Source: Halogranum rubrum (GTDB taxonomy: Archaea; Halobacteriota; Halobacteria; Halobacteriales; Haloferacaceae). Taken from it: DNA of 64,000 bases. This document shows, one piece after another, positions 1 to 64,000 of this stretch. Numbering within the stretch: position 1 is the stretch's first letter; each line of letters begins with the position of its first letter. A program made the position numbers and the translations under genes. Below the pieces are notes generated by a model. The model saw nothing but the letters and a program-made list of their open reading frames with translations. It was not told where the DNA came from and searched no databases. The stretch lies in contig NZ_FOTC01000002.1 of NCBI RefSeq assembly GCF_900114455.1, positions 405,012 to 469,011 on the forward strand, written 5' to 3'.

Positions 1-24
1 GTCGACGCCGTCGAGTCGGCGTAA
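1..24 (+). CDS. C-terminal end of a gene cut by the window edge
   Basis: Frame 1 is open from the first base and ends at a TAA after seven codons (VDAVESA). The codon choice suits a haloarchaeal gene, but seven residues cannot identify a product and chance is not excluded. The stretch from here to position 159 shows no gene. Confidence 0.35.
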   Translation, partial: VDAVESA

Positions 25-159
25 CCGTCGATTCTGAACTCGCGGCCGAAGAACGACGACCGCACCGCCTTTTTGACACACTGCTCGACGAGTGATACCG
101 ACGCCAGTCGTCGGATGGTCTCGCTGACCCCTCTTTTTCAGAGTGCAATCGCTACACAG

Positions 160-582
160 TCAGTCCATCGGGTTGCGGATCAGTTGGCCGTGTTCGACCT
201 TCATACAGCGGTCCTGGACGACGTCGACACCGGCCGTTTCCGCCCTTCGTGCCGCCTCGTCGTGTCGGATACCGGATTGCATCCAGACCGCCTTCACGTC
301 GTCGCGGGCGAGCGCCTGGTCGACGATTTCCGGGACTTCCTTGCTCGGCCGGAATATCTCGACGATGTCGACCGATTCGGAAACGTCGGCGAGTGAGTCG
401 TACGCCTGCTTGCCGAATATCTCGTCCGCGTTCGGGTTGACCGGTCGCAGGTCGTACCCGTGGCGCTGGAGATACGCTGGCACGATGTGGGCTGCTTTCT
501 CGTACGACGTCGACGCGCCAACCACGGCAACTCGCGTGTACTGCAGGATTCGACGGAGTCCGTCTGCGTCTTCGATTGGCAT
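160..582 (-). CDS. CoA-binding domain protein (YccU-like)
   Basis: This 140-residue protein is a single Rossmann-type CoA-binding domain. The start VAVVGAS at about residues 18-24 is the glycine-rich nucleotide loop. VNPNADEIFGKQAY is the usual second-strand segment, and VWMQSGIRH near residue 100 matches the conserved WMQ.GI motif of the YccU/CoA_binding_2 family. The length is typical of the stand-alone form, which lacks a ligase domain. Its cellular role is unknown; binding of CoA or an acyl-CoA is expected from the family only. It is divergent from the aldo/keto reductase gene, with 219 bp between the two starts. Confidence 0.88.
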   Translation of the reverse strand: MPIEDADGLRRILQYTRVAVVGASTSYEKAAHIVPAYLQRHGYDLRPVNPNADEIFGKQAYDSLADVSESVDIVEIFRPSKEVPEIVDQALARDDVKAVWMQSGIRHDEAARRAETAGVDVVQDRCMKVEHGQLIRNPMD

Positions 583-680
583 ACGTCTGTATGGTGGAGA
601 CGGAAAGTCAGTCTACCGCCGAAACCGTCGACGACGTTCTCTGAACTCGTTCGGACTGCAGCCTGAGCGCACCATCAGAC

Positions 681-698
681 CATTTGCTATCGCAAATG
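681..698. promoter_or_regulatory. Palindrome, candidate operator of the aldo/keto reductase gene
   Basis: CATTTGCTATCGCAAATG has perfect 7-bp arms around a 4-bp centre. It directly precedes a TATA-like TTTATCA at about 703-709. The arrangement, operator just upstream of TATA in a divergent intergenic region, is what a transcription-factor site would look like. The regulator is unknown. Confidence 0.45.
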
Positions 699-801
699 AC
701 AGTTTATCAGTGTCGAGAAGATGGTTCGTGGTAACACGCTGGAAGCGGCAGGATACTACCCGGTCGGAACCCCTTTTCACGTCACGCCCCTCGTGTCGTG
801 T

Positions 802-1632
802 ATGTCGCAACAAGACCTCTCGGCCGGCGAAGTCGAACGCGCGAACGGAATGCCAGTCCTCGGTCTCGGAACGTGGGAGAACACCGAAGACGGGCAGTGT
901 GCGACCTCCGTGAAGGAGGCGCTGGAGATGGGCTACCGCCACATCGACACCGCGCAGGTGTACGGCAACGAAGAGCAGGTCGGCGAGGGTATCGCCGAGG
1001 CCGACGTCGACCGTGAGGACATCTTCCTCGCGACGAAGGTCTGGATCGACCACCTCGACCACGACGGCGTCGTCGAGACGACGAAAGAGAGTCTCGACAA
1101 ACTCGGCGTCGACAAGGTCGACCTCCTCTACGTCCACTGGCCGTCGCGGACGTACGACGCCGAGGAGACGCTCGGCGCGTTCAACGAACTCGTCGAGGAG
1201 GGACTCGTCGACCGTATCGGCGTCAGCAACTTCCAGCCAGAGCACATGGAAGAGGCCGTCGACGTGTCGGACGAACCCATCTTCGCCAACCAAGTCGAAC
1301 TCCACCCGCTGCTCCCGCAAGAGGAGATTCGTGCGAAGGCCGACGAACTCGACATCGAAGTCGTCGCGTACTCACCGCTCGCACGCGGTGAGGTCTTCGA
1401 CGTCGACGAACTCGAGGAGATCGCCGAGAAACACGACGCCAGCGCGGCGCAGGTCAGTCTCGCGTGGCTTCGCGAGAAGGGCGTCACGGCCATCCCGAAG
1501 GCGACGAGCACCGACCACATCGAAGACAACTGGGAGTCGCTCGGCGTCGAACTCGACGACGAGGACGTCGAGAAGATAGACGGTATCGAGAAGACCGACC
1601 GTCGCGTCGACCCCGACTTCGCGCCCTGGTAA
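802..1632 (+). CDS. Aldo/keto reductase
   Basis: A 276-residue NADPH-type (alpha/beta)8-barrel oxidoreductase that should reduce aldehydes or ketones to alcohols. The catalytic tetrad is visible: Asp49 (GYRHIDTA), Tyr54 (VYGNE), Lys79 (ATKVW) and His112 (YVHWP). GVSNF and NQVELHPLL are standard family signatures, and AIPKATS near the C terminus is the cofactor 2'-phosphate loop. The ATG at 802 was chosen because the reductase homology begins there; an in-frame ATG at 721 would add 27 residues of unlike composition and lies too close to the TATA-like sequence near 703. The specific substrate cannot be read from sequence. Confidence 0.93.
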   Translation: MSQQDLSAGEVERANGMPVLGLGTWENTEDGQCATSVKEALEMGYRHIDTAQVYGNEEQVGEGIAEADVDREDIFLATKVWIDHLDHDGVVETTKESLDKLGVDKVDLLYVHWPSRTYDAEETLGAFNELVEEGLVDRIGVSNFQPEHMEEAVDVSDEPIFANQVELHPLLPQEEIRAKADELDIEVVAYSPLARGEVFDVDELEEIAEKHDASAAQVSLAWLREKGVTAIPKATSTDHIEDNWESLGVELDDEDVEKIDGIEKTDRRVDPDFAPW

Positions 1633-1713
1633 GCGGCCGTCGTCGTCATTCTTCGATTCTTTTCATTCTCGAAAAGCATAGCTTTACGTCGTCCGACCAG
1701 ACACACGTGGTCG

Positions 1714-2454
1714 ATGGAATCGACTCAGCCGGGTATCTTCGGCGCGATTCGGATCGACCTCGCGCGTCTCCACGCGACGTGGATGGAACTGCTCTTCCCG
1801 CGACAGCTCGACCCGAGTCGCGTGCTCGGGAAGTGGCATCCCGAGACGACGGTCGAACGAGTCGGATACACCGGATGGGCCGCAGTCGGTCTGCCGCTCG
1901 TCGTCGTCGGCTATCCGCTCTTGCTCGTCGGGATGCTCGCGCGCTTCCACGCCCAGCGACTCGATAGCGCAGGGGCTCGACTCGGTGTACTCGGTGTCGT
2001 CGGCCTCTCGCTTCTCGTCTGGGGGGGACTCACCACAGTCGCACATCTCCGATTCTCACAGAGTGGCTTTCTCGCGGTGCTCGCAGCGAGTGTCGTCGCG
2101 ACGTTGGCCGCAGCCCTCGCCGTCGTCTTCGGCCGGGTCGGTGGCCGGGGGACGAGAGTCCTCCTCGCGTATCCGACGGGGATGACGGCGCTGTTTCTCC
2201 CGCCGGTCGTCGCCGCCCTCTACTCGCCCTCGGTTGCGAGCGTGGTCTTCCCCGGTAGCCAGTCGCTCGCCGTCTGGTTACTCGACACCGTCCTCTCGGT
2301 CGGTGGGCTCGACGTTCTCCTCCGCGACCAGTTCGACCTCCGAGGCGTCGCCTACGTCGCCATGTGGTTCGGCCTGGCCGTTCCACTCGGGTGGCTCTTC
2401 GGCGTCGTCGTCACGCTCGCAGACGTCGTTCGCCCTCGCGCCGGTCGGGCGTGA
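1714..2454 (+). CDS. Multi-pass membrane protein of unknown function
   Basis: A 246-residue protein I do not recognise. A soluble amphipathic N terminus of about 50 residues (LLFPRQLDPSRVLGKW) is followed by five or six hydrophobic segments, at roughly residues 54-76, 88-110, 115-137, 150-175 and 210-240. No catalytic motif or charged membrane residue pattern stands out. The coding strand meets the gene at 2480-2965 tail to tail, 25 bp apart. Confidence 0.75.
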   Translation: MESTQPGIFGAIRIDLARLHATWMELLFPRQLDPSRVLGKWHPETTVERVGYTGWAAVGLPLVVVGYPLLLVGMLARFHAQRLDSAGARLGVLGVVGLSLLVWGGLTTVAHLRFSQSGFLAVLAASVVATLAAALAVVFGRVGGRGTRVLLAYPTGMTALFLPPVVAALYSPSVASVVFPGSQSLAVWLLDTVLSVGGLDVLLRDQFDLRGVAYVAMWFGLAVPLGWLFGVVVTLADVVRPRAGRA

Positions 2455-2479
2455 ACTGCTACGCTCGCCGACTCATCGT

Positions 2480-2965
2480 TCACTCGAACGACCGTTCCTG
2501 TCGCTGCATTCTGCGGATAACGTCGACGAGTTCGCTGGGCTGCGTCGACCCGACGACGAGTCGCTGATTCTCGCCGTAGACGAGTTCGACCCCTTCGTTT
2601 CCCCCGATGTTGAACGACCGCTGGTCGCCTAACCCGACGTGGATACCCCAGTGGCCGAGCGGCGTCGCCGGATGGTAGACGTGCCGTTCGACTCGTTGAA
2701 TCTCCTCGAACGGGATGTGCTGTGTGACGCGAAACGGCGGGAAACTGACGACGACACCCTCGTTTGTCACCTCTGTGGTCAACCGCATCGCCGCGAAGCC
2801 AGCGACGAGACCGACAGCAGTGAGGAGACAGAGTAGTTGTCCGGCGAGTGTCGTCGCCTCACTGACCCCGAAGGCGAGAAAGACCAGTGCCGTCGCGACG
2901 ACGACGACCCAGAGCGTGGGCCGACGGAATCGCTGTACCTCCCGGTAGACTGCCTCGGTACTCAC
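2480..2965 (-). CDS. Membrane protein with two TM helices and a PH-like domain
   Basis: This 161-residue protein begins with a short cytosolic stretch, then two adjacent hydrophobic helices (about residues 18-36 and 40-60). A beta-rich domain follows, with LTTEVTNEGVVVSFPPF and IPFEEIQRVE, the pattern of small bacterial PH-like (bPH/DUF6141-type) membrane proteins. HWGIHVG and VELVYGENQRLVVGS fit the later strands, and the C terminus ends in an amphipathic helix. The function of such proteins is not known; a structural or stress role at the membrane is only a guess. Confidence 0.7.
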   Translation of the reverse strand: MSTEAVYREVQRFRRPTLWVVVVATALVFLAFGVSEATTLAGQLLCLLTAVGLVAGFAAMRLTTEVTNEGVVVSFPPFRVTQHIPFEEIQRVERHVYHPATPLGHWGIHVGLGDQRSFNIGGNEGVELVYGENQRLVVGSTQPSELVDVIRRMQRQERSFE

Positions 2966-3041
2966 GTGTTAACATACGACGTGAGCGGAGAAAAACAGCG
3001 CGGCACATAGACGTATCAGCCTCGCTACCCGGCGTGGTACG

Positions 3042-4151
3042 TTACTGCTCGGCGACGTCGTCGAGTGTCTCATCCCGCATTCGAGCAGTGACGCTGACCC
3101 CGAGGAGACTGACGACGAGCCCCGAGACGACGAAGATAGCGAGCCGCTCTATCGGCGAGAGGAAGACACCGTTCGGTAGTTGCAGGTGGCCGAGTATCGA
3201 CTCCTGTTCGAGGAAGTAGCCCGTGAACCCGCGGACGACGAGGCCGACGGCGAGGACTCCGAACGGGAGGTTGAGGTACGGTGCGCTGAGTCCGTCCGAT
3301 TGGATGAACTCGTCGAGGACTCGGCCCGTACTCGCGGTGAGTGCGGCGAGTGCTAACCACGGAACGCTCCGATAGGAGAACAACAGGACGCGGATGTACG
3401 TTGCATCGGTCTGGATATCGCGGACGGCGAGCGCACCGAGGAACACGCCGACGAGGGCCAGACCCGCCGCGACGACGTAGGTAACGATAGACACCTGCCC
3501 CGAGTAGAGCGCGTCGCGAGCGCGCTCGACGGCGGTGGCGAGTCTGTCGTCGATGGCCAACCCCTTGTAGAGGAGCACGGCCCCGAGCAACGAGGCGAGT
3601 GCCGCGAGCGCGACCTGTGGGCCGAACTGGGTCAAGAGGAGTGGCAGTAGTAATAGCCCGATACCCAGTGGGACGAGGACCGTCGAACGCAGTTCCTCGT
3701 CGCCGAGAAACTGCTTCAACAGGTAGTACGTCGACTCGATGTCGTGGGCCTGGCGAACGACGACACGGTCCACCGAGTGGATCGGGAGACGACTCTCGAC
3801 GATGGGGACGATACGCTCGTCCTGTGCGCTGTCGATGACGACGATAGCCGAGTCGAGGTCGTACCTCTCGATGAGGTCGTCCAGTTGGGCCGCGACCGAA
3901 CGGTCCGTCCCGACGAGTGAGTCACCGACGCCGCCGACGACGGCAACGACTGCTTCCTCCTGTTCGTCACGCAGGTCGCGTGCGACGCGAAGCGACTCTA
4001 AGAGACAGTTGACGCTCGAATCTTCGGGGTCTGCGAGTCCGACGTCCGTCACCAGTGCGTGGACCGCCTCCCACCCCGCGACGGGGAGTTCGAGACCGGC
4101 CTTTCGGCTGATGTCGTTCGAGCGGTCGACACAGACGACCAGCGTGGACAC
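3042..4151 (-). CDS. DUF373 family membrane protein
   Basis: The 369-residue protein has a soluble N-terminal half that starts LVVCVDRSNDI and contains AVVGGVGDSLVGTDR and SAIVVIDSAQDERIVP, typical of the archaeal DUF373 family. The C-terminal half has about six membrane helices (roughly residues 158-175, 180-197, 220-240, 253-275, 290-325 and 340-360). DUF373 proteins are widespread in archaea and have no established function. It is transcribed in the same direction as the SppA-like gene at 4212-5210, with a 60-bp gap. Confidence 0.87.
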   Translation of the reverse strand: MSTLVVCVDRSNDISRKAGLELPVAGWEAVHALVTDVGLADPEDSSVNCLLESLRVARDLRDEQEEAVVAVVGGVGDSLVGTDRSVAAQLDDLIERYDLDSAIVVIDSAQDERIVPIVESRLPIHSVDRVVVRQAHDIESTYYLLKQFLGDEELRSTVLVPLGIGLLLLPLLLTQFGPQVALAALASLLGAVLLYKGLAIDDRLATAVERARDALYSGQVSIVTYVVAAGLALVGVFLGALAVRDIQTDATYIRVLLFSYRSVPWLALAALTASTGRVLDEFIQSDGLSAPYLNLPFGVLAVGLVVRGFTGYFLEQESILGHLQLPNGVFLSPIERLAIFVVSGLVVSLLGVSVTARMRDETLDDVAEQ

Positions 4152-4211
4152 ATCTGTGGCGAGTACCGGACGCGTAAAAACCCTCCCGGTCAGGGTTCGA
4201 ATCTCGGTCGC

Positions 4212-5210
4212 TTAGAACCGGAAGTCGAACCCGTCGTCCGGCCGCACGGCACTCGCGATACCCGCGCCGAAGGCGAAGGCGACGGTCTGTGCCCCACCGC
4301 GGAGACGGGAGGCGAGTCCACGCTGCGGTTCGAACGTCGACACCGACACCGTCTGGTCGAGACGGTCTTCGAGCATCGCCTCGACGTCTTCACGTGTCCC
4401 CAGGTGGTCGACGAGTCCGAGTTCGAGCGCCTCCTCGCCGAGGAAGACACGGGCTTCTGTCGCACGGATCTCTGCCGGGTCCATCCCTCTGCCTTCGGCG
4501 ACCCGCTCGACGAAGTTCTCGTAGTAGTCGTCGATGAGTCCCTGGAGGTACGCGCGTTCGTCGTCGGAAATCTCCTTCAACGGTTGGCCCGCGTCCTTGT
4601 ACTTCCCCGCGGCGAATCGCTCGTAGGAAACCCCGAGTTGGTCCGCGAGTTCCGAGACGTTCGGTCGCGACCCGATGACGCCGATACTGCCGACGATGCT
4701 GGCGTCGCGCGCCCAGAGTTCGTCACACCCGCTAGCTATCCAGTAGCCACCGCTGGCACAGACGTCTGTCGTGTAGGCAATCGTCGGTCCGTCGAACGCC
4801 GCCGCCGCCAGTCGGATGTCGTCGCTCGGGACGACTTCACCGCCCGGCGTGTTCAGTTTGACGAGGAGCGCCTTCGCGTTACTGTCGTCGTCGGCCGCCT
4901 CGATACGGTCGACGATATCGTCTGCGGCGTCGCCGCCGCCACTCGTCGGGAGCGGTCCGCGGCCACCGTCGCGAGTGATCGGTCCCTCGACGGCGACTTC
5001 GGCGACGTTGTAGCTCGGGAAGCGATACTCCGCGAGACGGCCACCGTAGCGCACCCCGAAGACGACGGTTCCGAGGACGAGCAAGACGCCAAGCAACTCG
5101 ACGAGCGAGTCTGGTATCTCGAAGAAGAGAAACCAGCCGAGAATCGTCGCGACGGCGGCGGCGAAGAGAACGATACCTAGCTGCCCGAGACGCGTGGTCC
5201 AGTCACTCAC
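4212..5210 (-). CDS. sppA: S49 family peptidase (signal peptide peptidase SppA-like)
   Basis: A 332-residue membrane-anchored serine protease that should degrade cleaved signal peptides or membrane protein fragments. Two hydrophobic helices (about residues 10-30 and 36-54) tether it. The peptidase core follows: LNTPGGEV (120-126) forms the oxyanion region, Ser153 in CASGGYW is the expected nucleophile, SIGVIG comes after it, and Lys203 in AAGKYKDAG is the expected general base. The length matches the short archaeal SppA form with one protease domain. The last 20 residues are weakly hydrophobic. Confidence 0.9.
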   Translation of the reverse strand: MSDWTTRLGQLGIVLFAAAVATILGWFLFFEIPDSLVELLGVLLVLGTVVFGVRYGGRLAEYRFPSYNVAEVAVEGPITRDGGRGPLPTSGGGDAADDIVDRIEAADDDSNAKALLVKLNTPGGEVVPSDDIRLAAAAFDGPTIAYTTDVCASGGYWIASGCDELWARDASIVGSIGVIGSRPNVSELADQLGVSYERFAAGKYKDAGQPLKEISDDERAYLQGLIDDYYENFVERVAEGRGMDPAEIRATEARVFLGEEALELGLVDHLGTREDVEAMLEDRLDQTVSVSTFEPQRGLASRLRGGAQTVAFAFGAGIASAVRPDDGFDFRF

Positions 5211-5304
5211 GGGCGTTCACCGCGCTGCATCTGTGACACCTGCATAGCTACCGCTCGGGGCGCAGACGGTATAAAACTAAAAGCGAGAGATGAAAACGTC
5301 GAAC

Positions 5305-6216
5305 TTAGAGCAGCCCCGTCTTCTGGAGCTTCATCAGGTCCTCGGTGTCGAGGGTTTCGCCTTCCTTGAACTTCTGGTAGATCTCTTCGGCCTCGGCCTT
5401 GGCCTCTTCGCGCTTCTCGGCGCGCTCGTCCTTCCGCTCGGCCTCTTCCTGCTTGTCGAGTTCGCGGAGGCGCTTCTGGACGCGGACGAAGTCCTCGTGG
5501 TGGCGGTCGGCGGCTTCCTGCGCCTGCACGAACAGTTCGTGCATCTCGTCGGCCTTGTCACGGATGTCGTCGGCCTCGCGGTAGGCCTCGATCATCTGGT
5601 TGTGGTGTTCCTGGGCTTTGTCGGCGAGTTCCGTCACCTTCTGGTGGTGCTGGGACGCCTCGGAACGGACCTCTTCGGCCTCTTCGACGAGTTCTTCGAG
5701 TTCGCCGCTGTCGTCGACCTTGTCCTTCTTCTGCTGGTACTGTTCGCGCTTGTTCTCGATCTTCTCGATCAGTTCGCGCTCGTCTTCGGTCGAGAGGACC
5801 TCGGTCTGCTGACGGAACTCGAGTTGCTCGATCTCTTCTTTGAGCTCTTCGAGACCTTTCCCGTCGTCGAGTTCAAGGTCGCCCTTCATCTCCTCGACTT
5901 TGTCGAAGAGTTCGTTGGCTTTCGCGTTGAGCTCGTTTCGGCTCTCTTTGTGCTCTTGGACCTGCTCGTTGAGCTCGTCGCGCTGTTCGCGGTGCTCTTG
6001 TGCCTCGTCGACCTTCTCGCGCGTCTTGGCGTTCAGGTCGTCGCGCTTGGATGCGCGTTCGGAGGCCATCTGGTTGAGCTCGTTTCGTCGGTCACGGAGC
6101 TGACCGGCGAGCTTGATAAGTTGTCCTTTAGAACCAGATTCGAGTTGTTCGTCTGTGAGTTCGACGTTCTTCGACTCATCGAGTTCCTCGATGTCGAATT
6201 CTTTTACTACTGCCAT
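5305..6216 (-). CDS. Conserved archaeal coiled-coil protein
   Basis: The 303-residue protein is almost entirely charged heptad sequence, rich in Glu, Lys, Arg and Gln from about residue 30 to 290, and predicts a long coiled coil. It resembles the conserved archaeal coiled-coil family that databases often mislabel as phosphoserine phosphatase; no phosphatase motif is present. It carries its own promoter (see the TATA-like site at 6283-6296) and sits alone. A structural or RNA/ribosome-associated role is possible but not shown. Confidence 0.85.
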   Translation of the reverse strand: MAVVKEFDIEELDESKNVELTDEQLESGSKGQLIKLAGQLRDRRNELNQMASERASKRDDLNAKTREKVDEAQEHREQRDELNEQVQEHKESRNELNAKANELFDKVEEMKGDLELDDGKGLEELKEEIEQLEFRQQTEVLSTEDERELIEKIENKREQYQQKKDKVDDSGELEELVEEAEEVRSEASQHHQKVTELADKAQEHHNQMIEAYREADDIRDKADEMHELFVQAQEAADRHHEDFVRVQKRLRELDKQEEAERKDERAEKREEAKAEAEEIYQKFKEGETLDTEDLMKLQKTGLL

Positions 6217-6457
6217 GCTTGATCAAACCTCGATACCATCACCGCTCCGGTGGCGGCGGCTACTCGTCGGAGTGCGACCGGCCGATTATAAGAATTCCCG
6301 ATCATTCTGCGTGCGATGCCGCCGGAACGCCGGAGGCGCTCTGGTAACTGCTACTACAGCAGTCCCACATATAAATGCATCGGTGGTCTGGATGGGTGAA
6401 AATGGCTACCATGCCGCTCGATACGGCTGTGTGGGTCGTTCACACTGGTGGACAGTA

Positions 6458-6470
6458 GTATATAAATTAT
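6458..6470 (+). promoter_or_regulatory. TATA box of the DUF371 gene
   Basis: GTATATAAATTAT is a strong archaeal TATA box. Transcription should start about 25 bp further on, near 6485-6490, which gives a leader of about 55 nt containing the inverted repeat at 6498-6540. Confidence 0.6.
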
Positions 6471-6497
6471 CGAGCACTCCAGAGCCAGTCCACACGA

Positions 6498-6540
6498 GAG
6501 AGAACGGCACGCCTTTGGTGCCGACTGGCCGTGTTCTCTC
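6498..6540 (+). promoter_or_regulatory. Leader hairpin ending one base before the start codon
   Basis: GAGAGAAC (6498-6505) pairs with GTTCTCTC (6533-6540), and an inner GGCAC (6506-6510) pairs with GTGCC (6518-6522). The 3' arm ends one nucleotide before the ATG at 6542, so in RNA the stem would cover the ribosome landing zone. Whether it forms at physiological salt and temperature is not known. Confidence 0.45.
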
Positions 6541-6541
6541 T

Positions 6542-6955
6542 ATGGAAGAAGTCGTCCACGCACGCGGGCACGAACACGTCTCCGCAGAGCACGCGAGTAC
6601 GTTCGAGGTGACGAGCGACGACTGGTTGACGCCGGCCGGCGACTGCATCCTCGCGATCGACGCCGACCGCACTCCCGCAGACTTCGACGACGCCTTCGTC
6701 GAGGCTTGTCGGGACGAAGGCGCTGAGATCACCGCCACCTTCGACGCCGACGGTCTGACCGAGACGGTCGTCGGGAGCGGCCATCCCGAACTCACCTTCG
6801 AGAACGACCGGAGCATGGTCGGCCGCACGAGCGACCACACCGACGACCGGACGTTCATGATTCACGCCGACTTCGCCGCCGAGGGATTCGACCGCGAACT
6901 CGTCGACGCCCTCGCCGACGGCGCAGCCCTCACGGTGACGCTCTCTGTCGAATAG
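6542..6955 (+). CDS. DUF371 family protein
   Basis: This 137-residue protein matches the archaeal DUF371 family: MEEVVHARGHEHVSAEHAST at the N terminus, then FEVTSDDWLTPAGDCILAID, the most recognisable segment, and LTVTLSVE at the end. The function of the family is unknown; it is small, soluble and widespread in Euryarchaeota. The ATG at 6542 was chosen over the upstream in-frame ATG at 6392 because family homology begins there and a strong TATA box lies between the two. Confidence 0.88.
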   Translation: MEEVVHARGHEHVSAEHASTFEVTSDDWLTPAGDCILAIDADRTPADFDDAFVEACRDEGAEITATFDADGLTETVVGSGHPELTFENDRSMVGRTSDHTDDRTFMIHADFAAEGFDRELVDALADGAALTVTLSVE

Positions 6956-7009
6956 AACTCGAACACGCCTGCCAGCGCACTTTTGCAGTCTGCATCCGCA
7001 TACCCCTCT

Positions 7010-7807
7010 ATGCCCGAAGAACCCGCCGAGAACATCAGCGGCGGCATCGACGGCGGCGGCGCAGACGCGGCGTTCACCCCCGACGACGCCGAGACACGCG
7101 CGGCGGCCGTCGTCGAGACGCTCGGCGAGATGTACTGGCAGAAAGCATACGGTGGCCAAGACGCCTTCACCTGTCTCGTTCGGACGATTCTCAGCCAGAA
7201 TACGAGCGACAAAGCCAGTCAACCGGCCCACGACAGTCTGATGAACCGCTACGGCGGCGGTGACCTCGCGACGACGCTCGCCGACGCCGAGCAGTCCGAG
7301 TTAGCTGAAACGATTCAGTCTGCGGGGTTGTACAACCAGAAGTCCGAGATGATCGTCGGCGCGGCCGAGGAGATTGTCGACGAGTTCGGCGGTGCCGACG
7401 AGTTCGACGAGTTCGTCAGAGAGGAGGACCCCCAGACGGTTCGTACCCGTCTCTTGGAGATTCACGGTGTCGGGCCGAAGACGGCCGACTGCGTGTTGCT
7501 CTTCTCCGGTGGTCGCGGCGGCGTCTTCCCCGTCGACACACACGTCCACCGTATCGCTCGACGGATGGGGCTCGCGCCGGCAGACGCCGACCACGAGGAA
7601 GTGCGCGAACATCTCGAACGCGACGTTCCCGCGGAGAAGTGTGGCTTCGGCCACACGGCGATGATTCAGTTCGGGAGAGAGTACTGTACGGCGAGAAAGC
7701 CAGCCTGTCTCGACGGGCCGGAAGCCTGTCCGCTGTACGACCTGTGCGACCGTGTCGGTGTCGACGAACTCGACGAGACGGTCGTCGACCCGTCCGACGC
7801 GGCGTAA
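7010..7807 (+). CDS. Endonuclease III-like DNA glycosylase/AP lyase
   Basis: A 265-residue HhH-GPD base-excision repair enzyme. The helix-hairpin-helix LEIHGVGPKTADCVL (149-163) carries the lyase Lys157, and the catalytic Asp176 lies in FPVDTHVHRI. A 4Fe-4S site follows at Cys226, 233, 240 and 246, spaced C-x6-C-x6-C-x5-C, which differs from the usual C-x6-C-x2-C-x5-C of Nth. A second, canonical Nth is encoded at 33437-34123, so this one probably has a different base preference. The in-frame ATG at 7010 is preferred to 6983 since the latter sits in the probable promoter. It ends two bases from the convergent methylglyoxal synthase gene. Confidence 0.9.
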   Translation: MPEEPAENISGGIDGGGADAAFTPDDAETRAAAVVETLGEMYWQKAYGGQDAFTCLVRTILSQNTSDKASQPAHDSLMNRYGGGDLATTLADAEQSELAETIQSAGLYNQKSEMIVGAAEEIVDEFGGADEFDEFVREEDPQTVRTRLLEIHGVGPKTADCVLLFSGGRGGVFPVDTHVHRIARRMGLAPADADHEEVREHLERDVPAEKCGFGHTAMIQFGREYCTARKPACLDGPEACPLYDLCDRVGVDELDETVVDPSDAA

Positions 7808-7808
7808 C

Positions 7809-8183
7809 TCAGTTCTCGTCTTTCGTCAGGCCGTCCAGTACGGCGTCGGCGCTCGCGAGGTTCGTCGCCAGCGGGATGTCGTGGACGTCGCAGATGCGGA
7901 GGAGTGCGGAGATGTCGGGTTCGTGTGGCTGGGCGGTCAGCGGGTCGCGGAGGAAGATGACGGCCTCACACTCGTTGGAGGCGACTTCCGCGCCAATCTG
8001 CATGTCTCCGCCGAGCGGTCCCGACGCTTTCCGTTCGATGTCGAGACCGGTCGCCTCCATCAGTTTCTTGCCGGTCGTTCCGGTCGCGATGAGGTCGTAG
8101 TGTTCGAGAATCGCCGAGTGCTCCGTCGCGAACTCGATGAGGTCTGCCTTCTTCTCGTCGTGGGCGATGAGTGCGACCGACAT
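7809..8183 (-). CDS. mgsA: Methylglyoxal synthase
   Basis: This 124-residue enzyme converts dihydroxyacetone phosphate to methylglyoxal and phosphate, a bypass of lower glycolysis. It aligns through its whole length with the MGS family: [12 protein letters not shown] at the N terminus, [11 protein letters not shown] (phosphate loop), [12 protein letters not shown] (54-65) with catalytic Asp60, and [14 protein letters not shown] (77-90), holding Asp80 and His87. The start at 8183 gives the canonical N terminus; a longer reading upstream would run into the zinc-finger gene. In haloarchaea the physiological need for this enzyme is not well defined. Confidence 0.94.
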
Positions 8184-8232
8184 ACTCGCCGATGCGTGAG
8201 CGAGCGACAAGAAGGTTCGCGGTTCAGGATAC

Positions 8233-8388
8233 TCAGACGCGAGGTGAGCGACTCTGGCGGACCGTCGCCCCATCGCGTACCTTGTCGGGACAGTGCGGGC
8301 AGACGCGCGGCTGTTCGAGTCCTTCGGGCGCAAAGACCCGCACGTACGCCGGCGTCACCTCCGAGCCACAGTTCTTGCAGGTTCGCAT
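8233..8388 (-). CDS. 51-residue zinc-finger protein
   Basis: The minus strand encodes a 51-residue protein starting [20 protein letters not shown] and ending at a TGA at 8233-8235. Four cysteines (4, 7, 30 and 33) form two C-x2-C knuckles (CKNC and CPHC) expected to bind one zinc ion. Very small double-CxxC proteins are numerous in haloarchaea, and this sequence resembles a conserved haloarchaeal type. It lies 49 bp upstream of mgsA on the same strand. The function is unknown; nucleic-acid or protein binding is the usual guess. Confidence 0.82.
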
Positions 8389-8439
8389 CTCAGACCCTCT
8401 CCCGTTCTCGGCGGAAGCGCGCCCGCCGTCCGTCTGCGG

Positions 8440-8838
8440 TCATACCGGCGAACTCACCTCGTTTCCTGCCCGGTCGGTCGGAGCGTGGACCTCCCTGTAC
8501 CACCGCCGGAGGATGCTTTCGAGTTCGTCACACGAGAGCGGCTTTCGGTAGCCCCACACGGGTCGACAGACCTCGTACTCGAACCCCGTCCGAACCGTGT
8601 TCGTCTTCGGGTCGTGGGACCGTTCCGTGACGGTGAAGACGACTTCGTCGTCGCCTCCCTCGTCCGGGTTCACCCGAATCGAATGTTTCGACCACGTCGG
8701 TCCGTGGTTCCGGTCCACCTGTTCACGATAGGCGGTGAAGACGTGTTCCGCTTCTTCGACCGCTGTGTGCGTCGGGTCGACGACACACCGGTCGAACGGT
8801 CGTCGCGCGCTCGTTCGTCGAGTTGTGAGTTCTGTCAT
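8440..8838 (-). CDS. Hypothetical haloarchaeal protein, 132 aa
   Basis: I do not recognise a family. The 132-residue protein has a basic N terminus (TTRRTSARRPFDR), then a mixed alpha/beta sequence with EEAEHVFTAYREQVDRNHG and a duplex of strands around IRVNPDEGGDDEVVFTVTE. A C-terminal helix SCDELESILRRWYREVH follows. The ATG at 8838 is chosen because the upstream in-frame extension to 9054 is low in acidic residues and looks non-coding. It is on the same strand as the 51-residue zinc-finger gene 51 bp downstream. Confidence 0.6.
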   Translation of the reverse strand: MTELTTRRTSARRPFDRCVVDPTHTAVEEAEHVFTAYREQVDRNHGPTWSKHSIRVNPDEGGDDEVVFTVTERSHDPKTNTVRTGFEYEVCRPVWGYRKPLSCDELESILRRWYREVHAPTDRAGNEVSSPV

Positions 8839-9074
8839 CTGTCTGGGTTCCCGTCGGGTGTCCACACGTTGTTCGTCCAGCCTCTGCGTCAGCGGTTGAC
8901 CCCGTGAGGGGGAGGGAGCGACCTGACAGCACGGGTTAGCACGGATGTCGTCTCCCTCGTCTCGACGGTTCGTGGGAGGTACAAAATCGGTTCTGACCAC
9001 TTCGTCAAAACAGTCGAGAGCGACGAGCGACGCTGCGTTCGGCACTCGATGCACGAGAACAGCGGTGACGTATC

Positions 9075-9890
9075 TCAGTCGTCTGAGACGGCCGGTTCCG
9101 AACCGCCACTCGCCCTCTCTTCGGTCGCCGCTCGTGCCGGACCGGCGAGCGTGTTGAGAACCGCGTTCCCGGAGCGTTCGCGGTCGACGAGTCCCTCCGA
9201 CGCCAAGCGGTCGAGGTGGTGAGACACGGTTCCCGGCGTTCGGTCGAGTGTCTCGGCGAGTTCTGACACCGTCGCTGGTTCCGTCCCGTCGAGTGCATCG
9301 AGGACGGTGGCCGTCGCTTCGTCCACGTACGCCGCTGCCAACGTCGCCTCGGCGTCGTCGACGACCGACGTGACGTACCGTTGCTTCCCACGTACTTCGT
9401 TACTCGCGACGAACCCTGCCTCTTCGAGCGTCCGGAGGTGATAGCGCACCGTCGACCGAGGGATGCCCGTCGTCTCGACGAGTTGTGCGACGTACGTACC
9501 CGGTGAGCGTTCGATGGCCTCGTAGAGCTGTCGTCGCCGGTCGTTGTCGAGGAGGTTCGCCTCTCCAGACTGGACTGCGCCTTGCTGAACCGACACCACG
9601 AGTGGCGTCGTGACGAGTCGGGGTGGGGCCACGACACCGTCTGTCGCTAGCGTAGAGAGGGGGCTCACCGCGAGGACGTCTGACTGGACCGAGTGTGCGT
9701 CCGAGACGCCAACCGTGTTCGCCCAACCGGCCGGAGTCGCCCGGGCGCTCGACGACACGGTACTCGAGTCGGATGCCACCTCTGGTGCTGTGGTTCGTGC
9801 AGGGTCGTCGACGATGAGGAAGAGCGGCCCTGCACTGAGGGCCAGCAAGACCACAGTTGCGGCGACAACGAGCGTCGAAAGTCGGTTCAT
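9075..9890 (-). CDS. Membrane-anchored protein with two winged-HTH domains
   Basis: The 271-residue protein starts with a hydrophobic helix (about residues 5-28, TLVVAATVVLLALSAGPLFL), followed by a Thr/Ser/Ala-rich linker of about 90 residues. Two ArsR-like winged helix-turn-helix domains follow: the first around QLVETTGIPRSTVRYHLRTL, the second around LAETLDRTPGTVSHHLDRL. Each carries a clear recognition helix. The ATG at 9890 is the first start with the membrane helix. A DNA-binding role is expected from the domains. A single N-terminal helix of secretory type would place the HTH domains outside the cell unless the topology is inverted or a second helix exists. Confidence 0.78.
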   Translation of the reverse strand: MNRLSTLVVAATVVLLALSAGPLFLIVDDPARTTAPEVASDSSTVSSSARATPAGWANTVGVSDAHSVQSDVLAVSPLSTLATDGVVAPPRLVTTPLVVSVQQGAVQSGEANLLDNDRRRQLYEAIERSPGTYVAQLVETTGIPRSTVRYHLRTLEEAGFVASNEVRGKQRYVTSVVDDAEATLAAAYVDEATATVLDALDGTEPATVSELAETLDRTPGTVSHHLDRLASEGLVDRERSGNAVLNTLAGPARAATEERASGGSEPAVSDD

Positions 9891-10068
9891 GGGGTTGAGA
9901 ATGCCGGTGTCGGCGTTGCGCGCTTCCGGGAGTCTTCGGCAGTCGCGTACATAGTTCTCTTGGCCCGACTCTCGAACAGGAGACGAAGGCGTGAGCTGAG
10001 CGTCCGTTCGGCACTGCTCGTCTCTTCCGGCCCGCAGACTGAAACGGTTGGCAGACGAACACTCGCGT

Positions 10069-10386
10069 ATGTCGATGGAGACGTACACCGTCGAAATCGC
10101 AGAGACCGAGAGTCACGAGGGAATCTCCGCCGACGTCTACGACGAAGACGGGTTGGTGACGGAGTCTCTTCACGTCGCGTACGCCGACTACGGCGTGGCC
10201 GCAGTCCGCGAAGACTGGGAACCCGACGTCGTCGAACGGGAGGTCACGGCGGACGTGACGACGCTCGACATGCAGGTGGCGCGCGCCAACGACGTGTTCG
10301 AGTTTCGACTACTCGGTGACCGAGAAGAACTGCTTCGGGAGCGACTGTCGGATTCGGACTTGCAACTGGCGTACGTCGACGAGTAA
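10069..10386 (+). CDS. Hypothetical small acidic protein, 105 aa
   Basis: The 105-residue protein is acidic and has no family signature I recognise. It contains strands around ETYTVEIAETESHEGISADV and the motif ADYGVAAVREDWEPD. It begins at ATG 10069, two codons ahead of another ATG, and is divergent from the membrane-HTH gene with a 178-bp gap. A T-run at 10446-10451 downstream could terminate its transcript. Confidence 0.68.
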   Translation: MSMETYTVEIAETESHEGISADVYDEDGLVTESLHVAYADYGVAAVREDWEPDVVEREVTADVTTLDMQVARANDVFEFRLLGDREELLRERLSDSDLQLAYVDE

Positions 10387-10445
10387 TCGCTCGAACGGCG
10401 GGTAGTCGAGTGGTCGAACAGTGGACGACTGAGAAGCAGCGGGCG

Positions 10446-10451
10446 TTTTTT
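10446..10451 (+). terminator. T-run between convergent genes
   Basis: Six consecutive T follow a GC-rich stretch (GCGGGCG) just before the end of the convergent aCPSF1 gene. Short T-runs are typical archaeal termination signals. Confidence 0.4.
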
Positions 10452-10455
10452 CGGC

Positions 10456-12381
10456 TTACTTGAAGCGGAACGTTTCGAGGTTCTTCGGCGCGAACGTGCG
10501 CATGTTGAAGTCGTGGTAGAGCGACGAACTCAGGTCTTGGACCGAGCGCTCGTCACCGTGGACACAGAGCACCTTCTCGGGGCGCGGGTTCATCGTCTTC
10601 ACGAAGTTCATCAGTCCGCTGCGGTCTGCGTGCCCGGAGAAGCCGTCGACCGTCTCGACGTCCATCTTCAGGGCGAGCGTGCTAGAGCGGCCGGGGTCGT
10701 TGGGGTCCGAGACCGGAATCTCGTCCCATCCGGTCTGGATACGGCGACCGAGCGTCCCCTGTGCCTGGTACCCGACGAAGACGAGCGTCGACTCGGGGTC
10801 GGAGCCGAGATGGCGAAGCCACGACATGATGGGCCCGCCAGTGACCATCCCGGAGGTAGAGAGGATGATGGCCGGACCGTCGTCGGTGACCTGTTGGCGT
10901 TCGTCCTCGCCGCCGTCGATGTGGTTGAACTCCTCGGCGAGGAAGGGGTTCTCGTCCTCGTGGAAGATGCGGTCACGCAGGTCGTCGCGGAGATACTCGG
11001 GGTAGGTGGTGTGGATGGCCGTCGCCTCCCAAATCATCCCGTCGAGGTGGACCGGCATGCTGGGAATCTTGCCAGAGCGCATCGCCTCTTCGAGGACCAA
11101 CATGATTTCCTGTGACCGACCGACGGCGAACGCCGGAATGACGACCTTCCCGCCCTTCTCGTGGGTCTCGTTGATGATGTCGACGAGACTCTGCTCTGAA
11201 TCTTCCTGGTCGGTCTGGTAGTCGTTGCGGCCGCCGTAGGTCGATTCGAGCACGAGCGTCTCGACGCGCGGGAAGTCGTTGACTGCGCCGTTGAACAGGC
11301 GCGTGTCCTTGTAGTGGATGTCGCCCGAGAACGCGACGTTGTAGAGGCCGTCGCCGATGTGGAAGTGTGAGACGGCGGAGCCGAGGATGTGTCCGGCGTT
11401 GTGGAACGTGAGCTTCACGTCCGGCGCGATGTCGGTCACGTCGCCGTATTCGAGCGGGATACAGTGTTTGATGGCCTCGCGCACCATCTCCGACTCGTAC
11501 GGCGGCGTGCGGCCTTCCTTGGCCGCGACGTCGAGGTAGTCGAGCGTGAGCAAGCCCATCAGGTCGCGCGTCGGTTCCGTGCAGTAGATGGGGCCGTCGT
11601 AGCCGTACTTGAATAGCAGCGGAATCAGTGCGGAGTGGTCGAGGTGAGCGTGCGTCAGCACGACGGCGTCGATGGTGTTCGCCCCTGCGCCGAGCGCTTC
11701 GGGGACGTGGAGGTAGGGGACTTCGTCTTCGGCACCGGGTTTGTCACCGCAGTCGATGAGGATGCGCGTCTCGGGTGTCGAGAGAACGAAACTCGCCCGC
11801 CCGACCTCGCGGCAGCACCCGAGGGTGGTGATGCGGACCCACTCGTCTTTCGACATCTCCTCGCGGTGAATCTGTCTGCCGACGCGTTCGAGGATGTCAC
11901 GGCGCTCTTCGCGTTCCTGTTTGAGGAAGTTGCGGACGTTCGAGACCGTCGAGGACTCGATGGGCGGCGTGCGGACGACTTCGGGCGTCCAGCCGACCTC
12001 TTTGGTTATCTCGCGGAGCGTCGACCCGTGGCGGCCGATGACCATTCCGGGTTTGGCCGCCTCGATGACGACTTCGCCGGTGTCGACGTGGAAGTCGAGG
12101 TCGGTGACACCGGCCTCTTCGGGGATGACGTCCATGATGCGCTCTTCGGCTTTGTGAGGGTCAGAGAGAACGTCGGGGTCGGGCCGCACCGTGATACGCT
12201 TCCGAAGCTTGCTCGCCAGTTTCCGGATGAGGTCGCCGTTCTGGGCGAACTCCTTCGGATGGCGCGTGTAGACGACGAGTTCGGGTCCTTCGTACTTGAC
12301 GTCGGACACCGTGATGTCGCTCGGTAGTTCGTTCTCGATCTCTGCTTGCAGTTGTTCGAGTTGCTTGTCTACTGAACTCAT
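10456..12381 (-). CDS. aCPSF1 beta-CASP ribonuclease (FttA-type transcription termination factor)
   Basis: The 641-residue protein is the archaeal CPSF73 homologue that cleaves nascent RNA and drives factor-dependent termination. An N-terminal KH region (about residues 1-150) includes the GxxG-type loop GMVIGRHGST. The metallo-beta-lactamase core carries the zinc motif HAHLDH (244-249) and later GHILGSAVSH. The beta-CASP part has FAVGRSQEIM and ends with SGHADRSGLMNFV and VLCVHGDERS. The full length and all metal ligands are present, so the enzyme should be active. In the archaea where it has been studied it is essential. It has its own promoter region, divergent from the gene at 12639. Confidence 0.96.
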   Translation of the reverse strand: MSSVDKQLEQLQAEIENELPSDITVSDVKYEGPELVVYTRHPKEFAQNGDLIRKLASKLRKRITVRPDPDVLSDPHKAEERIMDVIPEEAGVTDLDFHVDTGEVVIEAAKPGMVIGRHGSTLREITKEVGWTPEVVRTPPIESSTVSNVRNFLKQEREERRDILERVGRQIHREEMSKDEWVRITTLGCCREVGRASFVLSTPETRILIDCGDKPGAEDEVPYLHVPEALGAGANTIDAVVLTHAHLDHSALIPLLFKYGYDGPIYCTEPTRDLMGLLTLDYLDVAAKEGRTPPYESEMVREAIKHCIPLEYGDVTDIAPDVKLTFHNAGHILGSAVSHFHIGDGLYNVAFSGDIHYKDTRLFNGAVNDFPRVETLVLESTYGGRNDYQTDQEDSEQSLVDIINETHEKGGKVVIPAFAVGRSQEIMLVLEEAMRSGKIPSMPVHLDGMIWEATAIHTTYPEYLRDDLRDRIFHEDENPFLAEEFNHIDGGEDERQQVTDDGPAIILSTSGMVTGGPIMSWLRHLGSDPESTLVFVGYQAQGTLGRRIQTGWDEIPVSDPNDPGRSSTLALKMDVETVDGFSGHADRSGLMNFVKTMNPRPEKVLCVHGDERSVQDLSSSLYHDFNMRTFAPKNLETFRFK

Positions 12382-12586
12382 ATGTCGAAACTTCCCGTCC
12401 GGTTCATGGTGTGATAGATCGGGATCCTACGCTCTCAAAACGAATCGGACCGACAGACGGGCCTCGAACGGTCGCAACGTCGTGACCGGGCGTCTGAGAG
12501 TGCATACTGGAATCCAATACGGCTGGGTAGGTGCTCAACTGCGGGAAGAGGCAGTGAAAACCCGCTTAATCGGCAGTATAACCCCA

Positions 12587-12600
12587 TTATTATAAAAGCC
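12587..12600 (+). promoter_or_regulatory. TATA box upstream of the gene at 12639
   Basis: ATTATTATAAAAGC is a clear archaeal TATA box about 45 bp before the ATG. It implies a leader of roughly 20 nt. Confidence 0.6.
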
Positions 12601-12638
12601 TTCGCAAAACGCAAGGACCGTCGCCCCGTCTCGGACGT

Positions 12639-13151
12639 ATGCAGGTCACACCAGACACCGTCGCAACAGAGCGTCAGTGGCTTCGCGAACGGGCATCGAC
12701 CGTCGTCCCACTCATCAACGAGACGCGTACTCAACTCGGCGAGTTGTTCGACACGGACGTCGATTCGGTGACGGAGATGCAGTTCCGCGACGAGGTCGAC
12801 CGCGTCTTCGCCGACGGTGACGTCGCCGTCAACGTCGCCGGCTACGTCGGTCTCCTCCGTGACCTCGACGTCACGGGCGACTATCCGGGATTCGTCGTCG
12901 ACGAGGTGCTCGGTCGCGAACTCGCGGCAACCATCGCCGGTGGCCAGCCGCTCGCGCTTCTCGCGCAGGCGACGTTCCACTTCGCGGATACCCACACACA
13001 CGGAGACGACGACGAAGCGGCCGGTGCCGACGACCTCGATGCGGCCCTCGCAGCGGGCTTTCAGACCCGACTGCCGGGCTGGTCGTGGCGAGAGGGGGCG
13101 AACCCCTTCAGCGTAGGCGACGGACGAGACGACCCCACAGCGACGGAGTAG
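12639..13151 (+). CDS. Hypothetical haloarchaeal protein, 170 aa
   Basis: The 170-residue acidic protein has no family I recognise. It is mostly helical, with a histidine-rich segment ATFHFADTHTHGDDDE near residue 110 and GFQTRLPGWSWREGANPF near the C terminus. The strong TATA box upstream and the acidic composition support it as a real gene. Its last 44 bp overlap the convergent gene at 13108-13665. Confidence 0.7.
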   Translation: MQVTPDTVATERQWLRERASTVVPLINETRTQLGELFDTDVDSVTEMQFRDEVDRVFADGDVAVNVAGYVGLLRDLDVTGDYPGFVVDEVLGRELAATIAGGQPLALLAQATFHFADTHTHGDDDEAAGADDLDAALAAGFQTRLPGWSWREGANPFSVGDGRDDPTATE

Positions 13152-13665
13152 CCGCGTCGTCGATCATCGCCTCGTCGGTCGTTACAGACGAGGCAGGCGA
13201 CGGAGTCGCGGTCTCTCCACCAGCGTCGGTCTCCTCTCGCTCTCGGAGTGCTTGGAGGCGTTCGACGACGTGCTCGTGTCCCGTCGAGCAGGGTGTCACC
13301 AGTTCGAGGTCGTCACCAGCGTACTCTGCGAGTAAGACGGGTGGGAGATGCTCTGCCGTGTACTCCGGGCCCATCCGGCCGACGCCCGCGGTGACCCGGT
13401 CGCCGAGACCGGTGACGGTACAGTCGTGCTCTAGCGCCCACTGTTTGAACGCCGAGATACGTTCTCGGGCGAGTTGGTCCTCGACGCACCGGAGACGGTC
13501 GCTCGACACGTCGAGGTCGTGGCCCCAGTGGTAGACGACGTAGTCGTCGACGGTGCCAGTCGCTTCTAGCTGGTCGAGGTGCGTGACCAACGGTTCGTAG
13601 TCGGTCTCGCCGGGTGCGTTCACCCACAGTTCAGCCCGTGTTCCGCCGCCTATCGACTGTGTCAT
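13108..13665 (-). CDS. Haloarchaeal HTH_63-like protein, 185 aa
   Basis: The 185-residue protein opens with AELWVNAPGE, then LDQLEATGTVDDYVVYHWGHDLDVS and CVEDQLARERISAFKQWALEHDC, a layout I associate with the haloarchaeal HTH_63-type family. The middle segment LPPVLLAEYAGDDLELVTPC and HVVERLQAL also fit. The C-terminal 45 residues are low-complexity and basic at the end (LWGRLVRRLR). Function is unknown. The ATG at 13665 is preferred to an upstream reading to 13836, which would overlap the promoter of proS. Confidence 0.68.
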   Translation of the reverse strand: MTQSIGGGTRAELWVNAPGETDYEPLVTHLDQLEATGTVDDYVVYHWGHDLDVSSDRLRCVEDQLARERISAFKQWALEHDCTVTGLGDRVTAGVGRMGPEYTAEHLPPVLLAEYAGDDLELVTPCSTGHEHVVERLQALREREETDAGGETATPSPASSVTTDEAMIDDAATPSLWGRLVRRLR

Positions 13666-13817
13666 TACTCTCCACCGAGTGAAGAGAGGCACGCCGAGCG
13701 CATCTACCCAGCGGATAGTTCTCACGCGATGAGACTGTCCGGCCGCGACGATGCTCCAGCGGACGCGTTCGCACACCTTCGGGGTCTTTAAGAGCGCCGT
13801 GGGGAAAGGTTCCGGCA

Positions 13818-15296
13818 ATGAGCGACGACCAGGCACTCGGGATAACCGAGTCGAAGGAGTACAACACCGGCGAGTGGTACGCCGAAGTGGTCCAGAAGGC
13901 CGGCCTCGCGAACTACGGTCCCGACGGGATGAGCGGCTTCATCATCACCCGCCCCCGCGGCTACGCCCTCTGGGAAGGGATTCAGAACTACCTCGACGGC
14001 CAGTTCAAGGCGACGGACGTCCAGAACGCCTACTTCCCGCTCTTCATCCCCGAGAGCTACCTCGAACGAGAGAAGGACATCGTCGAGGGGTTCGACCCCG
14101 AAGTCGCGTGGGTCACCCACGGCGGTAATCAGGAGTTAGAGGAGCGTCTCGCCGTCCGGCCGACGAGTGAGTCCATCATCGCGCCGTACATGGCGCAGTG
14201 GGTCCGAAGCCACCGTGACCTCCCGCTTCGCGTGAATCAGTGGTGTTCGGTCGTCCGCTGGGAAGCGACGGACACGAAACCGTTCTTCCGGACGAAAGAG
14301 TTCCTCTGGCAGGAGGGGCACACGGCTCACGAGACCGAAGAAGAGGCGTACGAAGAGACGATGACGCGCCTCGGCCAGTATCGCTCGCTGTACGAGGACG
14401 TCCTCGCGATGCCCGTCATGCGCGGGAAGAAGCCCGAACACGACAAGTTCCCCGGCGCGGACACGACGACGACCGTCGAGGCGCTCATGCCCGACGGCAA
14501 GTCCGTCCAGGCGGGCACCAGCCACTACCTCGGCACCTCGTTCGCGGCGGCGTTCGACCTCACGTACTCCGACGAGGACGAAGAGGAACTGCCGGCGCAC
14601 ACGACTTCGTGGGGGCTCTCGTGGCGTTCACTCGGTGCGCTCATCATGACGCACTCCGACGACCAGGGCCTCGTCGTCCCCCCGACCATCGCGCCCGAAC
14701 AGGTCGTCATCGTGCCCATCTATCAAGAGGACACGGAGGAGAAGGTCCTCGACTACGCCGAGGACCTCCGCGAGGAACTCGCCGAGGCGGGCGTCCGCGT
14801 CGAACTCGACGACCGCGACGAACGCAACCCCGGCTTCAAGTTCAACGAGTGGGAGTTGAAGGGCGTCCCCGTCCGCTTCGAAATCGGTCCGCACGAAGTC
14901 GACGACGACGAGGTCACCGTCGTCCACCGACCCGACGGCGAACAGGCCGTCGAGAGTCGGAGCGACGTCGTCGACGCCGTCGAAGACCACTTCGACGAGG
15001 TGTACGCGAAGTTGTACGCCCGCGCGGAGGAGAACCTCACGGAGAACGTCCGCGACGCCGAAGACAGAGCGAGTATCCTCGGCACCATCGGCCAGCACGG
15101 CGGCTACGTCCGCGCGCCGTGGTGCGGGAAAGAGGAGTGTGAGACCGAAATCAAGGAGACCATCTCCGCCGAAATCGTGATGGTTCCGTTCGAGGACGAC
15201 GAGGAACGACATCACCCCGACGTCGCCGACGGCTGTACGTGCGCCATCTGCGACGACGAGGCCACCGAGACGGCCTTCTTCGCGAAGTCCTACTGA
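13818..15296 (+). CDS. proS: Prolyl-tRNA synthetase, archaeal/eukaryal type
   Basis: The 492-residue enzyme charges tRNA-Pro with proline. The class II core is clear: RPRGYALWEGIQ and YFPLFIPES near the N terminus, LAVRPTSES, motif 2 at QWCSVVRWEATDTKPFFRTKEFLWQEGHTAH (long loop joined here only by its key residues RWE and FLWQEGHT) and motif 3 near GTSHYLGTSFA. An anticodon-binding domain follows. The C-terminal zinc-binding domain shows Cys pairs at WCGKEECE and CTCAICDD, and the protein ends in Tyr, as in the archaeal/eukaryal form. A TATA-like CTTTAAG lies about 35 bp upstream. Confidence 0.97.
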   Translation: MSDDQALGITESKEYNTGEWYAEVVQKAGLANYGPDGMSGFIITRPRGYALWEGIQNYLDGQFKATDVQNAYFPLFIPESYLEREKDIVEGFDPEVAWVTHGGNQELEERLAVRPTSESIIAPYMAQWVRSHRDLPLRVNQWCSVVRWEATDTKPFFRTKEFLWQEGHTAHETEEEAYEETMTRLGQYRSLYEDVLAMPVMRGKKPEHDKFPGADTTTTVEALMPDGKSVQAGTSHYLGTSFAAAFDLTYSDEDEEELPAHTTSWGLSWRSLGALIMTHSDDQGLVVPPTIAPEQVVIVPIYQEDTEEKVLDYAEDLREELAEAGVRVELDDRDERNPGFKFNEWELKGVPVRFEIGPHEVDDDEVTVVHRPDGEQAVESRSDVVDAVEDHFDEVYAKLYARAEENLTENVRDAEDRASILGTIGQHGGYVRAPWCGKEECETEIKETISAEIVMVPFEDDEERHHPDVADGCTCAICDDEATETAFFAKSY

Positions 15297-15420
15297 ATCG
15301 GAGCGCCGTTCGAGACCGGCGTTCCCTCCGCGGTACGCCTGTCAGGTATTGTCAGCTATTGTGTATATTCTACCCCAGACCGTAATGGTCTTTCATTTTC
15401 ATACAAACTCATTAAACAAC

Positions 15421-15435
15421 CTAATATGACATTAG
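15421..15435. promoter_or_regulatory. Palindrome upstream of glutamate synthase, candidate operator
   Basis: CTAATATGACATTAG has perfect 5-bp arms around 5 bp. It lies 57 bp before the gltB ATG, inside an AT-rich island (about 15350-15490) that contrasts with the rest of the window. A looser repeat, CTTATC (15442-15447) with GATAAG (15464-15469), follows. Candidate site for a nitrogen or Lrp-type regulator. Confidence 0.45.
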
Positions 15436-15491
15436 TACACCCTTATCCTATCAGGGGTACGCTGATAAGTGGGAAGTTCTAGCATCCCTCT

Positions 15492-18400
15492 ATGACCAAG
15501 CCACACAGAGACACCCATGTCGGGTTAGCCAACCCGACCGACGAGCGATCTAACTGTGGGGTAGGCGCTGTCATCGACTTAGACGGCGGCGCGACCCACG
15601 AAACCATCGCAGACGGGCTCTCGCTCCTGAAAAATCTCGAACACCGCGGGACGACAGGTGCCGAAGAGAACACCGGCGACGGCGCAGGAGTACTCATCCA
15701 ACGCCCCGACGAGTTCTTCGAGAGCGTCCTCGACGTCGACCTCCCCGAGCGGTACGCCGTCGGGAGCATCTTCATGCCGACGGACGACGAAGCGCGCGAG
15801 ACCGTCACCGACCTGTTCGAGGCGGCGCTCGCAGACCACGACCTCGACGTGTTCCACTGGCGCGACGTGCCGACGGACAACACCGACCTCGGCCAGACCG
15901 CCCTCGACTCCGAACCCGACGTCTTCCAAGTCTTCGTCACCCCGAGAGACGACTCGGTAACCACCGACGAGTTCGACCGGAGTCTCTACGTCGGCCGCCG
16001 CGCCGCCGAGAACGCTATCAGTGACGCAGACATCCGAGGCTCCGGGCGCTTCTACGTCTGTTCGCTCCACCGCAAGACGCTAGTCTACAAGGGCCTGTTG
16101 AAAGGTGAGCAAGTTCCGACGTACTACCCGGACCTGACCGACGAGCGACTGAAGTCGACGCTGACGCTCGTCCACGAACGGTTCTCGACGAACACGCTCG
16201 GTGCGTGGCATCTCGCACACCCGTACCGCAACGTCGTTCACAACGGCGAAATCAACACCATCCGCGGCAACGTCAACTGGATGCGCGCCCGCGAGACGGA
16301 CCTCGAACCGACCGATAAGTCGCCGCTGACGCAGGCGGACATCGAGACTATCAAACCCGTCACGCTGGCCGACCAGTCGGACACGGCGTCCGTCGACAAC
16401 GCGGTCGAACTCCTGCTCCAGTCGGGACGCAAACTCCCCCACGTGCTTCGGATGCTCATTCCCGAAGCGTTCGAGAACGACGACCAGATGGACGCCCAGC
16501 GAAAGGACTGGTACGACTACCACGCCAGTCTCGTCGAACCGTGGGACGGTCCCGCGCTCGTCGCCGCGACGGACGGTGACCGCGTCGCCGCCGTCCTCGA
16601 CCGTAACGGACTCCGTCCGTGTCGCTACGACGTGACGACCGACAACCGCCTCATCATGGCGAGTGAGGTCGGCGCGCTCGACACCGACCCCAGCGAAATC
16701 GAAGAGCGCGGTCGACTCCAACCCGGTGAAATCTTCATGGCCGACCCCGAGGAGGGTCGCGTCATCCCCGACGAAGAGGTGTTCGACGACCTCGTCGACA
16801 CGAAGTACAGCGAGTGGGTTCAGACGGAACAGCAACAACTCGACGACATCGCCGACTCCGAGGACTACGCCACTCGTGGTCGCGTCGAGACGCTCCGCGC
16901 CAACCAGGCGGCGTTCGGCTACACCCACGACCAACTCAACCACCTCATCGAACCGATGGCCAAACAGGGGAAAGACCCCGTCGGGTCGATGGGCGACGAC
17001 ACGCCGCTCTCCGTCCTCTCGGACTTCAATCGGCCGCTGTTCACCTACTTCAAGCAACTGTTCGCGCAGGTGACGAACCCGCCGCTCGACTACATCCGCG
17101 AGGAACTGGTCACGTCGCTGGAGTCACGACTCGGCTACCAGCGCAACCTACTCGACGAGACGGCCGAACACGCCCGACAACTCGTCCTCGACTCGCCCGT
17201 CTTGACCGACGCACAGACGGAGAGCATCAAGGCGATGGACGGCGACGTCACGTCGACGGTCGTCGACCTGACCTACGACTCGGAGACGACGCTCGAAGAC
17301 GCCATCGAGAACCTGCGTGAAGACGCTCGCGCCGCCATCGAAGACGGCGCAGAGGTCGTCGTGCTCTCGGACCGCGACGTCGGCCCGGAGCGCGTGGCGA
17401 TTCCGAGTCTGCTCGCGATGGGTGCGGTCCACCACAGTCTGGTCCGCAACGGCCTGCGAAACCACGCTGGACTCGTCCTCGAATCCGGCGACCCCCGCGA
17501 GGTCCACCACGTCGCGACGCTCGTCGGCTACGGTGCGGACGCGGTCAACCCCTACCTCGCCTACCAGACCATCGAGGACATCGTCGCCGGCCCCGACGGT
17601 GCCGACGAGGAAGAGGCCATCGAGGCCTACATCAAGGCGCTCGAAGACGGTCTGCTGAAGACGATGGCCAAGATGGGCATCTCGACGGTCGAGAGCTACC
17701 AGGGTGCCCAAATCTTCGAAGCAGTCGGTCTCGACTCGGGGCTCGTTCGCGAGTACTTCGAAGGGACCGAGATTCGGACCGAAGGTATCGGCCTTCCGCA
17801 GATAGAAGACGACCTGCGCACGCGACACATGGTCGGCTTCGGCAGCGACGACACGCCGACGCTCGAACGCCAGGGCGAGTACGAGAACCGCTCGGACGGG
17901 ATTCACCACCAGTGGAACCCGAAGACGGTCGGGACGCTTCAACAAGCGGTTCGCTCCGGAGACTACGAGAAGTATCAGGAGTTCGCCGACCTCATCAACG
18001 ACCAGACCGAAGAGTTGCAGTCGCTTCGCGGTCTCTTGGAGTTCCAGAGCGACCGTGACCCCGTCGACATAGACGAGGTCGAACCCGTCTCCGACATCGT
18101 CACACGGTTCTCGACGGCGGCGATGAGCCTCGGGAGTCTCTCGCCGGAAGCACACGAGAACAACTCCATCGCCATGAACCGCATTGGCGGGAAGTCCAAC
18201 TCCGGCGAAGGTGGCGAACCGCCAGAACGGTTCGGGACGGAGAAAGAGTGTACCGTCAAGCAGGTCGCTTCGGGCCGGTTCGGCGTCACCTCCGACTACC
18301 TCACCTCCGCCGAGGAGATTCAGATCAAGATGGCACAGGGGTCGAAACCCGGTGAGGGTGGCCACCTGCCCGGCAAGAAGGTCAACGAGATGATCGCGCA

Positions 18401-20033
18401 CGTCCGGTACTCGACGCCGGGCGTCGGTCTCATCTCGCCGCCGCCGCTGCACGACATCTACTCCATCGAGGACCTGAAACAGCTCATCCACGACCTGAAG
18501 ACGGCGAACCCCGAGGCGGACATCAACGTCAAACTCGTCTCCGAGGCCGGCATCGGCACCATCGCCGCCGGTGTCGCCAAGGCCAACGCCGACGTGGTCC
18601 ACATCTCGGGGTACGACGGCGGGACCGGTGCGTCGCCGAAGACGTCTATCAAGAACGCGGGGCTTCCGTGGGAACTCGGTCTCGCCGAGGCGAACCAGAT
18701 GCTCCGGGCGACGAACCTCCGCGACCGCATCCGTGTCACCGCCGACGGCGGGATGAAGACCGGCCGCGACATCGCCGTCGCGGCGCTCCTCGGTGCCGAG
18801 GAGTACGTCTTCGGGACGGCACCGCTCGTCACGGCAGGCTGTGTGATGGCCCGTCAGTGCCACGAGAACACGTGTCCGGTCGGCGTCGCCACGCAGGACG
18901 AGAACCTCCGCAACCGCTTCCCCGGTCAACCAGACCACGTCATCAACTACATGACGTTCATGGCGCAGGAACTCCGCGAGATTATGGCCGAACTCGGCTA
19001 CACCTCCGTCGAGGAGATGATCGGCCGGCCCAAACATCTGCGCCAGCGCGAGACGGACCACCCGAAGGCGAAGCATCTCGACCTCTCGGACGTCATCGCA
19101 CAGCCAGCGGGCGACCAGCGTACCAAGACGCGAGAGCAGGCCCACAGCGACTTAGAGACGCAACTCGACCACGACCTCATCGAGGCGGCCGAACCGGCAC
19201 TCGACCACGGTGAACCGGTCCACATCAGCGAGGACATCTCGAACGTTGACCGCGCGGTCGGCGCGTTGCTCTCGAACCGCATCTCGAAGGCGTACGGCGG
19301 CGAGGGACTCGCAGACGACACCATCACCTGCGAGTTCGACGGCATCGCCGGCCAGTCGTTCGGTGCGTTCCTCGCACGTGGCGTGACGATGGAACTCACC
19401 GGCGCCTCGAACGACTACGTCGGGAAAGGGCTCTCCGGCGGGAAGGTCGTCGTCAAGACGCCCGAGACCGCAAACTACGCCGCCGCCGACAACATCCTCA
19501 TCGGCAACGTCGCCCTCTACGGCGCGACGCAGGGTGAGGCCTACATCAACGGCATCGCGGGCGAGCGCTTCGCCGTCCGCAACTCCGGCGTGAAGGCCGT
19601 CGTCGAGGGCGTCGGTGACCACGGCTGTGAGTACATGACCGGCGGTGTCGTCGCCGTCCTCGGAGAGACGGGGAAGAACTTCGCTGCCGGGATGTCCGGC
19701 GGCGTCGCCTACGTCTACGACCCCGACGGCGACTTCGACGAGCGGGCGAACACCGGCATGGTGACGCTCCACGAGGAGTTGTCCGAGAAAGACGAGGCCA
19801 TGCTCCACCGTCTCGTCCAGAACCACGCGGAGTACACCGACAGCGACCGTGCGAGCGACCTGCTCGACGACTGGACGGGACAGGTCGGGAACTTCGTGAA
19901 GGTGATGCCCGATGCCTACGCGCAGGTCATCGCCGAGGAGGACCGCGAAGACGTCCGCGATACGCTCCCGGAGGCCGCAACCGCGAGCACGAGCGCGCGG
20001 ATGAAGGGTGAAGTCGCGTCGAGCGACGACTGA
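15492..20033 (+). CDS. gltB: Glutamate synthase large subunit
   Basis: The 1513-residue enzyme makes two glutamate from glutamine and 2-oxoglutarate, the GOGAT half of ammonia assimilation. The order is: a 21-residue propeptide, the class II amidotransferase domain with Cys22 (SNCGVGAV) as nucleophile after processing, the central domain, the FMN-binding synthase domain (GGKSNSGEGGEP, KPGEGGHLPGKKV, ISGYDGGTGASP) and the C-terminal GXGXG beta-helix (MTGGVVAVLG). The 3Fe-4S cysteines are in CVMARQCHENTCPVG (C-x5-C-x4-C). No small subunit (gltD) is encoded in the window, so the electron donor may be ferredoxin. An AT-rich promoter region with palindromes precedes it and two hairpins follow it. 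Confidence 0.97.
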   Translation: MTKPHRDTHVGLANPTDERSNCGVGAVIDLDGGATHETIADGLSLLKNLEHRGTTGAEENTGDGAGVLIQRPDEFFESVLDVDLPERYAVGSIFMPTDDEARETVTDLFEAALADHDLDVFHWRDVPTDNTDLGQTALDSEPDVFQVFVTPRDDSVTTDEFDRSLYVGRRAAENAISDADIRGSGRFYVCSLHRKTLVYKGLLKGEQVPTYYPDLTDERLKSTLTLVHERFSTNTLGAWHLAHPYRNVVHNGEINTIRGNVNWMRARETDLEPTDKSPLTQADIETIKPVTLADQSDTASVDNAVELLLQSGRKLPHVLRMLIPEAFENDDQMDAQRKDWYDYHASLVEPWDGPALVAATDGDRVAAVLDRNGLRPCRYDVTTDNRLIMASEVGALDTDPSEIEERGRLQPGEIFMADPEEGRVIPDEEVFDDLVDTKYSEWVQTEQQQLDDIADSEDYATRGRVETLRANQAAFGYTHDQLNHLIEPMAKQGKDPVGSMGDDTPLSVLSDFNRPLFTYFKQLFAQVTNPPLDYIREELVTSLESRLGYQRNLLDETAEHARQLVLDSPVLTDAQTESIKAMDGDVTSTVVDLTYDSETTLEDAIENLREDARAAIEDGAEVVVLSDRDVGPERVAIPSLLAMGAVHHSLVRNGLRNHAGLVLESGDPREVHHVATLVGYGADAVNPYLAYQTIEDIVAGPDGADEEEAIEAYIKALEDGLLKTMAKMGISTVESYQGAQIFEAVGLDSGLVREYFEGTEIRTEGIGLPQIEDDLRTRHMVGFGSDDTPTLERQGEYENRSDGIHHQWNPKTVGTLQQAVRSGDYEKYQEFADLINDQTEELQSLRGLLEFQSDRDPVDIDEVEPVSDIVTRFSTAAMSLGSLSPEAHENNSIAMNRIGGKSNSGEGGEPPERFGTEKECTVKQVASGRFGVTSDYLTSAEEIQIKMAQGSKPGEGGHLPGKKVNEMIAHVRYSTPGVGLISPPPLHDIYSIEDLKQLIHDLKTANPEADINVKLVSEAGIGTIAAGVAKANADVVHISGYDGGTGASPKTSIKNAGLPWELGLAEANQMLRATNLRDRIRVTADGGMKTGRDIAVAALLGAEEYVFGTAPLVTAGCVMARQCHENTCPVGVATQDENLRNRFPGQPDHVINYMTFMAQELREIMAELGYTSVEEMIGRPKHLRQRETDHPKAKHLDLSDVIAQPAGDQRTKTREQAHSDLETQLDHDLIEAAEPALDHGEPVHISEDISNVDRAVGALLSNRISKAYGGEGLADDTITCEFDGIAGQSFGAFLARGVTMELTGASNDYVGKGLSGGKVVVKTPETANYAAADNILIGNVALYGATQGEAYINGIAGERFAVRNSGVKAVVEGVGDHGCEYMTGGVVAVLGETGKNFAAGMSGGVAYVYDPDGDFDERANTGMVTLHEELSEKDEAMLHRLVQNHAEYTDSDRASDLLDDWTGQVGNFVKVMPDAYAQVIAEEDREDVRDTLPEAATASTSARMKGEVASSDD

Positions 20034-20047
20034 GGCGGCATCTGCCA

Positions 20048-20068
20048 CGCGCACGCTTGTCGTGCGCG
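20048..20068 (+). repeat. First hairpin after gltB
   Basis: CGCGCACG (20048-20055) and CGTGCGCG (20061-20068) form a perfect 8-bp stem with a 5-nt loop, starting 15 bp after the gltB stop. It may act in 3'-end formation or transcript stability. Confidence 0.55.
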
Positions 20069-20076
20069 GCTTAGCA

Positions 20077-20110
20077 GCCGCGGATTTGTAGACGACGACT
20101 AATCCGCGGC
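20077..20110 (+). repeat. Second hairpin after gltB
   Basis: GCCGCGGATT (20077-20086) and AATCCGCGGC (20101-20110) form a perfect 10-bp stem with a 14-nt loop, eight bases after the first hairpin. The rest of the 213-bp gap to the ZIP gene shows no gene. Confidence 0.6.
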
Positions 20111-20246
20111 ACCTGACCAGTGTGCGTTCCATCGCGCACGACGTGAGTCTCTCGATGAGCGGACTCGCTTCCGAGTGGCGACGTCTGTGTTTTCGGACTG
20201 TGGGCCTGACAGATAGATACATCCTGCCACCTGTCCCAGTAGACGT

Positions 20247-21050
20247 ATGAGTCTCCTCTCGGACCTCTTTGTGCGAATCGCCGGGTCGAACCCCGTGATG
20301 CAGGGGTTGCTTGGCGGAGTCATCATCGCGTCTTTCAACCTCCTCGGTGCGCTCGTCGTCCTCGTCTGGCGCAACCCCTCCGACCGGGCACTCGACTCGA
20401 TGCTCGGGTTCGCAGCAGGGGTCATGCTCGCAGCGAGTTTCACGAGTCTCATCATCCCCGGCATCGACGCGGGCGGCGTCGTCCCGGTCATCGTCGGTAT
20501 CCTTCTCGGCGTCCCCCGTCTCGACCGGGCAGACCGGTGGGTGCCGCACGTCCACGTTCTCGTGACCGGTCGGACACGTCCAGACACGCCCGCGACGGAC
20601 GGTCGGACTGCGTCGGTGATGCTGTTCATCGTCGCCATCACCATCCACAACATGCCCGAAGGCCTCGCGGTGGGAATCGGGTTCGGGTCGGGGAACTTGG
20701 GTGACGCCCTCGCGTTGATGCTCGCCATCGGGATTCAGAATATCCCCGAGGGGTTGGCCGTCTCCATCGCCGCTATCAACGCCGGGTTCGACCGGCTGTT
20801 CTACGCCGCGCTCGCCGGCACCCGGGCCGGACTGGTCGAGATACCGCTGGCAGTCTTCGGCGCGATAGCGGTGTCCGTCGCCACGCCTATCCTTCCCTAC
20901 GCGATGGGGTTCGCTGCGGGCGCGATGCTGTTCGTCATCAGTGACGAAATCGTCCCGGAGACGCACGCCCGGGGCCACGAACGGGTTGCGACGTTGGGAA
21001 CGATGGTTGGCGTCGTCGTGATGCTGTATCTGGACGTGACGTTGGGGTAA
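20247..21050 (+). CDS. ZIP family metal transporter
   Basis: A 267-residue membrane protein with about eight helices, of the ZupT/GufA type, importing Zn2+ or related divalent metals into the cytoplasm. The two metal-binding helices are plain: HNMPEGLAVGIGFG (near residue 135) and IQNIPEGLAVSI (near residue 165). The first loop is short and carries only HVHVLV rather than a long His-rich run. The metal specificity cannot be read from the sequence. It stands alone, with the hairpin region upstream and the amidotransferase pair downstream. Confidence 0.93.
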   Translation: MSLLSDLFVRIAGSNPVMQGLLGGVIIASFNLLGALVVLVWRNPSDRALDSMLGFAAGVMLAASFTSLIIPGIDAGGVVPVIVGILLGVPRLDRADRWVPHVHVLVTGRTRPDTPATDGRTASVMLFIVAITIHNMPEGLAVGIGFGSGNLGDALALMLAIGIQNIPEGLAVSIAAINAGFDRLFYAALAGTRAGLVEIPLAVFGAIAVSVATPILPYAMGFAAGAMLFVISDEIVPETHARGHERVATLGTMVGVVVMLYLDVTLG

Positions 21051-21159
21051 TCGACACCCTCGATATGGTCTGCCTAAGCGGCCGCTGAACCATCCTGTGA
21101 CACCGTTTTCAGTACTTACCCTACTGATTACTATGTAGCTCTCACTCGTAGACGGCTAC

Positions 21160-23100
21160 ATGACCGGACTCTGTGGTGCAGTGCAGACAGAGACACCACA
21201 TCTCGACGAACTCGCAGACGACATCGCGTACAACGGAGACGAGATAGTTGCGCCGTTCGTCACAGACGACGTCGCCGTCGCGAGCGTCCGTCACCCGACT
21301 CGGAGCGAGCAGTCGACAGCCGACTGCGACGACGTCGTCGTCCGACTCTGGGGGTCGATTTGGGGCGACGAGACCGGCGACGGTTACGTGACAGTCGACG
21401 AAAACGCGGCGACGTACTGTGCCGAGCGGTACCGTGCCGTCGGCCTCGACTTCCTCGACGAGTTGAACGGGAACTTCGCCGGCGCGCTCTACGACCCCGA
21501 AGAGGGGGACCTCTCACTCTTCACCGACCGGATGGGGACACGGCCGATTCACTACTATCAGGACGAATCTGCCGAGACGAACGAGTCCGCTCTCGTCTTC
21601 TCGACGAGTCTCCAGTCGCTCCCGCTGCATCCCGCCGTCGACACCGGGTTCGACGAGGACTACCTCGCAGAGTACTTCACGCTCAAACGGCCGTTCGGTC
21701 TCAAGACACCACTCGACGGTGTCGAGAAACTCCATCCGGGAACCGTGATGACCGTCGACGTCGGCACCGGAGCGACGAGCACCGACCGCTACTGGACGCC
21801 ACACTACGACCCTGGGGACTGCTCACGCGAGCAACTCGCCGAGCAACTCGCCGAGACGATGAAGACCGTCGTCGCCGACCGCACGCACGACGAGGCGACC
21901 GAGGGACTGTTGCTCAGCGGTGGCAGCGACTCACGACTCGTCCTCGCGGCGTTCGATGCGCTCGACCAGCCAGTGCGGACCTACCACCTCAACGAGTGGG
22001 AGAACCGCGAGGCGCGAATCGCCGAGCGTGCTGCTAACGTCGTCGGCACCGACCACACACTCCTGAAGCGCGACGAGAGCTACCAATCTCGCTCGCTCGA
22101 GACTGCCCCCCGGTTCTCGAACTTCGTCGGCTACTTCAACCAACACCACGCCGGGGGGTTCGCCGAGACGCTCAGAGCCGAGTGCGAGTACCTGTTCACG
22201 GGCCACTACGGCGACATGCTGTTCAAGGGGAACCACCTTCGGATACCGACGGTCGACTTCGGCGGGGTCGGGTCGTTCGAGTTGCCGGTCGAACGGTCGA
22301 TTCGTGGTCTCGACGACTTCGTGAGCGAGCGAGTCGCGTCGGCACCCGAGTATCTGGCGACGTCGACGGACGTCGAGTCTATCTACTACGACAACGTCGT
22401 CCAGCGGGGTCGGACTGTCGTGGACCACGGCGTCGAGTATCCCTCGATGCGCGAGGCGACCGTCTGTAGTCGCTATCCGCTGACGAACGGGACCTCGCAG
22501 TTCTTCTACTACGCCACCGCACAGATGCTTCCGTCGGGGACGCCGTTCTTGGACAACCGCCTCGTCGACCTCTTTCTCCGGATTCCGGCGAAACATCTGC
22601 TCAGAGGAGACCTCATCAACCGCGCGACGAGACGGCTCTCTCCCGAGTTAGCCGAGATTCCGCACGGACGCGGACTCGTCCCCATCCGGTATCCGTTCGC
22701 CGCGCAGTGGTCGAGCGAACTCGCCCGCGACTTCGTCGGCCGACATCTCCGTTCACCAGGCGACCGCGTCCACCAGTCGGACGGTCCGTGGACCGACCAC
22801 AACGAACTCGTCCGGGACCATCCGTTCGTCCGCGAGACTATCGACGCAAACGAGGAGCGCATCCGGTCGCTTCCGTTCCTCAGTTGGGAAGGCGTCCAAG
22901 CGTGTTACCGAGCCCACGAGCGAGGTGAAAACCGGATGAAGTCGTTGTACACGCTCGTCACGTTCCTCCAGATGCCGCTTCTCGACCGATTGGACCGACT
23001 GGACGCCGTCGAGCGCGACCGGACGTCGCAGCGTGACGTCGACGTCTCAGAGGGTTCGGCGTTCGGCGCGAACTCGGACAGCCGACTCGCGAACGACTGA
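21160..23100 (+). CDS. Asparagine-synthetase-like protein, copy 1
   Basis: This 646-residue protein has the AsnB layout: an N-terminal class II amidotransferase-like domain (1-about 205) and a C-terminal ATP-pyrophosphatase domain. The latter has SGGSDSR at 253-259, the adenylate-binding loop. LNGNFAGALYD and LFTDRMGTRPI match the first domain. The Cys5 in MTGLCGAV is the only candidate nucleophile and would need removal of four residues. The glutamine-binding NGE segment of AsnB is replaced by LWGSIWGD, so the glutaminase may be altered. Haloarchaeal proteins of this kind are not assigned a clear substrate. A close paralogue follows at 23282. Confidence 0.88.
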   Translation: MTGLCGAVQTETPHLDELADDIAYNGDEIVAPFVTDDVAVASVRHPTRSEQSTADCDDVVVRLWGSIWGDETGDGYVTVDENAATYCAERYRAVGLDFLDELNGNFAGALYDPEEGDLSLFTDRMGTRPIHYYQDESAETNESALVFSTSLQSLPLHPAVDTGFDEDYLAEYFTLKRPFGLKTPLDGVEKLHPGTVMTVDVGTGATSTDRYWTPHYDPGDCSREQLAEQLAETMKTVVADRTHDEATEGLLLSGGSDSRLVLAAFDALDQPVRTYHLNEWENREARIAERAANVVGTDHTLLKRDESYQSRSLETAPRFSNFVGYFNQHHAGGFAETLRAECEYLFTGHYGDMLFKGNHLRIPTVDFGGVGSFELPVERSIRGLDDFVSERVASAPEYLATSTDVESIYYDNVVQRGRTVVDHGVEYPSMREATVCSRYPLTNGTSQFFYYATAQMLPSGTPFLDNRLVDLFLRIPAKHLLRGDLINRATRRLSPELAEIPHGRGLVPIRYPFAAQWSSELARDFVGRHLRSPGDRVHQSDGPWTDHNELVRDHPFVRETIDANEERIRSLPFLSWEGVQACYRAHERGENRMKSLYTLVTFLQMPLLDRLDRLDAVERDRTSQRDVDVSEGSAFGANSDSRLAND

Positions 23101-23281
23101 CCGAGACCAGCCATCGACGCGAGGCAGTGGTAGCTGGTACCGTCTCTCCCAGTGAGTCGACCGTCGAAGGGTCCGAGACGGCGTGTATGACGCCCATAAG
23201 TGTCGTTTTCAGAACCGTTTTCGGCGTGCAACCAAGCTTAGTACCCGTTTTACTATCAGCCACGAGTCCGTGTGAGTAACT

Positions 23282-25204
23282 ATGACCGGACTCTGTGGTG
23301 CGGTCGGACCCACCGCATCACACCTACGTGAGCTTGCAGACGACTTGGTACACAACGGCGACGAGCGAGTGGACCCAGTCACCCGAGAGCGCGTCGAATT
23401 TGCCAGCGTTCGCCACCCGAAGGCCGTGAGTACGCCGACGACAGCGACGGAAGACGGCGGCGTCGCTGTCCGAGTGTGGGGTGACCTGTGGGGAGACGAA
23501 CCTGAATCGGGCTACAGGACTGTCGAGGGCGACGCGGCGACCTACTGCGCCGAGCGGTATCGGGAAGTCGGACTCGACTTCCTCGACGGCCTGAACGGGA
23601 ACTTCGCGGGAGCACTCTACGACGAGAGCGAGGAGACTGTCACACTGTTCACCGACAGACTGGCCACGCGCCCCATCTACATCTACACCGGCGACGAGGC
23701 AGTCGTCTTCTCGACGAGCATCCAGTCGCTCCCGCTGCATCCCGCCGTCGACACCGACTTCGAAGTCGACTATCTCACCGAGTACTTCGCACTCAAACGA
23801 CCGTTCGGGCTCAAGACGCCGTTGTCGGACGTCGAGATGCTCCATCCGGGGAGTTCGATGACCATCGACGTCGACGACGGGACGACGAGTATCGACCGCT
23901 ACTGGACGCCGCACTACGACCCCGTCGACGCCTCCCGCTCGGAGTTCGCAGCGCGACTCGCCGAGACGATGAAGACCGTCGTCGAAGACCGAACGGACCG
24001 CGAGGAGACGAACGGACTCCTCCTCAGCGGTGGCAGCGACTCTCGACTCCTGTTGGCGGCGTTCGACGCACTCGACATTCCGGTTCGGACCTACCACCTC
24101 AACGAGTGGGAGAACCGCGAGGCAGACATCGCACGGCGTGCCGCCGACGTCGTCGGTGCGGAGTACGAATTCCTCGAACGAGACGAGACGTATCAGGCCC
24201 GCTCGCTCGAATCGTCTCCGAGCCTGGTGAACTTCGACGGCTACTTCAATCAACACCACGCCGGGGGGTTCGCCGAGAAACTCAGATCGGAGTGCGATTA
24301 CCTGTTCACGGGCCACTACGGCGACACGCTGTTCAAGGCCACACACTTCCGGACGCCGAACATCGACCTGGGCGGACTCGGGTCGTTCGAACTACCGGTC
24401 GAACGACCGATTCGAGGGCTCGACGAGTACGTCGCACACCGTGTGAGCGACGCCCCAGAGTATCTCTCGTCGCCGAAGTCCGTCGAAGACGTCTACTACG
24501 ACAACGTCACCCAACGCGGGCGGGCCGTCGTCGACCACGGCGTCGAGTACCCCTCGCTTCGTGATGCGACCGTCTGTAGTCGATACCCCATCTCCAACAG
24601 CACCTCCGGGTTCTTCTACCACGCGACGGCGCAGATGCTCCCGTCGGGCACACCGTTCCTCGACAACCGTCTCATCGACCTCTTCCTCCAGATACCACCG
24701 AAAGACCTCGTTCGTGGAAACCTCATCAACCGAGCGACGACACTCCTGTGTCCGGAACTCGGCGACCTTCCCCACGGTCGGAGTCTCGTCCCGATTCGGT
24801 ATCCGTTCGTCTTCCAGTGGGGGACGGAACTACTCCGAGACTTCGTCGGGCGACACTTCGGTAGGGAAGACGGACAGTCTCACTGGTCGGACGGACCGTG
24901 GACCGACCACGGCGAACTCGTCCGACAACAGCCGTTCATCGGCGAGACTATCGACGCAAACGAGGAGCGTATCCGGTCGCTTCCGTTCCTCAGTTGGGAG
25001 GGCGTCCAGCAGTGCTACGAGGCACACCAGCGTGGCGAAGACCGGATGAAAGACCTGTACACGCTCGTCACGTTCCTCGAAATGCCGCTGCTGGACCGAC
25101 TCGAGGGTATCGAGCCATCGAGCGACGAGATGGACGAAACAGACGAGAGAGACGAGTCGAGCGAGTCACACGAGGCGGAGACGCCGAACGACGTCACACC
25201 CTGA
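23282..25204 (+). CDS. Asparagine-synthetase-like protein, copy 2
   Basis: The 640-residue paralogue of the preceding gene keeps the same start (MTGLCGAV), the same SGGSDSR loop (249-255), the same LKRPFGLKTPL and FNQHHAGGFAE segments and the same IDANEERIRSLPFLSWEGVQ near the C terminus. The differences lie in the first 80 residues and the charged C-terminal tail. The pair arose by tandem duplication. Both keep the amidotransferase Cys5 and lack the NGE motif. The 181-bp gap between them contains a separate promoter-like region, so they may be expressed independently. Confidence 0.88.
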   Translation: MTGLCGAVGPTASHLRELADDLVHNGDERVDPVTRERVEFASVRHPKAVSTPTTATEDGGVAVRVWGDLWGDEPESGYRTVEGDAATYCAERYREVGLDFLDGLNGNFAGALYDESEETVTLFTDRLATRPIYIYTGDEAVVFSTSIQSLPLHPAVDTDFEVDYLTEYFALKRPFGLKTPLSDVEMLHPGSSMTIDVDDGTTSIDRYWTPHYDPVDASRSEFAARLAETMKTVVEDRTDREETNGLLLSGGSDSRLLLAAFDALDIPVRTYHLNEWENREADIARRAADVVGAEYEFLERDETYQARSLESSPSLVNFDGYFNQHHAGGFAEKLRSECDYLFTGHYGDTLFKATHFRTPNIDLGGLGSFELPVERPIRGLDEYVAHRVSDAPEYLSSPKSVEDVYYDNVTQRGRAVVDHGVEYPSLRDATVCSRYPISNSTSGFFYHATAQMLPSGTPFLDNRLIDLFLQIPPKDLVRGNLINRATTLLCPELGDLPHGRSLVPIRYPFVFQWGTELLRDFVGRHFGREDGQSHWSDGPWTDHGELVRQQPFIGETIDANEERIRSLPFLSWEGVQQCYEAHQRGEDRMKDLYTLVTFLEMPLLDRLEGIEPSSDEMDETDERDESSESHEAETPNDVTP

Positions 25205-25268
25205 CCGTCGAGTCTCCGTCGGTGAAGTAACCGAAATCGTTACCCTACAACCACCCGCAGACAGCGCC

Positions 25269-26573
25269 ATGACCGACTGGATTGGCGACACCTTCACGAG
25301 CGACGTCGGCTGGAACCATCTCGAACGCCTCGTCGACATCGGCGACCGGATGGCCGGGTCCGAGGGAGAACAAGAGGCGCTGGAGGCGACGCGCGACGCA
25401 CTCGACGCCGCAGGCGCGAGAGACGCCTACATCGACGAGTTCGACGTACAGGGATGGATTCGCGGCGACAGCACGCTCACCGCCGGTGAGACGACACAGG
25501 ACTGTATCGCTCTGCCGCGCAGTCCCGCCGAGAGCGTCGAAGGGGAACTCGTCGACGTCGGTCACGGTCTACCGGAAGAGTTCGACGAGACGGACATCTC
25601 GGGAAAGGTCGCGCTCGTCTCCTCCAGCGTCCCGGACCACTACCACCGCGGCGTTCACCGTCGCGAGAAGTACTACTACGCCGTCGAGAACGGTGCAGTG
25701 GGATTCGTCTTCGCCAACAACGCCGCAGGTGGGCTACCCATCACGGGCAGCGTCGGCACGGCCGAGGCACCCATCGGCGACGTTCCGGCCGTCGGCGTGA
25801 GCAAGGAGGTCGGCGACCGTCTGAAACGACGTTTCGAGGGCGAGTCGGTCGAACTCGACGTCGACTGTGAGACGCCAGCGGCGACGAGCGGGAACGTCCA
25901 CGCCGAACTCGGTCCCGACACGGAGACCGAACTGCTCGTCACCGGCCACGCAGACGCCCACGACATCTGCGAGGGCGCGACGGACAACGGCACCGGGACG
26001 GCAACCGCAGTCGAACTCGCCCGAACGCTCGCCGCACGCGAAGACGAACTGGAGACGAAAGTTCGGTTCGTCTGTTTCGGGTCCGAAGAAGTCGGCCTCG
26101 TCGGCTCCGAACACGAGTCCGAGCAGGTCGACAGAGACCGCATCAAAGCAGTCGTCAACGTCGACTGTACCGTCCGCGGGCGAACGCTGAAGTTCGACAC
26201 ACACGGGTTCAACACGCTCGAATCGGTCGCCCAGACCGTCGCCGACCGCTTTGGACATCCGGTCAGCACGAACCCAAAACTCGTCCCGCACAGCGACCAC
26301 TGGCCGTTCGTCCAGTGGGGCGTGCCTGGTTACATGGTCTCGGCCGAGAAAGACACGAAGGGTCGCGGGTGGGCACACACCGCCGCCGACACGCTCGACA
26401 AACTGGAGAAGCGGACGTTCCGCGAACAGGCGATTCTGCTGACCGAACTGGTCGTCGAACTCGCTGGCGACGACGTCGAGACGACGCACAAGTCTGCGGA
26501 GACGATGGCCGAGACGCTCGAAGACGAGGACCTCGCAGAAGGGATGCGCGTCACGGGCGACTGGCCGTACTAA
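25269..26573 (+). CDS. M28 family zinc peptidase
   Basis: The 434-residue protein is a zinc-dependent exopeptidase of the M28 (aminopeptidase/carboxypeptidase) type, with a PA domain inserted between the N-terminal part and the catalytic part. The metal ligands are seen: HADAHDICEGATDNGTGTA (first His and the bridging Asp), CFGSEEVGLVGSE (catalytic Glu and ligand Glu), VNVDCTV (Asp) and LVPHSDHWPF (His). No signal peptide is present, so it should act in the cytoplasm. The substrate is likely small peptides. Confidence 0.92.
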   Translation: MTDWIGDTFTSDVGWNHLERLVDIGDRMAGSEGEQEALEATRDALDAAGARDAYIDEFDVQGWIRGDSTLTAGETTQDCIALPRSPAESVEGELVDVGHGLPEEFDETDISGKVALVSSSVPDHYHRGVHRREKYYYAVENGAVGFVFANNAAGGLPITGSVGTAEAPIGDVPAVGVSKEVGDRLKRRFEGESVELDVDCETPAATSGNVHAELGPDTETELLVTGHADAHDICEGATDNGTGTATAVELARTLAAREDELETKVRFVCFGSEEVGLVGSEHESEQVDRDRIKAVVNVDCTVRGRTLKFDTHGFNTLESVAQTVADRFGHPVSTNPKLVPHSDHWPFVQWGVPGYMVSAEKDTKGRGWAHTAADTLDKLEKRTFREQAILLTELVVELAGDDVETTHKSAETMAETLEDEDLAEGMRVTGDWPY

Positions 26574-26620
26574 CAGCCGAATCACGCAGTCTTTTACCCC
26601 CACGCGGGCTACGTCCGGTG

Positions 26621-26650
26621 ATGAACGACCGAGGGGAGGAGTCACCGTGA
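26621..26650 (+). CDS. Possible 9-residue leader peptide overlapping the next start
   Basis: ATG at 26621 opens a 9-codon frame (MNDRGEESP) whose TGA (26648-26650) overlaps the GTG start at 26647. It could couple translation to the next gene, or be chance. Confidence 0.2.
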   Translation: MNDRGEESP

Positions 26651-27336
26651 ACGTCGCCGTAGTCGGCGACGACGCACTCGCCGAGACGGTCGACGCCGCG
26701 GGGGCGACGCTCACCGACGTCGAGACGGCGTCACTCGTCGTCACCGTCGGCGAAGAGCAGTTCGTCGACGTTGCTCGTGGCGGACCTGCGGTCCCCATTC
26801 TCCCGGTCGAGACGGAGTTTGGACCGTTCTCGCTCGCTCGTGACGTCGTCGAAGCCGCCGTAGAGACGATTCTCGACGGAGAGGGGACGGCCGTCTCGCA
26901 TCCCGTTCTCTCGGTTACCATCGACGGCACGACGGTCGCCCGAGGTGTCCTCGACGTGATGCTCGTGACGAGTGAACCCGCGCGCATCTCCGAGTACGAG
27001 GTGACTTTCGGCGCGGAACGGGCGGGTAACTTCCGTGCGGACGGCGTCGTCGCGTCGACGCCGCTCGGGACACGAGGCTACGCGCACGCGGCCGGTGGTC
27101 CCATCCTCGAACCGGGAACCGGTCTCGCAGTCGTCCCCATCTCGCCGTTCTCGACGCAGTCGGAGACGTGGGTCGCCCCCGGGGACGTCACGCTAACCGT
27201 CGTACGCGACGACGGACCGGTCGCACTGGTCGTCGACGGCCGGACCGTTCAGTCGGTCGACCCCCACCAATCGGTTCGGTTGTCCGTCGTCGACCACGTC
27301 GACCTGTGGCGAGTGCCGTCGATAGGGTCGAGATAG
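26647..27336 (+). CDS. NAD-kinase-like protein lacking the GGDG motif
   Basis: The 229-residue protein resembles the archaeal ATP-NAD kinase fold. The C-terminal part keeps STPLGTRGYAHAAGGPILEPGT, the equivalent of the NAD-binding STPTGSTAY segment, followed by VPISPFSTQSETWV. The N-terminal part, however, has VVTVGEEQFVDVARGG where active enzymes have GGDGTxL, so the phosphate-donor site is not recognisable. Loss of that motif suggests the protein no longer phosphorylates NAD, or does so differently. The GTG start at 26647 follows GGGGAGG and overlaps a possible mini-ORF. Confidence 0.75.
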   Translation: MNVAVVGDDALAETVDAAGATLTDVETASLVVTVGEEQFVDVARGGPAVPILPVETEFGPFSLARDVVEAAVETILDGEGTAVSHPVLSVTIDGTTVARGVLDVMLVTSEPARISEYEVTFGAERAGNFRADGVVASTPLGTRGYAHAAGGPILEPGTGLAVVPISPFSTQSETWVAPGDVTLTVVRDDGPVALVVDGRTVQSVDPHQSVRLSVVDHVDLWRVPSIGSR

Positions 27337-27385
27337 TGGGAGTGATTGGAAAAACTCTAATGAGTCCTCGTCCGAAGGTTCTACT

Positions 27386-27826
27386 ATGCAACCGCTACAG
27401 TTCCTCGTCCCCATCGACGCGCTCGCAGAGGTCGAGGGTCTGCTGAAGTACGCCATCCTGGGGCTGGTGCTCGTCAACATGGTCACGCGAATCCTCGCGC
27501 ACAGCAAACAACGAAAGCAAGTCGACGACGACGACAGCAACCTCTCTCGGTGGCTGCCGCACTCGGTGGTGTCGATTCTGCTCCTCCTCGCCTCGTTCGC
27601 GTTCATGATCGTCGAACCGCACGGTGGGATGGTCATGTCGGTGCTCGTCCTCGGGATGTTCGTCGCGGACTTCTTCGAGTTCGAAGCGCGACAGGTCGAA
27701 GCGCGCAACGGCCTCGACTTCGAGCGCCCGAAGGCCGCCATCACGGCGTCTGTCATCGTCCTGCTCTACGCCGCCTTCCAGAGTCTCTTCTTCCTCGTGA
27801 AGGACTACTGGAACCTCGTCATCTGA
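27386..27826 (+). CDS. Conserved haloarchaeal membrane protein (DUF7313-type)
   Basis: The 146-residue protein has four hydrophobic segments, at about residues 20-38, 60-80, 85-104 and 118-138, separated by a charged cytosolic loop (HSKQRKQVDDDDSN). It resembles a haloarchaeal family that I associate with the cytochrome b cluster encoded next to it on the other strand, probably DUF7313. Its function is unknown. Placement beside the respiratory genes suggests an accessory subunit or assembly role. Confidence 0.72.
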   Translation: MQPLQFLVPIDALAEVEGLLKYAILGLVLVNMVTRILAHSKQRKQVDDDDSNLSRWLPHSVVSILLLLASFAFMIVEPHGGMVMSVLVLGMFVADFFEFEARQVEARNGLDFERPKAAITASVIVLLYAAFQSLFFLVKDYWNLVI

Positions 27827-28337
27827 CGACCGGAAGCACGCTTTCTCGCAGCATCTCCCTAGCGGTACGCCCGCGTCCGAGAAACGACTGTTCGGCGGAC
27901 AGCGATTTTCATATGTTAGCGTGGCCCACCCACGCTGAAGCCGTCTCGTCGGCAGTTACTGCTCTGGTCGGCCCACAGACACACACGCTCTAGCTCACGT
28001 CGTCGCAGACGACGCAGTCGCTGGCGTCTCGTGCGCTCGCGAAGCAGCACTCGGCGGCAGTCGATACGAGAAGCGACGGCTGGCAACCCATCTCTCGCGG
28101 GCACGACGGACAGCAGTCTCCACGTCTTCGCACAGTCGCCTGCGAAGTGGATAGTGAGTGTCGTCGCGCGCGGCGTCCTCCACGCGGGAAGACTGCATTC
28201 GCCGACCGTCTCCTCTGAGTCGCCTCCGAAGCCGACGGTCTGACGTCAGACTTCGACGTACCGACGCTGTGGGTGCGAGTGTAGCAGCGTCGCTCACGCG
28301 GATGGAGACAGGAGAGAAGAGTGGTCGGTTCGTCGAA
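27827..28337. other. 511-bp gap with four hairpins between convergent transcripts
   Basis: No convincing gene was found here. Four perfect inverted repeats are present: AGCGTGG/CCACGCT (27918-27936), CGTCGTC/GACGACG (27998-28014), CTTCGCA/TGCGAAG (28126-28147) and the palindrome GTCTGACGTCAGAC (28238-28251). Some of these may terminate the convergent transcripts, the plus-strand gene ending at 27826 and the respiratory operon ending at 28338. The remaining frames read as arginine-rich shadows. Confidence 0.5.
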
Positions 28338-28610
28338 TCAGTTCGAGCGGCGGTTTCGGTACGCCGTCCGTGCCTCGCGTCCAGCGGGGATGAGCACCCA
28401 GAAGGTGAGTGCGCCCAGGAGGGCAAACCACAGCAACACGTCGATCATACCGATGGCGAGGGCGTCGAATAGGTTCGCCGGTTCGGGGGGTGCTGCGATG
28501 AGTTGGTTCGTGCTCCCGAAGGATTCCGTCTGGTACCACGAGGCCAGTACCATCCACGCGAGACCGGCGCCCGTGAAGATACCGAGCCCCTTGATGAACT
28601 CGTCAGCCAT
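28338..28610 (-). CDS. Small membrane protein of the cytochrome b cluster (DUF7314-type)
   Basis: A 90-residue protein with two hydrophobic segments, at about residues 5-25 (GLGIFTGAGLAWMVLASWYQ) and 42-64 (IGMIDVLLWFALLGALTFWV). The last gene of the operon running from 31613. It overlaps the upstream gene by 8 bp, so translation is likely coupled. It resembles a small haloarchaeal family found next to cytochrome b. No cofactor ligands are visible; an accessory subunit role is inferred from position. Confidence 0.75.
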   Translation of the reverse strand: MADEFIKGLGIFTGAGLAWMVLASWYQTESFGSTNQLIAAPPEPANLFDALAIGMIDVLLWFALLGALTFWVLIPAGREARTAYRNRRSN

Positions 28611-29040
28611 TATCTGATTCTTCGTTGGAGTCCTCTTGAGACTTTCCCATTCCGCGGGCACGGAAGCGCGTGCCGACGATGTAGACGCCAGCACCGAATC
28701 CGATGACTGCCAGTCCGAGAAACGCGAGTATCGCGGTCAACACGCCGTCGGCGATGCCGATGCCCACGGCGGCGAGGACGCCGGTGATGGCCCGTCGGAG
28801 GAAGCTGATCGACAACGTCGCCGCGTCGAGCAGCACGAACCCGACGACGACAGAGACGACGGCGATGAGCGTCGAGAAGACGGTGATCGTCTTGTAGAGT
28901 CGCATCGGGACGACGATGTCGCGGCCGCCGCTACGACCGTCGCCATCGCCACTATCGCCGGTTCCGTCCGTGCGCTGCTCGTCATCACGGCTGTTCGCAC
29001 CGCTGTCTGCCGTACGCTCGGCTGTGTCGGTATCAGACAT
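28603..29040 (-). CDS. Small membrane protein of the cytochrome b cluster (DUF7315-type)
   Basis: The 145-residue protein has a disordered acidic N terminus of about 40 residues (DTDTAERTADSGANSRDDEQ), then two hydrophobic helices at about 50-72 and 95-122. It lies 19 bp downstream of the cytochrome b C-terminal gene and overlaps the next gene. It has no recognisable redox motif. Probably a structural subunit specific to the haloarchaeal complex, inferred from conserved position. Confidence 0.75.
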   Translation of the reverse strand: MSDTDTAERTADSGANSRDDEQRTDGTGDSGDGDGRSGGRDIVVPMRLYKTITVFSTLIAVVSVVVGFVLLDAATLSISFLRRAITGVLAAVGIGIADGVLTAILAFLGLAVIGFGAGVYIVGTRFRARGMGKSQEDSNEESDNG

Positions 29041-29059
29041 AGGGAGAGAAAGAGAGCCG

Positions 29060-29827
29060 TTACCGCGGCGGACGAAGCCGGTAGTAGCGGCGGTTGAGGT
29101 CGTACATGTACCCTTCGCGCATCGTCTTGAGCACCGCGTAGGTGATGATACCGATGACGATCGGTAAGAGGAACGTCAGGTCGAACAGCAGGTCAACGTT
29201 CATCGGCATCAGGTTCTTGACTGCCAGCAGACTGAGCGTGAGCGCCAAGACGACACCACCAGCGCCGACGGCCGCCCAGAACGGCTGCTCGACGGGTCGG
29301 CGTGCGCTCCCCTTGTTGAGGAAGGGAACGATGGCGATGAAGCCGACGACGACGACGTTCGCGAGCACACCGTACGTCCGGTCGGCCATCAGCTTGGACC
29401 CGCCGAGGATGGCGAGTTCGGGGTTCAGCGGGTTCAGCTTCAGCAGGCCGAACGACCAGTAGAGATACCAGTCGGGGAGGATGATAGCCGGCGTACTACT
29501 CGGGTTCGCGGGTTCGCCGATGTGCGGCGGCATCGTCGCCGACAGGAAGAAGATGATACCCACGAAGAACGCGGCGATAGAGAGGTTTCGAACCGTCTCG
29601 TGCGGCCACGTCGGGAAGCCGAGTACGTCACGCTCGACGTAGTCGGACTCCATTCGGAGGTCTTGGTCTTCTCGGCGAGCACGTTCGAAGTACTCGTAGG
29701 TGAGCCGTGAGAGGCCCGTCTTTCGTTCCTTGCGCTCGAGCCACGTCGGCGTCTCGTCGTCCGGTGCGACGAGTCCGGTGCCGTCGGTGCGAATCTCTTC
29801 GTCTTCGGTTGGTTGTTCGTCGGTCAT
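29060..29827 (-). CDS. petD: Cytochrome b C-terminal part (subunit IV-like) with PDWY Qo motif
   Basis: The 255-residue protein carries the last membrane helices of a split cytochrome b, equal to PetD/subunit IV of b6f complexes. The Qo-site motif reads PDWY (118-121) in AIILPDWYLYWSFGLLKL, in place of the usual PEWY. Several further hydrophobic helices follow (about residues 145-165, 180-205 and 215-240). The N-terminal 70 residues are acidic and soluble. It follows the b6-like gene with a 4-bp gap, so the two are co-translated. The PDWY form is known from lineages using low-potential quinones. Confidence 0.93.
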   Translation of the reverse strand: MTDEQPTEDEEIRTDGTGLVAPDDETPTWLERKERKTGLSRLTYEYFERARREDQDLRMESDYVERDVLGFPTWPHETVRNLSIAAFFVGIIFFLSATMPPHIGEPANPSSTPAIILPDWYLYWSFGLLKLNPLNPELAILGGSKLMADRTYGVLANVVVVGFIAIVPFLNKGSARRPVEQPFWAAVGAGGVVLALTLSLLAVKNLMPMNVDLLFDLTFLLPIVIGIITYAVLKTMREGYMYDLNRRYYRLRPPR

Positions 29828-29831
29828 GGTC

Positions 29832-30632
29832 TTAGTGGGGTTCGGCGATGCCCTGCACCCACACGATACCGATGTGAATCGCGATGAGCGTCGTCACCAC
29901 GAAGGGTAGCAGGAACACGTGGATGATGTACATCCGTTGTAGTGTTGCTTGACTCAACGTGAAGCCCCCGAACAGGAGCTGTGCGGCCCACTCGCCGGCG
30001 AGCGGAATCGAGAGTGACATCTCGACACCGATCTGTCCGGCCCAGAAGGCCAGTTGGTCCCACGGGAGCAGGTAACCGGTGTACCCGAACACCATCGTCA
30101 GGCTGATGAGGATGATGCCGAGAATCCAGTTCAGTTCACGTGGCTCCTTGTACGACCCGGTGAAGTACACGCGGAGCATGTGTAAGAACACTGCGGCGAC
30201 CATCACTTGGGCCGACCAGCGGTGGATGCTGCGGAGCATGAATCCGAACTGGAGGTCCTGCATGATGAACGCGATACTGTTGTACGCGACGGTCGCCTCT
30301 TCGGGATTCCCCTGTGCGGGGGAGTAGTAGAACCCGAGCAACGCGCCACTCACGGCGGCGACGATGTAGGACAGCGTCGAGAACAACCCGAGCGTGTACA
30401 GCGGGTACCAGTACCAGAACTTGTTGTCGAGGTTGTACTGTTCGGTGTGACTCTTCGGCATCTGGAGGTTGACCCGGTAGTAGAGGGTCTCCATAAGCTC
30501 CAGATAGTCGACGATTCGGAGTCGCTTGTCGAGCCAGATGAGGACCGTCAGGAACGTCGTCTCGACGGGGGTCAGATCCTTCGTCTTCATCCAGCCCTTG
30601 TGGTCGTAGTCGTCTTTCTTCTCTAAACTCAT
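29832..30632 (-). CDS. petB: Cytochrome b N-terminal part (b6-like)
   Basis: The 266-residue protein holds the four helices that carry both b haems. The ligand pairs are His137/His151 (IHRWSAQVMVAAVFLHM, 13 residues between) and His238/His253 (IIHVFLLPFVVTTLIAIHI, 14 between). The 13/14 spacing is that of the b6f type rather than the mitochondrial 13/13. GYTGYLLPWDQ (183-193) is the conserved loop before the third helix. It sits between a small membrane subunit and the subunit IV-like gene in one operon. No Rieske protein is encoded nearby; a membrane-bound halocyanin is. Confidence 0.95.
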   Translation of the reverse strand: MSLEKKDDYDHKGWMKTKDLTPVETTFLTVLIWLDKRLRIVDYLELMETLYYRVNLQMPKSHTEQYNLDNKFWYWYPLYTLGLFSTLSYIVAAVSGALLGFYYSPAQGNPEEATVAYNSIAFIMQDLQFGFMLRSIHRWSAQVMVAAVFLHMLRVYFTGSYKEPRELNWILGIILISLTMVFGYTGYLLPWDQLAFWAGQIGVEMSLSIPLAGEWAAQLLFGGFTLSQATLQRMYIIHVFLLPFVVTTLIAIHIGIVWVQGIAEPH

Positions 30633-30635
30633 TGA

Positions 30636-31025
30636 TTACCTCTTGTAGTAGGGGTAGACCGCGCGCTTGACGGTGTCCCACGCGTCGGAGCCACCGAGTT
30701 GCACGCCGTCGACGTCCTCACTCTTGACGTAGAGGTCCTCCCACTTGCGCCGACGTTTCTTCACGATCATCACGTCGGGGAGGAACTCCTTGCGGTACAG
30801 TGCGAGGATGAACGCCAGGTCGATGAAGATCACCGCGAGGATGGCGCCGAGGAACATGTTCCCGGTGTCGGTCAGCGCCCATCCAGTGACGAGACCGTAC
30901 GTGAACAGGAACACGAAGACGACTTCGATAATCGTCAGGAGGACGATGGCGATGGCCGCCGCCGTACTCTCGCGTGCCGGTTCGTATCGGTGAATGTCCC
31001 CGTAGGTGCTGCCTGTGGAACTCAT
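30636..31025 (-). CDS. Small membrane protein of the cytochrome b cluster (DUF7318-type)
   Basis: The 129-residue protein has two hydrophobic helices (about 20-45 and 57-76) and a basic C-terminal cytosolic part containing IVKKRRRKWEDLYV. Its start codon abuts the halocyanin stop codon and its own stop is 3 bp before the cytochrome b start. The tight packing argues for a stoichiometric subunit. I relate it to a haloarchaeal family (DUF7318-type) without established function. Confidence 0.8.
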   Translation of the reverse strand: MSSTGSTYGDIHRYEPARESTAAAIAIVLLTIIEVVFVFLFTYGLVTGWALTDTGNMFLGAILAVIFIDLAFILALYRKEFLPDVMIVKKRRRKWEDLYVKSEDVDGVQLGGSDAWDTVKRAVYPYYKR

Positions 31026-31613
31026 CTATTCGCCTCCTCCGGTGTTGCCGGTGTTGGCCGATTCGCCGTACTTGAGGATGTAGAAGGTGTACACGATGGT
31101 GACGATGATTCCGAGAATCGTCGAAGCGCCGACCCAGTGAGCCTGAATCGGGACGCCGAGTTCGTGCAGTTCCTTCTCGCCGCCACCTCCGCTGCCGGGG
31201 TTCTCGGTCACCGTGATGGTGCCGACCATCCCTGCAGTCGCGTGAGGCGAACAGACGTACTCGTAGTCACCCAACGTACTGAACGTGTGTGTGTAGGTGT
31301 AGCCAGTGTCGAAGAGTTCGGACTCGGGGCCCGTCCCCTCCCACGAGGCTCCTTCCGGAACCGACTCCGGAACGACGTTGTGGCCGTCGGACTCCCAGAC
31401 GAACTCGACCGTCGTTCCGGGAGCTATTGCCAGCTCCGCCGGTTCGAACACGAGCGAGTTACCCGGGCCGACCGCAACGGTCTGTGTGCCGCCACCGCCG
31501 CCGCCGCCGCTACTTTCGTTTCCTCCGCCTTCCTGTGCAGCGGCGGACTGAGCCGTAGCGGCCACGGCTGCGGCAGAACCACCTGCCGCTCTCAGAAATT
31601 CCCGCCTATTCAT
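31026..31613 (-). CDS. Halocyanin-type copper protein with Tat signal and C-terminal TM anchor
   Basis: The 195-residue protein starts with a twin-arginine signal (MNRREFLRAAGG) and a glycine-rich linker. A plastocyanin/azurin-like domain follows at about 44-137 with a complete type 1 copper site: His78, Cys121, His124 and Met129 (YVCSPHATAGM). Unlike free halocyanins it ends in a hydrophobic helix (163-181), so the copper domain is held on the outer face of the membrane. It is the first gene of the tightly packed cytochrome b operon. That position suggests that it takes electrons from the complex, and may stand in for the Rieske protein. Confidence 0.92.
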   Translation of the reverse strand: MNRREFLRAAGGSAAAVAATAQSAAAQEGGGNESSGGGGGGGTQTVAVGPGNSLVFEPAELAIAPGTTVEFVWESDGHNVVPESVPEGASWEGTGPESELFDTGYTYTHTFSTLGDYEYVCSPHATAGMVGTITVTENPGSGGGGEKELHELGVPIQAHWVGASTILGIIVTIVYTFYILKYGESANTGNTGGGE

Positions 31614-31639
31614 ACGGTTCGTTCTCAGGATGGAGTGCG

Positions 31640-31648
31640 CTTAAACCC
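31640..31648 (-). promoter_or_regulatory. TATA-like element of the halocyanin-cytochrome b operon
   Basis: On the minus strand GGGTTTAAGCG lies about 32 nt before the halocyanin ATG, so the transcript would have a leader of only a few bases. This supports an internal operon promoter separate from the gene at 31677-32525. Confidence 0.45.
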
Positions 31649-31676
31649 ACCGACTACGTGCCGTCCGGGACCCGGT

Positions 31677-32525
31677 TCAGGACCCTTCTACGTCCGGTTC
31701 TCGGTCGTCTCGCGGGGTCGGTTCTGTCTCGTCGTCGAGCGGGAGAAAATCCGGTCTGTCACCTTCTTCCAACCGAACTGCGCGCAACCGGTTTCGGTAC
31801 TCCTCTGCGCGGAACCGGTCCGACAAGCGGGCGTTCGCGACTGTCGCGAACAGGAACACGCCGACGAGAAGGAACACGCCGCCGACGACGGGTGCGACGA
31901 GAGTGGTGGTGAGTTGAAAGAGCCACGCACCGATCAATCCGAGTCCCCCGAGGATCTGCATCCCTGCGACGGCCTGCAGCATGTTGTTCCCCAACTGGCC
32001 CGTCCCTTCGGGAACTTCGTCTGGGTGCGGTAACGAGGCGTTCTCCGGTGGCTCTTGGACCTCGTAGTCCTCCATCGAACAGAGCGCCACCGTCGGTTTC
32101 ACGTCGCGGAGGACGGTCCCTTGCCCTTCGACGCTTCCGTCCGGGTAGACGACGGCGTACCCCTCGTCGGAGTATGCGACGACGACGTTCTCCCCGTCGC
32201 GGGTGTGTCGCTCGACGACGGCGAAGACGTCGCGGCGGGCGATTTGGTTCTGCAAATCTTTCTCGACCCGGTCGAGTAACTCCTCGCCGACGACCCACGA
32301 GTCGGCGTCGAAGACGGCCTCCCACTCGTCGAGAGACATCTTCGCCATATCTTCGGGGCCGAAGTTGTCGAAGTCGTACTTCGCTTCGACCTGCTCGCGG
32401 AGCGCCGCCAAATCGGCATCTGCTCCAGCAGCATCTGCCAAGTCGGCATCTTCGCTCGCACCGGTCGGCGACGAGGACTCGTCGTCGTCGTCCGTCCCGG
32501 TCGGTGCGGATGACGGGTCTGCCAT
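31677..32525 (-). CDS. Conserved haloarchaeal protein beside the cytochrome b operon (DUF7319-type)
   Basis: The 282-residue protein has an acidic disordered N terminus (about 40 residues), a soluble domain that includes LSLDEWEAVFDADSWVVGEELLDRVEKDL, and two adjacent hydrophobic helices at about 190-235 (GLGLIGAWLFQL and VVGGVFLLVGVFLFATV). The C-terminal 45 residues are charged. I relate it to a haloarchaeal family found with this cytochrome cluster. There is no cofactor motif; an assembly or subunit role is inferred from conserved position. Confidence 0.75.
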   Translation of the reverse strand: MADPSSAPTGTDDDDESSSPTGASEDADLADAAGADADLAALREQVEAKYDFDNFGPEDMAKMSLDEWEAVFDADSWVVGEELLDRVEKDLQNQIARRDVFAVVERHTRDGENVVVAYSDEGYAVVYPDGSVEGQGTVLRDVKPTVALCSMEDYEVQEPPENASLPHPDEVPEGTGQLGNNMLQAVAGMQILGGLGLIGAWLFQLTTTLVAPVVGGVFLLVGVFLFATVANARLSDRFRAEEYRNRLRAVRLEEGDRPDFLPLDDETEPTPRDDREPDVEGS

Positions 32526-32585
32526 TGGCTCACCTTGGTAGCGACGACAGTAAACGCTTTCCGACTGGATGCGACCGGAGTCGGG

Positions 32586-32597
32586 CCCTTTACCCCG
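32586..32597 (+). promoter_or_regulatory. TATA-like element of the gene at 32619
   Basis: GCCCTTTACCCC lies about 28 bp before the ATG at 32619, which would give a leaderless transcript, the commonest arrangement in haloarchaea. Confidence 0.35.
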
Positions 32598-32618
32598 GCC
32601 CCCACCTTAGAGCGACTG

Positions 32619-33098
32619 ATGGTAAGCGACACGGCCATCGCGACGGTGGCGGCGCTGATGGTGACGGCGAGTTTCCCCTTCTACCTGTACGGGGCGTGGG
32701 TCATGATCGACGCCGAGACGGTGACGTGGGACGTACTCGTCTACCACCTGAAGTTCATCGTCGTCGGCCTCACGCTCAACACGGTTCCCGTCGTGACGTG
32801 GATGGGTCCGCGACTGTTCGAACAGTTCGGTGGTCTGTCGGCACTCCACGCGGTTCTCGGGCTTCAAGCCTATGCGATGCTCATCTTCGCGCTCACGGGC
32901 ATCGTCCGTATCTTTCAGGCCAAACGCGCGGCGAACCTCTATCACGACCCCGACCAGAACGTCGACTTGAACGACCTCCACGAGAACATGGGCGCGTGGC
33001 GCGGCCGTCTCCGTATCGGCGTCTTCGGCTACGTGCTGTTCTGGATCGGTGCGTACCTGCTCGGCATCTATCGCTACCTCGGCGGGTACATCCTCTGA
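32619..33098 (+). CDS. Four-helix membrane protein divergent from the cytochrome b cluster (DUF7321-type)
   Basis: The 159-residue protein has about four hydrophobic helices (roughly residues 8-28, 42-62, 75-97 and 132-155). Histidines sit at helix edges (VYHLKFIVVG and SALHAVLGLQAYAM), which could allow haem binding but is not proof. The ATG at 32619 is chosen over an upstream in-frame reading since a TATA-like site stands just before it. It is divergent from the DUF7319-type gene, with a 93-bp shared promoter region. An accessory role in the respiratory complex is inferred from position. Confidence 0.74.
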   Translation: MVSDTAIATVAALMVTASFPFYLYGAWVMIDAETVTWDVLVYHLKFIVVGLTLNTVPVVTWMGPRLFEQFGGLSALHAVLGLQAYAMLIFALTGIVRIFQAKRAANLYHDPDQNVDLNDLHENMGAWRGRLRIGVFGYVLFWIGAYLLGIYRYLGGYIL

Positions 33099-33129
33099 AA
33101 AGACGCTGGCTGTCGACTGCGATTACCGA

Positions 33130-33363
33130 TTAACTCTGGAACGGTTCGCCGTCGCGGTGGTTGTCCGGGTTCTCCTGCTCTTCTGCCTCCCACTCGCGTT
33201 CTTCGGAGTCTTCCTCTATCTCCTCTTCTTTCCGCTCCGCTTCGGCCTCTTCGACGGCCTCCTCACGCTCTTCTTCCGCCTGCTCTGTCTCCTCAGCCTC
33301 GTCGCCCTGAACGTCGAGGTCGGTATCCTCTTCGAGGTCGATGCCGTGTTCGTCTTTGGTCAT
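33130..33363 (-). CDS. Highly acidic low-complexity protein, 77 aa
   Basis: The protein consists largely of glutamate and aspartate (EEETEQAEEEREEAVEEAEAE-like sequence, key residues Glu, Ala and Lys) and is probably unstructured or a single helix. The ATG at 33363 is preceded by GGGAGA, a plausible ribosome-binding site. A TTG seven codons upstream is less likely. No function can be assigned. It sits between the respiratory cluster and nth. Confidence 0.6.
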   Translation of the reverse strand: MTKDEHGIDLEEDTDLDVQGDEAEETEQAEEEREEAVEEAEAERKEEEIEEDSEEREWEAEEQENPDNHRDGEPFQS

Positions 33364-33436
33364 ATCTCCCTGTTCGTCGTTCAAGCAAAAAGTGATTCTG
33401 GCCGTTCGTCTCTGGTTCGTGAGACGACCGATAGCG

Positions 33437-34123
33437 TCACTCCCACGACTCGCCGCTAGCGAGGTCGACGTCGTGGTCTTCTTTCGAGGACGGACAGAGG
33501 TCTTCGAGGACGCAGTCGGAACACTCGGGGTTGATGGCGGTACAGGTCGCCCGCCCGTGGCTGATGAAGAGGTGGGTGAACTCCTGCCAGTCGTCTTCGG
33601 GGACGACGGTCATGAGGTCCTGTTCGATGTTCTCGGGGTACTCCTCCTCGGTGATACCGAGACGGCGGGAGATGCGCTGGACGTGCGTGTCGACGACGAT
33701 GCCCTCGACGACGTCGTGGGCGTGCTGCAAGACGACGTTCGCCGTCTTCCGGCCGACGCCCGTCAGGTCGGTCAGTTCTTTCATCGTATCCGGCACCTCG
33801 CCGTCGTGTTCGTCGATGATGGTCTGACACGCCGATTGAATCCACTTCGACTTGTTGTTGTAGTAGGTAATCGAAGAGATGTCTTCGGCGAGTTCCTCTC
33901 GTGGGACACTCACGAAGTCCTCGGCACCGTGGTACTTCTCGAAGAGGTCCGCGGTCACCTTGTTCACTCGCTCGTCGGTACACTGCGCGGAGAGCATCAC
34001 CGCGACGAGCAGTTCGAGTCGCGTCGAGAAGTTCAGCGAGATGGTGGTGTCTGGGTAGGCGTCGTAGAGTCTGTCGAGCACTTCGACGACCTGTTCGTCG
34101 CGCGAGTCGAGCGGAGTTCCCAT
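33437..34123 (-). CDS. nth: Endonuclease III (Nth), canonical
   Basis: The 228-residue enzyme removes oxidised pyrimidines and nicks the abasic site. The helix-hairpin-helix DLTGVGRKTANVVL (119-132) carries Lys126; Asp145 is in IVVDTHVQRI; the 4Fe-4S cysteines 194, 201, 204 and 210 follow the standard C-x6-C-x2-C-x5-C spacing. The segment LSAQCTDERVNKV is the usual DNA-facing loop. It is the classical Nth of this genome; the 265-residue relative at 7010 is the divergent one. It depends on Fe-S assembly, which the suf genes at 45472-49055 can supply. Confidence 0.95.
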   Translation of the reverse strand: MGTPLDSRDEQVVEVLDRLYDAYPDTTISLNFSTRLELLVAVMLSAQCTDERVNKVTADLFEKYHGAEDFVSVPREELAEDISSITYYNNKSKWIQSACQTIIDEHDGEVPDTMKELTDLTGVGRKTANVVLQHAHDVVEGIVVDTHVQRISRRLGITEEEYPENIEQDLMTVVPEDDWQEFTHLFISHGRATCTAINPECSDCVLEDLCPSSKEDHDVDLASGESWE

Positions 34124-34214
34124 ATCGAGAGGTTAGAACGAGGGTGTGTTGAGTGGTTCGAAGTCGCCGCTTACGGTGAAAACAGTTAACGCGCCTCCGG
34201 TGAACCCATCGAGT

Positions 34215-34349
34215 ATGAGCCTTCGCGAAACTATCGACCACGACTCGTGGCGCACCGTCGCCGGTACCGGTCTCGGCTACGGCATCGTTCTCCTCGTCCT
34301 GTTCGTCGCGCTGTTCGCCCTCCCCTTTCTCGTGTTCTCTCTCCTCTGA
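34215..34349 (+). CDS. 44-residue single-helix membrane protein
   Basis: A short polar N terminus (MSLRETIDHDSWRTVAGTGL) is followed by one hydrophobic helix (LGYGIVLLVLFVALFALPFL). It resembles small haloarchaeal membrane proteins placed between nth and PAN. The upstream extension to 34146 lacks a better start. Function unknown. Confidence 0.65.
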   Translation: MSLRETIDHDSWRTVAGTGLGYGIVLLVLFVALFALPFLVFSLL

Positions 34350-34410
34350 GAGACCGCGCGACCGCTAAGCGAATCGTGAGAACGGAGAGAATCGAGAGTA
34401 GTCAGACCGA

Positions 34411-35628
34411 CTACGCGAACGCGCGAGAGGTGTCCGGGTCCTCGTCGGACTCGGCTTGAATCTTGTCCCACGCGTTGACGAAGTCCTGCATGTAGATCTC
34501 CGTCCGGTCGTCGCGGATGGCGAACATCCCGGCTTCCGTACAGATCGCTTTGATCTCCGCACCGGAGGCTTCGTCGGCGAGTGCTGCCAGTTCCGCGAAG
34601 TCGACGTCGTCGTCGACGTTCATGTTGCGTGTGTGGATCTGGAAGATGATCTCTCGACCTTCCTCGTTCGGCTTGGGCACTTCGATGAGACGGTCGAACC
34701 GACCCGGCCGAAGGATGGCGGGGTCGAGCATGTCGAAGCGGTTCGTCGCTGCGATGATACGAATCTCACCGCGCTCGTCGAAGCCGTCCATCTCGGCGAG
34801 TAGTTGCATCATCGTCCGCTGGACCTCGGCGTCGCCGGAGGTCTTCGAGTCCGTCCGTTTCGACGCGATGGCGTCGATTTCGTCGATGAAGAGCACTGCT
34901 GGCTCGTTCTCGCGAGCGACCTCGAAGAGGTCACGAACGAGTTTCGCTCCCTCACCGATGAACTTGTGGACCAGTTCCGATCCGGCCATCTTGATGAAGG
35001 TGGCGTCGGTCTGGTTGGCGACGGCCTTCGCGAGCATCGTCTTCCCGGTGCCCGGTGGTCCGTAGAGAAGCACGCCAGACGGCGGGTCGATACCGACTTC
35101 GGCGAACATCTCCGGACGGTCGAGCGGCATCTCGACGGTCTCGCGGATCTCCTGCATCTGCTCTTCCAGCCCACCGATATCCTCGTAGGTGACGTTCGGG
35201 CTGTGGTCTACCTGCATCACGCGAGCGCGGACGTCGGTCTCGTTGTCGAGCTTCTTGACGATAGAGAGAGAGTTGTTGACGGCCACTCGGGAGTCAGGTT
35301 CGAGTTGCTCTCGCATCTCGTCTGTGACCTCCGTAAGTGCCTCTTGGTTGTTCCCGTGCTGTTTGATGATGACCCCCTGGTCGGATATCTCTTGGACAGT
35401 CGCGACGAACAACGGAGACTGCTTGAGCTTCTTGTTCTCGTGCGTAAGTCGCTCAAGCTTCTGTTGGTACTTGTTGTTCTCCGCATTAGCGTCGAGGAGT
35501 TTGTCCCGCATCTCCTCGTTCTGTGATTCCAAGATCTCCAGTCGCTCCTGGAGGCCCTCGATCTTCTCCTGCTGCGACGCCGACTCTTCGTCGTATGGCA
35601 TATCGACGTCGTCCACAGTATCGCTCAT
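34411..35628 (-). CDS. pan: Proteasome-activating nucleotidase (PAN)
   Basis: The 405-residue AAA+ unfoldase feeds proteins into the 20S proteasome. An N-terminal coiled coil (about 12-75) and OB domain precede the ATPase module with Walker [16 protein letters not shown], Walker [15 protein letters not shown] and the second region of homology ([23 protein letters not shown]). The C terminus reads SRAFA. The usual docking motif, hydrophobic-Tyr-any, is here Ala-Phe-Ala, with Phe in place of Tyr. The gene has a short divergent region to the HTH gene at 35768. Confidence 0.96.
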
Positions 35629-35727
35629 CGGGTCAACTAAGGCGCTCCCGAATAAGAGGCTTCGGGTCGGGGATTGCTTCGCCGGCCACGGCCGTTAGGT
35701 GATTCCTGAGAGTAATAGAATGCGATA

Positions 35728-35741
35728 GAAATTATTATTAC
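35728..35741 (+). promoter_or_regulatory. TATA box of the small HTH gene
   Basis: GAAATTATTATTAC is an AT-rich promoter element about 30 bp before the ATG at 35768, giving a leader of a few bases. Confidence 0.55.
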
Positions 35742-35767
35742 GCTGTATGCACCAGGAGAGTGTAAGA

Positions 35768-36028
35768 ATGAGTCGTTCAGAGGCAGTTGCTGCAGACGAC
35801 GTGTCGGACCGCTGGGACCCGGTGCGTGACCTCCCCCCGAGCGCGAAACTGGTCGCCAAAGTGCTCGACTACAACGAGACGCTGACGCAGAGTCAACTGA
35901 GCGAGGAGACGCTGCTCCCTGCTCGGACGGTTCGATACGCACTCACCCGACTGGAGGAAGAGGGTGTCGTCGAGTCGCGGTTCTCCTTCTCCGACGCGCG
36001 CAAGCGCCTCTACACACTGTCGCTCTAA
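35768..36028 (+). CDS. Small winged-HTH transcription regulator, 86 aa
   Basis: The 86-residue protein is one winged helix-turn-helix domain: helix 1 PSAKLVAKVLDYN, helix 2 LTQSQLSEET, recognition helix LPARTVRYALTRLEEEGVV, wing ESRFSFSDARKRLYTLSL. It is MarR/TrmB-like in pattern. No ligand or dimerisation domain is present. The target is unknown. It is divergent from pan with 139 bp between starts; whether it controls pan is untested. Confidence 0.85.
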   Translation: MSRSEAVAADDVSDRWDPVRDLPPSAKLVAKVLDYNETLTQSQLSEETLLPARTVRYALTRLEEEGVVESRFSFSDARKRLYTLSL

Positions 36029-36093
36029 CGCCGACGCGCGACGCTGATTACGCGAATCGTTATACGCGAAGCCGCAGCCACCTCTCTCTACGG

Positions 36094-36459
36094 ATGGGCG
36101 ACCCGACTACTGTCAAGCGAGCACTCCGAGCGCTCGCGTACGAGACACATCAGAGACCAGCGGCGGCAACCCACCGGCGGTATATCGAATATGCGACGGA
36201 CTCGCTGAGGTTCGTCGGCGACGCAGCAGAGTTCTGTGAGAAAGTGGGTGTCGACCGACTCTGCGAAGCCGTCCGGACGGCCGACGACAGAGGCGAAGAG
36301 CGACTCGCTCGTCGCGGTCAACAGGCGCTCGACACGCTACGGCGGTACCGGCGAGCGGCCGACGGTAACGAGGACGACGAGGACGACACGCACGACGACC
36401 ACATTCACTCCGCTCGCGGAACGCCTTTAATGAGGGCTGGCCAAAGAGGTGACAGATGA
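36094..36459 (+). CDS. Hypothetical protein upstream of mre11, 121 aa
   Basis: The 121-residue protein is helical, with ALRALAYETHQRPAAATHRR and AAEFCEKVGVDRLCEAVRTA, and has an acidic low-complexity C terminus. Its stop overlaps the mre11 start (ATGA), so the two are probably co-translated. A TATA-like GTTATACG lies near 36058-36066, giving a nearly leaderless transcript. The family is not recognised; position suggests a link with the Mre11-Rad50 complex. Confidence 0.75.
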   Translation: MGDPTTVKRALRALAYETHQRPAAATHRRYIEYATDSLRFVGDAAEFCEKVGVDRLCEAVRTADDRGEERLARRGQQALDTLRRYRRAADGNEDDEDDTHDDHIHSARGTPLMRAGQRGDR

Positions 36460-37781
36460 CACGGGTGATACACACCGGCGACACCCACATCGGGTATCAG
36501 CAGTACCACTCGCCGGAACGCCGCCACGACTTCCTCGCTGCGTTCGAACAGGTCGTCGACGACGCCATCGCGGCCGACGTCGACGCCGTCGTTCACGCGG
36601 GCGACCTCTTTCACGACCGACGCCCCGACCTGCAGGACCTCCTCGGGACGCTCTCTGCGCTCCGGACACTCTCCGACGCCGAGATTCCCTTCCTCGCCGT
36701 CGTCGGCAACCACGAGTCGACCCGTGGTGGGCAGTGGCTCGACCTCTTCGAGAACCTCGGACTCGCCGTTCGACTCGGCTCCGAGCCACACGTCCTCGGT
36801 AACACGGCGTTCTACGGTCTCGACCACGTCCCAGAGTCGCGTCGAGACGAGTTGGAGTACCAGTTCACGCCGCACGACGCCGACTTCGCGGCGCTCGTCA
36901 GCCACGGCCTCTTCACCCCGTTCGCACACGCGAACTGGGATACGGAAACCGTCCTGACCGAGTCGAACGTCGACTTCGACGCCGTCCTCCTCGGCGACAA
37001 CCACAAAGCCGACGAGGCGCAGGTCGACGGCACGTGGGTCACGTACTGCGGGTCCACCGAGCGCGCGAGCGCGAGCGAAGAACCCGGACGCGGCTACAAC
37101 GTCGTCGAGTTCGGTCCCGACGTCGACATCCGCCGAAAAGCGCTCGAGACGCGTCCCTTCGCCTTCGTCGACGTCGACCTCGCCGAGGGAGAAGGTATCG
37201 AACGCGTGCGCGAGCAGGTCCGGCAACACGACCTCTCGGAGGCCGTCGCCATCGTCGACATCACCGGCGAGGGCGACCCGGTGACGCCCGCGAGCATCGA
37301 AGAGTTCGCCGCAGACCGCGGCGCACTCATCGCTCGCGTGAAAGACCGACGAGAGATAGAGGGAACAGAGACCGACCTCTCGGTGAGTTTCGCCGACCCG
37401 GACGACGCCGTCCGCGAACGTATCTCCGACCTCGGCCTGTCGAAGGCCGCACTCGACATCGACGAGACGGTTCGCGCGAGCAAGACACCCGACAGCAAGG
37501 TCCGAGAGGAGGTGAAAGCCCGCGTCGAATCGCTCGTCGAAGACGAGAGTGCGTTTGCGCGCGCACCGGGGGCCGACGACGAACCCGGAGACCCTGCGGA
37601 AGCCGAGGAAGCCGAAGGGACCGACGCCAAACCTGAACCAGACTCCGACGCTGTCGGCACTGTCGACGACAGCGACACGTCCAACGACAGCGACGATAGC
37701 GACCCCGACGAAGAGACAGTGCGCGAGGAAGCCGAGACACCACCGAGTGACGGCCAAATCTCCATGGAGGACTACCTGTGA
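36456..37781 (+). CDS. mre11: DNA repair nuclease Mre11
   Basis: The 441-residue protein is the Mn-dependent nuclease of the Mre11-Rad50 double-strand-break repair complex. The phosphoesterase motifs are in order: GDTHIG (8-13), [25 protein letters not shown] and LLGDNHK. After the nuclease and capping regions (to about 330) the C terminus is a long acidic tail ending [10 protein letters not shown], where Rad50-binding segments normally lie. It overlaps the preceding gene by four bases (ATGA) and the rad50 start by four bases (GTGA), so the three genes form a translationally coupled operon. Confidence 0.97.
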
Positions 37782-40474
37782 GATTCGACCGCCTCCGACT
37801 GGAGAACTTCAAACCGTACGCCGACGCCGACCTCGGCCTCGACGACGGCGTCACAGTCATCCACGGGTTGAACGGCAGCGGGAAGTCGTCGCTCCTAGAC
37901 GCCTGTTTCTTCGCACTCTACGGCTCGAAAGCACTCGACGGGACGCTCGACGACGTCATCACGAACGGCGAAGAGGACGCCGAAATCGAGCTGTGGTTCA
38001 CGCACGACGGCGAGTCCTACCACATCGAGCGTCGACTCCGCCGGTCGGGTGAGCGAACGCTGACGGCGAAGTGCGTGCTCGAAGGCCCCGACACGACCGT
38101 CGACGGGTCGCGCGACGTCCGTCGGTTCGTCACCGAACTCCTGCGGATGGACGCCGAGGCGTTCGTCAACTGCGCGTACGTCCGGCAGGGCGAGGTGAAC
38201 AAACTCATCAACGCGACACCCCGCCAGCGACAGGACATGATAGACGACCTCCTCCAGCTAGGAAAGCTAGAGGAGTATCGCGAGCGCGCCGGACAGGCGC
38301 GACTCGGCGTCGACGACATCCTCGCCAACAAACGCGGCGCGCTCGACGAACTGGACACCCAGATTCAGGAGCGAGAGGAACAGGACCTCCACGGACGACT
38401 CAACGAGTTGGAGAGCAAACTGAAGAGCATCGACGACGACCTCGAGCGTCACCGCGAGAACAGAGAACGAGCAGAGTCGAGCAGAGACGAGGCGCAGGCG
38501 ACGCTCGAAAGCTACGAGGAGAAGCGTGAACGACTCGACGAGTTGGCCGACGAAATCGAGGAGTTGGAGTCGAAAATCGCCGAGACCGAGCGCGAGCGAG
38601 ACGACCTCCGCGACGAGATTCGTGAGACACAAGCGCAAAAGACGGAACTCGAATCGACGACCGCAGACGTGCTCGCCGAGACGACGCTGGAGACCGCAAG
38701 CGAGTCAGCCATCGAGTCACGTCTCGACACCCTCGACGAGCAGGAGACGGAGCAGTCGGAGACACTCAACGAGGCCCGAATGCACGCACAGGCGCTCGAC
38801 AACCAGTCTGGCAACCTCAGTGAGAAGGCCGACGACCGCCGGTCGCGAGCGGACGACAAACGCGCCCGAGCAGACCGACTCGACACGGAAGTCGAGACGG
38901 CGACCGAGGAACTCGACAGTCGGCGGGAGACGCTCGACGAGATGGCCGACGAGATTGCCAAACTGAAGACCGCATTCGACACGGCGGAGGCGGACATCGA
39001 ACTCGGCGAGGCGTCGACACACCTCGCTGACTTGCGTGAGGAGCGCGAATCACTCCGTGACGAAATCGAGAACGTGCGGACAGAGTTGAAGACCGTCCGA
39101 AACAGCGTCACAGAGGCCGAGCGACTGCTCGACGAGGGCAAGTGCCCCGAGTGTGGCCAACCTGTCGAGGACTCGCCGCACGTCGACACGCTCGACGAGG
39201 ACCGCGCCCGCGTGTCCGAACTGGAGACAGAACTCGACGAGTTGCAGGCCGACCGCGAGTCGCTGGACGCCGCCATCGACCGGGCGAAGGACCTCGTCGA
39301 GACGGAGGCAGAGATCGAGTCGCTGCGGTCGAACCGCGAGAACGTCGAGCAACTCGTCGAACAGAAGGCCGAGACGGTCGACGAGAAGCGCACAGAGGCC
39401 GAGACGCTCCGTGAGGAGGCCGACGAACTCGCGACGCAGGCAGAGAACACCCGCGAAGTCGCCGAGGGGAAGGCGGAGGAAGCAGCCGAGGCACGCGAGA
39501 CGGTCGAAGAGATAGAGACCGAACTCGACGCCATCGACGCGAAACAGGCGCAACTGGAACGTCTCGCCGACCTCCGCGAGCGAATCGAGGAGGCCGAGGA
39601 GCGAGCTGAACGCCTGCGGGAGAAACGAACGGACCTCGACGAACGGAACGACGAGCGCCGCGAATATCTCGCGGGGAAACGCGACCAGCGAGACGACTTA
39701 CGTGGCGAGGTCGACGAGGAACAGGTCGAACAGGCGCGCTCGCAGAAACAGAACGCAGTCGACTATCTCGAGAAGGTCGAAGCCGAACTCGACCGTCTCG
39801 CCGAGCGGCGAGACGAACTCCAGAACGCCATCGGTAGCGTGAACAACGCCATCGAGCAGTTAGAGACCCTCCGCGAGCAGCGCGAGTCGGTGGCAACACG
39901 CGTCGCCGCCCTCGAATCGCTCCACGAGGAGACCGAGGAGTTAGAGGGGTTGTACGGTGACTTGCGGGCCGACCTCAGACAGCGGAACGTCGAGAGCCTC
40001 GAACGGATGCTCAACGAGACGTTCGACCTCGTCTACGGCAACGACGCCTACTCGACGATTCGACTCGACGGCGAGTACGAACTCACTGTCTTCCAGAAGG
40101 ACGGGCAGGCGCTCGACCCCGAACAGCTATCGGGTGGCGAGCGCGCGCTGTTCAACCTCAGTCTCCGGTGTGCCATCTACCGCTTGTTGGCAGAGGGTAT
40201 CGAGGGGACGGCACCGCTGCCGCCGCTCATCCTCGACGAACCGACCGTGTTCCTCGATTCGGGGCACGTCTCGCGTCTCGTCGACCTCGTCGAGGAGATG
40301 CGGGCGCTCGGGGTCCGGCAGATAATCATCGTCAGTCACGACGACGAACTCGTCGGCGCGGCAGACGACTTAGTGACCGTCGAGAAGAACAGTACGACCA
40401 ATCGGTCGACTGTCGGTCGAGCGGACGCTGCGTCGCTGGCGGCGGTCGAATCGCTCGCGGGTACCAACGACTGA
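37778..40474 (+). CDS. rad50: DNA double-strand break repair ATPase Rad50
   Basis: The 898-residue SMC-like ATPase tethers DNA ends with Mre11. The N-terminal head has Walker [14 protein letters not shown] (near residue 28). Two very long coiled coils flank the zinc hook CPECGQPV near residue 450. The C-terminal head has the signature [16 protein letters not shown] and Walker [14 protein letters not shown]. The GTG start overlaps the mre11 stop. The length and all motifs are standard for archaeal Rad50. Confidence 0.97.
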
Positions 40475-40482
40475 GAACGGAC

Positions 40483-40905
40483 TCAGGCTCTGAGTTCGTC
40501 GACGGCGTCTCTGGCGAGGTCGGTCGCGCCGTAGCCACGCTCGCCGAACACCGTGGTCTCTTCGACCAGTCCTGCGGCGCGGAACTCGGTGAGCAGGCCG
40601 TGAAGGTCGGACTCACAGAGGTCGTACGCACCGAGGAGGTCGACGACGGGGACGGGGCCACGGTCGGCGAGTTCGAACAGCAGTCCGAGTGCCCGCTCGT
40701 TCGGGACGGCGGTGAGCACGCGACGAACGGACGCCGGGACGCCTGCGGCCGCGGTGACGAGCGGCGATTCGCCCTCGACGAGGCTGAGTTCACTGTTGTC
40801 GACGTAGCGTTCTTCGCCAGTCTCCGGGTCGCGAACACGGCTGGACTCGCTCGACTGCTTGACGAGTACGAACCGATTACCGGCGTCGTCGCGGACGGTG
40901 CGCAT
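40483..40905 (-). CDS. Small winged-HTH protein, 140 aa
   Basis: The 140-residue protein starts TVRDDAGNRFVLVKQSSESS, with a beta-rich N-terminal segment DPETGEERYVDNSEL. A winged-helix domain follows from about residue 60 (VPNERALGLLFELADRGPVPV, then YDLCESDLHGLLTEFRAAGLV). ATG 40905 was chosen since the upstream reading is threonine/arginine-rich shadow. It is convergent with rad50 with an 8-bp gap. Haloarchaeal genomes often carry a protein like this next to rad50; its target is unknown. Confidence 0.75.
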   Translation of the reverse strand: MRTVRDDAGNRFVLVKQSSESSRVRDPETGEERYVDNSELSLVEGESPLVTAAAGVPASVRRVLTAVPNERALGLLFELADRGPVPVVDLLGAYDLCESDLHGLLTEFRAAGLVEETTVFGERGYGATDLARDAVDELRA

Positions 40906-40930
40906 ACTCGTTCGGAGGGCTGTCGGAGAG

Positions 40931-41410
40931 TTAGGGGTTGTGTTCGGAGACACCGTCTCCATCGACTCCCTCACCGTCGTCTCCGCTCTCGTCGTTTCCG
41001 TTCTCGCCGTCGACGTCGGCCGTCGTTTCGTCTCCGTCGTCTCGCCGAGAGTCGGCCGAGGCACGCTTGAACTGCCGGTATAGGTGATACGTTCGGCCGA
41101 GTGCGAACGTCCCCACGGCGACGAGTCCGAGACCGACCAACCACTGGCCGCGGAAGTAGATGAGCATCGGCCCGAGGCTCAACGCGAAGACGGCGAAGTT
41201 GACGAGGATGACGCTCGCCCAGAACGGCTTGGAGATGGCGCTGTCGACACCGTCTGAGAGGTCCGGTTCGGGTGGCTCGGGGATGGTGATGTTCTCGACG
41301 AGTTCTCGCTCCGGGTCGCCCCACCGGGCTTCGGGGTCCTGTTCGGGGTCTCCCCACCGAGCCTCGGGGTCGAACTCGTCGGGTTCGTCGGGCCACGGGT
41401 CGGAAGGCAC
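40931..41410 (-). CDS. Membrane protein with a repeated WGDPE motif (DUF7322-type)
   Basis: The 159-residue protein opens with two near-identical copies of the unit DPEARWGDPE (about residues 14-35). Two hydrophobic helices follow (about residues 62-84 and 88-108), then a disordered acidic tail. The GTG at 41410 is preferred because the upstream residues MLACRFRLA are unlike haloarchaeal starts. I relate it to a haloarchaeal membrane protein family without known function. It is 25 bp upstream of the 140-residue HTH gene on the same strand. Confidence 0.68.
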   Translation of the reverse strand: MPSDPWPDEPDEFDPEARWGDPEQDPEARWGDPERELVENITIPEPPEPDLSDGVDSAISKPFWASVILVNFAVFALSLGPMLIYFRGQWLVGLGLVAVGTFALGRTYHLYRQFKRASADSRRDDGDETTADVDGENGNDESGDDGEGVDGDGVSEHNP

Positions 41411-41565
41411 GGCTAACCGAAAGCGGCAGGCGAGCAAAAGAATTCGGCTTCGACACGACTAGCGGAGCGACCGCTCGCCGTCTACTGTTCTCGTCGAGAT
41501 GGCGTCACTGGTGTCACTGGCGTCGATAGCGCCAGCGCGGTGATTGACGGGGGCGGCCGCCTCCG

Positions 41566-41751
41566 TCAGGCGACTTCTTTCAGGAGGACTGTCGCAGATG
41601 CTTGGAGCCACGCGAGTGGGTTCTCCGAGTCGTAGAAGACGACCCCGTTGTCGGTGTCGTACGTCTCGATTGTCTCGACCCCGTCAGTCTCTGCTTCGGG
41701 GGCCGAGGCACCCGGACTGTCCCACTGCTCGTCGTTAGCGTGGTCGGACAT
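41566..41751 (-). CDS. Small haloarchaeal protein (DUF7331-type), 61 aa
   Basis: The 61-residue protein has an acidic N terminus, then GVETIETYDTDNGVVFYDSENPLAWLQASATVLLKEVA, of which NPLAWLQAS is the conserved core. It resembles a haloarchaeal family of very small acidic proteins. The ATG at 41751 fits a TATA-like GCTATACTATGG on the minus strand near 41775-41786; an ATG seven codons upstream is possible. Function unknown. Confidence 0.72.
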   Translation of the reverse strand: MSDHANDEQWDSPGASAPEAETDGVETIETYDTDNGVVFYDSENPLAWLQASATVLLKEVA

Positions 41752-41811
41752 GTGTGGACTGTGGTATGACATACCATAGTATAGCTCTTGTGGATGCGGA
41801 CAGCCTACGTC

Positions 41812-42486
41812 CTATCGCAAGACGTCGCGACCTTCGGTTCCGATGACGAGTGCGTTCTGGACGAGTCTTCCGTGGCCACGGCGGAGGCGCTCAGAGAGTG
41901 CCTGATGAGAGATATCGAGTTCTGCGGCGACTTCCTGGAGCGTCGCGCCACGAGGAACTTCGTAGTAGCCGTGCTCCGAGGCAGTGATGAGCGACTCCAG
42001 TTGGTCTGCGGTGAGTCCGAACTGACCGCGTCGTCGGTCGTCCAGTTCGTAGATACTCGTCACGTCGATAGAGAGGCCGGCGTCCTCACAGAAGTCGTAG
42101 GACCGAGAGAGCGAGTCGCGGTCGGGAAACAGGATTCGAAGGACCCACCGGTCCCGTTCACCGAACGCCGTCAACACCGTCGCGTGCTCCTCGTGGAGGA
42201 GGTGGACGACGAGGTCGATAGCCTGTGTCCAGTCCATTCGGTAGAGCCACTCGTCGCCGAGGTCGGTCAGAAGTTCGATGCCTTCGACGCTCGAATCCGA
42301 GCGAAGCGCGTCGTCGAGGGCGTCGTGACCGCTCTCCGGTGCGGTTATCCACACGAACGGGAGCAGTTTGTCACGGTCGTACGCGACAACACGCTCGACT
42401 TCGAACTCCGCGTCGGGGATAGCGTCGAACGTCGAAGAGAGTGCGAACTCGGCTGCAGGAACTTCTAGTTCTGCTATTGTACTCAT
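41812..42486 (-). CDS. HTH_10 (Bat-like) transcription regulator
   Basis: The 224-residue protein has the two-part layout of the haloarchaeal HTH_10/Bat family: an N-terminal sensor-like domain (AELEVPAAEFALSSTF and then a ligand-type fold) and a C-terminal helix-turn-helix. The latter includes FGLTADQLESLITASEHGYYEVPR, then LQEVAAELDISHQALSERLRRG as the recognition region. Regulators of this type respond to unknown signals. It is divergent from polB, with 111 bp between starts. Confidence 0.92.
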   Translation of the reverse strand: MSTIAELEVPAAEFALSSTFDAIPDAEFEVERVVAYDRDKLLPFVWITAPESGHDALDDALRSDSSVEGIELLTDLGDEWLYRMDWTQAIDLVVHLLHEEHATVLTAFGERDRWVLRILFPDRDSLSRSYDFCEDAGLSIDVTSIYELDDRRRGQFGLTADQLESLITASEHGYYEVPRGATLQEVAAELDISHQALSERLRRGHGRLVQNALVIGTEGRDVLR

Positions 42487-42563
42487 CGCCTACGTGTGGG
42501 AACTTCGTCCACGGATATAGCCGCTGTGGCGGGTCTCTCGTTCTCTCGTCGTCGACACCGCGA

Positions 42564-42575
42564 GGGTTTTTATCC
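42564..42575 (+). promoter_or_regulatory. TATA box of polB
   Basis: GGGTTTTTATCC lies about 27 bp before the ATG at 42598. The spacing predicts a leaderless transcript and supports that start. Confidence 0.5.
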
Positions 42576-42597
42576 ACGCACCCAAACCACCAGCAAC

Positions 42598-45282
42598 ATG
42601 AAACAGAGCGGACTCGTGGACTTCGCCGGAGGTGACGACGACCGACCCAGCGCGGAGGCTGCGGCCATCGCGGGCAACGGCGGCCAAGCCGTCAGCGACG
42701 TCGTCGACACCGCCGACGTGAAGTTCCCCGACGCCGACGGAACTATCGACCTCTCCGTCACACAGGTGGACTACACCATCGAAGGGTCTGGGAGCGACGA
42801 ATACCCCGTCATCCATCTCTTCGGCCGGACCGCCGACGACGTCGCCGAACACGTTCGCGTCCTCGGCTTTCGACCGTACTTCTACGCACCGACCGACTCG
42901 CTGACCGACGAGAAACTCGACCGAGACACCATCACCGGAACCGAAGACGGGTTCGAGAGTATCCGTGGCGACGCGCTGACCAAGGTGTTCGGCCGAACCC
43001 CGCGCGACGTCGGACAGATGCGAGACGAGTTCGACCACTACGAGGCGGACATTCTCTTTCCCAACCGCTTTCTCATCGACAAAGACATCGGCAGCGGGGT
43101 CCGCGTCGCCGAACGCCGTCTCGACGACGGGACGATTCAAGTCCCGCACGACGAAGTCGAAGCGCACGACGTCGACGCCGACCTCCGCGTCAACACCTTC
43201 GACATCGAAGTCGACGACCGCAGCGGGTTCCCGGAAGAGGGTGAGGAACCGATTATCTGTCTCACCAGCCACGACTCCTACCGCGACGAGTACATCGCGT
43301 GGCACTTCGTCGCCCCCGACGGCGAGGGGAAGCGACCGGACTCGCTCCCCAACTACGACCCACTGGAAGAGGACACGGACGTGCAGGTCCGGACGTTCGA
43401 CGCCGAGGACGCGATGCTCGACGCGTTCGTCGAGTACATCCGCGAGACCGACCCCGACGTCCTGACCGGGTGGAACTTCGAAGACTTCGACGCGCCGTAC
43501 TTCCTCGACCGCCTCGACGTACTGAACCCGACGAGCGACTACGACCTCGACATCGAGCGACTCTCCCGCGTCGGCGAAGTGTGGCGGAGCAACTGGGGCG
43601 GTCCGGACATCAAAGGTCGCGTCGTCTTCGACCTGCTGTACGCATACAAGCGGACGCAGTTCACCGAGTTGGAGTCCTACCGCCTCGACGCCGTCGGCGA
43701 ACTAGAACTCGACGTCGGAAAAGAACGCTACTCGGGCGACATCGGTGACTTGTGGGAACAGAACCCCGCGAAACTGCTGGAGTACAACGTTCGGGACGTG
43801 GAACTCTGCGTCGAAATCGACCGCAAACAGGAGGTCGTTCCCTTCTGGGACGAGGTGCGAACCTTCGTCGGGTGTCTGCTCGAAGACGCGCCGACGCCTG
43901 GCGACGCCGTCGACATCTACGTACTCCACAAGGTCCACGGGAAGTTCGCACTTCCCTCGAAGGGACAAGCCGAGTCCGAAGACTACGAAGGTGGGGCCGT
44001 CTTCGACCCCATCACGGGCGTCAAAGAGAACGTCACCGTCCTCGACTTGAAGTCGCTGTACCCGATGTGTATGGTGACGACGAACGCATCGCCAGAGACG
44101 AAGGTCGACCCCGACACGTACGACGGCGAGACGTTCCGTGCGCCCAACGGGACGCACTTCCGAAAGGAACCGGACGGCATCATCCGGTCGATGGTCGACG
44201 AACTACTCACCGAGCGTGAGGAGAAGAAGTCGCTCCGGAACGAACACGACCCGTCGAGTTCCGCGTACGAACAGTTCGACCGTCAGCAGGCGGCAGTGAA
44301 GGTCATCATGAACTCGTTGTACGGCGTGCTGGGGTGGGACCGTTTCCGTCTCTACGACAAGGAGATGGGTGCGGCAGTGACGGCCACCGGTCGAGAGGTC
44401 ATCAACTTCACCGAGAAAGCGGCCAAAGAGATCGGCTACGAGGTGGCGTACGGGGACACCGACTCCATCATGCTGGCGCTCGGTTCGGACGTCTCTAAAG
44501 AAGAGGCCATCGAGCAGTCCTTCGAGATAGAGGAGCACATCAACGCCGCGTACGACCAGTTCGCGCGCGACGAACTCGGGGCCGACGAACACCGCTTCCA
44601 GATCGAGTTCGAGAAACTCTACCGGCGGTTCTTCCAAGCGGGCAAGAAGAAACGCTACGCCGGACACATCGTCTGGAAAGAGGGCAAAGACGTCGACGAC
44701 ATCGACATCACCGGCTTCGAGTACAAACGCTCGGACATCGCGCCCATCACGAAAGAGGTGCAGAAGGACGTCTTGGAGATGATCGTCTACGGAGAGGACG
44801 TTGACGTCGTGAAAGACTACGTCCACGACGTCATCACGGACTTCCTCGAAGGCAACATGGAGTACGACCGAATCGGCATCCCCGGCGGCATCGGAAAGCG
44901 ACTGGAGAACTACGACACCGACACGGCACAGGTACGTGGCGCGAAGTACGCGAACCTCATGCTCGGGACGAACTTCCAGCGAGGGTCGAAACCGAAGCGA
45001 CTCTACTTGAAGAAGGTCCACCCTTCGTTCTTCCGTCGGATGGAGGACGAAGAAGGGTTCGACCCACAGCGAGACTATCAGTACGCCGAGTTCAAGCGAA
45101 ACCCGGACGTCATCTGCTTCGAGTACGCAGACCAGGTGCCGGAGGAGTTCGACGTCGACTGGGACAAGATGCTCGACAAGACGCTGAAAGGGCCTATCGA
45201 GCGGGTCATCGAGGCACTCGGGATGTCGTGGGACGAAGTGAAGTCAGGGCAGGAACAGACCGGTCTCGGGAGCTTCATGTGA
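42598..45282 (+). CDS. polB: Family B DNA polymerase, replicative
   Basis: The 894-residue enzyme is the archaeal replicative B-family polymerase with 3'-5' proofreading. Exonuclease motif I is FDIEVDD; motif II lies near TGWNFEDFD; motif III near YNVRDVEL. Polymerase motif A is DLKSLYPMCM, motif B KVIMNSLYGVLGW and motif C YGDTDSIML. The C terminus ends TGLGSFM; such tails often hold a PCNA-binding segment. No intein interrupts motifs A, B or C, although haloarchaeal polB genes often carry them at these sites. The ATG at 42598 is supported by a TATA box 27 bp upstream. Confidence 0.97.
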   Translation: MKQSGLVDFAGGDDDRPSAEAAAIAGNGGQAVSDVVDTADVKFPDADGTIDLSVTQVDYTIEGSGSDEYPVIHLFGRTADDVAEHVRVLGFRPYFYAPTDSLTDEKLDRDTITGTEDGFESIRGDALTKVFGRTPRDVGQMRDEFDHYEADILFPNRFLIDKDIGSGVRVAERRLDDGTIQVPHDEVEAHDVDADLRVNTFDIEVDDRSGFPEEGEEPIICLTSHDSYRDEYIAWHFVAPDGEGKRPDSLPNYDPLEEDTDVQVRTFDAEDAMLDAFVEYIRETDPDVLTGWNFEDFDAPYFLDRLDVLNPTSDYDLDIERLSRVGEVWRSNWGGPDIKGRVVFDLLYAYKRTQFTELESYRLDAVGELELDVGKERYSGDIGDLWEQNPAKLLEYNVRDVELCVEIDRKQEVVPFWDEVRTFVGCLLEDAPTPGDAVDIYVLHKVHGKFALPSKGQAESEDYEGGAVFDPITGVKENVTVLDLKSLYPMCMVTTNASPETKVDPDTYDGETFRAPNGTHFRKEPDGIIRSMVDELLTEREEKKSLRNEHDPSSSAYEQFDRQQAAVKVIMNSLYGVLGWDRFRLYDKEMGAAVTATGREVINFTEKAAKEIGYEVAYGDTDSIMLALGSDVSKEEAIEQSFEIEEHINAAYDQFARDELGADEHRFQIEFEKLYRRFFQAGKKKRYAGHIVWKEGKDVDDIDITGFEYKRSDIAPITKEVQKDVLEMIVYGEDVDVVKDYVHDVITDFLEGNMEYDRIGIPGGIGKRLENYDTDTAQVRGAKYANLMLGTNFQRGSKPKRLYLKKVHPSFFRRMEDEEGFDPQRDYQYAEFKRNPDVICFEYADQVPEEFDVDWDKMLDKTLKGPIERVIEALGMSWDEVKSGQEQTGLGSFM

Positions 45283-45374
45283 GCCGGGCCGAACGACCGA
45301 CGTTCTAGCCAGATGCGCACACACCACAGGGTCGAAACACCCGTTCGACACCGGTGTGATCTTTTCTCATTCGG

Positions 45375-45386
45375 AAAATAAATTTA
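45375..45386 (+). promoter_or_regulatory. TATA box of the suf operon
   Basis: AAAATAAATTTA is a strong TATA element in the 189-bp gap after polB. Transcription should start near 45410. Confidence 0.55.
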
Positions 45387-45411
45387 CCCGGCACAAAACG
45401 CGCAGGGGGTG

Positions 45412-45425
45412 AATGCGTAAGCATT
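45412..45425. promoter_or_regulatory. Palindrome at the predicted suf transcription start
   Basis: AATGCGTAAGCATT has perfect 5-bp arms (AATGC/GCATT) around GTAA and lies at the start point expected from the TATA box at 45375. A regulator bound here would block initiation. A direct repeat ATGCGT follows. The regulator is unknown. Confidence 0.4.
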
Positions 45426-45471
45426 ATGCGTCGGACTCCCCACCGTTCGCACACGAGGCAACGAACCAACA

Positions 45472-46383
45472 ATGGCAACACTCGAAATTAAAAACCTCCA
45501 CGCAGAGGTCGCAGAGGAGGACGGTGAACAGATTCTCCGGGGCGTCGATTTGACGGTCAACTCCGGCGAAATCCACGCTCTCATGGGTCCAAACGGGTCC
45601 GGGAAGTCGACGACGTCGAAAGTCATCGCCGGCCACCCGGCCTACAGGGTCACGGAGGGCGAAGTACTGCTCCACCTCGAAGACGGCGACTTCGGCGACG
45701 ACTTCGAGATTCCGGAGGACAAGCTGTCGTGGAACCTTCTCGAACTCGAACCTAACGAGCGAGCGGCACTGGGTATCTTCCTTGCGTTCCAGTACCCCGC
45801 CGAGATCGAGGGCGTCACCATGACCAACTTCCTCCGCACGGCGCTCAACGCCAAACTCGAAGAGCGCGAAGAGCTCTTCGAGGACGACGACGGCGAAGAG
45901 AAAGAAGAGGAGGAACCCGGCTACGACACCTCCCCGATGGAGGGCAACGTCGACGACGGCGACGTCGGCGTCGCCGAGTTCCAGCAGATTCTCAAAGAGA
46001 AGATGCAGCTGCTCGACATGGACGAGAAGTTCGCCCAGCGCTACCTGAACGCGGGCTTCTCGGGCGGCGAGAAGAAGCAGAACGAAGTGCTGCAGGCCGC
46101 CATCCTCGAACCCTCGATCGCAGTTCTCGACGAGATCGACTCCGGGCTGGACATCGACCGCCTGCAGGACGTCTCGAAGGGTATCAACGCGCTCCGCGAC
46201 GAGCAGGGCACGGGCATCCTTCAGATCACGCACTACCAGCGGATCCTCGAATACGTCGAACCCGACCACGTCCACATCATGCTCGACGGTAAGGTCGTCA
46301 AGAGCGGTGACGCGAGCCTCGCCGAGGAGCTCGAGGACAAAGGGTACGACTGGGTCCGCCAGGAAGTCTACGAGACAGCGTAA
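45472..46383 (+). CDS. sufC: Fe-S cluster assembly ATPase SufC
   Basis: The 303-residue ATPase powers the SufBCD scaffold. Walker A is GPNGSGKSTTSKV, the Q-loop region is FLAFQYPAEIEGV, the ABC signature is FSGGEKKQNEVLQAA and Walker B is IAVLDEIDSGLDID. Between the Q-loop and signature is a long acidic insertion (about 130-165, with EEREELFEDDDGEEKEEEEP), longer than in bacterial SufC and a probable salt adaptation. It is the first gene of the operon, 26 bp before sufB. Confidence 0.96.
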   Translation: MATLEIKNLHAEVAEEDGEQILRGVDLTVNSGEIHALMGPNGSGKSTTSKVIAGHPAYRVTEGEVLLHLEDGDFGDDFEIPEDKLSWNLLELEPNERAALGIFLAFQYPAEIEGVTMTNFLRTALNAKLEEREELFEDDDGEEKEEEEPGYDTSPMEGNVDDGDVGVAEFQQILKEKMQLLDMDEKFAQRYLNAGFSGGEKKQNEVLQAAILEPSIAVLDEIDSGLDIDRLQDVSKGINALRDEQGTGILQITHYQRILEYVEPDHVHIMLDGKVVKSGDASLAEELEDKGYDWVRQEVYETA

Positions 46384-46409
46384 TACGGCTGCAACCACAA
46401 GCACACATC

Positions 46410-47840
46410 ATGAGCTCAGATCAAGACCACCTCAAAGAGACCGACACGGAAGCTCGCTTCGAGTTCAAGAAGGAGCAGAAGTCGTCGTTCCAGGCCGACA
46501 AAGGCCTCACCGAAGAGACCATCCGGGTCATCTCCGAGGACAAAGACGAACCCGAATGGATGCTCCAGCGCCGTCTCCGTGCGTTGAAGCAGTATCAGAA
46601 GATGCCGATGCCGACCGACTGGCCCGGCCAGCCGGACCTCTCGGAGGTCGACGTCGACGAAATCGTCCCGTACATCCGCCCCGACGTCGAGACGCGCGGC
46701 GGCGTCGACGACTGGACGGACCTGCCGGACGACATCAAAGACACGTTCGACAAACTCGGCATCCCGGAAGCCGAGAAGAACGCACTCTCTGGTGTCGGCG
46801 CGCAGTACGAGTCCGAAGTCGTCTACCAGAACATGCAGGAACAGTGGGAGGAGAAGGGCGTCGTCTTCTGCAACATGGACAAGGCCGTCCAGGAGCACGA
46901 AGACCTCGTCAAGGAGTACTTCATGACGAAGTGCGTCCCCCCGAGCGACAACAAGTTCGCCGCACTCCACGGCGCCATCTGGTCCGGCGGGTCGTTCGTC
47001 TACGTCCCCGAGGACGTGACGGTCGAGATGCCGATTCAGGCGTACTTCCGCATGAACTCCGAAGGGATGGGCCAGTTCGAGCACACGCTCATCATCGCGG
47101 AGGAAGGCAGCGAAGTCCACTACATCGAAGGCTGCAGTGCGCCGAAGTACTCGGCGTTCAACCTGCACTCCGGCGGTGTCGAAGTCTTCGTGGGTGAGGA
47201 CGCACACGTCCAGTACTCGACCGTTCAGAACTGGTCGAAGAACACCTACAACCTCAACACCAAGCGCGCCATCGTCGAGAAGAACGGCCGCATGGAGTGG
47301 ATTTCGGGCAGCATGGGTTCGAAAGCGACCATGCTCTACCCGGCCTCCATCCTGAAGGGTCGCGGTGCCTCGGACAACCACATCACCATCGCCTTCGCGG
47401 GCGAGGGACAGAACATCGACACCGGCGCGAAAGTCTACCACAACGCGCCGAACACGAAGTCGACCATCGAGTCCAAGAGTATCAGTAAGGACGGTGGCCG
47501 GACGAACTACCGTGGTCTCGTCCACATCGCCAACGGCGCGACGAACTCCTCGACGTCCGTCGAGTGTGACGCGCTCATGTTCGACAACGAGTCCACCTCG
47601 GACACGATGCCGTACATGGAGATCAACGAGTCCACCGTCGACGTCGCCCACGAGGCGACCGTCGGGAAGATCGGCGACGAGGACGTCTTCTACCTCCAGT
47701 CGCGTGGTCTCGACGACGACGACGCCAAGCAGATGATCGTCTCGGGCTTCATCGAGCCTATCACGGAAGAACTGCCCATCGAGTACGCGGTGGAACTCAA
47801 CCGCCTCGTCGAACTCGAGATGGAGGGGAGCCTCGGATAG
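46410..47840 (+). CDS. sufB: Fe-S cluster assembly scaffold SufB
   Basis: The 476-residue scaffold protein builds Fe-S clusters with SufC and SufD. The family core is intact: LSGVGAQYESEVVY, YVPEDVTVEMPIQAYFRMNSE, IAEEGSEVHYIEGCSAP, NWSKNTYNLNTKR, IAFAGEGQNIDTGAKVYH, and SVECDALMFDNESTSDTMP near the C terminus. No separate FAD site is visible. The stop codon abuts the sufD start without a spacer, so translation is coupled. Confidence 0.97.
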   Translation: MSSDQDHLKETDTEARFEFKKEQKSSFQADKGLTEETIRVISEDKDEPEWMLQRRLRALKQYQKMPMPTDWPGQPDLSEVDVDEIVPYIRPDVETRGGVDDWTDLPDDIKDTFDKLGIPEAEKNALSGVGAQYESEVVYQNMQEQWEEKGVVFCNMDKAVQEHEDLVKEYFMTKCVPPSDNKFAALHGAIWSGGSFVYVPEDVTVEMPIQAYFRMNSEGMGQFEHTLIIAEEGSEVHYIEGCSAPKYSAFNLHSGGVEVFVGEDAHVQYSTVQNWSKNTYNLNTKRAIVEKNGRMEWISGSMGSKATMLYPASILKGRGASDNHITIAFAGEGQNIDTGAKVYHNAPNTKSTIESKSISKDGGRTNYRGLVHIANGATNSSTSVECDALMFDNESTSDTMPYMEINESTVDVAHEATVGKIGDEDVFYLQSRGLDDDDAKQMIVSGFIEPITEELPIEYAVELNRLVELEMEGSLG

Positions 47841-49055
47841 ATGTCGAGTAAGGCACTTCCCGCGAACCTCTCCGAGGAGACGGTTCGCACGATCTCCGAC
47901 GAGCGAGACGAACCCGAGTGGCTCCTCGAAGCGCGTCTCGACGCGCTCGAATCGCTCGAATCGCTCGACCTGCCGGACGTCATCCAGACGCCCGGTCGGC
48001 GCTGGACGAACCTCGAAGCGCTCGACTTCGAGGAACTCGTCGACCCGCTGAACGCGGCCGACACGACCGAACGTGTCACCGCCGAGGGTGTCGAGGTGCT
48101 CTCGTTCACGGAAGCGCTCGACAGTCACGAGGAGGTCGTCGAGGAGGCGTTCGGGTCGACCATCGCGCCCGACACGAACTACCTGACCGCGCTGTCGGCG
48201 GCGCTGTTCACCACTGGCACGCTCATCTACGTCCCCGAGGACGTCGACGCCGAAGACGTGAAGATTCGTGCCGAGATGAACTCGAAGTCGCTGTTCAGCC
48301 ACACGCTCGTCGTCACCGAGAAATCCTCCTCGGTGACGATTCTCGAAGCCATCGAGAGCGGCGAGAGCGACGTCGAGGGCGAGCGATACTTCTCGAACCT
48401 CGTCGAAATCGTCGCCGGTGAGAACTCCTACGTCCAGTACGGTTCGTTGCAGAACCTGGACGAGAACACGTACACCTACTCGCTGAAGCGCGGCGACGCC
48501 GGTGTCTACTCGACGATCAACTGGATCGAGGGGAACCTCGGTTCGCGCCTCACGCGCAGCGACATCGAGACGGAACTCAACGGCGACTCTTCGGAGACGA
48601 AGATCGTCGGCGCGTTCTTCGGTCACAACGACCAGCATCTCGACGTCAACGCGCGTGTCTGGCACAAAGCCGAGCACACGACGGCGGACCTCGTGACTCG
48701 CGGCGTCCTCGACGACGAGGCACGCTCGGTCTACGAGGGTGTCCAGGACGTCGGTCGCGACGCCTGGGACACGAACTCCTACCAGCGTGAGAACACGCTG
48801 ATGCTCTCTGATGAGTCCGAGGCCGACGCCTCTCCGAAGCTCATCATCAACAACCACGACACCGAAGCGTCGCACGCGGCGACGGTCGGACAGGTCGACA
48901 AGGAGGACCTGTTCTACATGCTGTCTCGCTCCATCCCGGAGCGGACCGCACGCAACATGCTCGTGGAGGGCTTCTTCGTGCCCGTCCTCGACGAAATCGA
49001 GGTTGACGAGTTCCGCGAGGACCTCCAGGAACTCATCAGCGCGCGTCTGGACTAA
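47841..49055 (+). CDS. sufD: Fe-S cluster assembly protein SufD
   Basis: The 404-residue SufB paralogue shares SNLVEIVAGENSYVQYGSLQNL, FFGHNDQHLDVNARVWHKAEHT and ASHAATVGQVDKEDLFYMLSRS with it. It is the usual SufD partner, shorter at the N terminus. It completes the sufC-sufB-sufD operon. SufS/SufU are not in the window, so cysteine desulfurase must be encoded elsewhere. Confidence 0.95.
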   Translation: MSSKALPANLSEETVRTISDERDEPEWLLEARLDALESLESLDLPDVIQTPGRRWTNLEALDFEELVDPLNAADTTERVTAEGVEVLSFTEALDSHEEVVEEAFGSTIAPDTNYLTALSAALFTTGTLIYVPEDVDAEDVKIRAEMNSKSLFSHTLVVTEKSSSVTILEAIESGESDVEGERYFSNLVEIVAGENSYVQYGSLQNLDENTYTYSLKRGDAGVYSTINWIEGNLGSRLTRSDIETELNGDSSETKIVGAFFGHNDQHLDVNARVWHKAEHTTADLVTRGVLDDEARSVYEGVQDVGRDAWDTNSYQRENTLMLSDESEADASPKLIINNHDTEASHAATVGQVDKEDLFYMLSRSIPERTARNMLVEGFFVPVLDEIEVDEFREDLQELISARLD

Positions 49056-49125
49056 GACGCACCCTCTGCGGTTCTTTCTCTCTTTCAGTGGTCGTGAGCG
49101 GTCGCTTTGCTTTTGTCAGAGAAAG

Positions 49126-49137
49126 GATTATTATCGG
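49126..49137 (+). promoter_or_regulatory. TATA box of the gene at 49158
   Basis: GATTATTATCGG lies about 26 bp before the ATG at 49158, so the transcript should be leaderless. Confidence 0.5.
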
Positions 49138-49157
49138 TTCGAGAGAGTTGACGAAAG

Positions 49158-49922
49158 ATGCCGTGGCGCGACGAGATTCACATCGATGCGGTCGACTACA
49201 GCGACAAGCCGATAGACGACGGACCCGCGCCAAGAGGCGACGAAATCCAGTATGGGAATGTAGCCGAGTTACTAACACAGAGCGACGGCCACGAGGTAAC
49301 TGTCGAGCTACAATACTGGTGGCCACAGCGGGCCGATATTGACGTTGAAAAACCCGTGAGCAGTGCAGCAGCCTACATCGCGTGGCGAGTTGATGACCAG
49401 ACCGGGCACTACGGCGTCTTCGACGGCCACGCAAAGCGCGTCTGGTTCGGCATGAATACGGTCGAATACGAGGGACGCACCTACTCGTTCGTCGACATTG
49501 GTCCAGACTGGCGAGATAAACTATTCTGGACCACGTTTGCCGATGGACTGTACACCCATCACTTGCAGTATCCTGCACACCAGACCGAGGAAATCACCGT
49601 TTCAGACGTGAATTCGATTGTCGACCACAATACTGGGCCGAAGAGTTCAGTTTGCGAAGTTCTTACGAATGTTCATTCGCAGACGTTGAGATACCAGTTT
49701 CAAGCGTGGCGACCAAAGACGAGTCAAGCAGTCTTTTTCGCCGTTCGAAACACTGACCAGCCAGTTTGGCATGCAACCCGTGGTGTACTCGACCGTCAGT
49801 CATTGCTCTCGGACAGCGGAACGGCAATCAAATTCGACGAGGAGTCGTTCCGAGACGTCTACCAACTCGCAGCGAACTTGCGGGATGATGACTTGACCGG
49901 CTTTCAGTACTGCGGAGAGTAA
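49158..49922 (+). CDS. Unknown 254-residue protein with unlike codon use
   Basis: I do not recognise a family. The 254-residue protein is beta-rich and has many aromatic residues (AYIAWRVDDQTGHYGVFDGHAKRVWFG, FVDIGPDWRDKLFWTTFADG). It contains two similar-looking aromatic segments and no signal peptide. Its codons include more A/T-ending forms (for example GAA AAA, ATT, ATA-rich stretches) than the flanking genes, and it stands alone with its own promoter between the suf operon and a structured intergenic element. This suggests acquisition by transfer. It may be an RNA- or carbohydrate-binding fold; that is only a guess. Confidence 0.7.
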   Translation: MPWRDEIHIDAVDYSDKPIDDGPAPRGDEIQYGNVAELLTQSDGHEVTVELQYWWPQRADIDVEKPVSSAAAYIAWRVDDQTGHYGVFDGHAKRVWFGMNTVEYEGRTYSFVDIGPDWRDKLFWTTFADGLYTHHLQYPAHQTEEITVSDVNSIVDHNTGPKSSVCEVLTNVHSQTLRYQFQAWRPKTSQAVFFAVRNTDQPVWHATRGVLDRQSLLSDSGTAIKFDEESFRDVYQLAANLRDDDLTGFQYCGE

Positions 49923-49976
49923 CTGTTTCGTACCGCGAGCGACCGCAGGGAGTGAGCGGGCCGACGACCGAGCGGA

Positions 49977-49993
49977 AGGCGACAAAGTCGCCT
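49977..49993. repeat. Perfect 7-bp hairpin, part of a structured intergenic element
   Basis: AGGCGAC and GTCGCCT pair around AAA. It precedes the larger repeat at 50019-50067 and shares the GTCGCC/GGCGAC core with it. Confidence 0.6.
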
Positions 49994-50018
49994 GAAGCAA
50001 GGGAGGAGTGCTTTTGGT

Positions 50019-50067
50019 CCAGCTTTTACCGAGGGTCGCCGGAGGCGACCCGCAGAGTAAAAGGTGG
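50019..50067. repeat. Nested inverted repeat (11-bp outer, 8-bp inner arms)
   Basis: The outer arms CCAGCTTTTAC (50019-50029) and GTAAAAGGTGG (50057-50067) pair with one mismatch; the inner arms GGGTCGCC (50033-50040) and GGCGACCC (50044-50051) pair perfectly around GGA. The flanking GAGCGACCGCAGGGAGTGAGCG resembles sequence found between many haloarchaeal genes, so this may be a dispersed element. No gene lies in 49923-50101. Confidence 0.6.
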
Positions 50068-50101
50068 AGGTGTTAAGTCAATCCCCTACACACCTCCTGT
50101 C

Positions 50102-50143
50102 ATGAACGAGGTATCGCGCTCGAACAAGAGGTGTCTCGCGTGA
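50102..50143 (+). CDS. Possible 13-residue leader peptide before the ferritin-like gene
   Basis: ATG 50102 opens MNEVSRSNKRCLA and its TGA (50141-50143) overlaps the GTG at 50140. It could couple translation. Chance is possible. Confidence 0.2.
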   Translation: MNEVSRSNKRCLA

Positions 50144-50637
50144 GCGTCGGCAACCAGGTTACGTCCGACCACCAACTCGCTCGCCTCCTCCAAATCGGCA
50201 TCGTACTGGAGGAAGTCGTGGAGGCGCGCGCGTACCACCACTACCAGTCGCTCGCCGAGGAGGACCGCCACCTCGACGCGGAGCTAGAGGAGTTGCTCGA
50301 ACACGCCGCCGAAGAGTCCGCAGAACACCGCGAACAGCTAGAGGGACTCATCGCCGGTCTCGACGCCGAGAGCATCCCGTTCGAGGACATCGAGACGTTG
50401 GTCGAAGCGAAGTACGGACAGACCAAACCCGAAGATTTCGACGGGATTCTCTACGACCAACTGTGTAACGAGGAGACAGCTTACAAGTTCTACGACGACC
50501 TCATCGACGGTATCGAAGCGAGTGACGCGGAGTTCTCGATCGACCGCGAACAGCTCTTGGTCGCCCTCCGGACGATTCGCGAGGAGGAGGCAGACGGCGT
50601 CGAAGCGGTCACGAAAATCATGGAGACACGAGAATGA
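50140..50637 (+). CDS. Ferritin-like (rubrerythrin-type) diiron protein
   Basis: The 165-residue protein is a four-helix bundle with a ferritin-like diiron pattern: Glu in EEVVEARAYHHY, then ExxH in AEESAEHREQLE, a Glu in NEETAYKFYDD and paired Glu in REEEADGVEAVTK. It lacks the rubredoxin domain. It probably stores or detoxifies iron. It lies 13 bp upstream of the DtxR-type gene and is likely co-transcribed with it. GTG 50140 is chosen because family homology begins close to it; GTG 50131 is possible. Confidence 0.78.
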   Translation: MSVGNQVTSDHQLARLLQIGIVLEEVVEARAYHHYQSLAEEDRHLDAELEELLEHAAEESAEHREQLEGLIAGLDAESIPFEDIETLVEAKYGQTKPEDFDGILYDQLCNEETAYKFYDDLIDGIEASDAEFSIDREQLLVALRTIREEEADGVEAVTKIMETRE

Positions 50638-50650
50638 GCGAGGAGAACCA

Positions 50651-51085
50651 ATGAACACGGCAGATCAGTACGTCAAGGCGATCTACCTCCTCCAACAGAT
50701 GGAGGACGGACCAGCATCGACAGGCGCACTCGCGGATATGCTCGACGTGAGTCCGGCGAGCGCCAACGAAATGATCGGTAAACTCGAAGACCGAGGACTC
50801 GCCGAACACGAGAAGTACAAAGGAGTCACGCTGAGCGACGACGGAATCGTCCGCGCACGCGACGCCATCCAGACGTACTGTATCATCGAGCGATTCCTCG
50901 CGAACGTCCTCGACGTAGAGGAGTTCCGCGCCGAGGCCCGCGAACTTGAGAGTGTCATCGACGAGACGGTCGCCGAGCGCCTCGACACCATCATCGACAG
51001 GAACGCGGAGTGTCCGGACTGTTTCGACCCGGAGACGGACGCCTGTGAGTATCTCGAAGTCGAACACGAGAAGCCCGCCGACTGA
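50651..51085 (+). CDS. sirR: DtxR/SirR-type metal-dependent regulator
   Basis: The 144-residue protein has the two-domain DtxR layout: a winged HTH (NTADQYVKAIYLLQQM, then LADMLDVSPASANEMIGKLEDRGL) and a dimerisation/metal domain with the usual acidic and His/Cys residues. The C terminus holds AECPDCFDPETDACEYLEVEHE, an extra cysteine cluster. In haloarchaea such regulators repress iron or manganese transport genes under metal sufficiency. Position with a ferritin-like gene and near suf supports an iron role. Confidence 0.9.
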   Translation: MNTADQYVKAIYLLQQMEDGPASTGALADMLDVSPASANEMIGKLEDRGLAEHEKYKGVTLSDDGIVRARDAIQTYCIIERFLANVLDVEEFRAEARELESVIDETVAERLDTIIDRNAECPDCFDPETDACEYLEVEHEKPAD

Positions 51086-51138
51086 GTCACGGCGTGAATC
51101 CCCCTATCGTTATATGAGTGGACCGTGACGCCCCGAGC

Positions 51139-51303
51139 ATGGATGGGACAAGCAGACGATTTGGCCGTCTCAGACGATTTGTGGGGTTCGCCCACGAACC
51201 AGTGCCAGCGTATCGCTGTCACGGTTGCCGTACGGGATTCGACGTGCAATACCACGTCTGTCCCGACTGCGGTGGCTACTCGGTCGAACCGGTTCGAGAG
51301 TAG
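51139..51303 (+). CDS. 54-residue zinc-ribbon protein
   Basis: Cys27, 30, 41 and 44 (CHGC and CPDC) form a small zinc ribbon behind a basic N terminus (TSRRFGRLRRFVGFA). The ATG at 51139 is preferred to a GTG seven codons earlier. It follows sirR by 53 bp. Likely a small nucleic-acid or protein-binding factor; function unknown. Confidence 0.72.
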   Translation: MDGTSRRFGRLRRFVGFAHEPVPAYRCHGCRTGFDVQYHVCPDCGGYSVEPVRE

Positions 51304-51363
51304 CGAACGAGGGAACACTGCCGTTCTGTGTATAATGTAAGTTTTCCATACTGTTAGTAAAAG

Positions 51364-51371
51364 CTATATCG
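51364..51371 (+). promoter_or_regulatory. TATA box of the gene at 51393
   Basis: CTATATCG lies about 26 bp before the ATG at 51393, predicting a leaderless transcript. Confidence 0.45.
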
Positions 51372-51392
51372 AATGACGTGTTAGTAGATGTC

Positions 51393-51566
51393 ATGGCAAT
51401 TGGGGAGAACAACCAGAGTCTCACGTGTGAATCGTGCAGTGCAACGTTGAGTTGGCCCATCGTCCGAGGGTTAACTACGAAACGGGACAGGCGCATCGAC
51501 AGTCTGTACTGCCCCGCGTGTCGGTCACCGATGGGACGAATCGACGTCGAAGCGATGCAGCCTTGA
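51393..51566 (+). CDS. 57-residue double CxxC zinc protein
   Basis: Cys12/15 (CESC) and Cys40/43 (CPAC) form two knuckles expected to bind one zinc ion. The protein ends DVEAMQP. Its promoter is close and it stands alone. It is one of three very small C-x2-C proteins in this window. Function unknown. Confidence 0.7.
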   Translation: MAIGENNQSLTCESCSATLSWPIVRGLTTKRDRRIDSLYCPACRSPMGRIDVEAMQP

Positions 51567-51715
51567 ACCGCCGAATCCACGAGCGTCATCGTGTTCTTTC
51601 ACCAATCGACCAGTGAGTGACGAACTCGTCTCGGCGACGAGAGAACGTGTGTCTCGACCAGCACGAGAGAAAATCCGAAGCTTTTCCACGGAGTCCGACG
51701 GAGCACTACGTGCGA

Positions 51716-51788
51716 AGTCCCGTGGTGTAGCGGCCAATCATCTGGGCCTTTGGAGCCTAGGACAGCGGTTCGAATCCGCTCGGGACTA
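51716..51788 (+). tRNA. tRNA-Gln, anticodon UUG
   Basis: The acceptor stem AGTCCCG pairs with CGGGACT. The anticodon arm TGGGC/GCCTA carries the 7-base loop CTTTGGA, whose positions 34-36 read TTG, decoding CAA. The T-arm AGCGG TTCGAAT CCGCT is perfect. The D-arm has one G-U pair. No intron is seen. CCA is not encoded, as usual for haloarchaea; the discriminator base is A. Confidence 0.95.
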
Positions 51789-51864
51789 TTCTCTCGACTT
51801 TCTTTCGATTTCGGCGAGCGTCGCCACTCTCGACTCGTGGGCCACCCCGAAAAACGGAGGCAGG

Positions 51865-52173
51865 TTAGTCGAGGTGCTCGATACCTTGTTTCGAGACGTT
51901 CGCCCGCGTGAGGACTTCCGGCATCCACTCGGGGCCGTCGCTCGGTTTCTCCTCTTTCCACGCCCAGCCGTGATAGATGTGGACTTTGTCGGTTCCCTTC
52001 TCCCGGAGACAGAGTTCGGCGTGTCCGTCGATTTCCTCCTCGCTCGGTGCGGGAGAGAGTCGGCGTGCCGCTTTCAGTGCCGCCTGTCGAGGCGTGCTAC
52101 CGCTGAAGACGCTATCCTCGTCACCGTTCTCGTCGCGGAGAACGAAGTTTCGTTTGCCGTCTTGTCGTACCAT
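51865..52173 (-). CDS. MC1 non-histone chromosomal protein
   Basis: The 102-residue basic-acidic architectural DNA-binding protein bends and compacts DNA. It matches the MC1 family through its length: KRNFVLRDENGDEDSVFSG at the N terminus, PRQAALKAARRL, then ELCLREKGTDKVHIYHGWAWKEE and PEWMPEVLTRANVSKQGIEHLD. ATG 52173 gives the canonical N terminus; an upstream in-frame ATG at 52239 is not supported. It is convergent with tRNA-Gln and divergent from the FkbM gene. Confidence 0.94.
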   Translation of the reverse strand: MVRQDGKRNFVLRDENGDEDSVFSGSTPRQAALKAARRLSPAPSEEEIDGHAELCLREKGTDKVHIYHGWAWKEEKPSDGPEWMPEVLTRANVSKQGIEHLD

Positions 52174-52280
52174 TGGTCTACCCTCGATTATCGTCACTCG
52201 GCCAACCACTAAATAACCACCACACGGAACGGGGGTCAAACCCCCAGAACGACCAAGTCACCCCCGGCTAACATCCACCC

Positions 52281-53111
52281 ATGTCCGTCCCGCGTCGACT
52301 CCACCAACTGGCCAGACTGGGCTTTCGGACCGGCCGCTTTCTCGTCTTTGCGACGTACTACAGCGCCATCGCGGTGAACCACCGCCACGAACTGTACGCA
52401 CCGACGAAACGAGTCGGCGACGCGACCTTTCGAAGCTACGAACTCGTGAACAAACACGGCCGAGACGTCCTCCTTCGCCAGTTACTCGCGCGATGCGGAC
52501 CCGGCGACGTAGTCGTGGACGTCGGCGCGAACACAGGCGTCTACTCGCTCGCCGTCGCGGCGGCCGAACCGACTGCACGGGTCGTCGCCTTCGAGGCCAA
52601 CCCTGCCGTCTGTGCGCAGTTACGAACGAACGTCCGGCGTAACGAGTTCGAGACACGCGTCGACGTCAGAGCGGTCGGTCTCGGAGACGACACGGGTACG
52701 CGTCGGTTCTATCGGTCGACGTACGACGAGTTGGGGTCGTTCGCCGCCGCCAACGCGAGTGCGTGGGAAGCACGGGTTCGTGACACGGTCGAGGTCCCTA
52801 TCGCCCGTCTCGACGACTTGGTCGCCGCCGGCGACGTCGCCCCGCCGAACCACCTGAAAGTCGACGTCGAAGGGTTCGGCTACGACGTCCTCCGTGGTGC
52901 CGAAGAGACGCTTCGACGCCATCGACCGGTCGTCTACTTCGAGCCACACGCCGTCGACGACGAGGAGCGTGACACCGACGCGGTCGCTGGGTTCTTACGC
53001 TCGCTAGACTATCGAATTCGAACACGCGACGGGAGAGAGAGCGCGTGGGTCTGTGAACCCGAGTCGCGTGAACCAGACGGGTCGACTGAACCGACTCGGT
53101 CGAACTCGTAG
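52281..53111 (+). CDS. FkbM family methyltransferase
   Basis: The 276-residue protein has a SAM-binding fold of the FkbM type. The motif I segment is DVVVDVGANTGVYSLAVAAAEP (near residue 75), followed by RVVAFEANP, and the later LKVDVEGFGYDVLRGAEETL is the family signature. It should transfer a methyl group to a sugar or other hydroxyl, as in surface glycan or lipid modification; the acceptor cannot be deduced. An N-terminal basic helix (RRLHQLARLGFRTGRFLVFA) may peripherally bind membrane. Confidence 0.9.
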   Translation: MSVPRRLHQLARLGFRTGRFLVFATYYSAIAVNHRHELYAPTKRVGDATFRSYELVNKHGRDVLLRQLLARCGPGDVVVDVGANTGVYSLAVAAAEPTARVVAFEANPAVCAQLRTNVRRNEFETRVDVRAVGLGDDTGTRRFYRSTYDELGSFAAANASAWEARVRDTVEVPIARLDDLVAAGDVAPPNHLKVDVEGFGYDVLRGAEETLRRHRPVVYFEPHAVDDEERDTDAVAGFLRSLDYRIRTRDGRESAWVCEPESREPDGSTEPTRSNS

Positions 53112-53162
53112 ACTGTCTCGGAGCGTTCGAGAGAGCTACCGAACTACTGAACTACCGGGCGG

Positions 53163-53909
53163 TCACCGCAGTGTGAAGTGGATGCGTTCGTGTTCGCTCC
53201 CCTGTGTCTTCCGTCCCGTCACGTCGACAGTCCCGATGGCGGCAGTGTCCGAGACGTGTGTCCCCGCACAGGCGGTTCGGTCGTAAGGGCCGGACTCGGG
53301 GCCGATTTCGACGATTCTGATCTCCGTGATGGAGTCCGGGAGGAGGTGGATACGCGTGCGTTCGGGGTCGAGCGTCGACTCGGCCTCGTCTCGGGTCAGT
53401 TCGTACCACCGGACCGGAAGCGCGTCGTCGACGAGGTCGTTCAACCCCGTCTCGATGTCGTCGAGGTCGTCGTCGGTGAACCGGTCGTAGGCGCAGTCGA
53501 GATGCGCGTGGTCGTCGTACAGTTGGTTACCCGTCGTCTCGGCGTCGTACTCGTCGAGGAGGAACGCCGAGAGAAGGTGTTGGGCCGTGTGATAGCGCAT
53601 GTGCGCGAAGCGCCGCTCCCAGTCGACGTGGCCGGTCACGGTCGAACCGGCGGTCGGGGCGTCGTCGCCGACGGTGTGGTAGATAGTTTCTTTCTTCTGG
53701 ACGTCGGTCACGGTCCACTCGTCACTACCGTCATCACCCTTCTCACCGCCGTCATCGGCGGCGACGAGCCGACCCGTGTCGTGTGGTTGTCCGCCGCCGG
53801 TCGGATAGAAGCAAGTCTGGTCGAGGACGATTCGGTCGCCAGCGACGCGTTCGACCGTCGCCTCGAACGTCTTCGCCGCGGTGTCGTCGAGATACAGTGC
53901 ATCGGTCAT
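53163..53909 (-). CDS. alaX: Alanyl-tRNA editing protein AlaX
   Basis: The 248-residue protein hydrolyses mischarged Ser- or Gly-tRNA-Ala. The zinc motifs are HTAQHLLSAFL (HxxxH) and CAGTHV (CxxxH); YPTGGGQPHDTG (N-terminal part) is the conserved glycine loop. The length is that of the AlaX-M type, with an N-terminal beta-barrel plus the editing core. The ATG at 53909 was chosen since an in-frame reading to 54524 runs across the divergent promoter. The minus-strand sequence CATAAGTAC near 53936-53945 is a suitable TATA-like element, giving a leaderless transcript. Confidence 0.93.
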   Translation of the reverse strand: MTDALYLDDTAAKTFEATVERVAGDRIVLDQTCFYPTGGGQPHDTGRLVAADDGGEKGDDGSDEWTVTDVQKKETIYHTVGDDAPTAGSTVTGHVDWERRFAHMRYHTAQHLLSAFLLDEYDAETTGNQLYDDHAHLDCAYDRFTDDDLDDIETGLNDLVDDALPVRWYELTRDEAESTLDPERTRIHLLPDSITEIRIVEIGPESGPYDRTACAGTHVSDTAAIGTVDVTGRKTQGSEHERIHFTLR

Positions 53910-53948
53910 GCAGTGAGGAACTCTGCGGACGTACTTATGCTGTCGGCT

Positions 53949-54000
53949 GGGTTGGCACCGTGTTCTGTTAGAACTGTCGTGAGTCGCCCGGTGCCGACCC
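53949..54000. repeat. 12-bp inverted repeat with nested hairpin upstream of alaX
   Basis: GGGTTGGCACCG (53949-53960) and CGGTGCCGACCC (53989-54000) pair with one mismatch (G-U in RNA). Inside it GTTCT (53962-53966) and AGAAC (53970-53974) form a second hairpin. It stands upstream of the alaX TATA-like element. It may be a regulatory DNA site, a terminator or part of a small RNA. Confidence 0.5.
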
Positions 54001-54109
54001 GTCCGTGTTGGTGGGAAACGCTCGCTCGATTGTTCAAACCGGGATTCGGCCAGAGAACAAAAATCTGTCGTAACGCCTAAGACCGGAACGACCCTTCTCT
54101 TGGGTAACA

Positions 54110-54154
54110 ATGAGTATGGAACGTTGCCTCCGGGGGTACTCCCGTGGGCGTTGA
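54110..54154 (+). CDS. Possible 14-residue leader peptide before the HD gene
   Basis: ATG 54110 opens MSMERCLRGYSRGR and ends with TGA at 54152-54154, overlapping the GTG start at 54144 by 11 bp. A hairpin CGGG(GGTACT)CCCG at 54131-54144 ends on the first base of that GTG. Confidence 0.25.
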   Translation: MSMERCLRGYSRGR

Positions 54155-54833
54155 GATCAAGGAGTCCTCCGTCTCCGACGACGAGTTCGCGGATATGAAG
54201 CGATTTGTGTACGACTATCTCGCTGCGAGCGTCGAGAACGAAGACGACGGCGGACGGATGCGGTGGTACCCGTGGCACAGCGCCGACTACCGGTTCAACC
54301 ACATCATGAACGTCGTCGACATCGCGAGCTACATCGGCAAGCGCGAAGGTGCGGACGTCGACGTCGTCCGCGTGGCCGCGGTGTTTCACGACATCGCTAA
54401 ACTCGACGCCGACCAAGACGTCCACGCCGAAGAGGGTGCCCGCGTCGCCCGCGAGTATCTCTCGGCGCGCGGTACCTTCCCCGAGTCTTTCATCGACCAG
54501 GTGTGTCAGTCCATCACCGACCACTCGTATCAGGGGCCGCTCACCGACGTCTCACTGGAGACGCGGTGTCTCATCGAGGCGGACATCCTCGACAAGGTCG
54601 GTGCCAACGGGACTGCCCTGATGCTCCTCCGGATGGGCTACGAGGCTCGAACACACATGGACGCCGCCGAGATGGTCCAGCGCGTCCTCGAACGCGGGAA
54701 GGACCACTCGACGCGCATCGTCAGCGACACCGCCGAGAGCATCGCCTACCAGCGACTCAAGCGAGTCAAGTGGTTCCGCGAGTGGCTCGAAGAGGAAGTC
54801 GCCGAGATGAACCGGTTCGGCAGCGACCTGTAA
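54144..54833 (+). CDS. HD-domain phosphohydrolase
   Basis: The 229-residue protein has the HD metal motif: His in YRFNHIMNVVDIA, paired HD in VAAVFHDIAKLDADQ, and a further His in SITDHSYQG. A conserved acidic residue lies in LIEADILDKVGA. The N-terminal segment VSDDEFADMKRFVYDYLAASVENED is typical of the haloarchaeal type. It probably cleaves a nucleotide or cyclic nucleotide phosphodiester; substrate unknown. The GTG start is preceded by a hairpin and a possible mini-ORF. It is convergent with the epimerase gene. Confidence 0.87.
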   Translation: MGVEIKESSVSDDEFADMKRFVYDYLAASVENEDDGGRMRWYPWHSADYRFNHIMNVVDIASYIGKREGADVDVVRVAAVFHDIAKLDADQDVHAEEGARVAREYLSARGTFPESFIDQVCQSITDHSYQGPLTDVSLETRCLIEADILDKVGANGTALMLLRMGYEARTHMDAAEMVQRVLERGKDHSTRIVSDTAESIAYQRLKRVKWFREWLEEEVAEMNRFGSDL

Positions 54834-54866
54834 CGCGCAGACGTCGCCGCTTTCGTAACTTCGCGT

Positions 54867-55856
54867 TCAGAGTGTATCGAGCACGCCGAGCACCCGCTCT
54901 TCGGCCTCACGGCCCGGGTCGTACTCTGCCCCGTCGCGCTCGCTCTCGCGGTGTTCCTCGACCGTTCGAGCCATCGCCGTCTCCAGCGACGTCGACTCCC
55001 ACCCGAGACTGGCGAGTTTGTTCGTGTCCAGGACGTGCGGGTAGTCGCGATAGAGGACGAACTTCGAGGTGTCGAGTCCGCCGACAGCGAGTTCGCGCTC
55101 GCCGGCGTGGACCACGTCGACGTCAGTATCCATCGCGTCGGCAGCGAGGTCGAGCATCTCTTCTAAGGTGACCAGACGGCGGTCGCCGACGTTGTAGACT
55201 TCGCCCGCTTCGCCCTCCTCGGCGACGACACGGAGAGCGCTGGCGACGTCCTCGACGTACGCGCGATGCCAGACGTTCTGTCCGTCGCCGGGGACGACGA
55301 TTCGGTCGTAGTTCTCGACGCGGTTCAGCCAGTAGTCCATCCGCTCGGTGTAGTCGTGCGGCCCGTAGACGATACAGGGGCGGACGCTCATCGCGTTGAC
55401 ACCCGACTCGGCCGCCTCGAAGACGACGCGGTCCCCCTCGGCTTTCCGGTTCCCGTAGGTCTCTCCCGAGTCGTCCTCGGCTTGGTCGGGCGTGCAGGGT
55501 CGCATCGGCGTCTCACCCTCTCGCTTGGGAATCTCCTCGCGGCCATAGGCGTCGCCGCTAGAGATGTAGACGTAGGCGTCGACGTCCGAGAACACCTCGA
55601 CTGCGCGCTCGACTTCCGCGGGTTTGTAGGCGACGCAGTCGACGACGACGTCGGGTTTCGCGGCGAGCGACGCCGTTTGGAGGTCCATGTCGTCGGTCCG
55701 GTCTCCCTGAACGTGGTCGACGCGTTCGTCGTCGGCGAAGGGGTTGTCGTGATTACCGCGGTTGAAGATGGTGACGTCGTAGTCGTGGGCGAGGAACTCT
55801 TCGACGGTGTGGCGACCGATGAAGCGCGTGCCGCCGATGACGAGCGCGTGAGTCAT
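54867..55856 (-). CDS. Extended SDR NAD-dependent epimerase/dehydratase
   Basis: The 329-residue protein is an extended short-chain dehydrogenase. The Rossmann loop is HALVIGGTRFIGRHT (3-17), YISSGDAYG is the strand before the catalytic residues, and ETYGNRKAEGD carries YxxxK. VRPCIVYGPHDY follows, as in NAD-dependent sugar epimerases and mRNA-binding-like haloarchaeal relatives. The sugar-nucleotide substrate is unknown. It is convergent with the HD gene. Confidence 0.9.
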   Translation of the reverse strand: MTHALVIGGTRFIGRHTVEEFLAHDYDVTIFNRGNHDNPFADDERVDHVQGDRTDDMDLQTASLAAKPDVVVDCVAYKPAEVERAVEVFSDVDAYVYISSGDAYGREEIPKREGETPMRPCTPDQAEDDSGETYGNRKAEGDRVVFEAAESGVNAMSVRPCIVYGPHDYTERMDYWLNRVENYDRIVVPGDGQNVWHRAYVEDVASALRVVAEEGEAGEVYNVGDRRLVTLEEMLDLAADAMDTDVDVVHAGERELAVGGLDTSKFVLYRDYPHVLDTNKLASLGWESTSLETAMARTVEEHRESERDGAEYDPGREAEERVLGVLDTL

Positions 55857-55926
55857 ACCGGATAGTGTGACCGTGCGGAAAAAAGTGTGTCAGTCTCGCG
55901 TCGACGAAATAGGAACTGCCTCGATC

Positions 55927-56679
55927 TCAGAGATACGACGCGTCCCACCGCGACGGGCGACGTTTGTTCCCACAGTCGCTGCAGACGACGCGACCCATCG
56001 CGTCCATCGAGACCTCGAAACTCTCACAGTGGCCACAGAAGTAGCCGTAGCGTTCCTCGCGGCCCTCGTCGAGGTAGGCGACGTAGAGCGGGGCAGTCGA
56101 CCCGCGGTCACTTTCGTCGAAGGCGACGTAGACGGTGGTGTCGTCGACTTGTCGAGGGTCGAGCGGTGCCTGTTGTTCGCCCTCCGTACCGGGGAACTTC
56201 AGGTAGGTTCGCTCCGTGAACGACTCCGCACCGAGGTCGATTTTGCGCGTGTCGCCCTCCTCGTAGCCGTGGCCCTCGTAGAACTCCGCACCGGCTTTGT
56301 TCACCGTGAGCACCTTCCCGGAGAGTCTCGTCGCACCGTGGTCGACGAGGACCTCCTCGGTACGCGTGAGGAGTCGGGAACCGAGACCACTGCCACGGGC
56401 ATCGGGCGAGACGTGGAGCCAGCTAATCTGTCCGTTCGTCCCATCTCTCCCGACGAGGTAGCTCTGGGAGAATCCCGTGACGGTGCCATCGTCGTCGGCG
56501 ACGAGATAGACGACGTCGTCGCGGTCGAGTTCGTCGGTGAGGTCGTCGCCGTACCACTCGTCTACCGACTCGTCGATGACCGATTCGTCGAGGGCGTGGC
56601 TGTACGACTCCATCAGCGAGTCGCGTGCAACCTGTCGAATCTGCTCGATATCTGCGGCTGTCGCCTCACGGAGTTCCAT
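55927..56679 (-). CDS. GNAT acetyltransferase fused to a C-terminal zinc-finger module
   Basis: The 250-residue protein has an N-terminal GNAT domain (1-about 165), with the acetyl-CoA loop ARGSGLGSRLL (Arg/Gln-x-x-Gly-x-Gly/Ala pattern) and VNKAGAEFYEGHGYEEG. A linker and beta-rich segment precede a C-terminal zinc finger with two C-x2-C pairs, YFCGHCESF and VVCSDCGNKRRPSRWDASYL. It likely acetylates a small molecule or protein N terminus; the zinc module may bind the partner. ATG 56679 is preferred because the upstream reading to 57027 runs into pseudogene sequence. Confidence 0.87.
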   Translation of the reverse strand: MELREATAADIEQIRQVARDSLMESYSHALDESVIDESVDEWYGDDLTDELDRDDVVYLVADDDGTVTGFSQSYLVGRDGTNGQISWLHVSPDARGSGLGSRLLTRTEEVLVDHGATRLSGKVLTVNKAGAEFYEGHGYEEGDTRKIDLGAESFTERTYLKFPGTEGEQQAPLDPRQVDDTTVYVAFDESDRGSTAPLYVAYLDEGREERYGYFCGHCESFEVSMDAMGRVVCSDCGNKRRPSRWDASYL

Positions 56680-56744
56680 ACCCCACCAGTGCGACTGCGT
56701 AACATAAAATACTCTCGGCGATTTTTCGCGTGGGAGTAAACTAG

Positions 56745-57097
56745 GTGAAACTGATAGGTGACTCCACGATAGTTGGCCCAGAGCGAAAAACACACGTACC
56801 GTTTTCGATAGCACCACCACGAAGAGGCACCACTGAAGAGGTGTACGCCGAGTTCCCACGACTCGAAGAGCGACAGACGCAGAAAGTCGGAACGCTCTCG
56901 GGCGACGAACGGCAGCTGCTCGCCATCGTCCGTGCATTGAAACAGCGCACCGACTTCGCATGCTCGACGAACCACGAGAGACTCGTGCCGAAATCATCGA
57001 AGATGTCGAACGGGCCGCCGAGCGCATCCGGTCCGACGGGACGACAACCGAACTCCGTGACGATGAAGAGACCCGCGAACGCTATCTCGGAGTGTAA
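56745..57097 (+). pseudogene. Decayed livF-type ABC transporter ATPase
   Basis: Two frames together keep fragments of a LivF-type ATPase. In frame from 56745: EEVYAEFPRLEERQTQKVGTLSG with the ABC signature TLSGDERQLLAIVRALKQRTDF (expected TLSGGEQQMLAIGRAL). From about 56960, in the other frame: MLDEPRETRAEIIEDVERAAERIRSDGTT, a Walker B remnant (LLDEP), ending RERYLGV before TAA at 57095, the usual LivF terminus. A frameshift lies near 56955-56962, and the Walker A half is missing. The gene is a non-functional remnant. Confidence 0.75.
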
Positions 57098-57099
57098 CG

Positions 57100-57783
57100 A
57101 TGGCCGCCGAACCACCTGACGTCGACGTCGAACCCGCACTGGACCGTCTCATCGACACCGGCGTCGTCGACGAAGCAGACGACGGCGCACTCACCACGAC
57201 GGCCGCGTTCGAAGACACGCGCCGTGTCTACCACGACACGTACGCCCACATGGCCGACAAAGGGTTCCACAGCACGGTCGCAGACCTCTTCGATATCGAC
57301 CGCGACGAGGTCGGTGCACACATCGACGCGACCGGCATGACGCGCGACGAACTGGTCGCCTACCTGTCGGTCCGGTCGTTCCTCGACGACCCACCCGAGC
57401 AAGAGACGCTCGCCGTGATGGCCGGTATCGTCGTTCAAATCGGTCCGGGGTCACCCGTCCCGCTGGCCGTCGAGGAACTCTGCGACGAGGAGTACGAGCA
57501 GTTCCTCGCCGACGAACCGGACGCGGTCGTCACGGTGTGGAAACACGGCTGTGACCCCTGTGAGGCGATGAAAGAAGATATCGACGAGATAGTCGCTTCG
57601 GTCCCCGACGGTGTCGCCATCGCGGGCGTCGACGGGGCAGACGTGCCTGCGTTCCGCCGAGCGTTCGACGTCGCTGTCGCACCAGCGGTGCTGTTGTTCC
57701 GCGACGGACAGTTACGAGAGACGTTCACGGGGCGGAAGTCGCCGGCCACACTCGCAGACGCGTTCGAGGCGGTGTATCGGTAG
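57100..57783 (+). CDS. Thioredoxin-fold protein with CDPC motif, 227 aa
   Basis: The 227-residue protein has an N-terminal helical region of about 125 residues with no recognised family (YHDTYAHMADKGFHSTVADLF) and a C-terminal thioredoxin fold. The active site is WKHGCDPCEAM (C-x-x-C = CDPC), and VAPAVLLFRDGQLRETFTG gives the cis-Pro strand. It probably reduces or isomerises disulfides. It starts two bases after the decayed livF remnant. The N-terminal extension may hold a partner-binding domain. Confidence 0.85.
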   Translation: MAAEPPDVDVEPALDRLIDTGVVDEADDGALTTTAAFEDTRRVYHDTYAHMADKGFHSTVADLFDIDRDEVGAHIDATGMTRDELVAYLSVRSFLDDPPEQETLAVMAGIVVQIGPGSPVPLAVEELCDEEYEQFLADEPDAVVTVWKHGCDPCEAMKEDIDEIVASVPDGVAIAGVDGADVPAFRRAFDVAVAPAVLLFRDGQLRETFTGRKSPATLADAFEAVYR

Positions 57784-57954
57784 CGCAGTCGACGACGTCA
57801 GTCGTCGATTCGTTGGCTGCGTTCTCACTCGCTGTCTCAGACCTCTTTCGTCATCCCCGTCACCGTCACTGGCCGACCCGCACGCAGAATCACTGTCTGT
57901 GTCACACTCCCGAAGGCCACGTAGTACCGACACACGTGCACCCGGTCACACAGC

Positions 57955-58230
57955 TCAGTCTTTTGGGGAGACGGCGTCGGGGTCGTCGACGTAGCGAGAG
58001 ACGTAGACGACGAGGAGAAGGGGAACACCGAGAACCGTGGCGATGGTGAGCGCACCGTAGGCGGTGAAGCCGAACTGTGTGGCCGGGAACTCGACGAGAA
58101 AGAGATACGCCGGTGGTTCGAGATTGTCGACGAACGTCGCCGTCAGGAAGCCTGCAGCGCCCCCGACGCCGACGAGCGCCAGATAGAGGAACAACACGAA
58201 TCGGCGACCGCGGAAGCCTCGTTGTGGCAC
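57955..58230 (-). CDS. Small membrane protein near the oxidase, 91 aa
   Basis: The 91-residue protein starts at GTG 58230 (VPQRGFRGRRFVLFLYLALV) and has two hydrophobic helices, at about residues 10-32 and 55-78 (TAYGALTIATVLGVPLLLVVYV). It sits between the thioredoxin-fold gene and the 27-residue membrane protein, near oxidase subunit I. Haloarchaea encode a small protein of this kind near their oxidases, but I cannot name the family with certainty. Confidence 0.68.
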   Translation of the reverse strand: MPQRGFRGRRFVLFLYLALVGVGGAAGFLTATFVDNLEPPAYLFLVEFPATQFGFTAYGALTIATVLGVPLLLVVYVSRYVDDPDAVSPKD

Positions 58231-58332
58231 GGTCGAAACGCGGGCCTGCGACCGATTAGCCCTTTCGGGACGGAGTGGGTGGGAAACCACACGTATCGAC
58301 GGGTCTTTGTCTCCGCAGTCCCGAGTGCCGGT

Positions 58333-58416
58333 ATGTCCGACAAGGACCTCCTCGGCATCGTGCTCGCGGGCGTCGCCATGTTGATGTTCGCGACGGGTCT
58401 CATCCTCGCCATCTGA
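58333..58416 (+). CDS. 27-residue single-helix membrane protein
   Basis: ATG 58333 encodes MSDKDLLGIVLAGVAMLMFA and ends TGLILAI. It is a polar start followed by one hydrophobic helix, the size of known oxidase accessory peptides such as CbaD/CydX types. Its neighbours are oxidase genes. The next 290 bp to 58708 hold a hairpin at 58470-58488 but no gene. Confidence 0.5.
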   Translation: MSDKDLLGIVLAGVAMLMFATGLILAI

Positions 58417-58469
58417 GGTGAGGTCGAACAGACCACTCGATGCACGTTCGCTCCGTACTGTTGGTGACC

Positions 58470-58488
58470 GGCGAGCGATTCGCTCGCC
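58470..58488. repeat. Near-perfect palindrome between convergent genes
   Basis: GGCGAGCGATTCGCTCGCC has 9-bp arms around one base. It lies in the gap between the 27-residue gene and the end of oxidase subunit I and may serve as a terminator. Confidence 0.5.
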
Positions 58489-58708
58489 CGTGTGTGGCTT
58501 CTCTAGTCTATAGTGGCTATCCGAGACGCGATAGCTGAAGCGCTCTGAGTGGAGAGAGTCGGATAGTGAATTCGTGAACCAGCGAACGAGAGACGACTCT
58601 ATCGTCCGAGAGTGAAACGCTGAAACGGAAAGCGCGGGCCGAAAAAGAGTTCGGTCAGTTGTCGAAGTCAATCAGTCCGTCACCAGAACTCGGAGAGTTC
58701 TAGGTCGC

Positions 58709-60481
58709 TTACGAGTCGGACTCGTCCGACTCGTGACCGCCGTCGGTGGCGACGTCCTGTTGTTCCCCACCGTCGGTAATCTTCGTCTGCAGTTTACGGT
58801 CGAACCACTCCCACTCGGCCGTGTAGAGACCGTCTTCTTTGAGGTTCCACGGGTCGCCGCTCTCGATGACTGGCCCTTCGAGCCACGAGATGATGAAGTT
58901 GTACAGCCAGATGAACCCGCCGACGAGCAACAGTAGCGCGCCGAGGGTCGCAATCTGGTGGAGCGTGATGAACTGCGGCAGGTAGGTCGCGTAGCGACGC
59001 GGCATTCCGCCGTAGCCGAGGAGAATCATCGCGAAGAACGTGATGTTCGTCCCGACCATCCAGAGCCAGAAGTGCCACTTGCCGAGTTTACGCTGGTACA
59101 TCCGACCGGTGAAGATGGGGTACCAGTAGTAGAGACCGGCAAAGCCTGCGAACGCGATGGCGCCCATCACGATGTAGTGGAAGTGCCCGACGACGTAGTA
59201 GGTGTCGTGGAGCACGAGGTCGATGGGGATGGAGGCGAGGAAGACGCCCGTCACGCCGCCGATGATGAAGTTGCTGACGAAGCCGATACAGAACAGCATC
59301 GGCGTCGTCAGTCTGATTCGCCCGTTCCACATCGTCGTAATCCAGTTGAACGTCTTGACCGCAGAGGGAATCGCAATCGCCATCGACACCGCCATGAAGG
59401 AGGCGCGGAGGCGTGGGTCGATACCCGTCGCGAACATGTGGTGCGCCCAGACACCGAACGAGAGCACACCGATTGCGAGCGTCGAGTAGACGACGAACTT
59501 GAACCCGAACAGCCGCCGGCCGGAGAACCGCGGCAGCACGTAGCTGACGATTCCCATCGGCGGAAGCACGAGGATGTAGACCTCGGGATGTCCGAAGAAC
59601 CAGAAGAGGTGTTGCCAGAGGATAGCGCCGCCTTCACCGGCGAAGAACACCGTCCCGAAGTTACGGTCTGCGAGCAGCATGACCATCGCGCTGCCCAGAA
59701 GCGGGAACGCGAAGAGGATGAGTCCCGACTGGGTCAGGATGGTCCACGAGAAGATGTCGAGGTTGGCCCAGGTTACCTCCTCGGCACGCTCGGTGAAGAT
59801 GGTCGCGATGAAGTTGATCGAACCCATCGTCGCCGAGACGCCCGAGAGGTGCAGACCGAGGAGCATGAGGTCGACACCGGCGTTCGCTTGGTTACCGTTT
59901 CCGACCCCGGCCGACAGAGGCGTGTACATCGTCCACGCGGTCTGTGCGGGGATGATGTCGCCAGTCGGGATGAGGAAGCCTGCCCAGATGAGGAGTGCAG
60001 CAGGTGGAAGTAGCCAGAAGGCGATGGCGTTGATTCGCGGGAACGCCATGTCGTCGGCACCGATGACGAGCGGGATGAAGTAGTTCGAGAACGCCGCGAT
60101 GATGGGCGTCCCGAAGAGGAACAGCATCGTGATACCGTGACTCGTCAAGAGCGAGTTGTAGAAGGTGTTCGAGATGAGGGTCATGCCGGGGTCGGCGAGT
60201 TCGACCCGCATGATCATGACCATCGCACCGCCGACGAGGAACGCGATGACGCCGTACAGCCCGTACAACATCCCGATGTCCTTGTGGTCGACAGTCGTGA
60301 ACCAGCGGATGAGTCCGCCTGGCTTCTCGTGTGCGTGACCACTCTCCTGTCCGTAGGCGCCCCCACCACTGGCCAGTGGTGTGTAGGAGCGCCAGTTCTC
60401 CACCCGGGTGAGCCAGGCGGCGACGGCCACGAGGAAAACCCCCATGAGGACCGTCAGTGCTAACTGTCCGTTAATCTCCAT
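58709..60481 (-). CDS. coxA: Haem-copper terminal oxidase subunit I
   Basis: The 590-residue subunit reduces O2 to water and pumps protons. All metal ligands are present: low-spin haem His in SHGITMLF and later HFHYIV, CuB His in FFGHPEVYILVLP and WAHHMF, and the haem a3 region HDTYYVVGHFHY. The HPEVY segment with Glu marks the A1 (D-channel) type. Twelve or more helices are predicted; the C terminus is acidic. No subunit II or III is encoded in the window. The satellites at 60530 and 61002 are on the same strand. Confidence 0.96.
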   Translation of the reverse strand: MEINGQLALTVLMGVFLVAVAAWLTRVENWRSYTPLASGGGAYGQESGHAHEKPGGLIRWFTTVDHKDIGMLYGLYGVIAFLVGGAMVMIMRVELADPGMTLISNTFYNSLLTSHGITMLFLFGTPIIAAFSNYFIPLVIGADDMAFPRINAIAFWLLPPAALLIWAGFLIPTGDIIPAQTAWTMYTPLSAGVGNGNQANAGVDLMLLGLHLSGVSATMGSINFIATIFTERAEEVTWANLDIFSWTILTQSGLILFAFPLLGSAMVMLLADRNFGTVFFAGEGGAILWQHLFWFFGHPEVYILVLPPMGIVSYVLPRFSGRRLFGFKFVVYSTLAIGVLSFGVWAHHMFATGIDPRLRASFMAVSMAIAIPSAVKTFNWITTMWNGRIRLTTPMLFCIGFVSNFIIGGVTGVFLASIPIDLVLHDTYYVVGHFHYIVMGAIAFAGFAGLYYWYPIFTGRMYQRKLGKWHFWLWMVGTNITFFAMILLGYGGMPRRYATYLPQFITLHQIATLGALLLLVGGFIWLYNFIISWLEGPVIESGDPWNLKEDGLYTAEWEWFDRKLQTKITDGGEQQDVATDGGHESDESDS

Positions 60482-60529
60482 GGCAGGGACTGAGTAGTGG
60501 AAGGTAAAGAAAGATTCGGGTGACAGCCG

Positions 60530-60916
60530 TCAGTCGTCGGTGTTCTGCGCGGTGGGTTCTGTCTCAGCGTCCTCTGCCGATTCGTCGTCGGTGAGTTCGG
60601 CTGGTTCGTGGTCGGGTTCGGCCTGCGCTTCGTACTCTTCGAGCGTCTGCGAACCGGGGACCGTCGCCTGTCCTGCGAGGAAGACTTCAGAACGCTTCTC
60701 GTCGCCCGCGATGGCCTTTCCGGAGATGTACGTCAACGCCGCCAATGCGACCAACGGAACGAGGAGCAGACCGAACGAAATCGCCGACGCCAGGGGGTCG
60801 TATCCGAAGGGGTCGTAGACAGCGAAGACGACGACGAAGAACCCGATGATTCCGAGCGGAATAATGTTCACCGTCAGGTCGAGGATGGTCTCCTTGTCGA
60901 AGATTTTGGCTGCCAT
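60530..60916 (-). CDS. Small membrane protein upstream of oxidase subunit I (DUF6684-type)
   Basis: The 128-residue protein has two hydrophobic helices (about residues 11-35 and 42-63) and a long acidic tail (DHEPAELTDDESAEDAETEP). It lies 48 bp upstream of coxA on the same strand. It resembles haloarchaeal oxidase-associated small proteins. A subunit or assembly factor role is inferred from position. Confidence 0.77.
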   Translation of the reverse strand: MAAKIFDKETILDLTVNIIPLGIIGFFVVVFAVYDPFGYDPLASAISFGLLLVPLVALAALTYISGKAIAGDEKRSEVFLAGQATVPGSQTLEEYEAQAEPDHEPAELTDDESAEDAETEPTAQNTDD

Positions 60917-61001
60917 ACGTGGCTCTTACGGACGCCCATCAAATAGATTGTTGGTTCGCGGCCGGTGAGACAGTAGAGCGTCGGTGGCGACACCGAACGC
61001 G

Positions 61002-61385
61002 TTAGATCGGTTGTGACTCTTTGACGAACGCCGTGCCCAAGAGACTTCCGAGGAGGAGGAGACCGCCAGCAGCGATGACGGCGTACCCACGGGCGACGAA
61101 TCGAACCCCCTCGGCTGCAACTGCGGTGTCGGCGTACAGCAAGAGGCCGCCGAGTCCGAACAGGAGAACCGAACAGACGGCGAGTGCACGCCACGGTGTC
61201 TTCGCGTAGCCCGCCTCTTTGGCCATTCCTGCGATACTCCCACAGAGCAACAACAGTCCGCCCACAGCGAGGGCAGGGAGGTCGAAGAGGATACCGAGTT
61301 CTGCAATCGGGATTCCGAGTGCGATGAACAGTGGCCACGGGCTTGCCATCCGGTATTGGTCGCTCAATCCGGGGTTCTCGTCCAT
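61002..61385 (-). CDS. Four-helix membrane protein upstream of the oxidase genes (DUF7541-type)
   Basis: The 127-residue protein has four hydrophobic segments (about 17-35, 38-56, 67-87 and 97-117) and short loops. DENPGLSDQYRMASPWPLFIALG is the recognisable N terminus. It is 85 bp upstream of the 128-residue satellite, same strand. It resembles a haloarchaeal family present by the oxidase. Function unknown. Confidence 0.74.
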   Translation of the reverse strand: MDENPGLSDQYRMASPWPLFIALGIPIAELGILFDLPALAVGGLLLLCGSIAGMAKEAGYAKTPWRALAVCSVLLFGLGGLLLYADTAVAAEGVRFVARGYAVIAAGGLLLLGSLLGTAFVKESQPI

Positions 61386-61440
61386 ATCGGAGATAGTGGC
61401 CCGAGCCTACAAAGCGCTTCGGAAGCTCGCGACGAGGCGA

Positions 61441-61644
61441 CTACGGGAGCGAGACACCGTGTCGTGCGAGATAATCGCTGACCGCTTTGATTTCGACGGG
61501 ACTGCCGATGATGCGACAGCACGCCTCCGTCCCTGCGACGACAGACACCGTGAACTGCGATTCGATGTCGTCTCGAAGTTCCCCGAGGGTCGCACACGGG
61601 AGCACGATCTCGGTGCTGTCCCGGAGTTGCGATGGGTCGGACAT
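61441..61644 (-). CDS. Small haloarchaeal protein of the VNG_1110C type, 67 aa
   Basis: The 67-residue protein reads SDPSQLRDSTEIVLPCATLGELRDDI, then a C-terminal IIGSPVEIKAVSDYLARHGVSLP, which matches my recollection of the VNG_1110C family. ATG 61644 is used because upstream residues to 61866 are shadow. It is divergent from the Drg GTPase gene with 150 bp between the starts. Its function is unknown. Confidence 0.76.
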   Translation of the reverse strand: MSDPSQLRDSTEIVLPCATLGELRDDIESQFTVSVVAGTEACCRIIGSPVEIKAVSDYLARHGVSLP

Positions 61645-61788
61645 GTGATATTTTTCCTGAATTTCCGCTACCGTATAATCGTATCGAAGACGAGACCTGC
61701 GCAAATAACTTGATTGGCGCGCGTAGTGCGGTGGAAGCGAAACGACGAAGGAAAGGGTTTTTCGAGTAACGCGGCGGAACTGTAGGTA

Positions 61789-62898
61789 ATGGGTCTCGAG
61801 GAGGAAATAGACGAACTCCGCGAGGAGATTCAAAGCACGCCCTACAACAAGTCCACCGAGGCACATATCGGGCGTCTCAAGGCAAAACTCGCGGAGAAAA
61901 AGGAGAAACTGGAGAACCAGTCCTCCGCCGGCGGTGGCGTCGGCTACGCCGTCGAGAAGACTGGCGACGCGACTATCGCGCTCGTCGGCTTCCCGAGCGT
62001 CGGCAAGTCGACGCTCATCAACGCTATCACCAACGCCGACAGCGAGACCGGCGAGTACGAGTTCACGACGCTGAACGTCAACCCCGGGATGCTACAGTAT
62101 CGCGGTGCAAACATTCAGGTGCTCGACGTGCCGGGTCTCATCGAAGGCGCAGCGGGTGGCCGCGGTGGCGGCAAGGAAGTGCTCTCTGTCGTTCGGACGG
62201 CAGACCTCGTCGTGTTCATGCTCTCCGTCTTCGAAATCGAGAAGTACGACCGACTGAGCGAGGAACTGTACCACAACAAGATTCGACTCGACACCGAACG
62301 GCCGAGCGTCTTCATCAACAAGAAAGGTCGCGGTGGCATCCGCGTGACGAAGACCGACGACGTCCAGTTAGACGAGGAGACTATCAAGGGCATCCTCCGC
62401 GAACACGGCTACGTCAACGCAGAGGTGACCGTCCGCGGCGACATCACCGTCGACGAACTCATCGACGGCATCATGGACAACCGTATCTACCTCCCCTCTA
62501 TCGTCGCCGCCAACAAGGCCGACCTCATCGATCCTGACTATCTCCCGACGGTCGAAGACAACCTCCGAGAGGTCGGTCTCGACCCCGAAGAGGTCGTGTT
62601 CATCAGCGCCGTCGAAGAGAAAGGGCTCGACGCGCTGAAAGACAAGATTTGGGACGCGCTCGGTCTCATCCGCATCTACATGGACAAGCCAGGACGCGGC
62701 GTCGACTACGAGGAACCACTCGTACTCATGGAGGGCGACACCGTCGGCACCGCGTGTAAGAAACTGGGGAAGAAGTTCGAAGACCGATTCCGCTTTGCTC
62801 GCGTCTCCGGTCCGAGTGCGAAACACGACGACCAACAGGTCGGCAAAGACCACGTCCTGGCCGACGAAGACGTCCTCCGAATCACCGCAGAGCGGTGA
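61789..62898 (+). CDS. Drg family GTPase with TGS domain
   Basis: The 369-residue protein is an archaeal Drg/Rbg GTPase linked to ribosome function. G1 is ALVGFPSVGKSTL, G2 near FTTLNVNPG, G3 LDVPGLIEGAAGGRGGG, G4 NKAD in VAANKADLIDP and G5 near FISAVEEKG. A C-terminal TGS domain (about 290-369) contains IYMDKPGRGVDYEEPLVL and ends DVLRITAER. The N-terminal coiled segment EEEIDELREEIQ is typical. It overlaps the next gene by four bases (GTGA). Confidence 0.96.
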   Translation: MGLEEEIDELREEIQSTPYNKSTEAHIGRLKAKLAEKKEKLENQSSAGGGVGYAVEKTGDATIALVGFPSVGKSTLINAITNADSETGEYEFTTLNVNPGMLQYRGANIQVLDVPGLIEGAAGGRGGGKEVLSVVRTADLVVFMLSVFEIEKYDRLSEELYHNKIRLDTERPSVFINKKGRGGIRVTKTDDVQLDEETIKGILREHGYVNAEVTVRGDITVDELIDGIMDNRIYLPSIVAANKADLIDPDYLPTVEDNLREVGLDPEEVVFISAVEEKGLDALKDKIWDALGLIRIYMDKPGRGVDYEEPLVLMEGDTVGTACKKLGKKFEDRFRFARVSGPSAKHDDQQVGKDHVLADEDVLRITAER

Positions 62899-63404
62899 CC
62901 GACACCGGCTCGACTCCCGAACACGTCGCTGATTCGACGGAGACGAGTCGTCTCCGTTCCCGCCGTCGCCGACTCCTCGCTGTCTCCCTTCTCGCGTTCG
63001 TTCCGTGGTCGGTTCAACAGTTCACCGGTGGTGACGTCACGTTCGTCTTCGCGTGGGGGTTACTCAACACGAATCCGACGAACGTCACGACGCTCCTCGA
63101 CTTCTTGGTTCGCTACACACAGGGGCTTCCGGACTACATCCTCGCGTGGCCCGTCGGCGTCGGCTGTTATCTGGTTGCCGTCGCGAGCGCCGTCGTCGGG
63201 GCGGTGACGAGACACGGCGACGACCGAGTGACGGTCGCCGCACTCGTTCTCGCGGGCCTCACGCAGGTCGAACTCGCCCGCGGGTTTTCGGTGCAACCCG
63301 GTCGCGTGGCGTGGCCACTCGGGACCGTGGCCCTCTGGGCAGTCGCTGGATACGTGTACTGGTCACTGGACGGCGCGGGCGATGCGGACGACGCTCACAA
63401 GTAA
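62895..63404 (+). CDS. Haloarchaeal membrane protein (TIGR04206-type)
   Basis: The 169-residue protein starts at GTG 62895, overlapping the drg stop. It has a disordered N terminus with SRLRSRRRR and four hydrophobic segments (about 29-47, 80-107, 115-128 and 135-152). The core WSVQQFTGGDVTFVFAWGLLNT matches the TIGR04206 type I remember from haloarchaea. Overlap with drg suggests translational coupling. Function unknown. Confidence 0.76.
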   Translation: MTDTGSTPEHVADSTETSRLRSRRRRLLAVSLLAFVPWSVQQFTGGDVTFVFAWGLLNTNPTNVTTLLDFLVRYTQGLPDYILAWPVGVGCYLVAVASAVVGAVTRHGDDRVTVAALVLAGLTQVELARGFSVQPGRVAWPLGTVALWAVAGYVYWSLDGAGDADDAHK

Positions 63405-63500
63405 CGAATCTGCGATCGTGCACAGCTACGACCGCGGACGAAGAACTGCAGTGCTGGTTGCACGAACAGCCAAGGCCGGTTCGCCGGACGGCTGGTGTCC

Positions 63501-64000
63501 TCAGTCGTCGGCGGCCGTCGCACCGGGTCTGTAGTTCCGACTAACTACTTTCCACGCGCCCGTTCGGAAGCGGTAGTAGTTGAGCGCCGCCGGAATCGAC
63601 GTCTCGGCGAGGAACGCGAAGTACAAGCCGACGAGGCCAACTGCGGACACGGAGGCACCGAGGAACGCAAAGAGAATCGAACAGAGCATCCCGACGAACT
63701 GGCTGGCGAACGCCCAGCGCGTGTCGCCGCTCGCGTCGAGCGGCCCGGCCGCACCGCCCGACACGCCTTGGAAGACGACGGCGATACAAGCGACGTACAC
63801 CAGTGAGACGGCGATGGGGAACGCCTCCGGTGACGGGTTGAACGCCGAGACGATGGGTCGGGCGAAGGTAGCGACGACGACGGCAGAGACGAGGTACGTC
63901 GCCACCGCGAACCGGATAACCTCGTGGCCGTAAGTTTCAGCAATCTCTTCGTCACCCGTTCCGAGCGCTTGGCCGACGAGACTGGACGAAGCGAGCCCGA
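63501..64000 (-). CDS. MATE family efflux protein, C-terminal part (runs off the window)
   Basis: The minus-strand frame stays open to the window edge. It encodes GLASSSLVGQALGTGDEEIAE and, further on, SGGAAGPLDASGDTRWAF and LVGLYFAFLAETSIPAALNYYRFRTGAWK, the C-terminal helices of a MATE antiporter. The protein begins beyond position 64000. MATE proteins export drugs or metabolites with Na+ or H+. The 96 bp to the preceding gene show nothing. Confidence 0.9.
   Translation of the reverse strand, partial: GLASSSLVGQALGTGDEEIAETYGHEVIRFAVATYLVSAVVVATFARPIVSAFNPSPEAFPIAVSLVYVACIAVVFQGVSGGAAGPLDASGDTRWAFASQFVGMLCSILFAFLGASVSAVGLVGLYFAFLAETSIPAALNYYRFRTGAWKVVSRNYRPGATAADD

Follow-up and report, generated by a model that had tools for sequence, protein, structure and literature searches.

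The NAD kinases described in the literature cited here are homo-oligomers. No NAD kinase heteromer was present among the literature matches listed, and we know of no case in which this enzyme has a pseudoenzyme as a subunit. In other hetero-oligomers such pseudoenzyme subunits do occur: a dead paralogue stands beside an active one, with complementary residue loss, and the haloarchaeal pair described below resembles this situation. In NAD kinases, the nicotinamide site is formed across the subunit interface (PMC8553519). According to that account, the vital residues of Mycobacterium tuberculosis Ppnk are Asp-85, Asn-159, Glu-160, Thr-200 and Tyr-202, the Asp of the GGDG motif acting as the proton acceptor. 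Asp-189 of the same enzyme comes from the adjacent subunit and lies around the nicotinamide; a second position on the adjacent subunit, also around the nicotinamide, is Arg-175 in Escherichia coli and Gly-187 in M. tuberculosis (PMC8553519).

In Haloferax volcanii, two paralogs with 25% identity, HVO_2363 and HVO_0837, are each described as a probable NAD kinase (PMC8305020). HVO_0837 is named nadK2, and petD and petB are HVO_0841 and HVO_0842 (PMC8305020). Both paralogs also figure among genes annotated as polyphosphate kinases (PMC3986227). For HVO_0837, the sections of PMC8305020 on these genes leave the phosphate donor alone open and mention no loss of GGDG, which is where the protein presented here differs from its published description.

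The window (the whole stretch of 64,000 nucleotides of Halogranum rubrum that was analysed) carries on its forward strand an open frame with a GTG start, at 26647..27336, which encodes a NAD-kinase-like protein of 229 amino acids, hereafter NKL. Upstream on the same strand lies an M28-family peptidase with a PA domain (25269..26573; PF04389, 125.8 bits), and downstream, again on the forward strand, a member of the DUF7313 family (27386..27826; PF23995, 219 bits). On the reverse strand, 28338..31025 holds DUF7314, DUF7315, petD, petB and a small ORF (30636-31025). DUF7314 and DUF7315 were assigned by Pfam and the others are open reading frames, petB and petD being named from a reading of their translations and the comparison with HVO_0841/0842. 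Further upstream, two similar large ORFs in tandem (21160-23100 and 23282-25204), which we take to be asparagine-synthase-type proteins, recur upstream of the M28 gene in a congener (G043).

The gene order around NKL is old. DUF7313 was found in the fetched NKL flank at 39/39 loci of the window's family and at 75/80 titled loci, petB at 30/39 and 58/80, and the M28 peptidase at 25/39 and 59/80, the two sets of flanks sharing genomes. At the five titled loci without DUF7313, the pet genes are missing from the flank too. Six Haloferax loci (L095, L102, L106, L119, L121 and L124) show the order M28, NKL, DUF7313, DUF7314, DUF7315, petD, petB, which matches that of HVO_0837, petD (HVO_0841) and petB (HVO_0842) as far as these are given in PMC8305020. 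NKL, which stands beside DUF7313 and petBD, is assigned by gene order to the haloarchaeal nadK2 group (HVO_0837). DUF7313 and petB, for their part, go together throughout 50 hand-picked class genomes, 32 of which have both and 18 neither, even when the two genes are not neighbours. One possible role for DUF7313 is that of a partner, or else an assembly factor, of the cytochrome bc complex in haloarchaea.

The sole Pfam match of NKL above cut-off is NAD_kinase_C (PF20143; 60.2 bits vs. a cut-off of 23.7), and the N-terminal NAD_kinase model of Pfam, PF01513, does not match. In the orthologue alignment, sequence variation is greatest in the N-terminal half. NKL is predicted to be a complete, compact NAD-kinase fold, because the AF2 model (40-row alignment of relatives; mean pLDDT 94.5, pTM 0.90) superposes over the whole chain on solved NAD kinases. 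Over the model range 1-228, the 50 NAD-kinase chains listed gave Z scores of 20.1-23.4. The highest was that of Pseudomonas aeruginosa 7qvs (Z 23.4, rmsd 2.8 over 227 residues); 1y3h reached 22.6 and Archaeoglobus fulgidus 1suw 21.9. With M. tuberculosis Ppnk, A. fulgidus Afnk and P. aeruginosa NADK, the protein shares this modelled whole-chain fold, the Tyr of conserved region II and the Asp provided in trans, and with the E. coli enzyme an Arg two residues before that Asp. The gene is under purifying selection (dN/dS 0.32 and 0.35, two congeners).

The catalytic loop, in contrast to canonical NAD kinases, is degenerate. Alignments place VVTVGEEQFVDVARGG (residues 31-46; 26737..26784, forward strand) at the canonical GGDGT site, and when the genome's own canonical NAD kinase is aligned with NKL, VVTVGEEQFVDVARG stands opposite VVSIGGDGTFLYAARG. 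Residues were counted in 109 distinct NKL sequences: the window, 39 loci of its family and 69 titled-record loci. None has GGDG at the catalytic site, and none has Gly at both flanking positions. Asp occupies the column of the GGDG Asp (the Asp-85 site of M. tuberculosis) in 10/109, in none of them as part of GGDG. The string GGDG occurs literally just once in the set (L060), and there in a different loop. Since the motif is absent across all 109 orthologue sequences, its loss is neither chance nor a local mutation. Together with the PF20143 match, these counts bear out the initial annotation, which had read 26647-27336 as a NAD-kinase homologue lacking GGDG, and the alignment of haloarchaeal orthologues extends the loss to all 109 sequences. 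The short NE/D motif has changed as well: at its site stands LD (residues 102-103; 26950..26955, forward strand), where the Asn is lost and the acid kept. Across the family, this site (Asn-159/Glu-160 of M. tuberculosis) has Asn in 0/109 and Asp or Glu in 107/109. NKL therefore appears unable to catalyse, judging from its sequence, as it is without the catalytic residues.

The ligand-binding side is only partly preserved. Arg130-Ala-Asp132 (27034..27042, forward strand) matches the positions with which a neighbouring subunit reaches the nicotinamide in known NAD kinases; Arg130, at the site of E. coli Arg-175, and Asp132, at that of M. tuberculosis Asp-189, are both invariant (109/109 each). 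Conserved region II, TPLGTRGYAHA (residues 138-148; 27058..27090, forward strand), is partly kept: STPLGTRGYAHAAGG retains TP.G and the Tyr, and the stacking Tyr145 (Tyr-202 of M. tuberculosis) is found in 109/109. Hence, of the three M. tuberculosis residues of this region, Asp-189 and Tyr-202 have invariant counterparts, and Thr-200 has a Thr in only 11/109. Leu or Ala replaces Thr at residue 140, residue 144 is Gly in 104/109 vs. Ala in nadK1 (34/34) and in 33 other archaeal kinases, and the Ser-148 site keeps Ser in 5/109. A last segment, VPISPF (residues 163-168; 27133..27150, forward strand), is kept from archaeal NAD kinases and is rewritten in nadK1. Compared with a canonical NAD kinase, NKL is thus without GGDG and without the Asn of NE/D, and its Thr-200 and Ser sites are mostly replaced. 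The claim of the initial annotation that the NAD-binding half is kept is half right, because the cross-interface positions and the Tyr are retained and several cis positions (Thr, Ala and Ser) are not.

A canonical NAD kinase elsewhere in the genome, for which the initial annotation had suggested a search, was found at G000:C6:1134111-1134956. This gene, nadK1, has GGDGTF, NE and TPTGSTAY, and is not adjacent to NKL. The absence of any other NAD kinase gene, which the initial annotation had named as speaking against its proposal, can thus not be held against it, because nadK1 is present. The genome has two further, more distant GGDG proteins (L001 and L003), presumably of the COG3199/AcoX kind. 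L001 was rejected as the canonical kinase: it scores above nadK1 with PF01513 (85.6 vs. 54.5 bits), but below it with PF20143 (59.6 vs. 79.4) and with the NCBIfam NAD-kinase models (23.4 vs. 147.6). L003, without any match to the NCBIfam NAD-kinase models, was rejected too. It is possible that both are further kinases besides nadK1.

Both proteins were compared with 33 archaeal NAD kinases, which are the best 30 PF20143 matches from other classes of the phylum plus three single-copy kinases from within the class. Positions with the same residue in at least 85% of these references were taken as conserved (74 positions), and as kept when retained in at least half of the rows of a set. The NKL set comprised the 109 sequences; the nadK1 set (n = 34) comprised the 30 best matches to the nadK1 of the window's genome and four diverged ones, so its counts lean to the window's family. 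Of the 74 conserved positions, 25 are kept in nadK1 only, 9 in NKL only, 19 in both and 21 in neither. GGDG contributes three of its four residues to the nadK1-only positions, which also include N102, E103 (Asp in NKL), T140, T143, A144 and S148, along with other N-domain and C-terminal positions. Those kept only in NKL are T108, P111, A112, R130, A149, V163, P164, A166 and P167, A166 being marginal (55% vs. 38%); they are parts of a TSRPAK segment, the trans Arg and a VPLAP segment, all rewritten in nadK1. The interface residues of human NADK (PMC12052686) seem to fall within such a rewritten segment, and they are not counted as evidence. At the Arg130 site, nadK1 has His in 28/34, and at the trans Asp site it has Asp in 32/34. 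This His is no proof of a defect, because the R175H variant of the E. coli enzyme is reported active (PMC8553519). What is new here is that nadK1 and NKL have, by these alignments, decayed in different places.

In a tree of 67 rows, NKL is a long branch, placed with the other archaeal and the single-copy kinases on one side of a branch with support 97/95, and nadK1 sits with bacterial, fusion and small kinases. A grouping of nadK1 with the single-copy kinases alone was rejected by the AU test (p 0.024). Groupings of NKL with the single-copy kinases (p 0.42), of NKL with nadK1 (p 0.185) and of nadK1 with all archaeal kinases (p 0.32) were not. A recent duplication within the class as the source of the pair is not favoured, as the tree splits the two, but the p of 0.185 leaves NKL plus nadK1 unrejected. 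The data are compatible with NKL as the old archaeal enzyme and nadK1 as an import. The translated single NAD kinases, five from one family (f18) and two from others (six found), are complete, with GGDG and NE; these seven add nothing more on the origin.

NKL is nearly universal in the class. Its family profile matched 390/391 class genomes at E<=1e-5, and the E values are two-peaked: 374 genomes match at 1e-32 or below, 16 only at values above 1e-15, and the remaining one not at all. Four of the 374 strong matches come from two other families of the order (G181, G307, G354 and G418); in the three inspected, G181, G307 and G354, the match is one canonical NAD kinase each, with GGDG, NE and region II. 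About 370/391 class genomes carry NKL, which in G413 is in two pieces. In the 194 class genomes searched for both genes, nadK1 was found at E<=1e-25 in 190, among them G181, where a single gene matches both the nadK1 and the NKL queries. The four without nadK1 (G098, G196, G242 and G285) are exactly the four without NKL. Of the 13 other genomes lacking NKL, 12 are also without nadK1 at E<=1e-25. In all, 17 of the 391 genomes are without NKL, 16 of which are without nadK1 too, and the double losses fall in genera g19, g42, g45, g61, g75 and g85, in four families. NKL hence co-occurs with nadK1 across the phylogeny with one exception, within a nadK1 search that took in all but 180 of the 391 genomes. 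This exception is G404, a draft of 150 contigs (91% complete) with nadK1 but no NKL; petB and DUF7313 were not found in it either. Strongly diverged NKL copies occur in G216 and G232 (L242 and L246) and in G171 (L243). The nadK1 of these genomes has diverged as well, and G216 and G232 also hold the fusion kinase described below; perhaps such diverged pairs are on their way to loss.

A fusion of NAD kinase and inositol phosphatase is present in 15/16 double-loss genomes vs. 53/374 genomes with a strong NKL-profile match. Its query matched 77 of the 391 genomes at 1e-40, nine of them via the phosphatase half only, which leaves 68 with the fusion. In double-loss genomes, the fusions are open frames of 564 to 695 codons and the query matched over both halves. 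G342, the sixteenth genome with the double loss, yielded no fusion at 1e-40 and holds only a small, distant GGDG protein. The nadK1-NKL pair has thus been lost almost only beside another kinase, because 15 of the 16 double-loss genomes hold the fusion. This co-loss of NKL and nadK1, with the fusion in 15/16, is also new here.

For two of the fusions (L203:1321-3027 and L235:1230-2951), Pfam places a NAD kinase at the N-terminus and an inositol monophosphatase at the C-terminus. MJ0917 is reportedly a fusion of NADP phosphatase and NAD kinase, and the haloarchaeal fusion joins the same kinds of domain (PF00459 and NAD kinase). The domain order is reversed relative to the PRK14076 model, with the kinase first, and the haloarchaeal fusion, unlike the MJ0917 type, goes with loss of NKL, of which it is not a close relative. 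In the six fusions aligned, neither the region II Tyr nor the trans Asp stands where it normally does. Some haloarchaea lacking NKL also have distant NAD-kinase relatives that form a family of their own, GGDG proteins with TPFGxTGY (L233:2158-2967, L234, L236, L240 and L241; open frames of 256-334 codons).

The reading that we favour, tentatively, is that NKL is a catalytically dead partner of nadK1 with a NAD-kinase fold, most likely joined with it in a mixed oligomer. NKL may be a helper subunit and not a kinase of its own. We infer a physical complex, a contribution in trans and any regulation as follows. The nadK1 chain would contribute GGDG, Asn-Glu and the TPTGSTAY loop to a shared site; NKL, from the other side of the interface, would complete it with the Arg-x-Asp pair and further segments rewritten in nadK1. 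The mirror site, made of the NKL loop and the nadK1 half, would be non-catalytic and may be an NAD(P)-responsive regulatory site. Complementary retention is the pattern that a mixed oligomer would leave, each chain keeping the half that is used, although it is no proof of one. Several observations count against such a partnership. nadK1 keeps the trans Asp in 32/34 and might work alone, and co-loss would also be expected of two redundant kinases both replaced by the fusion. G404 has nadK1 without NKL, and G342 shows the double loss without a fusion. Furthermore, the two genes are not adjacent, and the steady link of NKL to the cytochrome bc cluster lies outside the model. Distance correlation was dropped as support for the pairing because it is unspecific: r, taken over the 16 genomes that have all seven families, is 0.73 for nadK1-NKL and 0.90 for nadK1-DUF7313.

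That NKL instead binds NAD(P) on its own, as a sensor or regulator, perhaps for the cytochrome bc cluster and without touching nadK1, seems doubtful. Its fold with an invariant stacking Tyr and the frequent DUF7313 and petB in its flanks agree with such a role, but the NAD-contacting Thr, Ala and Ser positions are mostly replaced and the absence of NKL tracks nadK1, not petB. Among the 50 hand-picked genomes, NKL occurs without petB and DUF7313 in G174, G180, G192, G216, G232 and G250; conversely, G098, G099, G100, G296, G366, G370 and G389 have petB and DUF7313 and no NKL. As the genes each occur apart in these 50 genomes, a specific partner of the cytochrome bc cluster was set aside as the main reading. 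A free-standing sensor alone predicts neither the co-loss with nadK1 nor the retention of adjacent-subunit residues, and for both reasons the partner subunit fits better; sensing through the degenerate site of a nadK1-NKL complex is possible. It is unlikely that the fold now serves as an enzyme or binder for another small molecule, the co-loss reflecting a pathway link. The family-specific change in the ligand loop (Gly144, and Leu or Ala for Thr at 140) would suit a new ligand, but the alignment has no conserved, catalytic-looking cluster in place of GGDG, and among the positions that are conserved are those crossing the dimer interface of kinases. From the residues present, it is very unlikely that NKL is a working NAD kinase whose catalytic loop has changed, and that it and nadK1 are both dispensable beside the fusion. 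The H. volcanii gene is annotated as a probable NAD kinase (PMC8305020), an acid is kept at residue 103 in nearly all sequences, and co-loss with nadK1 fits redundancy. Against this, the GGDG Asp and the NE/D Asn, both counted as vital in M. tuberculosis Ppnk (PMC8553519), are missing, and the N-terminal half varies more than the rest of the protein.

If the partnership of NKL with nadK1 holds, the pair would be, as far as known, the first NAD kinase heteromer to include a pseudokinase, and its two genes would be lost jointly beside a fusion kinase. More speculatively, most haloarchaea could possess a hybrid two-gene NAD kinase, in which nadK1, possibly foreign (from the bacterial side), makes NADP with the resident archaeal chain, devoid of its own catalytic loop, as an obligate partner that completes the active site in trans. 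The missing GGDG matters more than the initial annotation stated, because the gene is near-universal in the class and is printed as a NAD kinase. The nadK2 annotation needs correction, since NKL appears unable to catalyse. NAD kinase makes NADP, and the near-universal second "NAD kinase" gene of haloarchaea appears to be non-catalytic; this raises the possibility of a NAD kinase made of two different subunits, testable with two genes in a genetically tractable archaeon.
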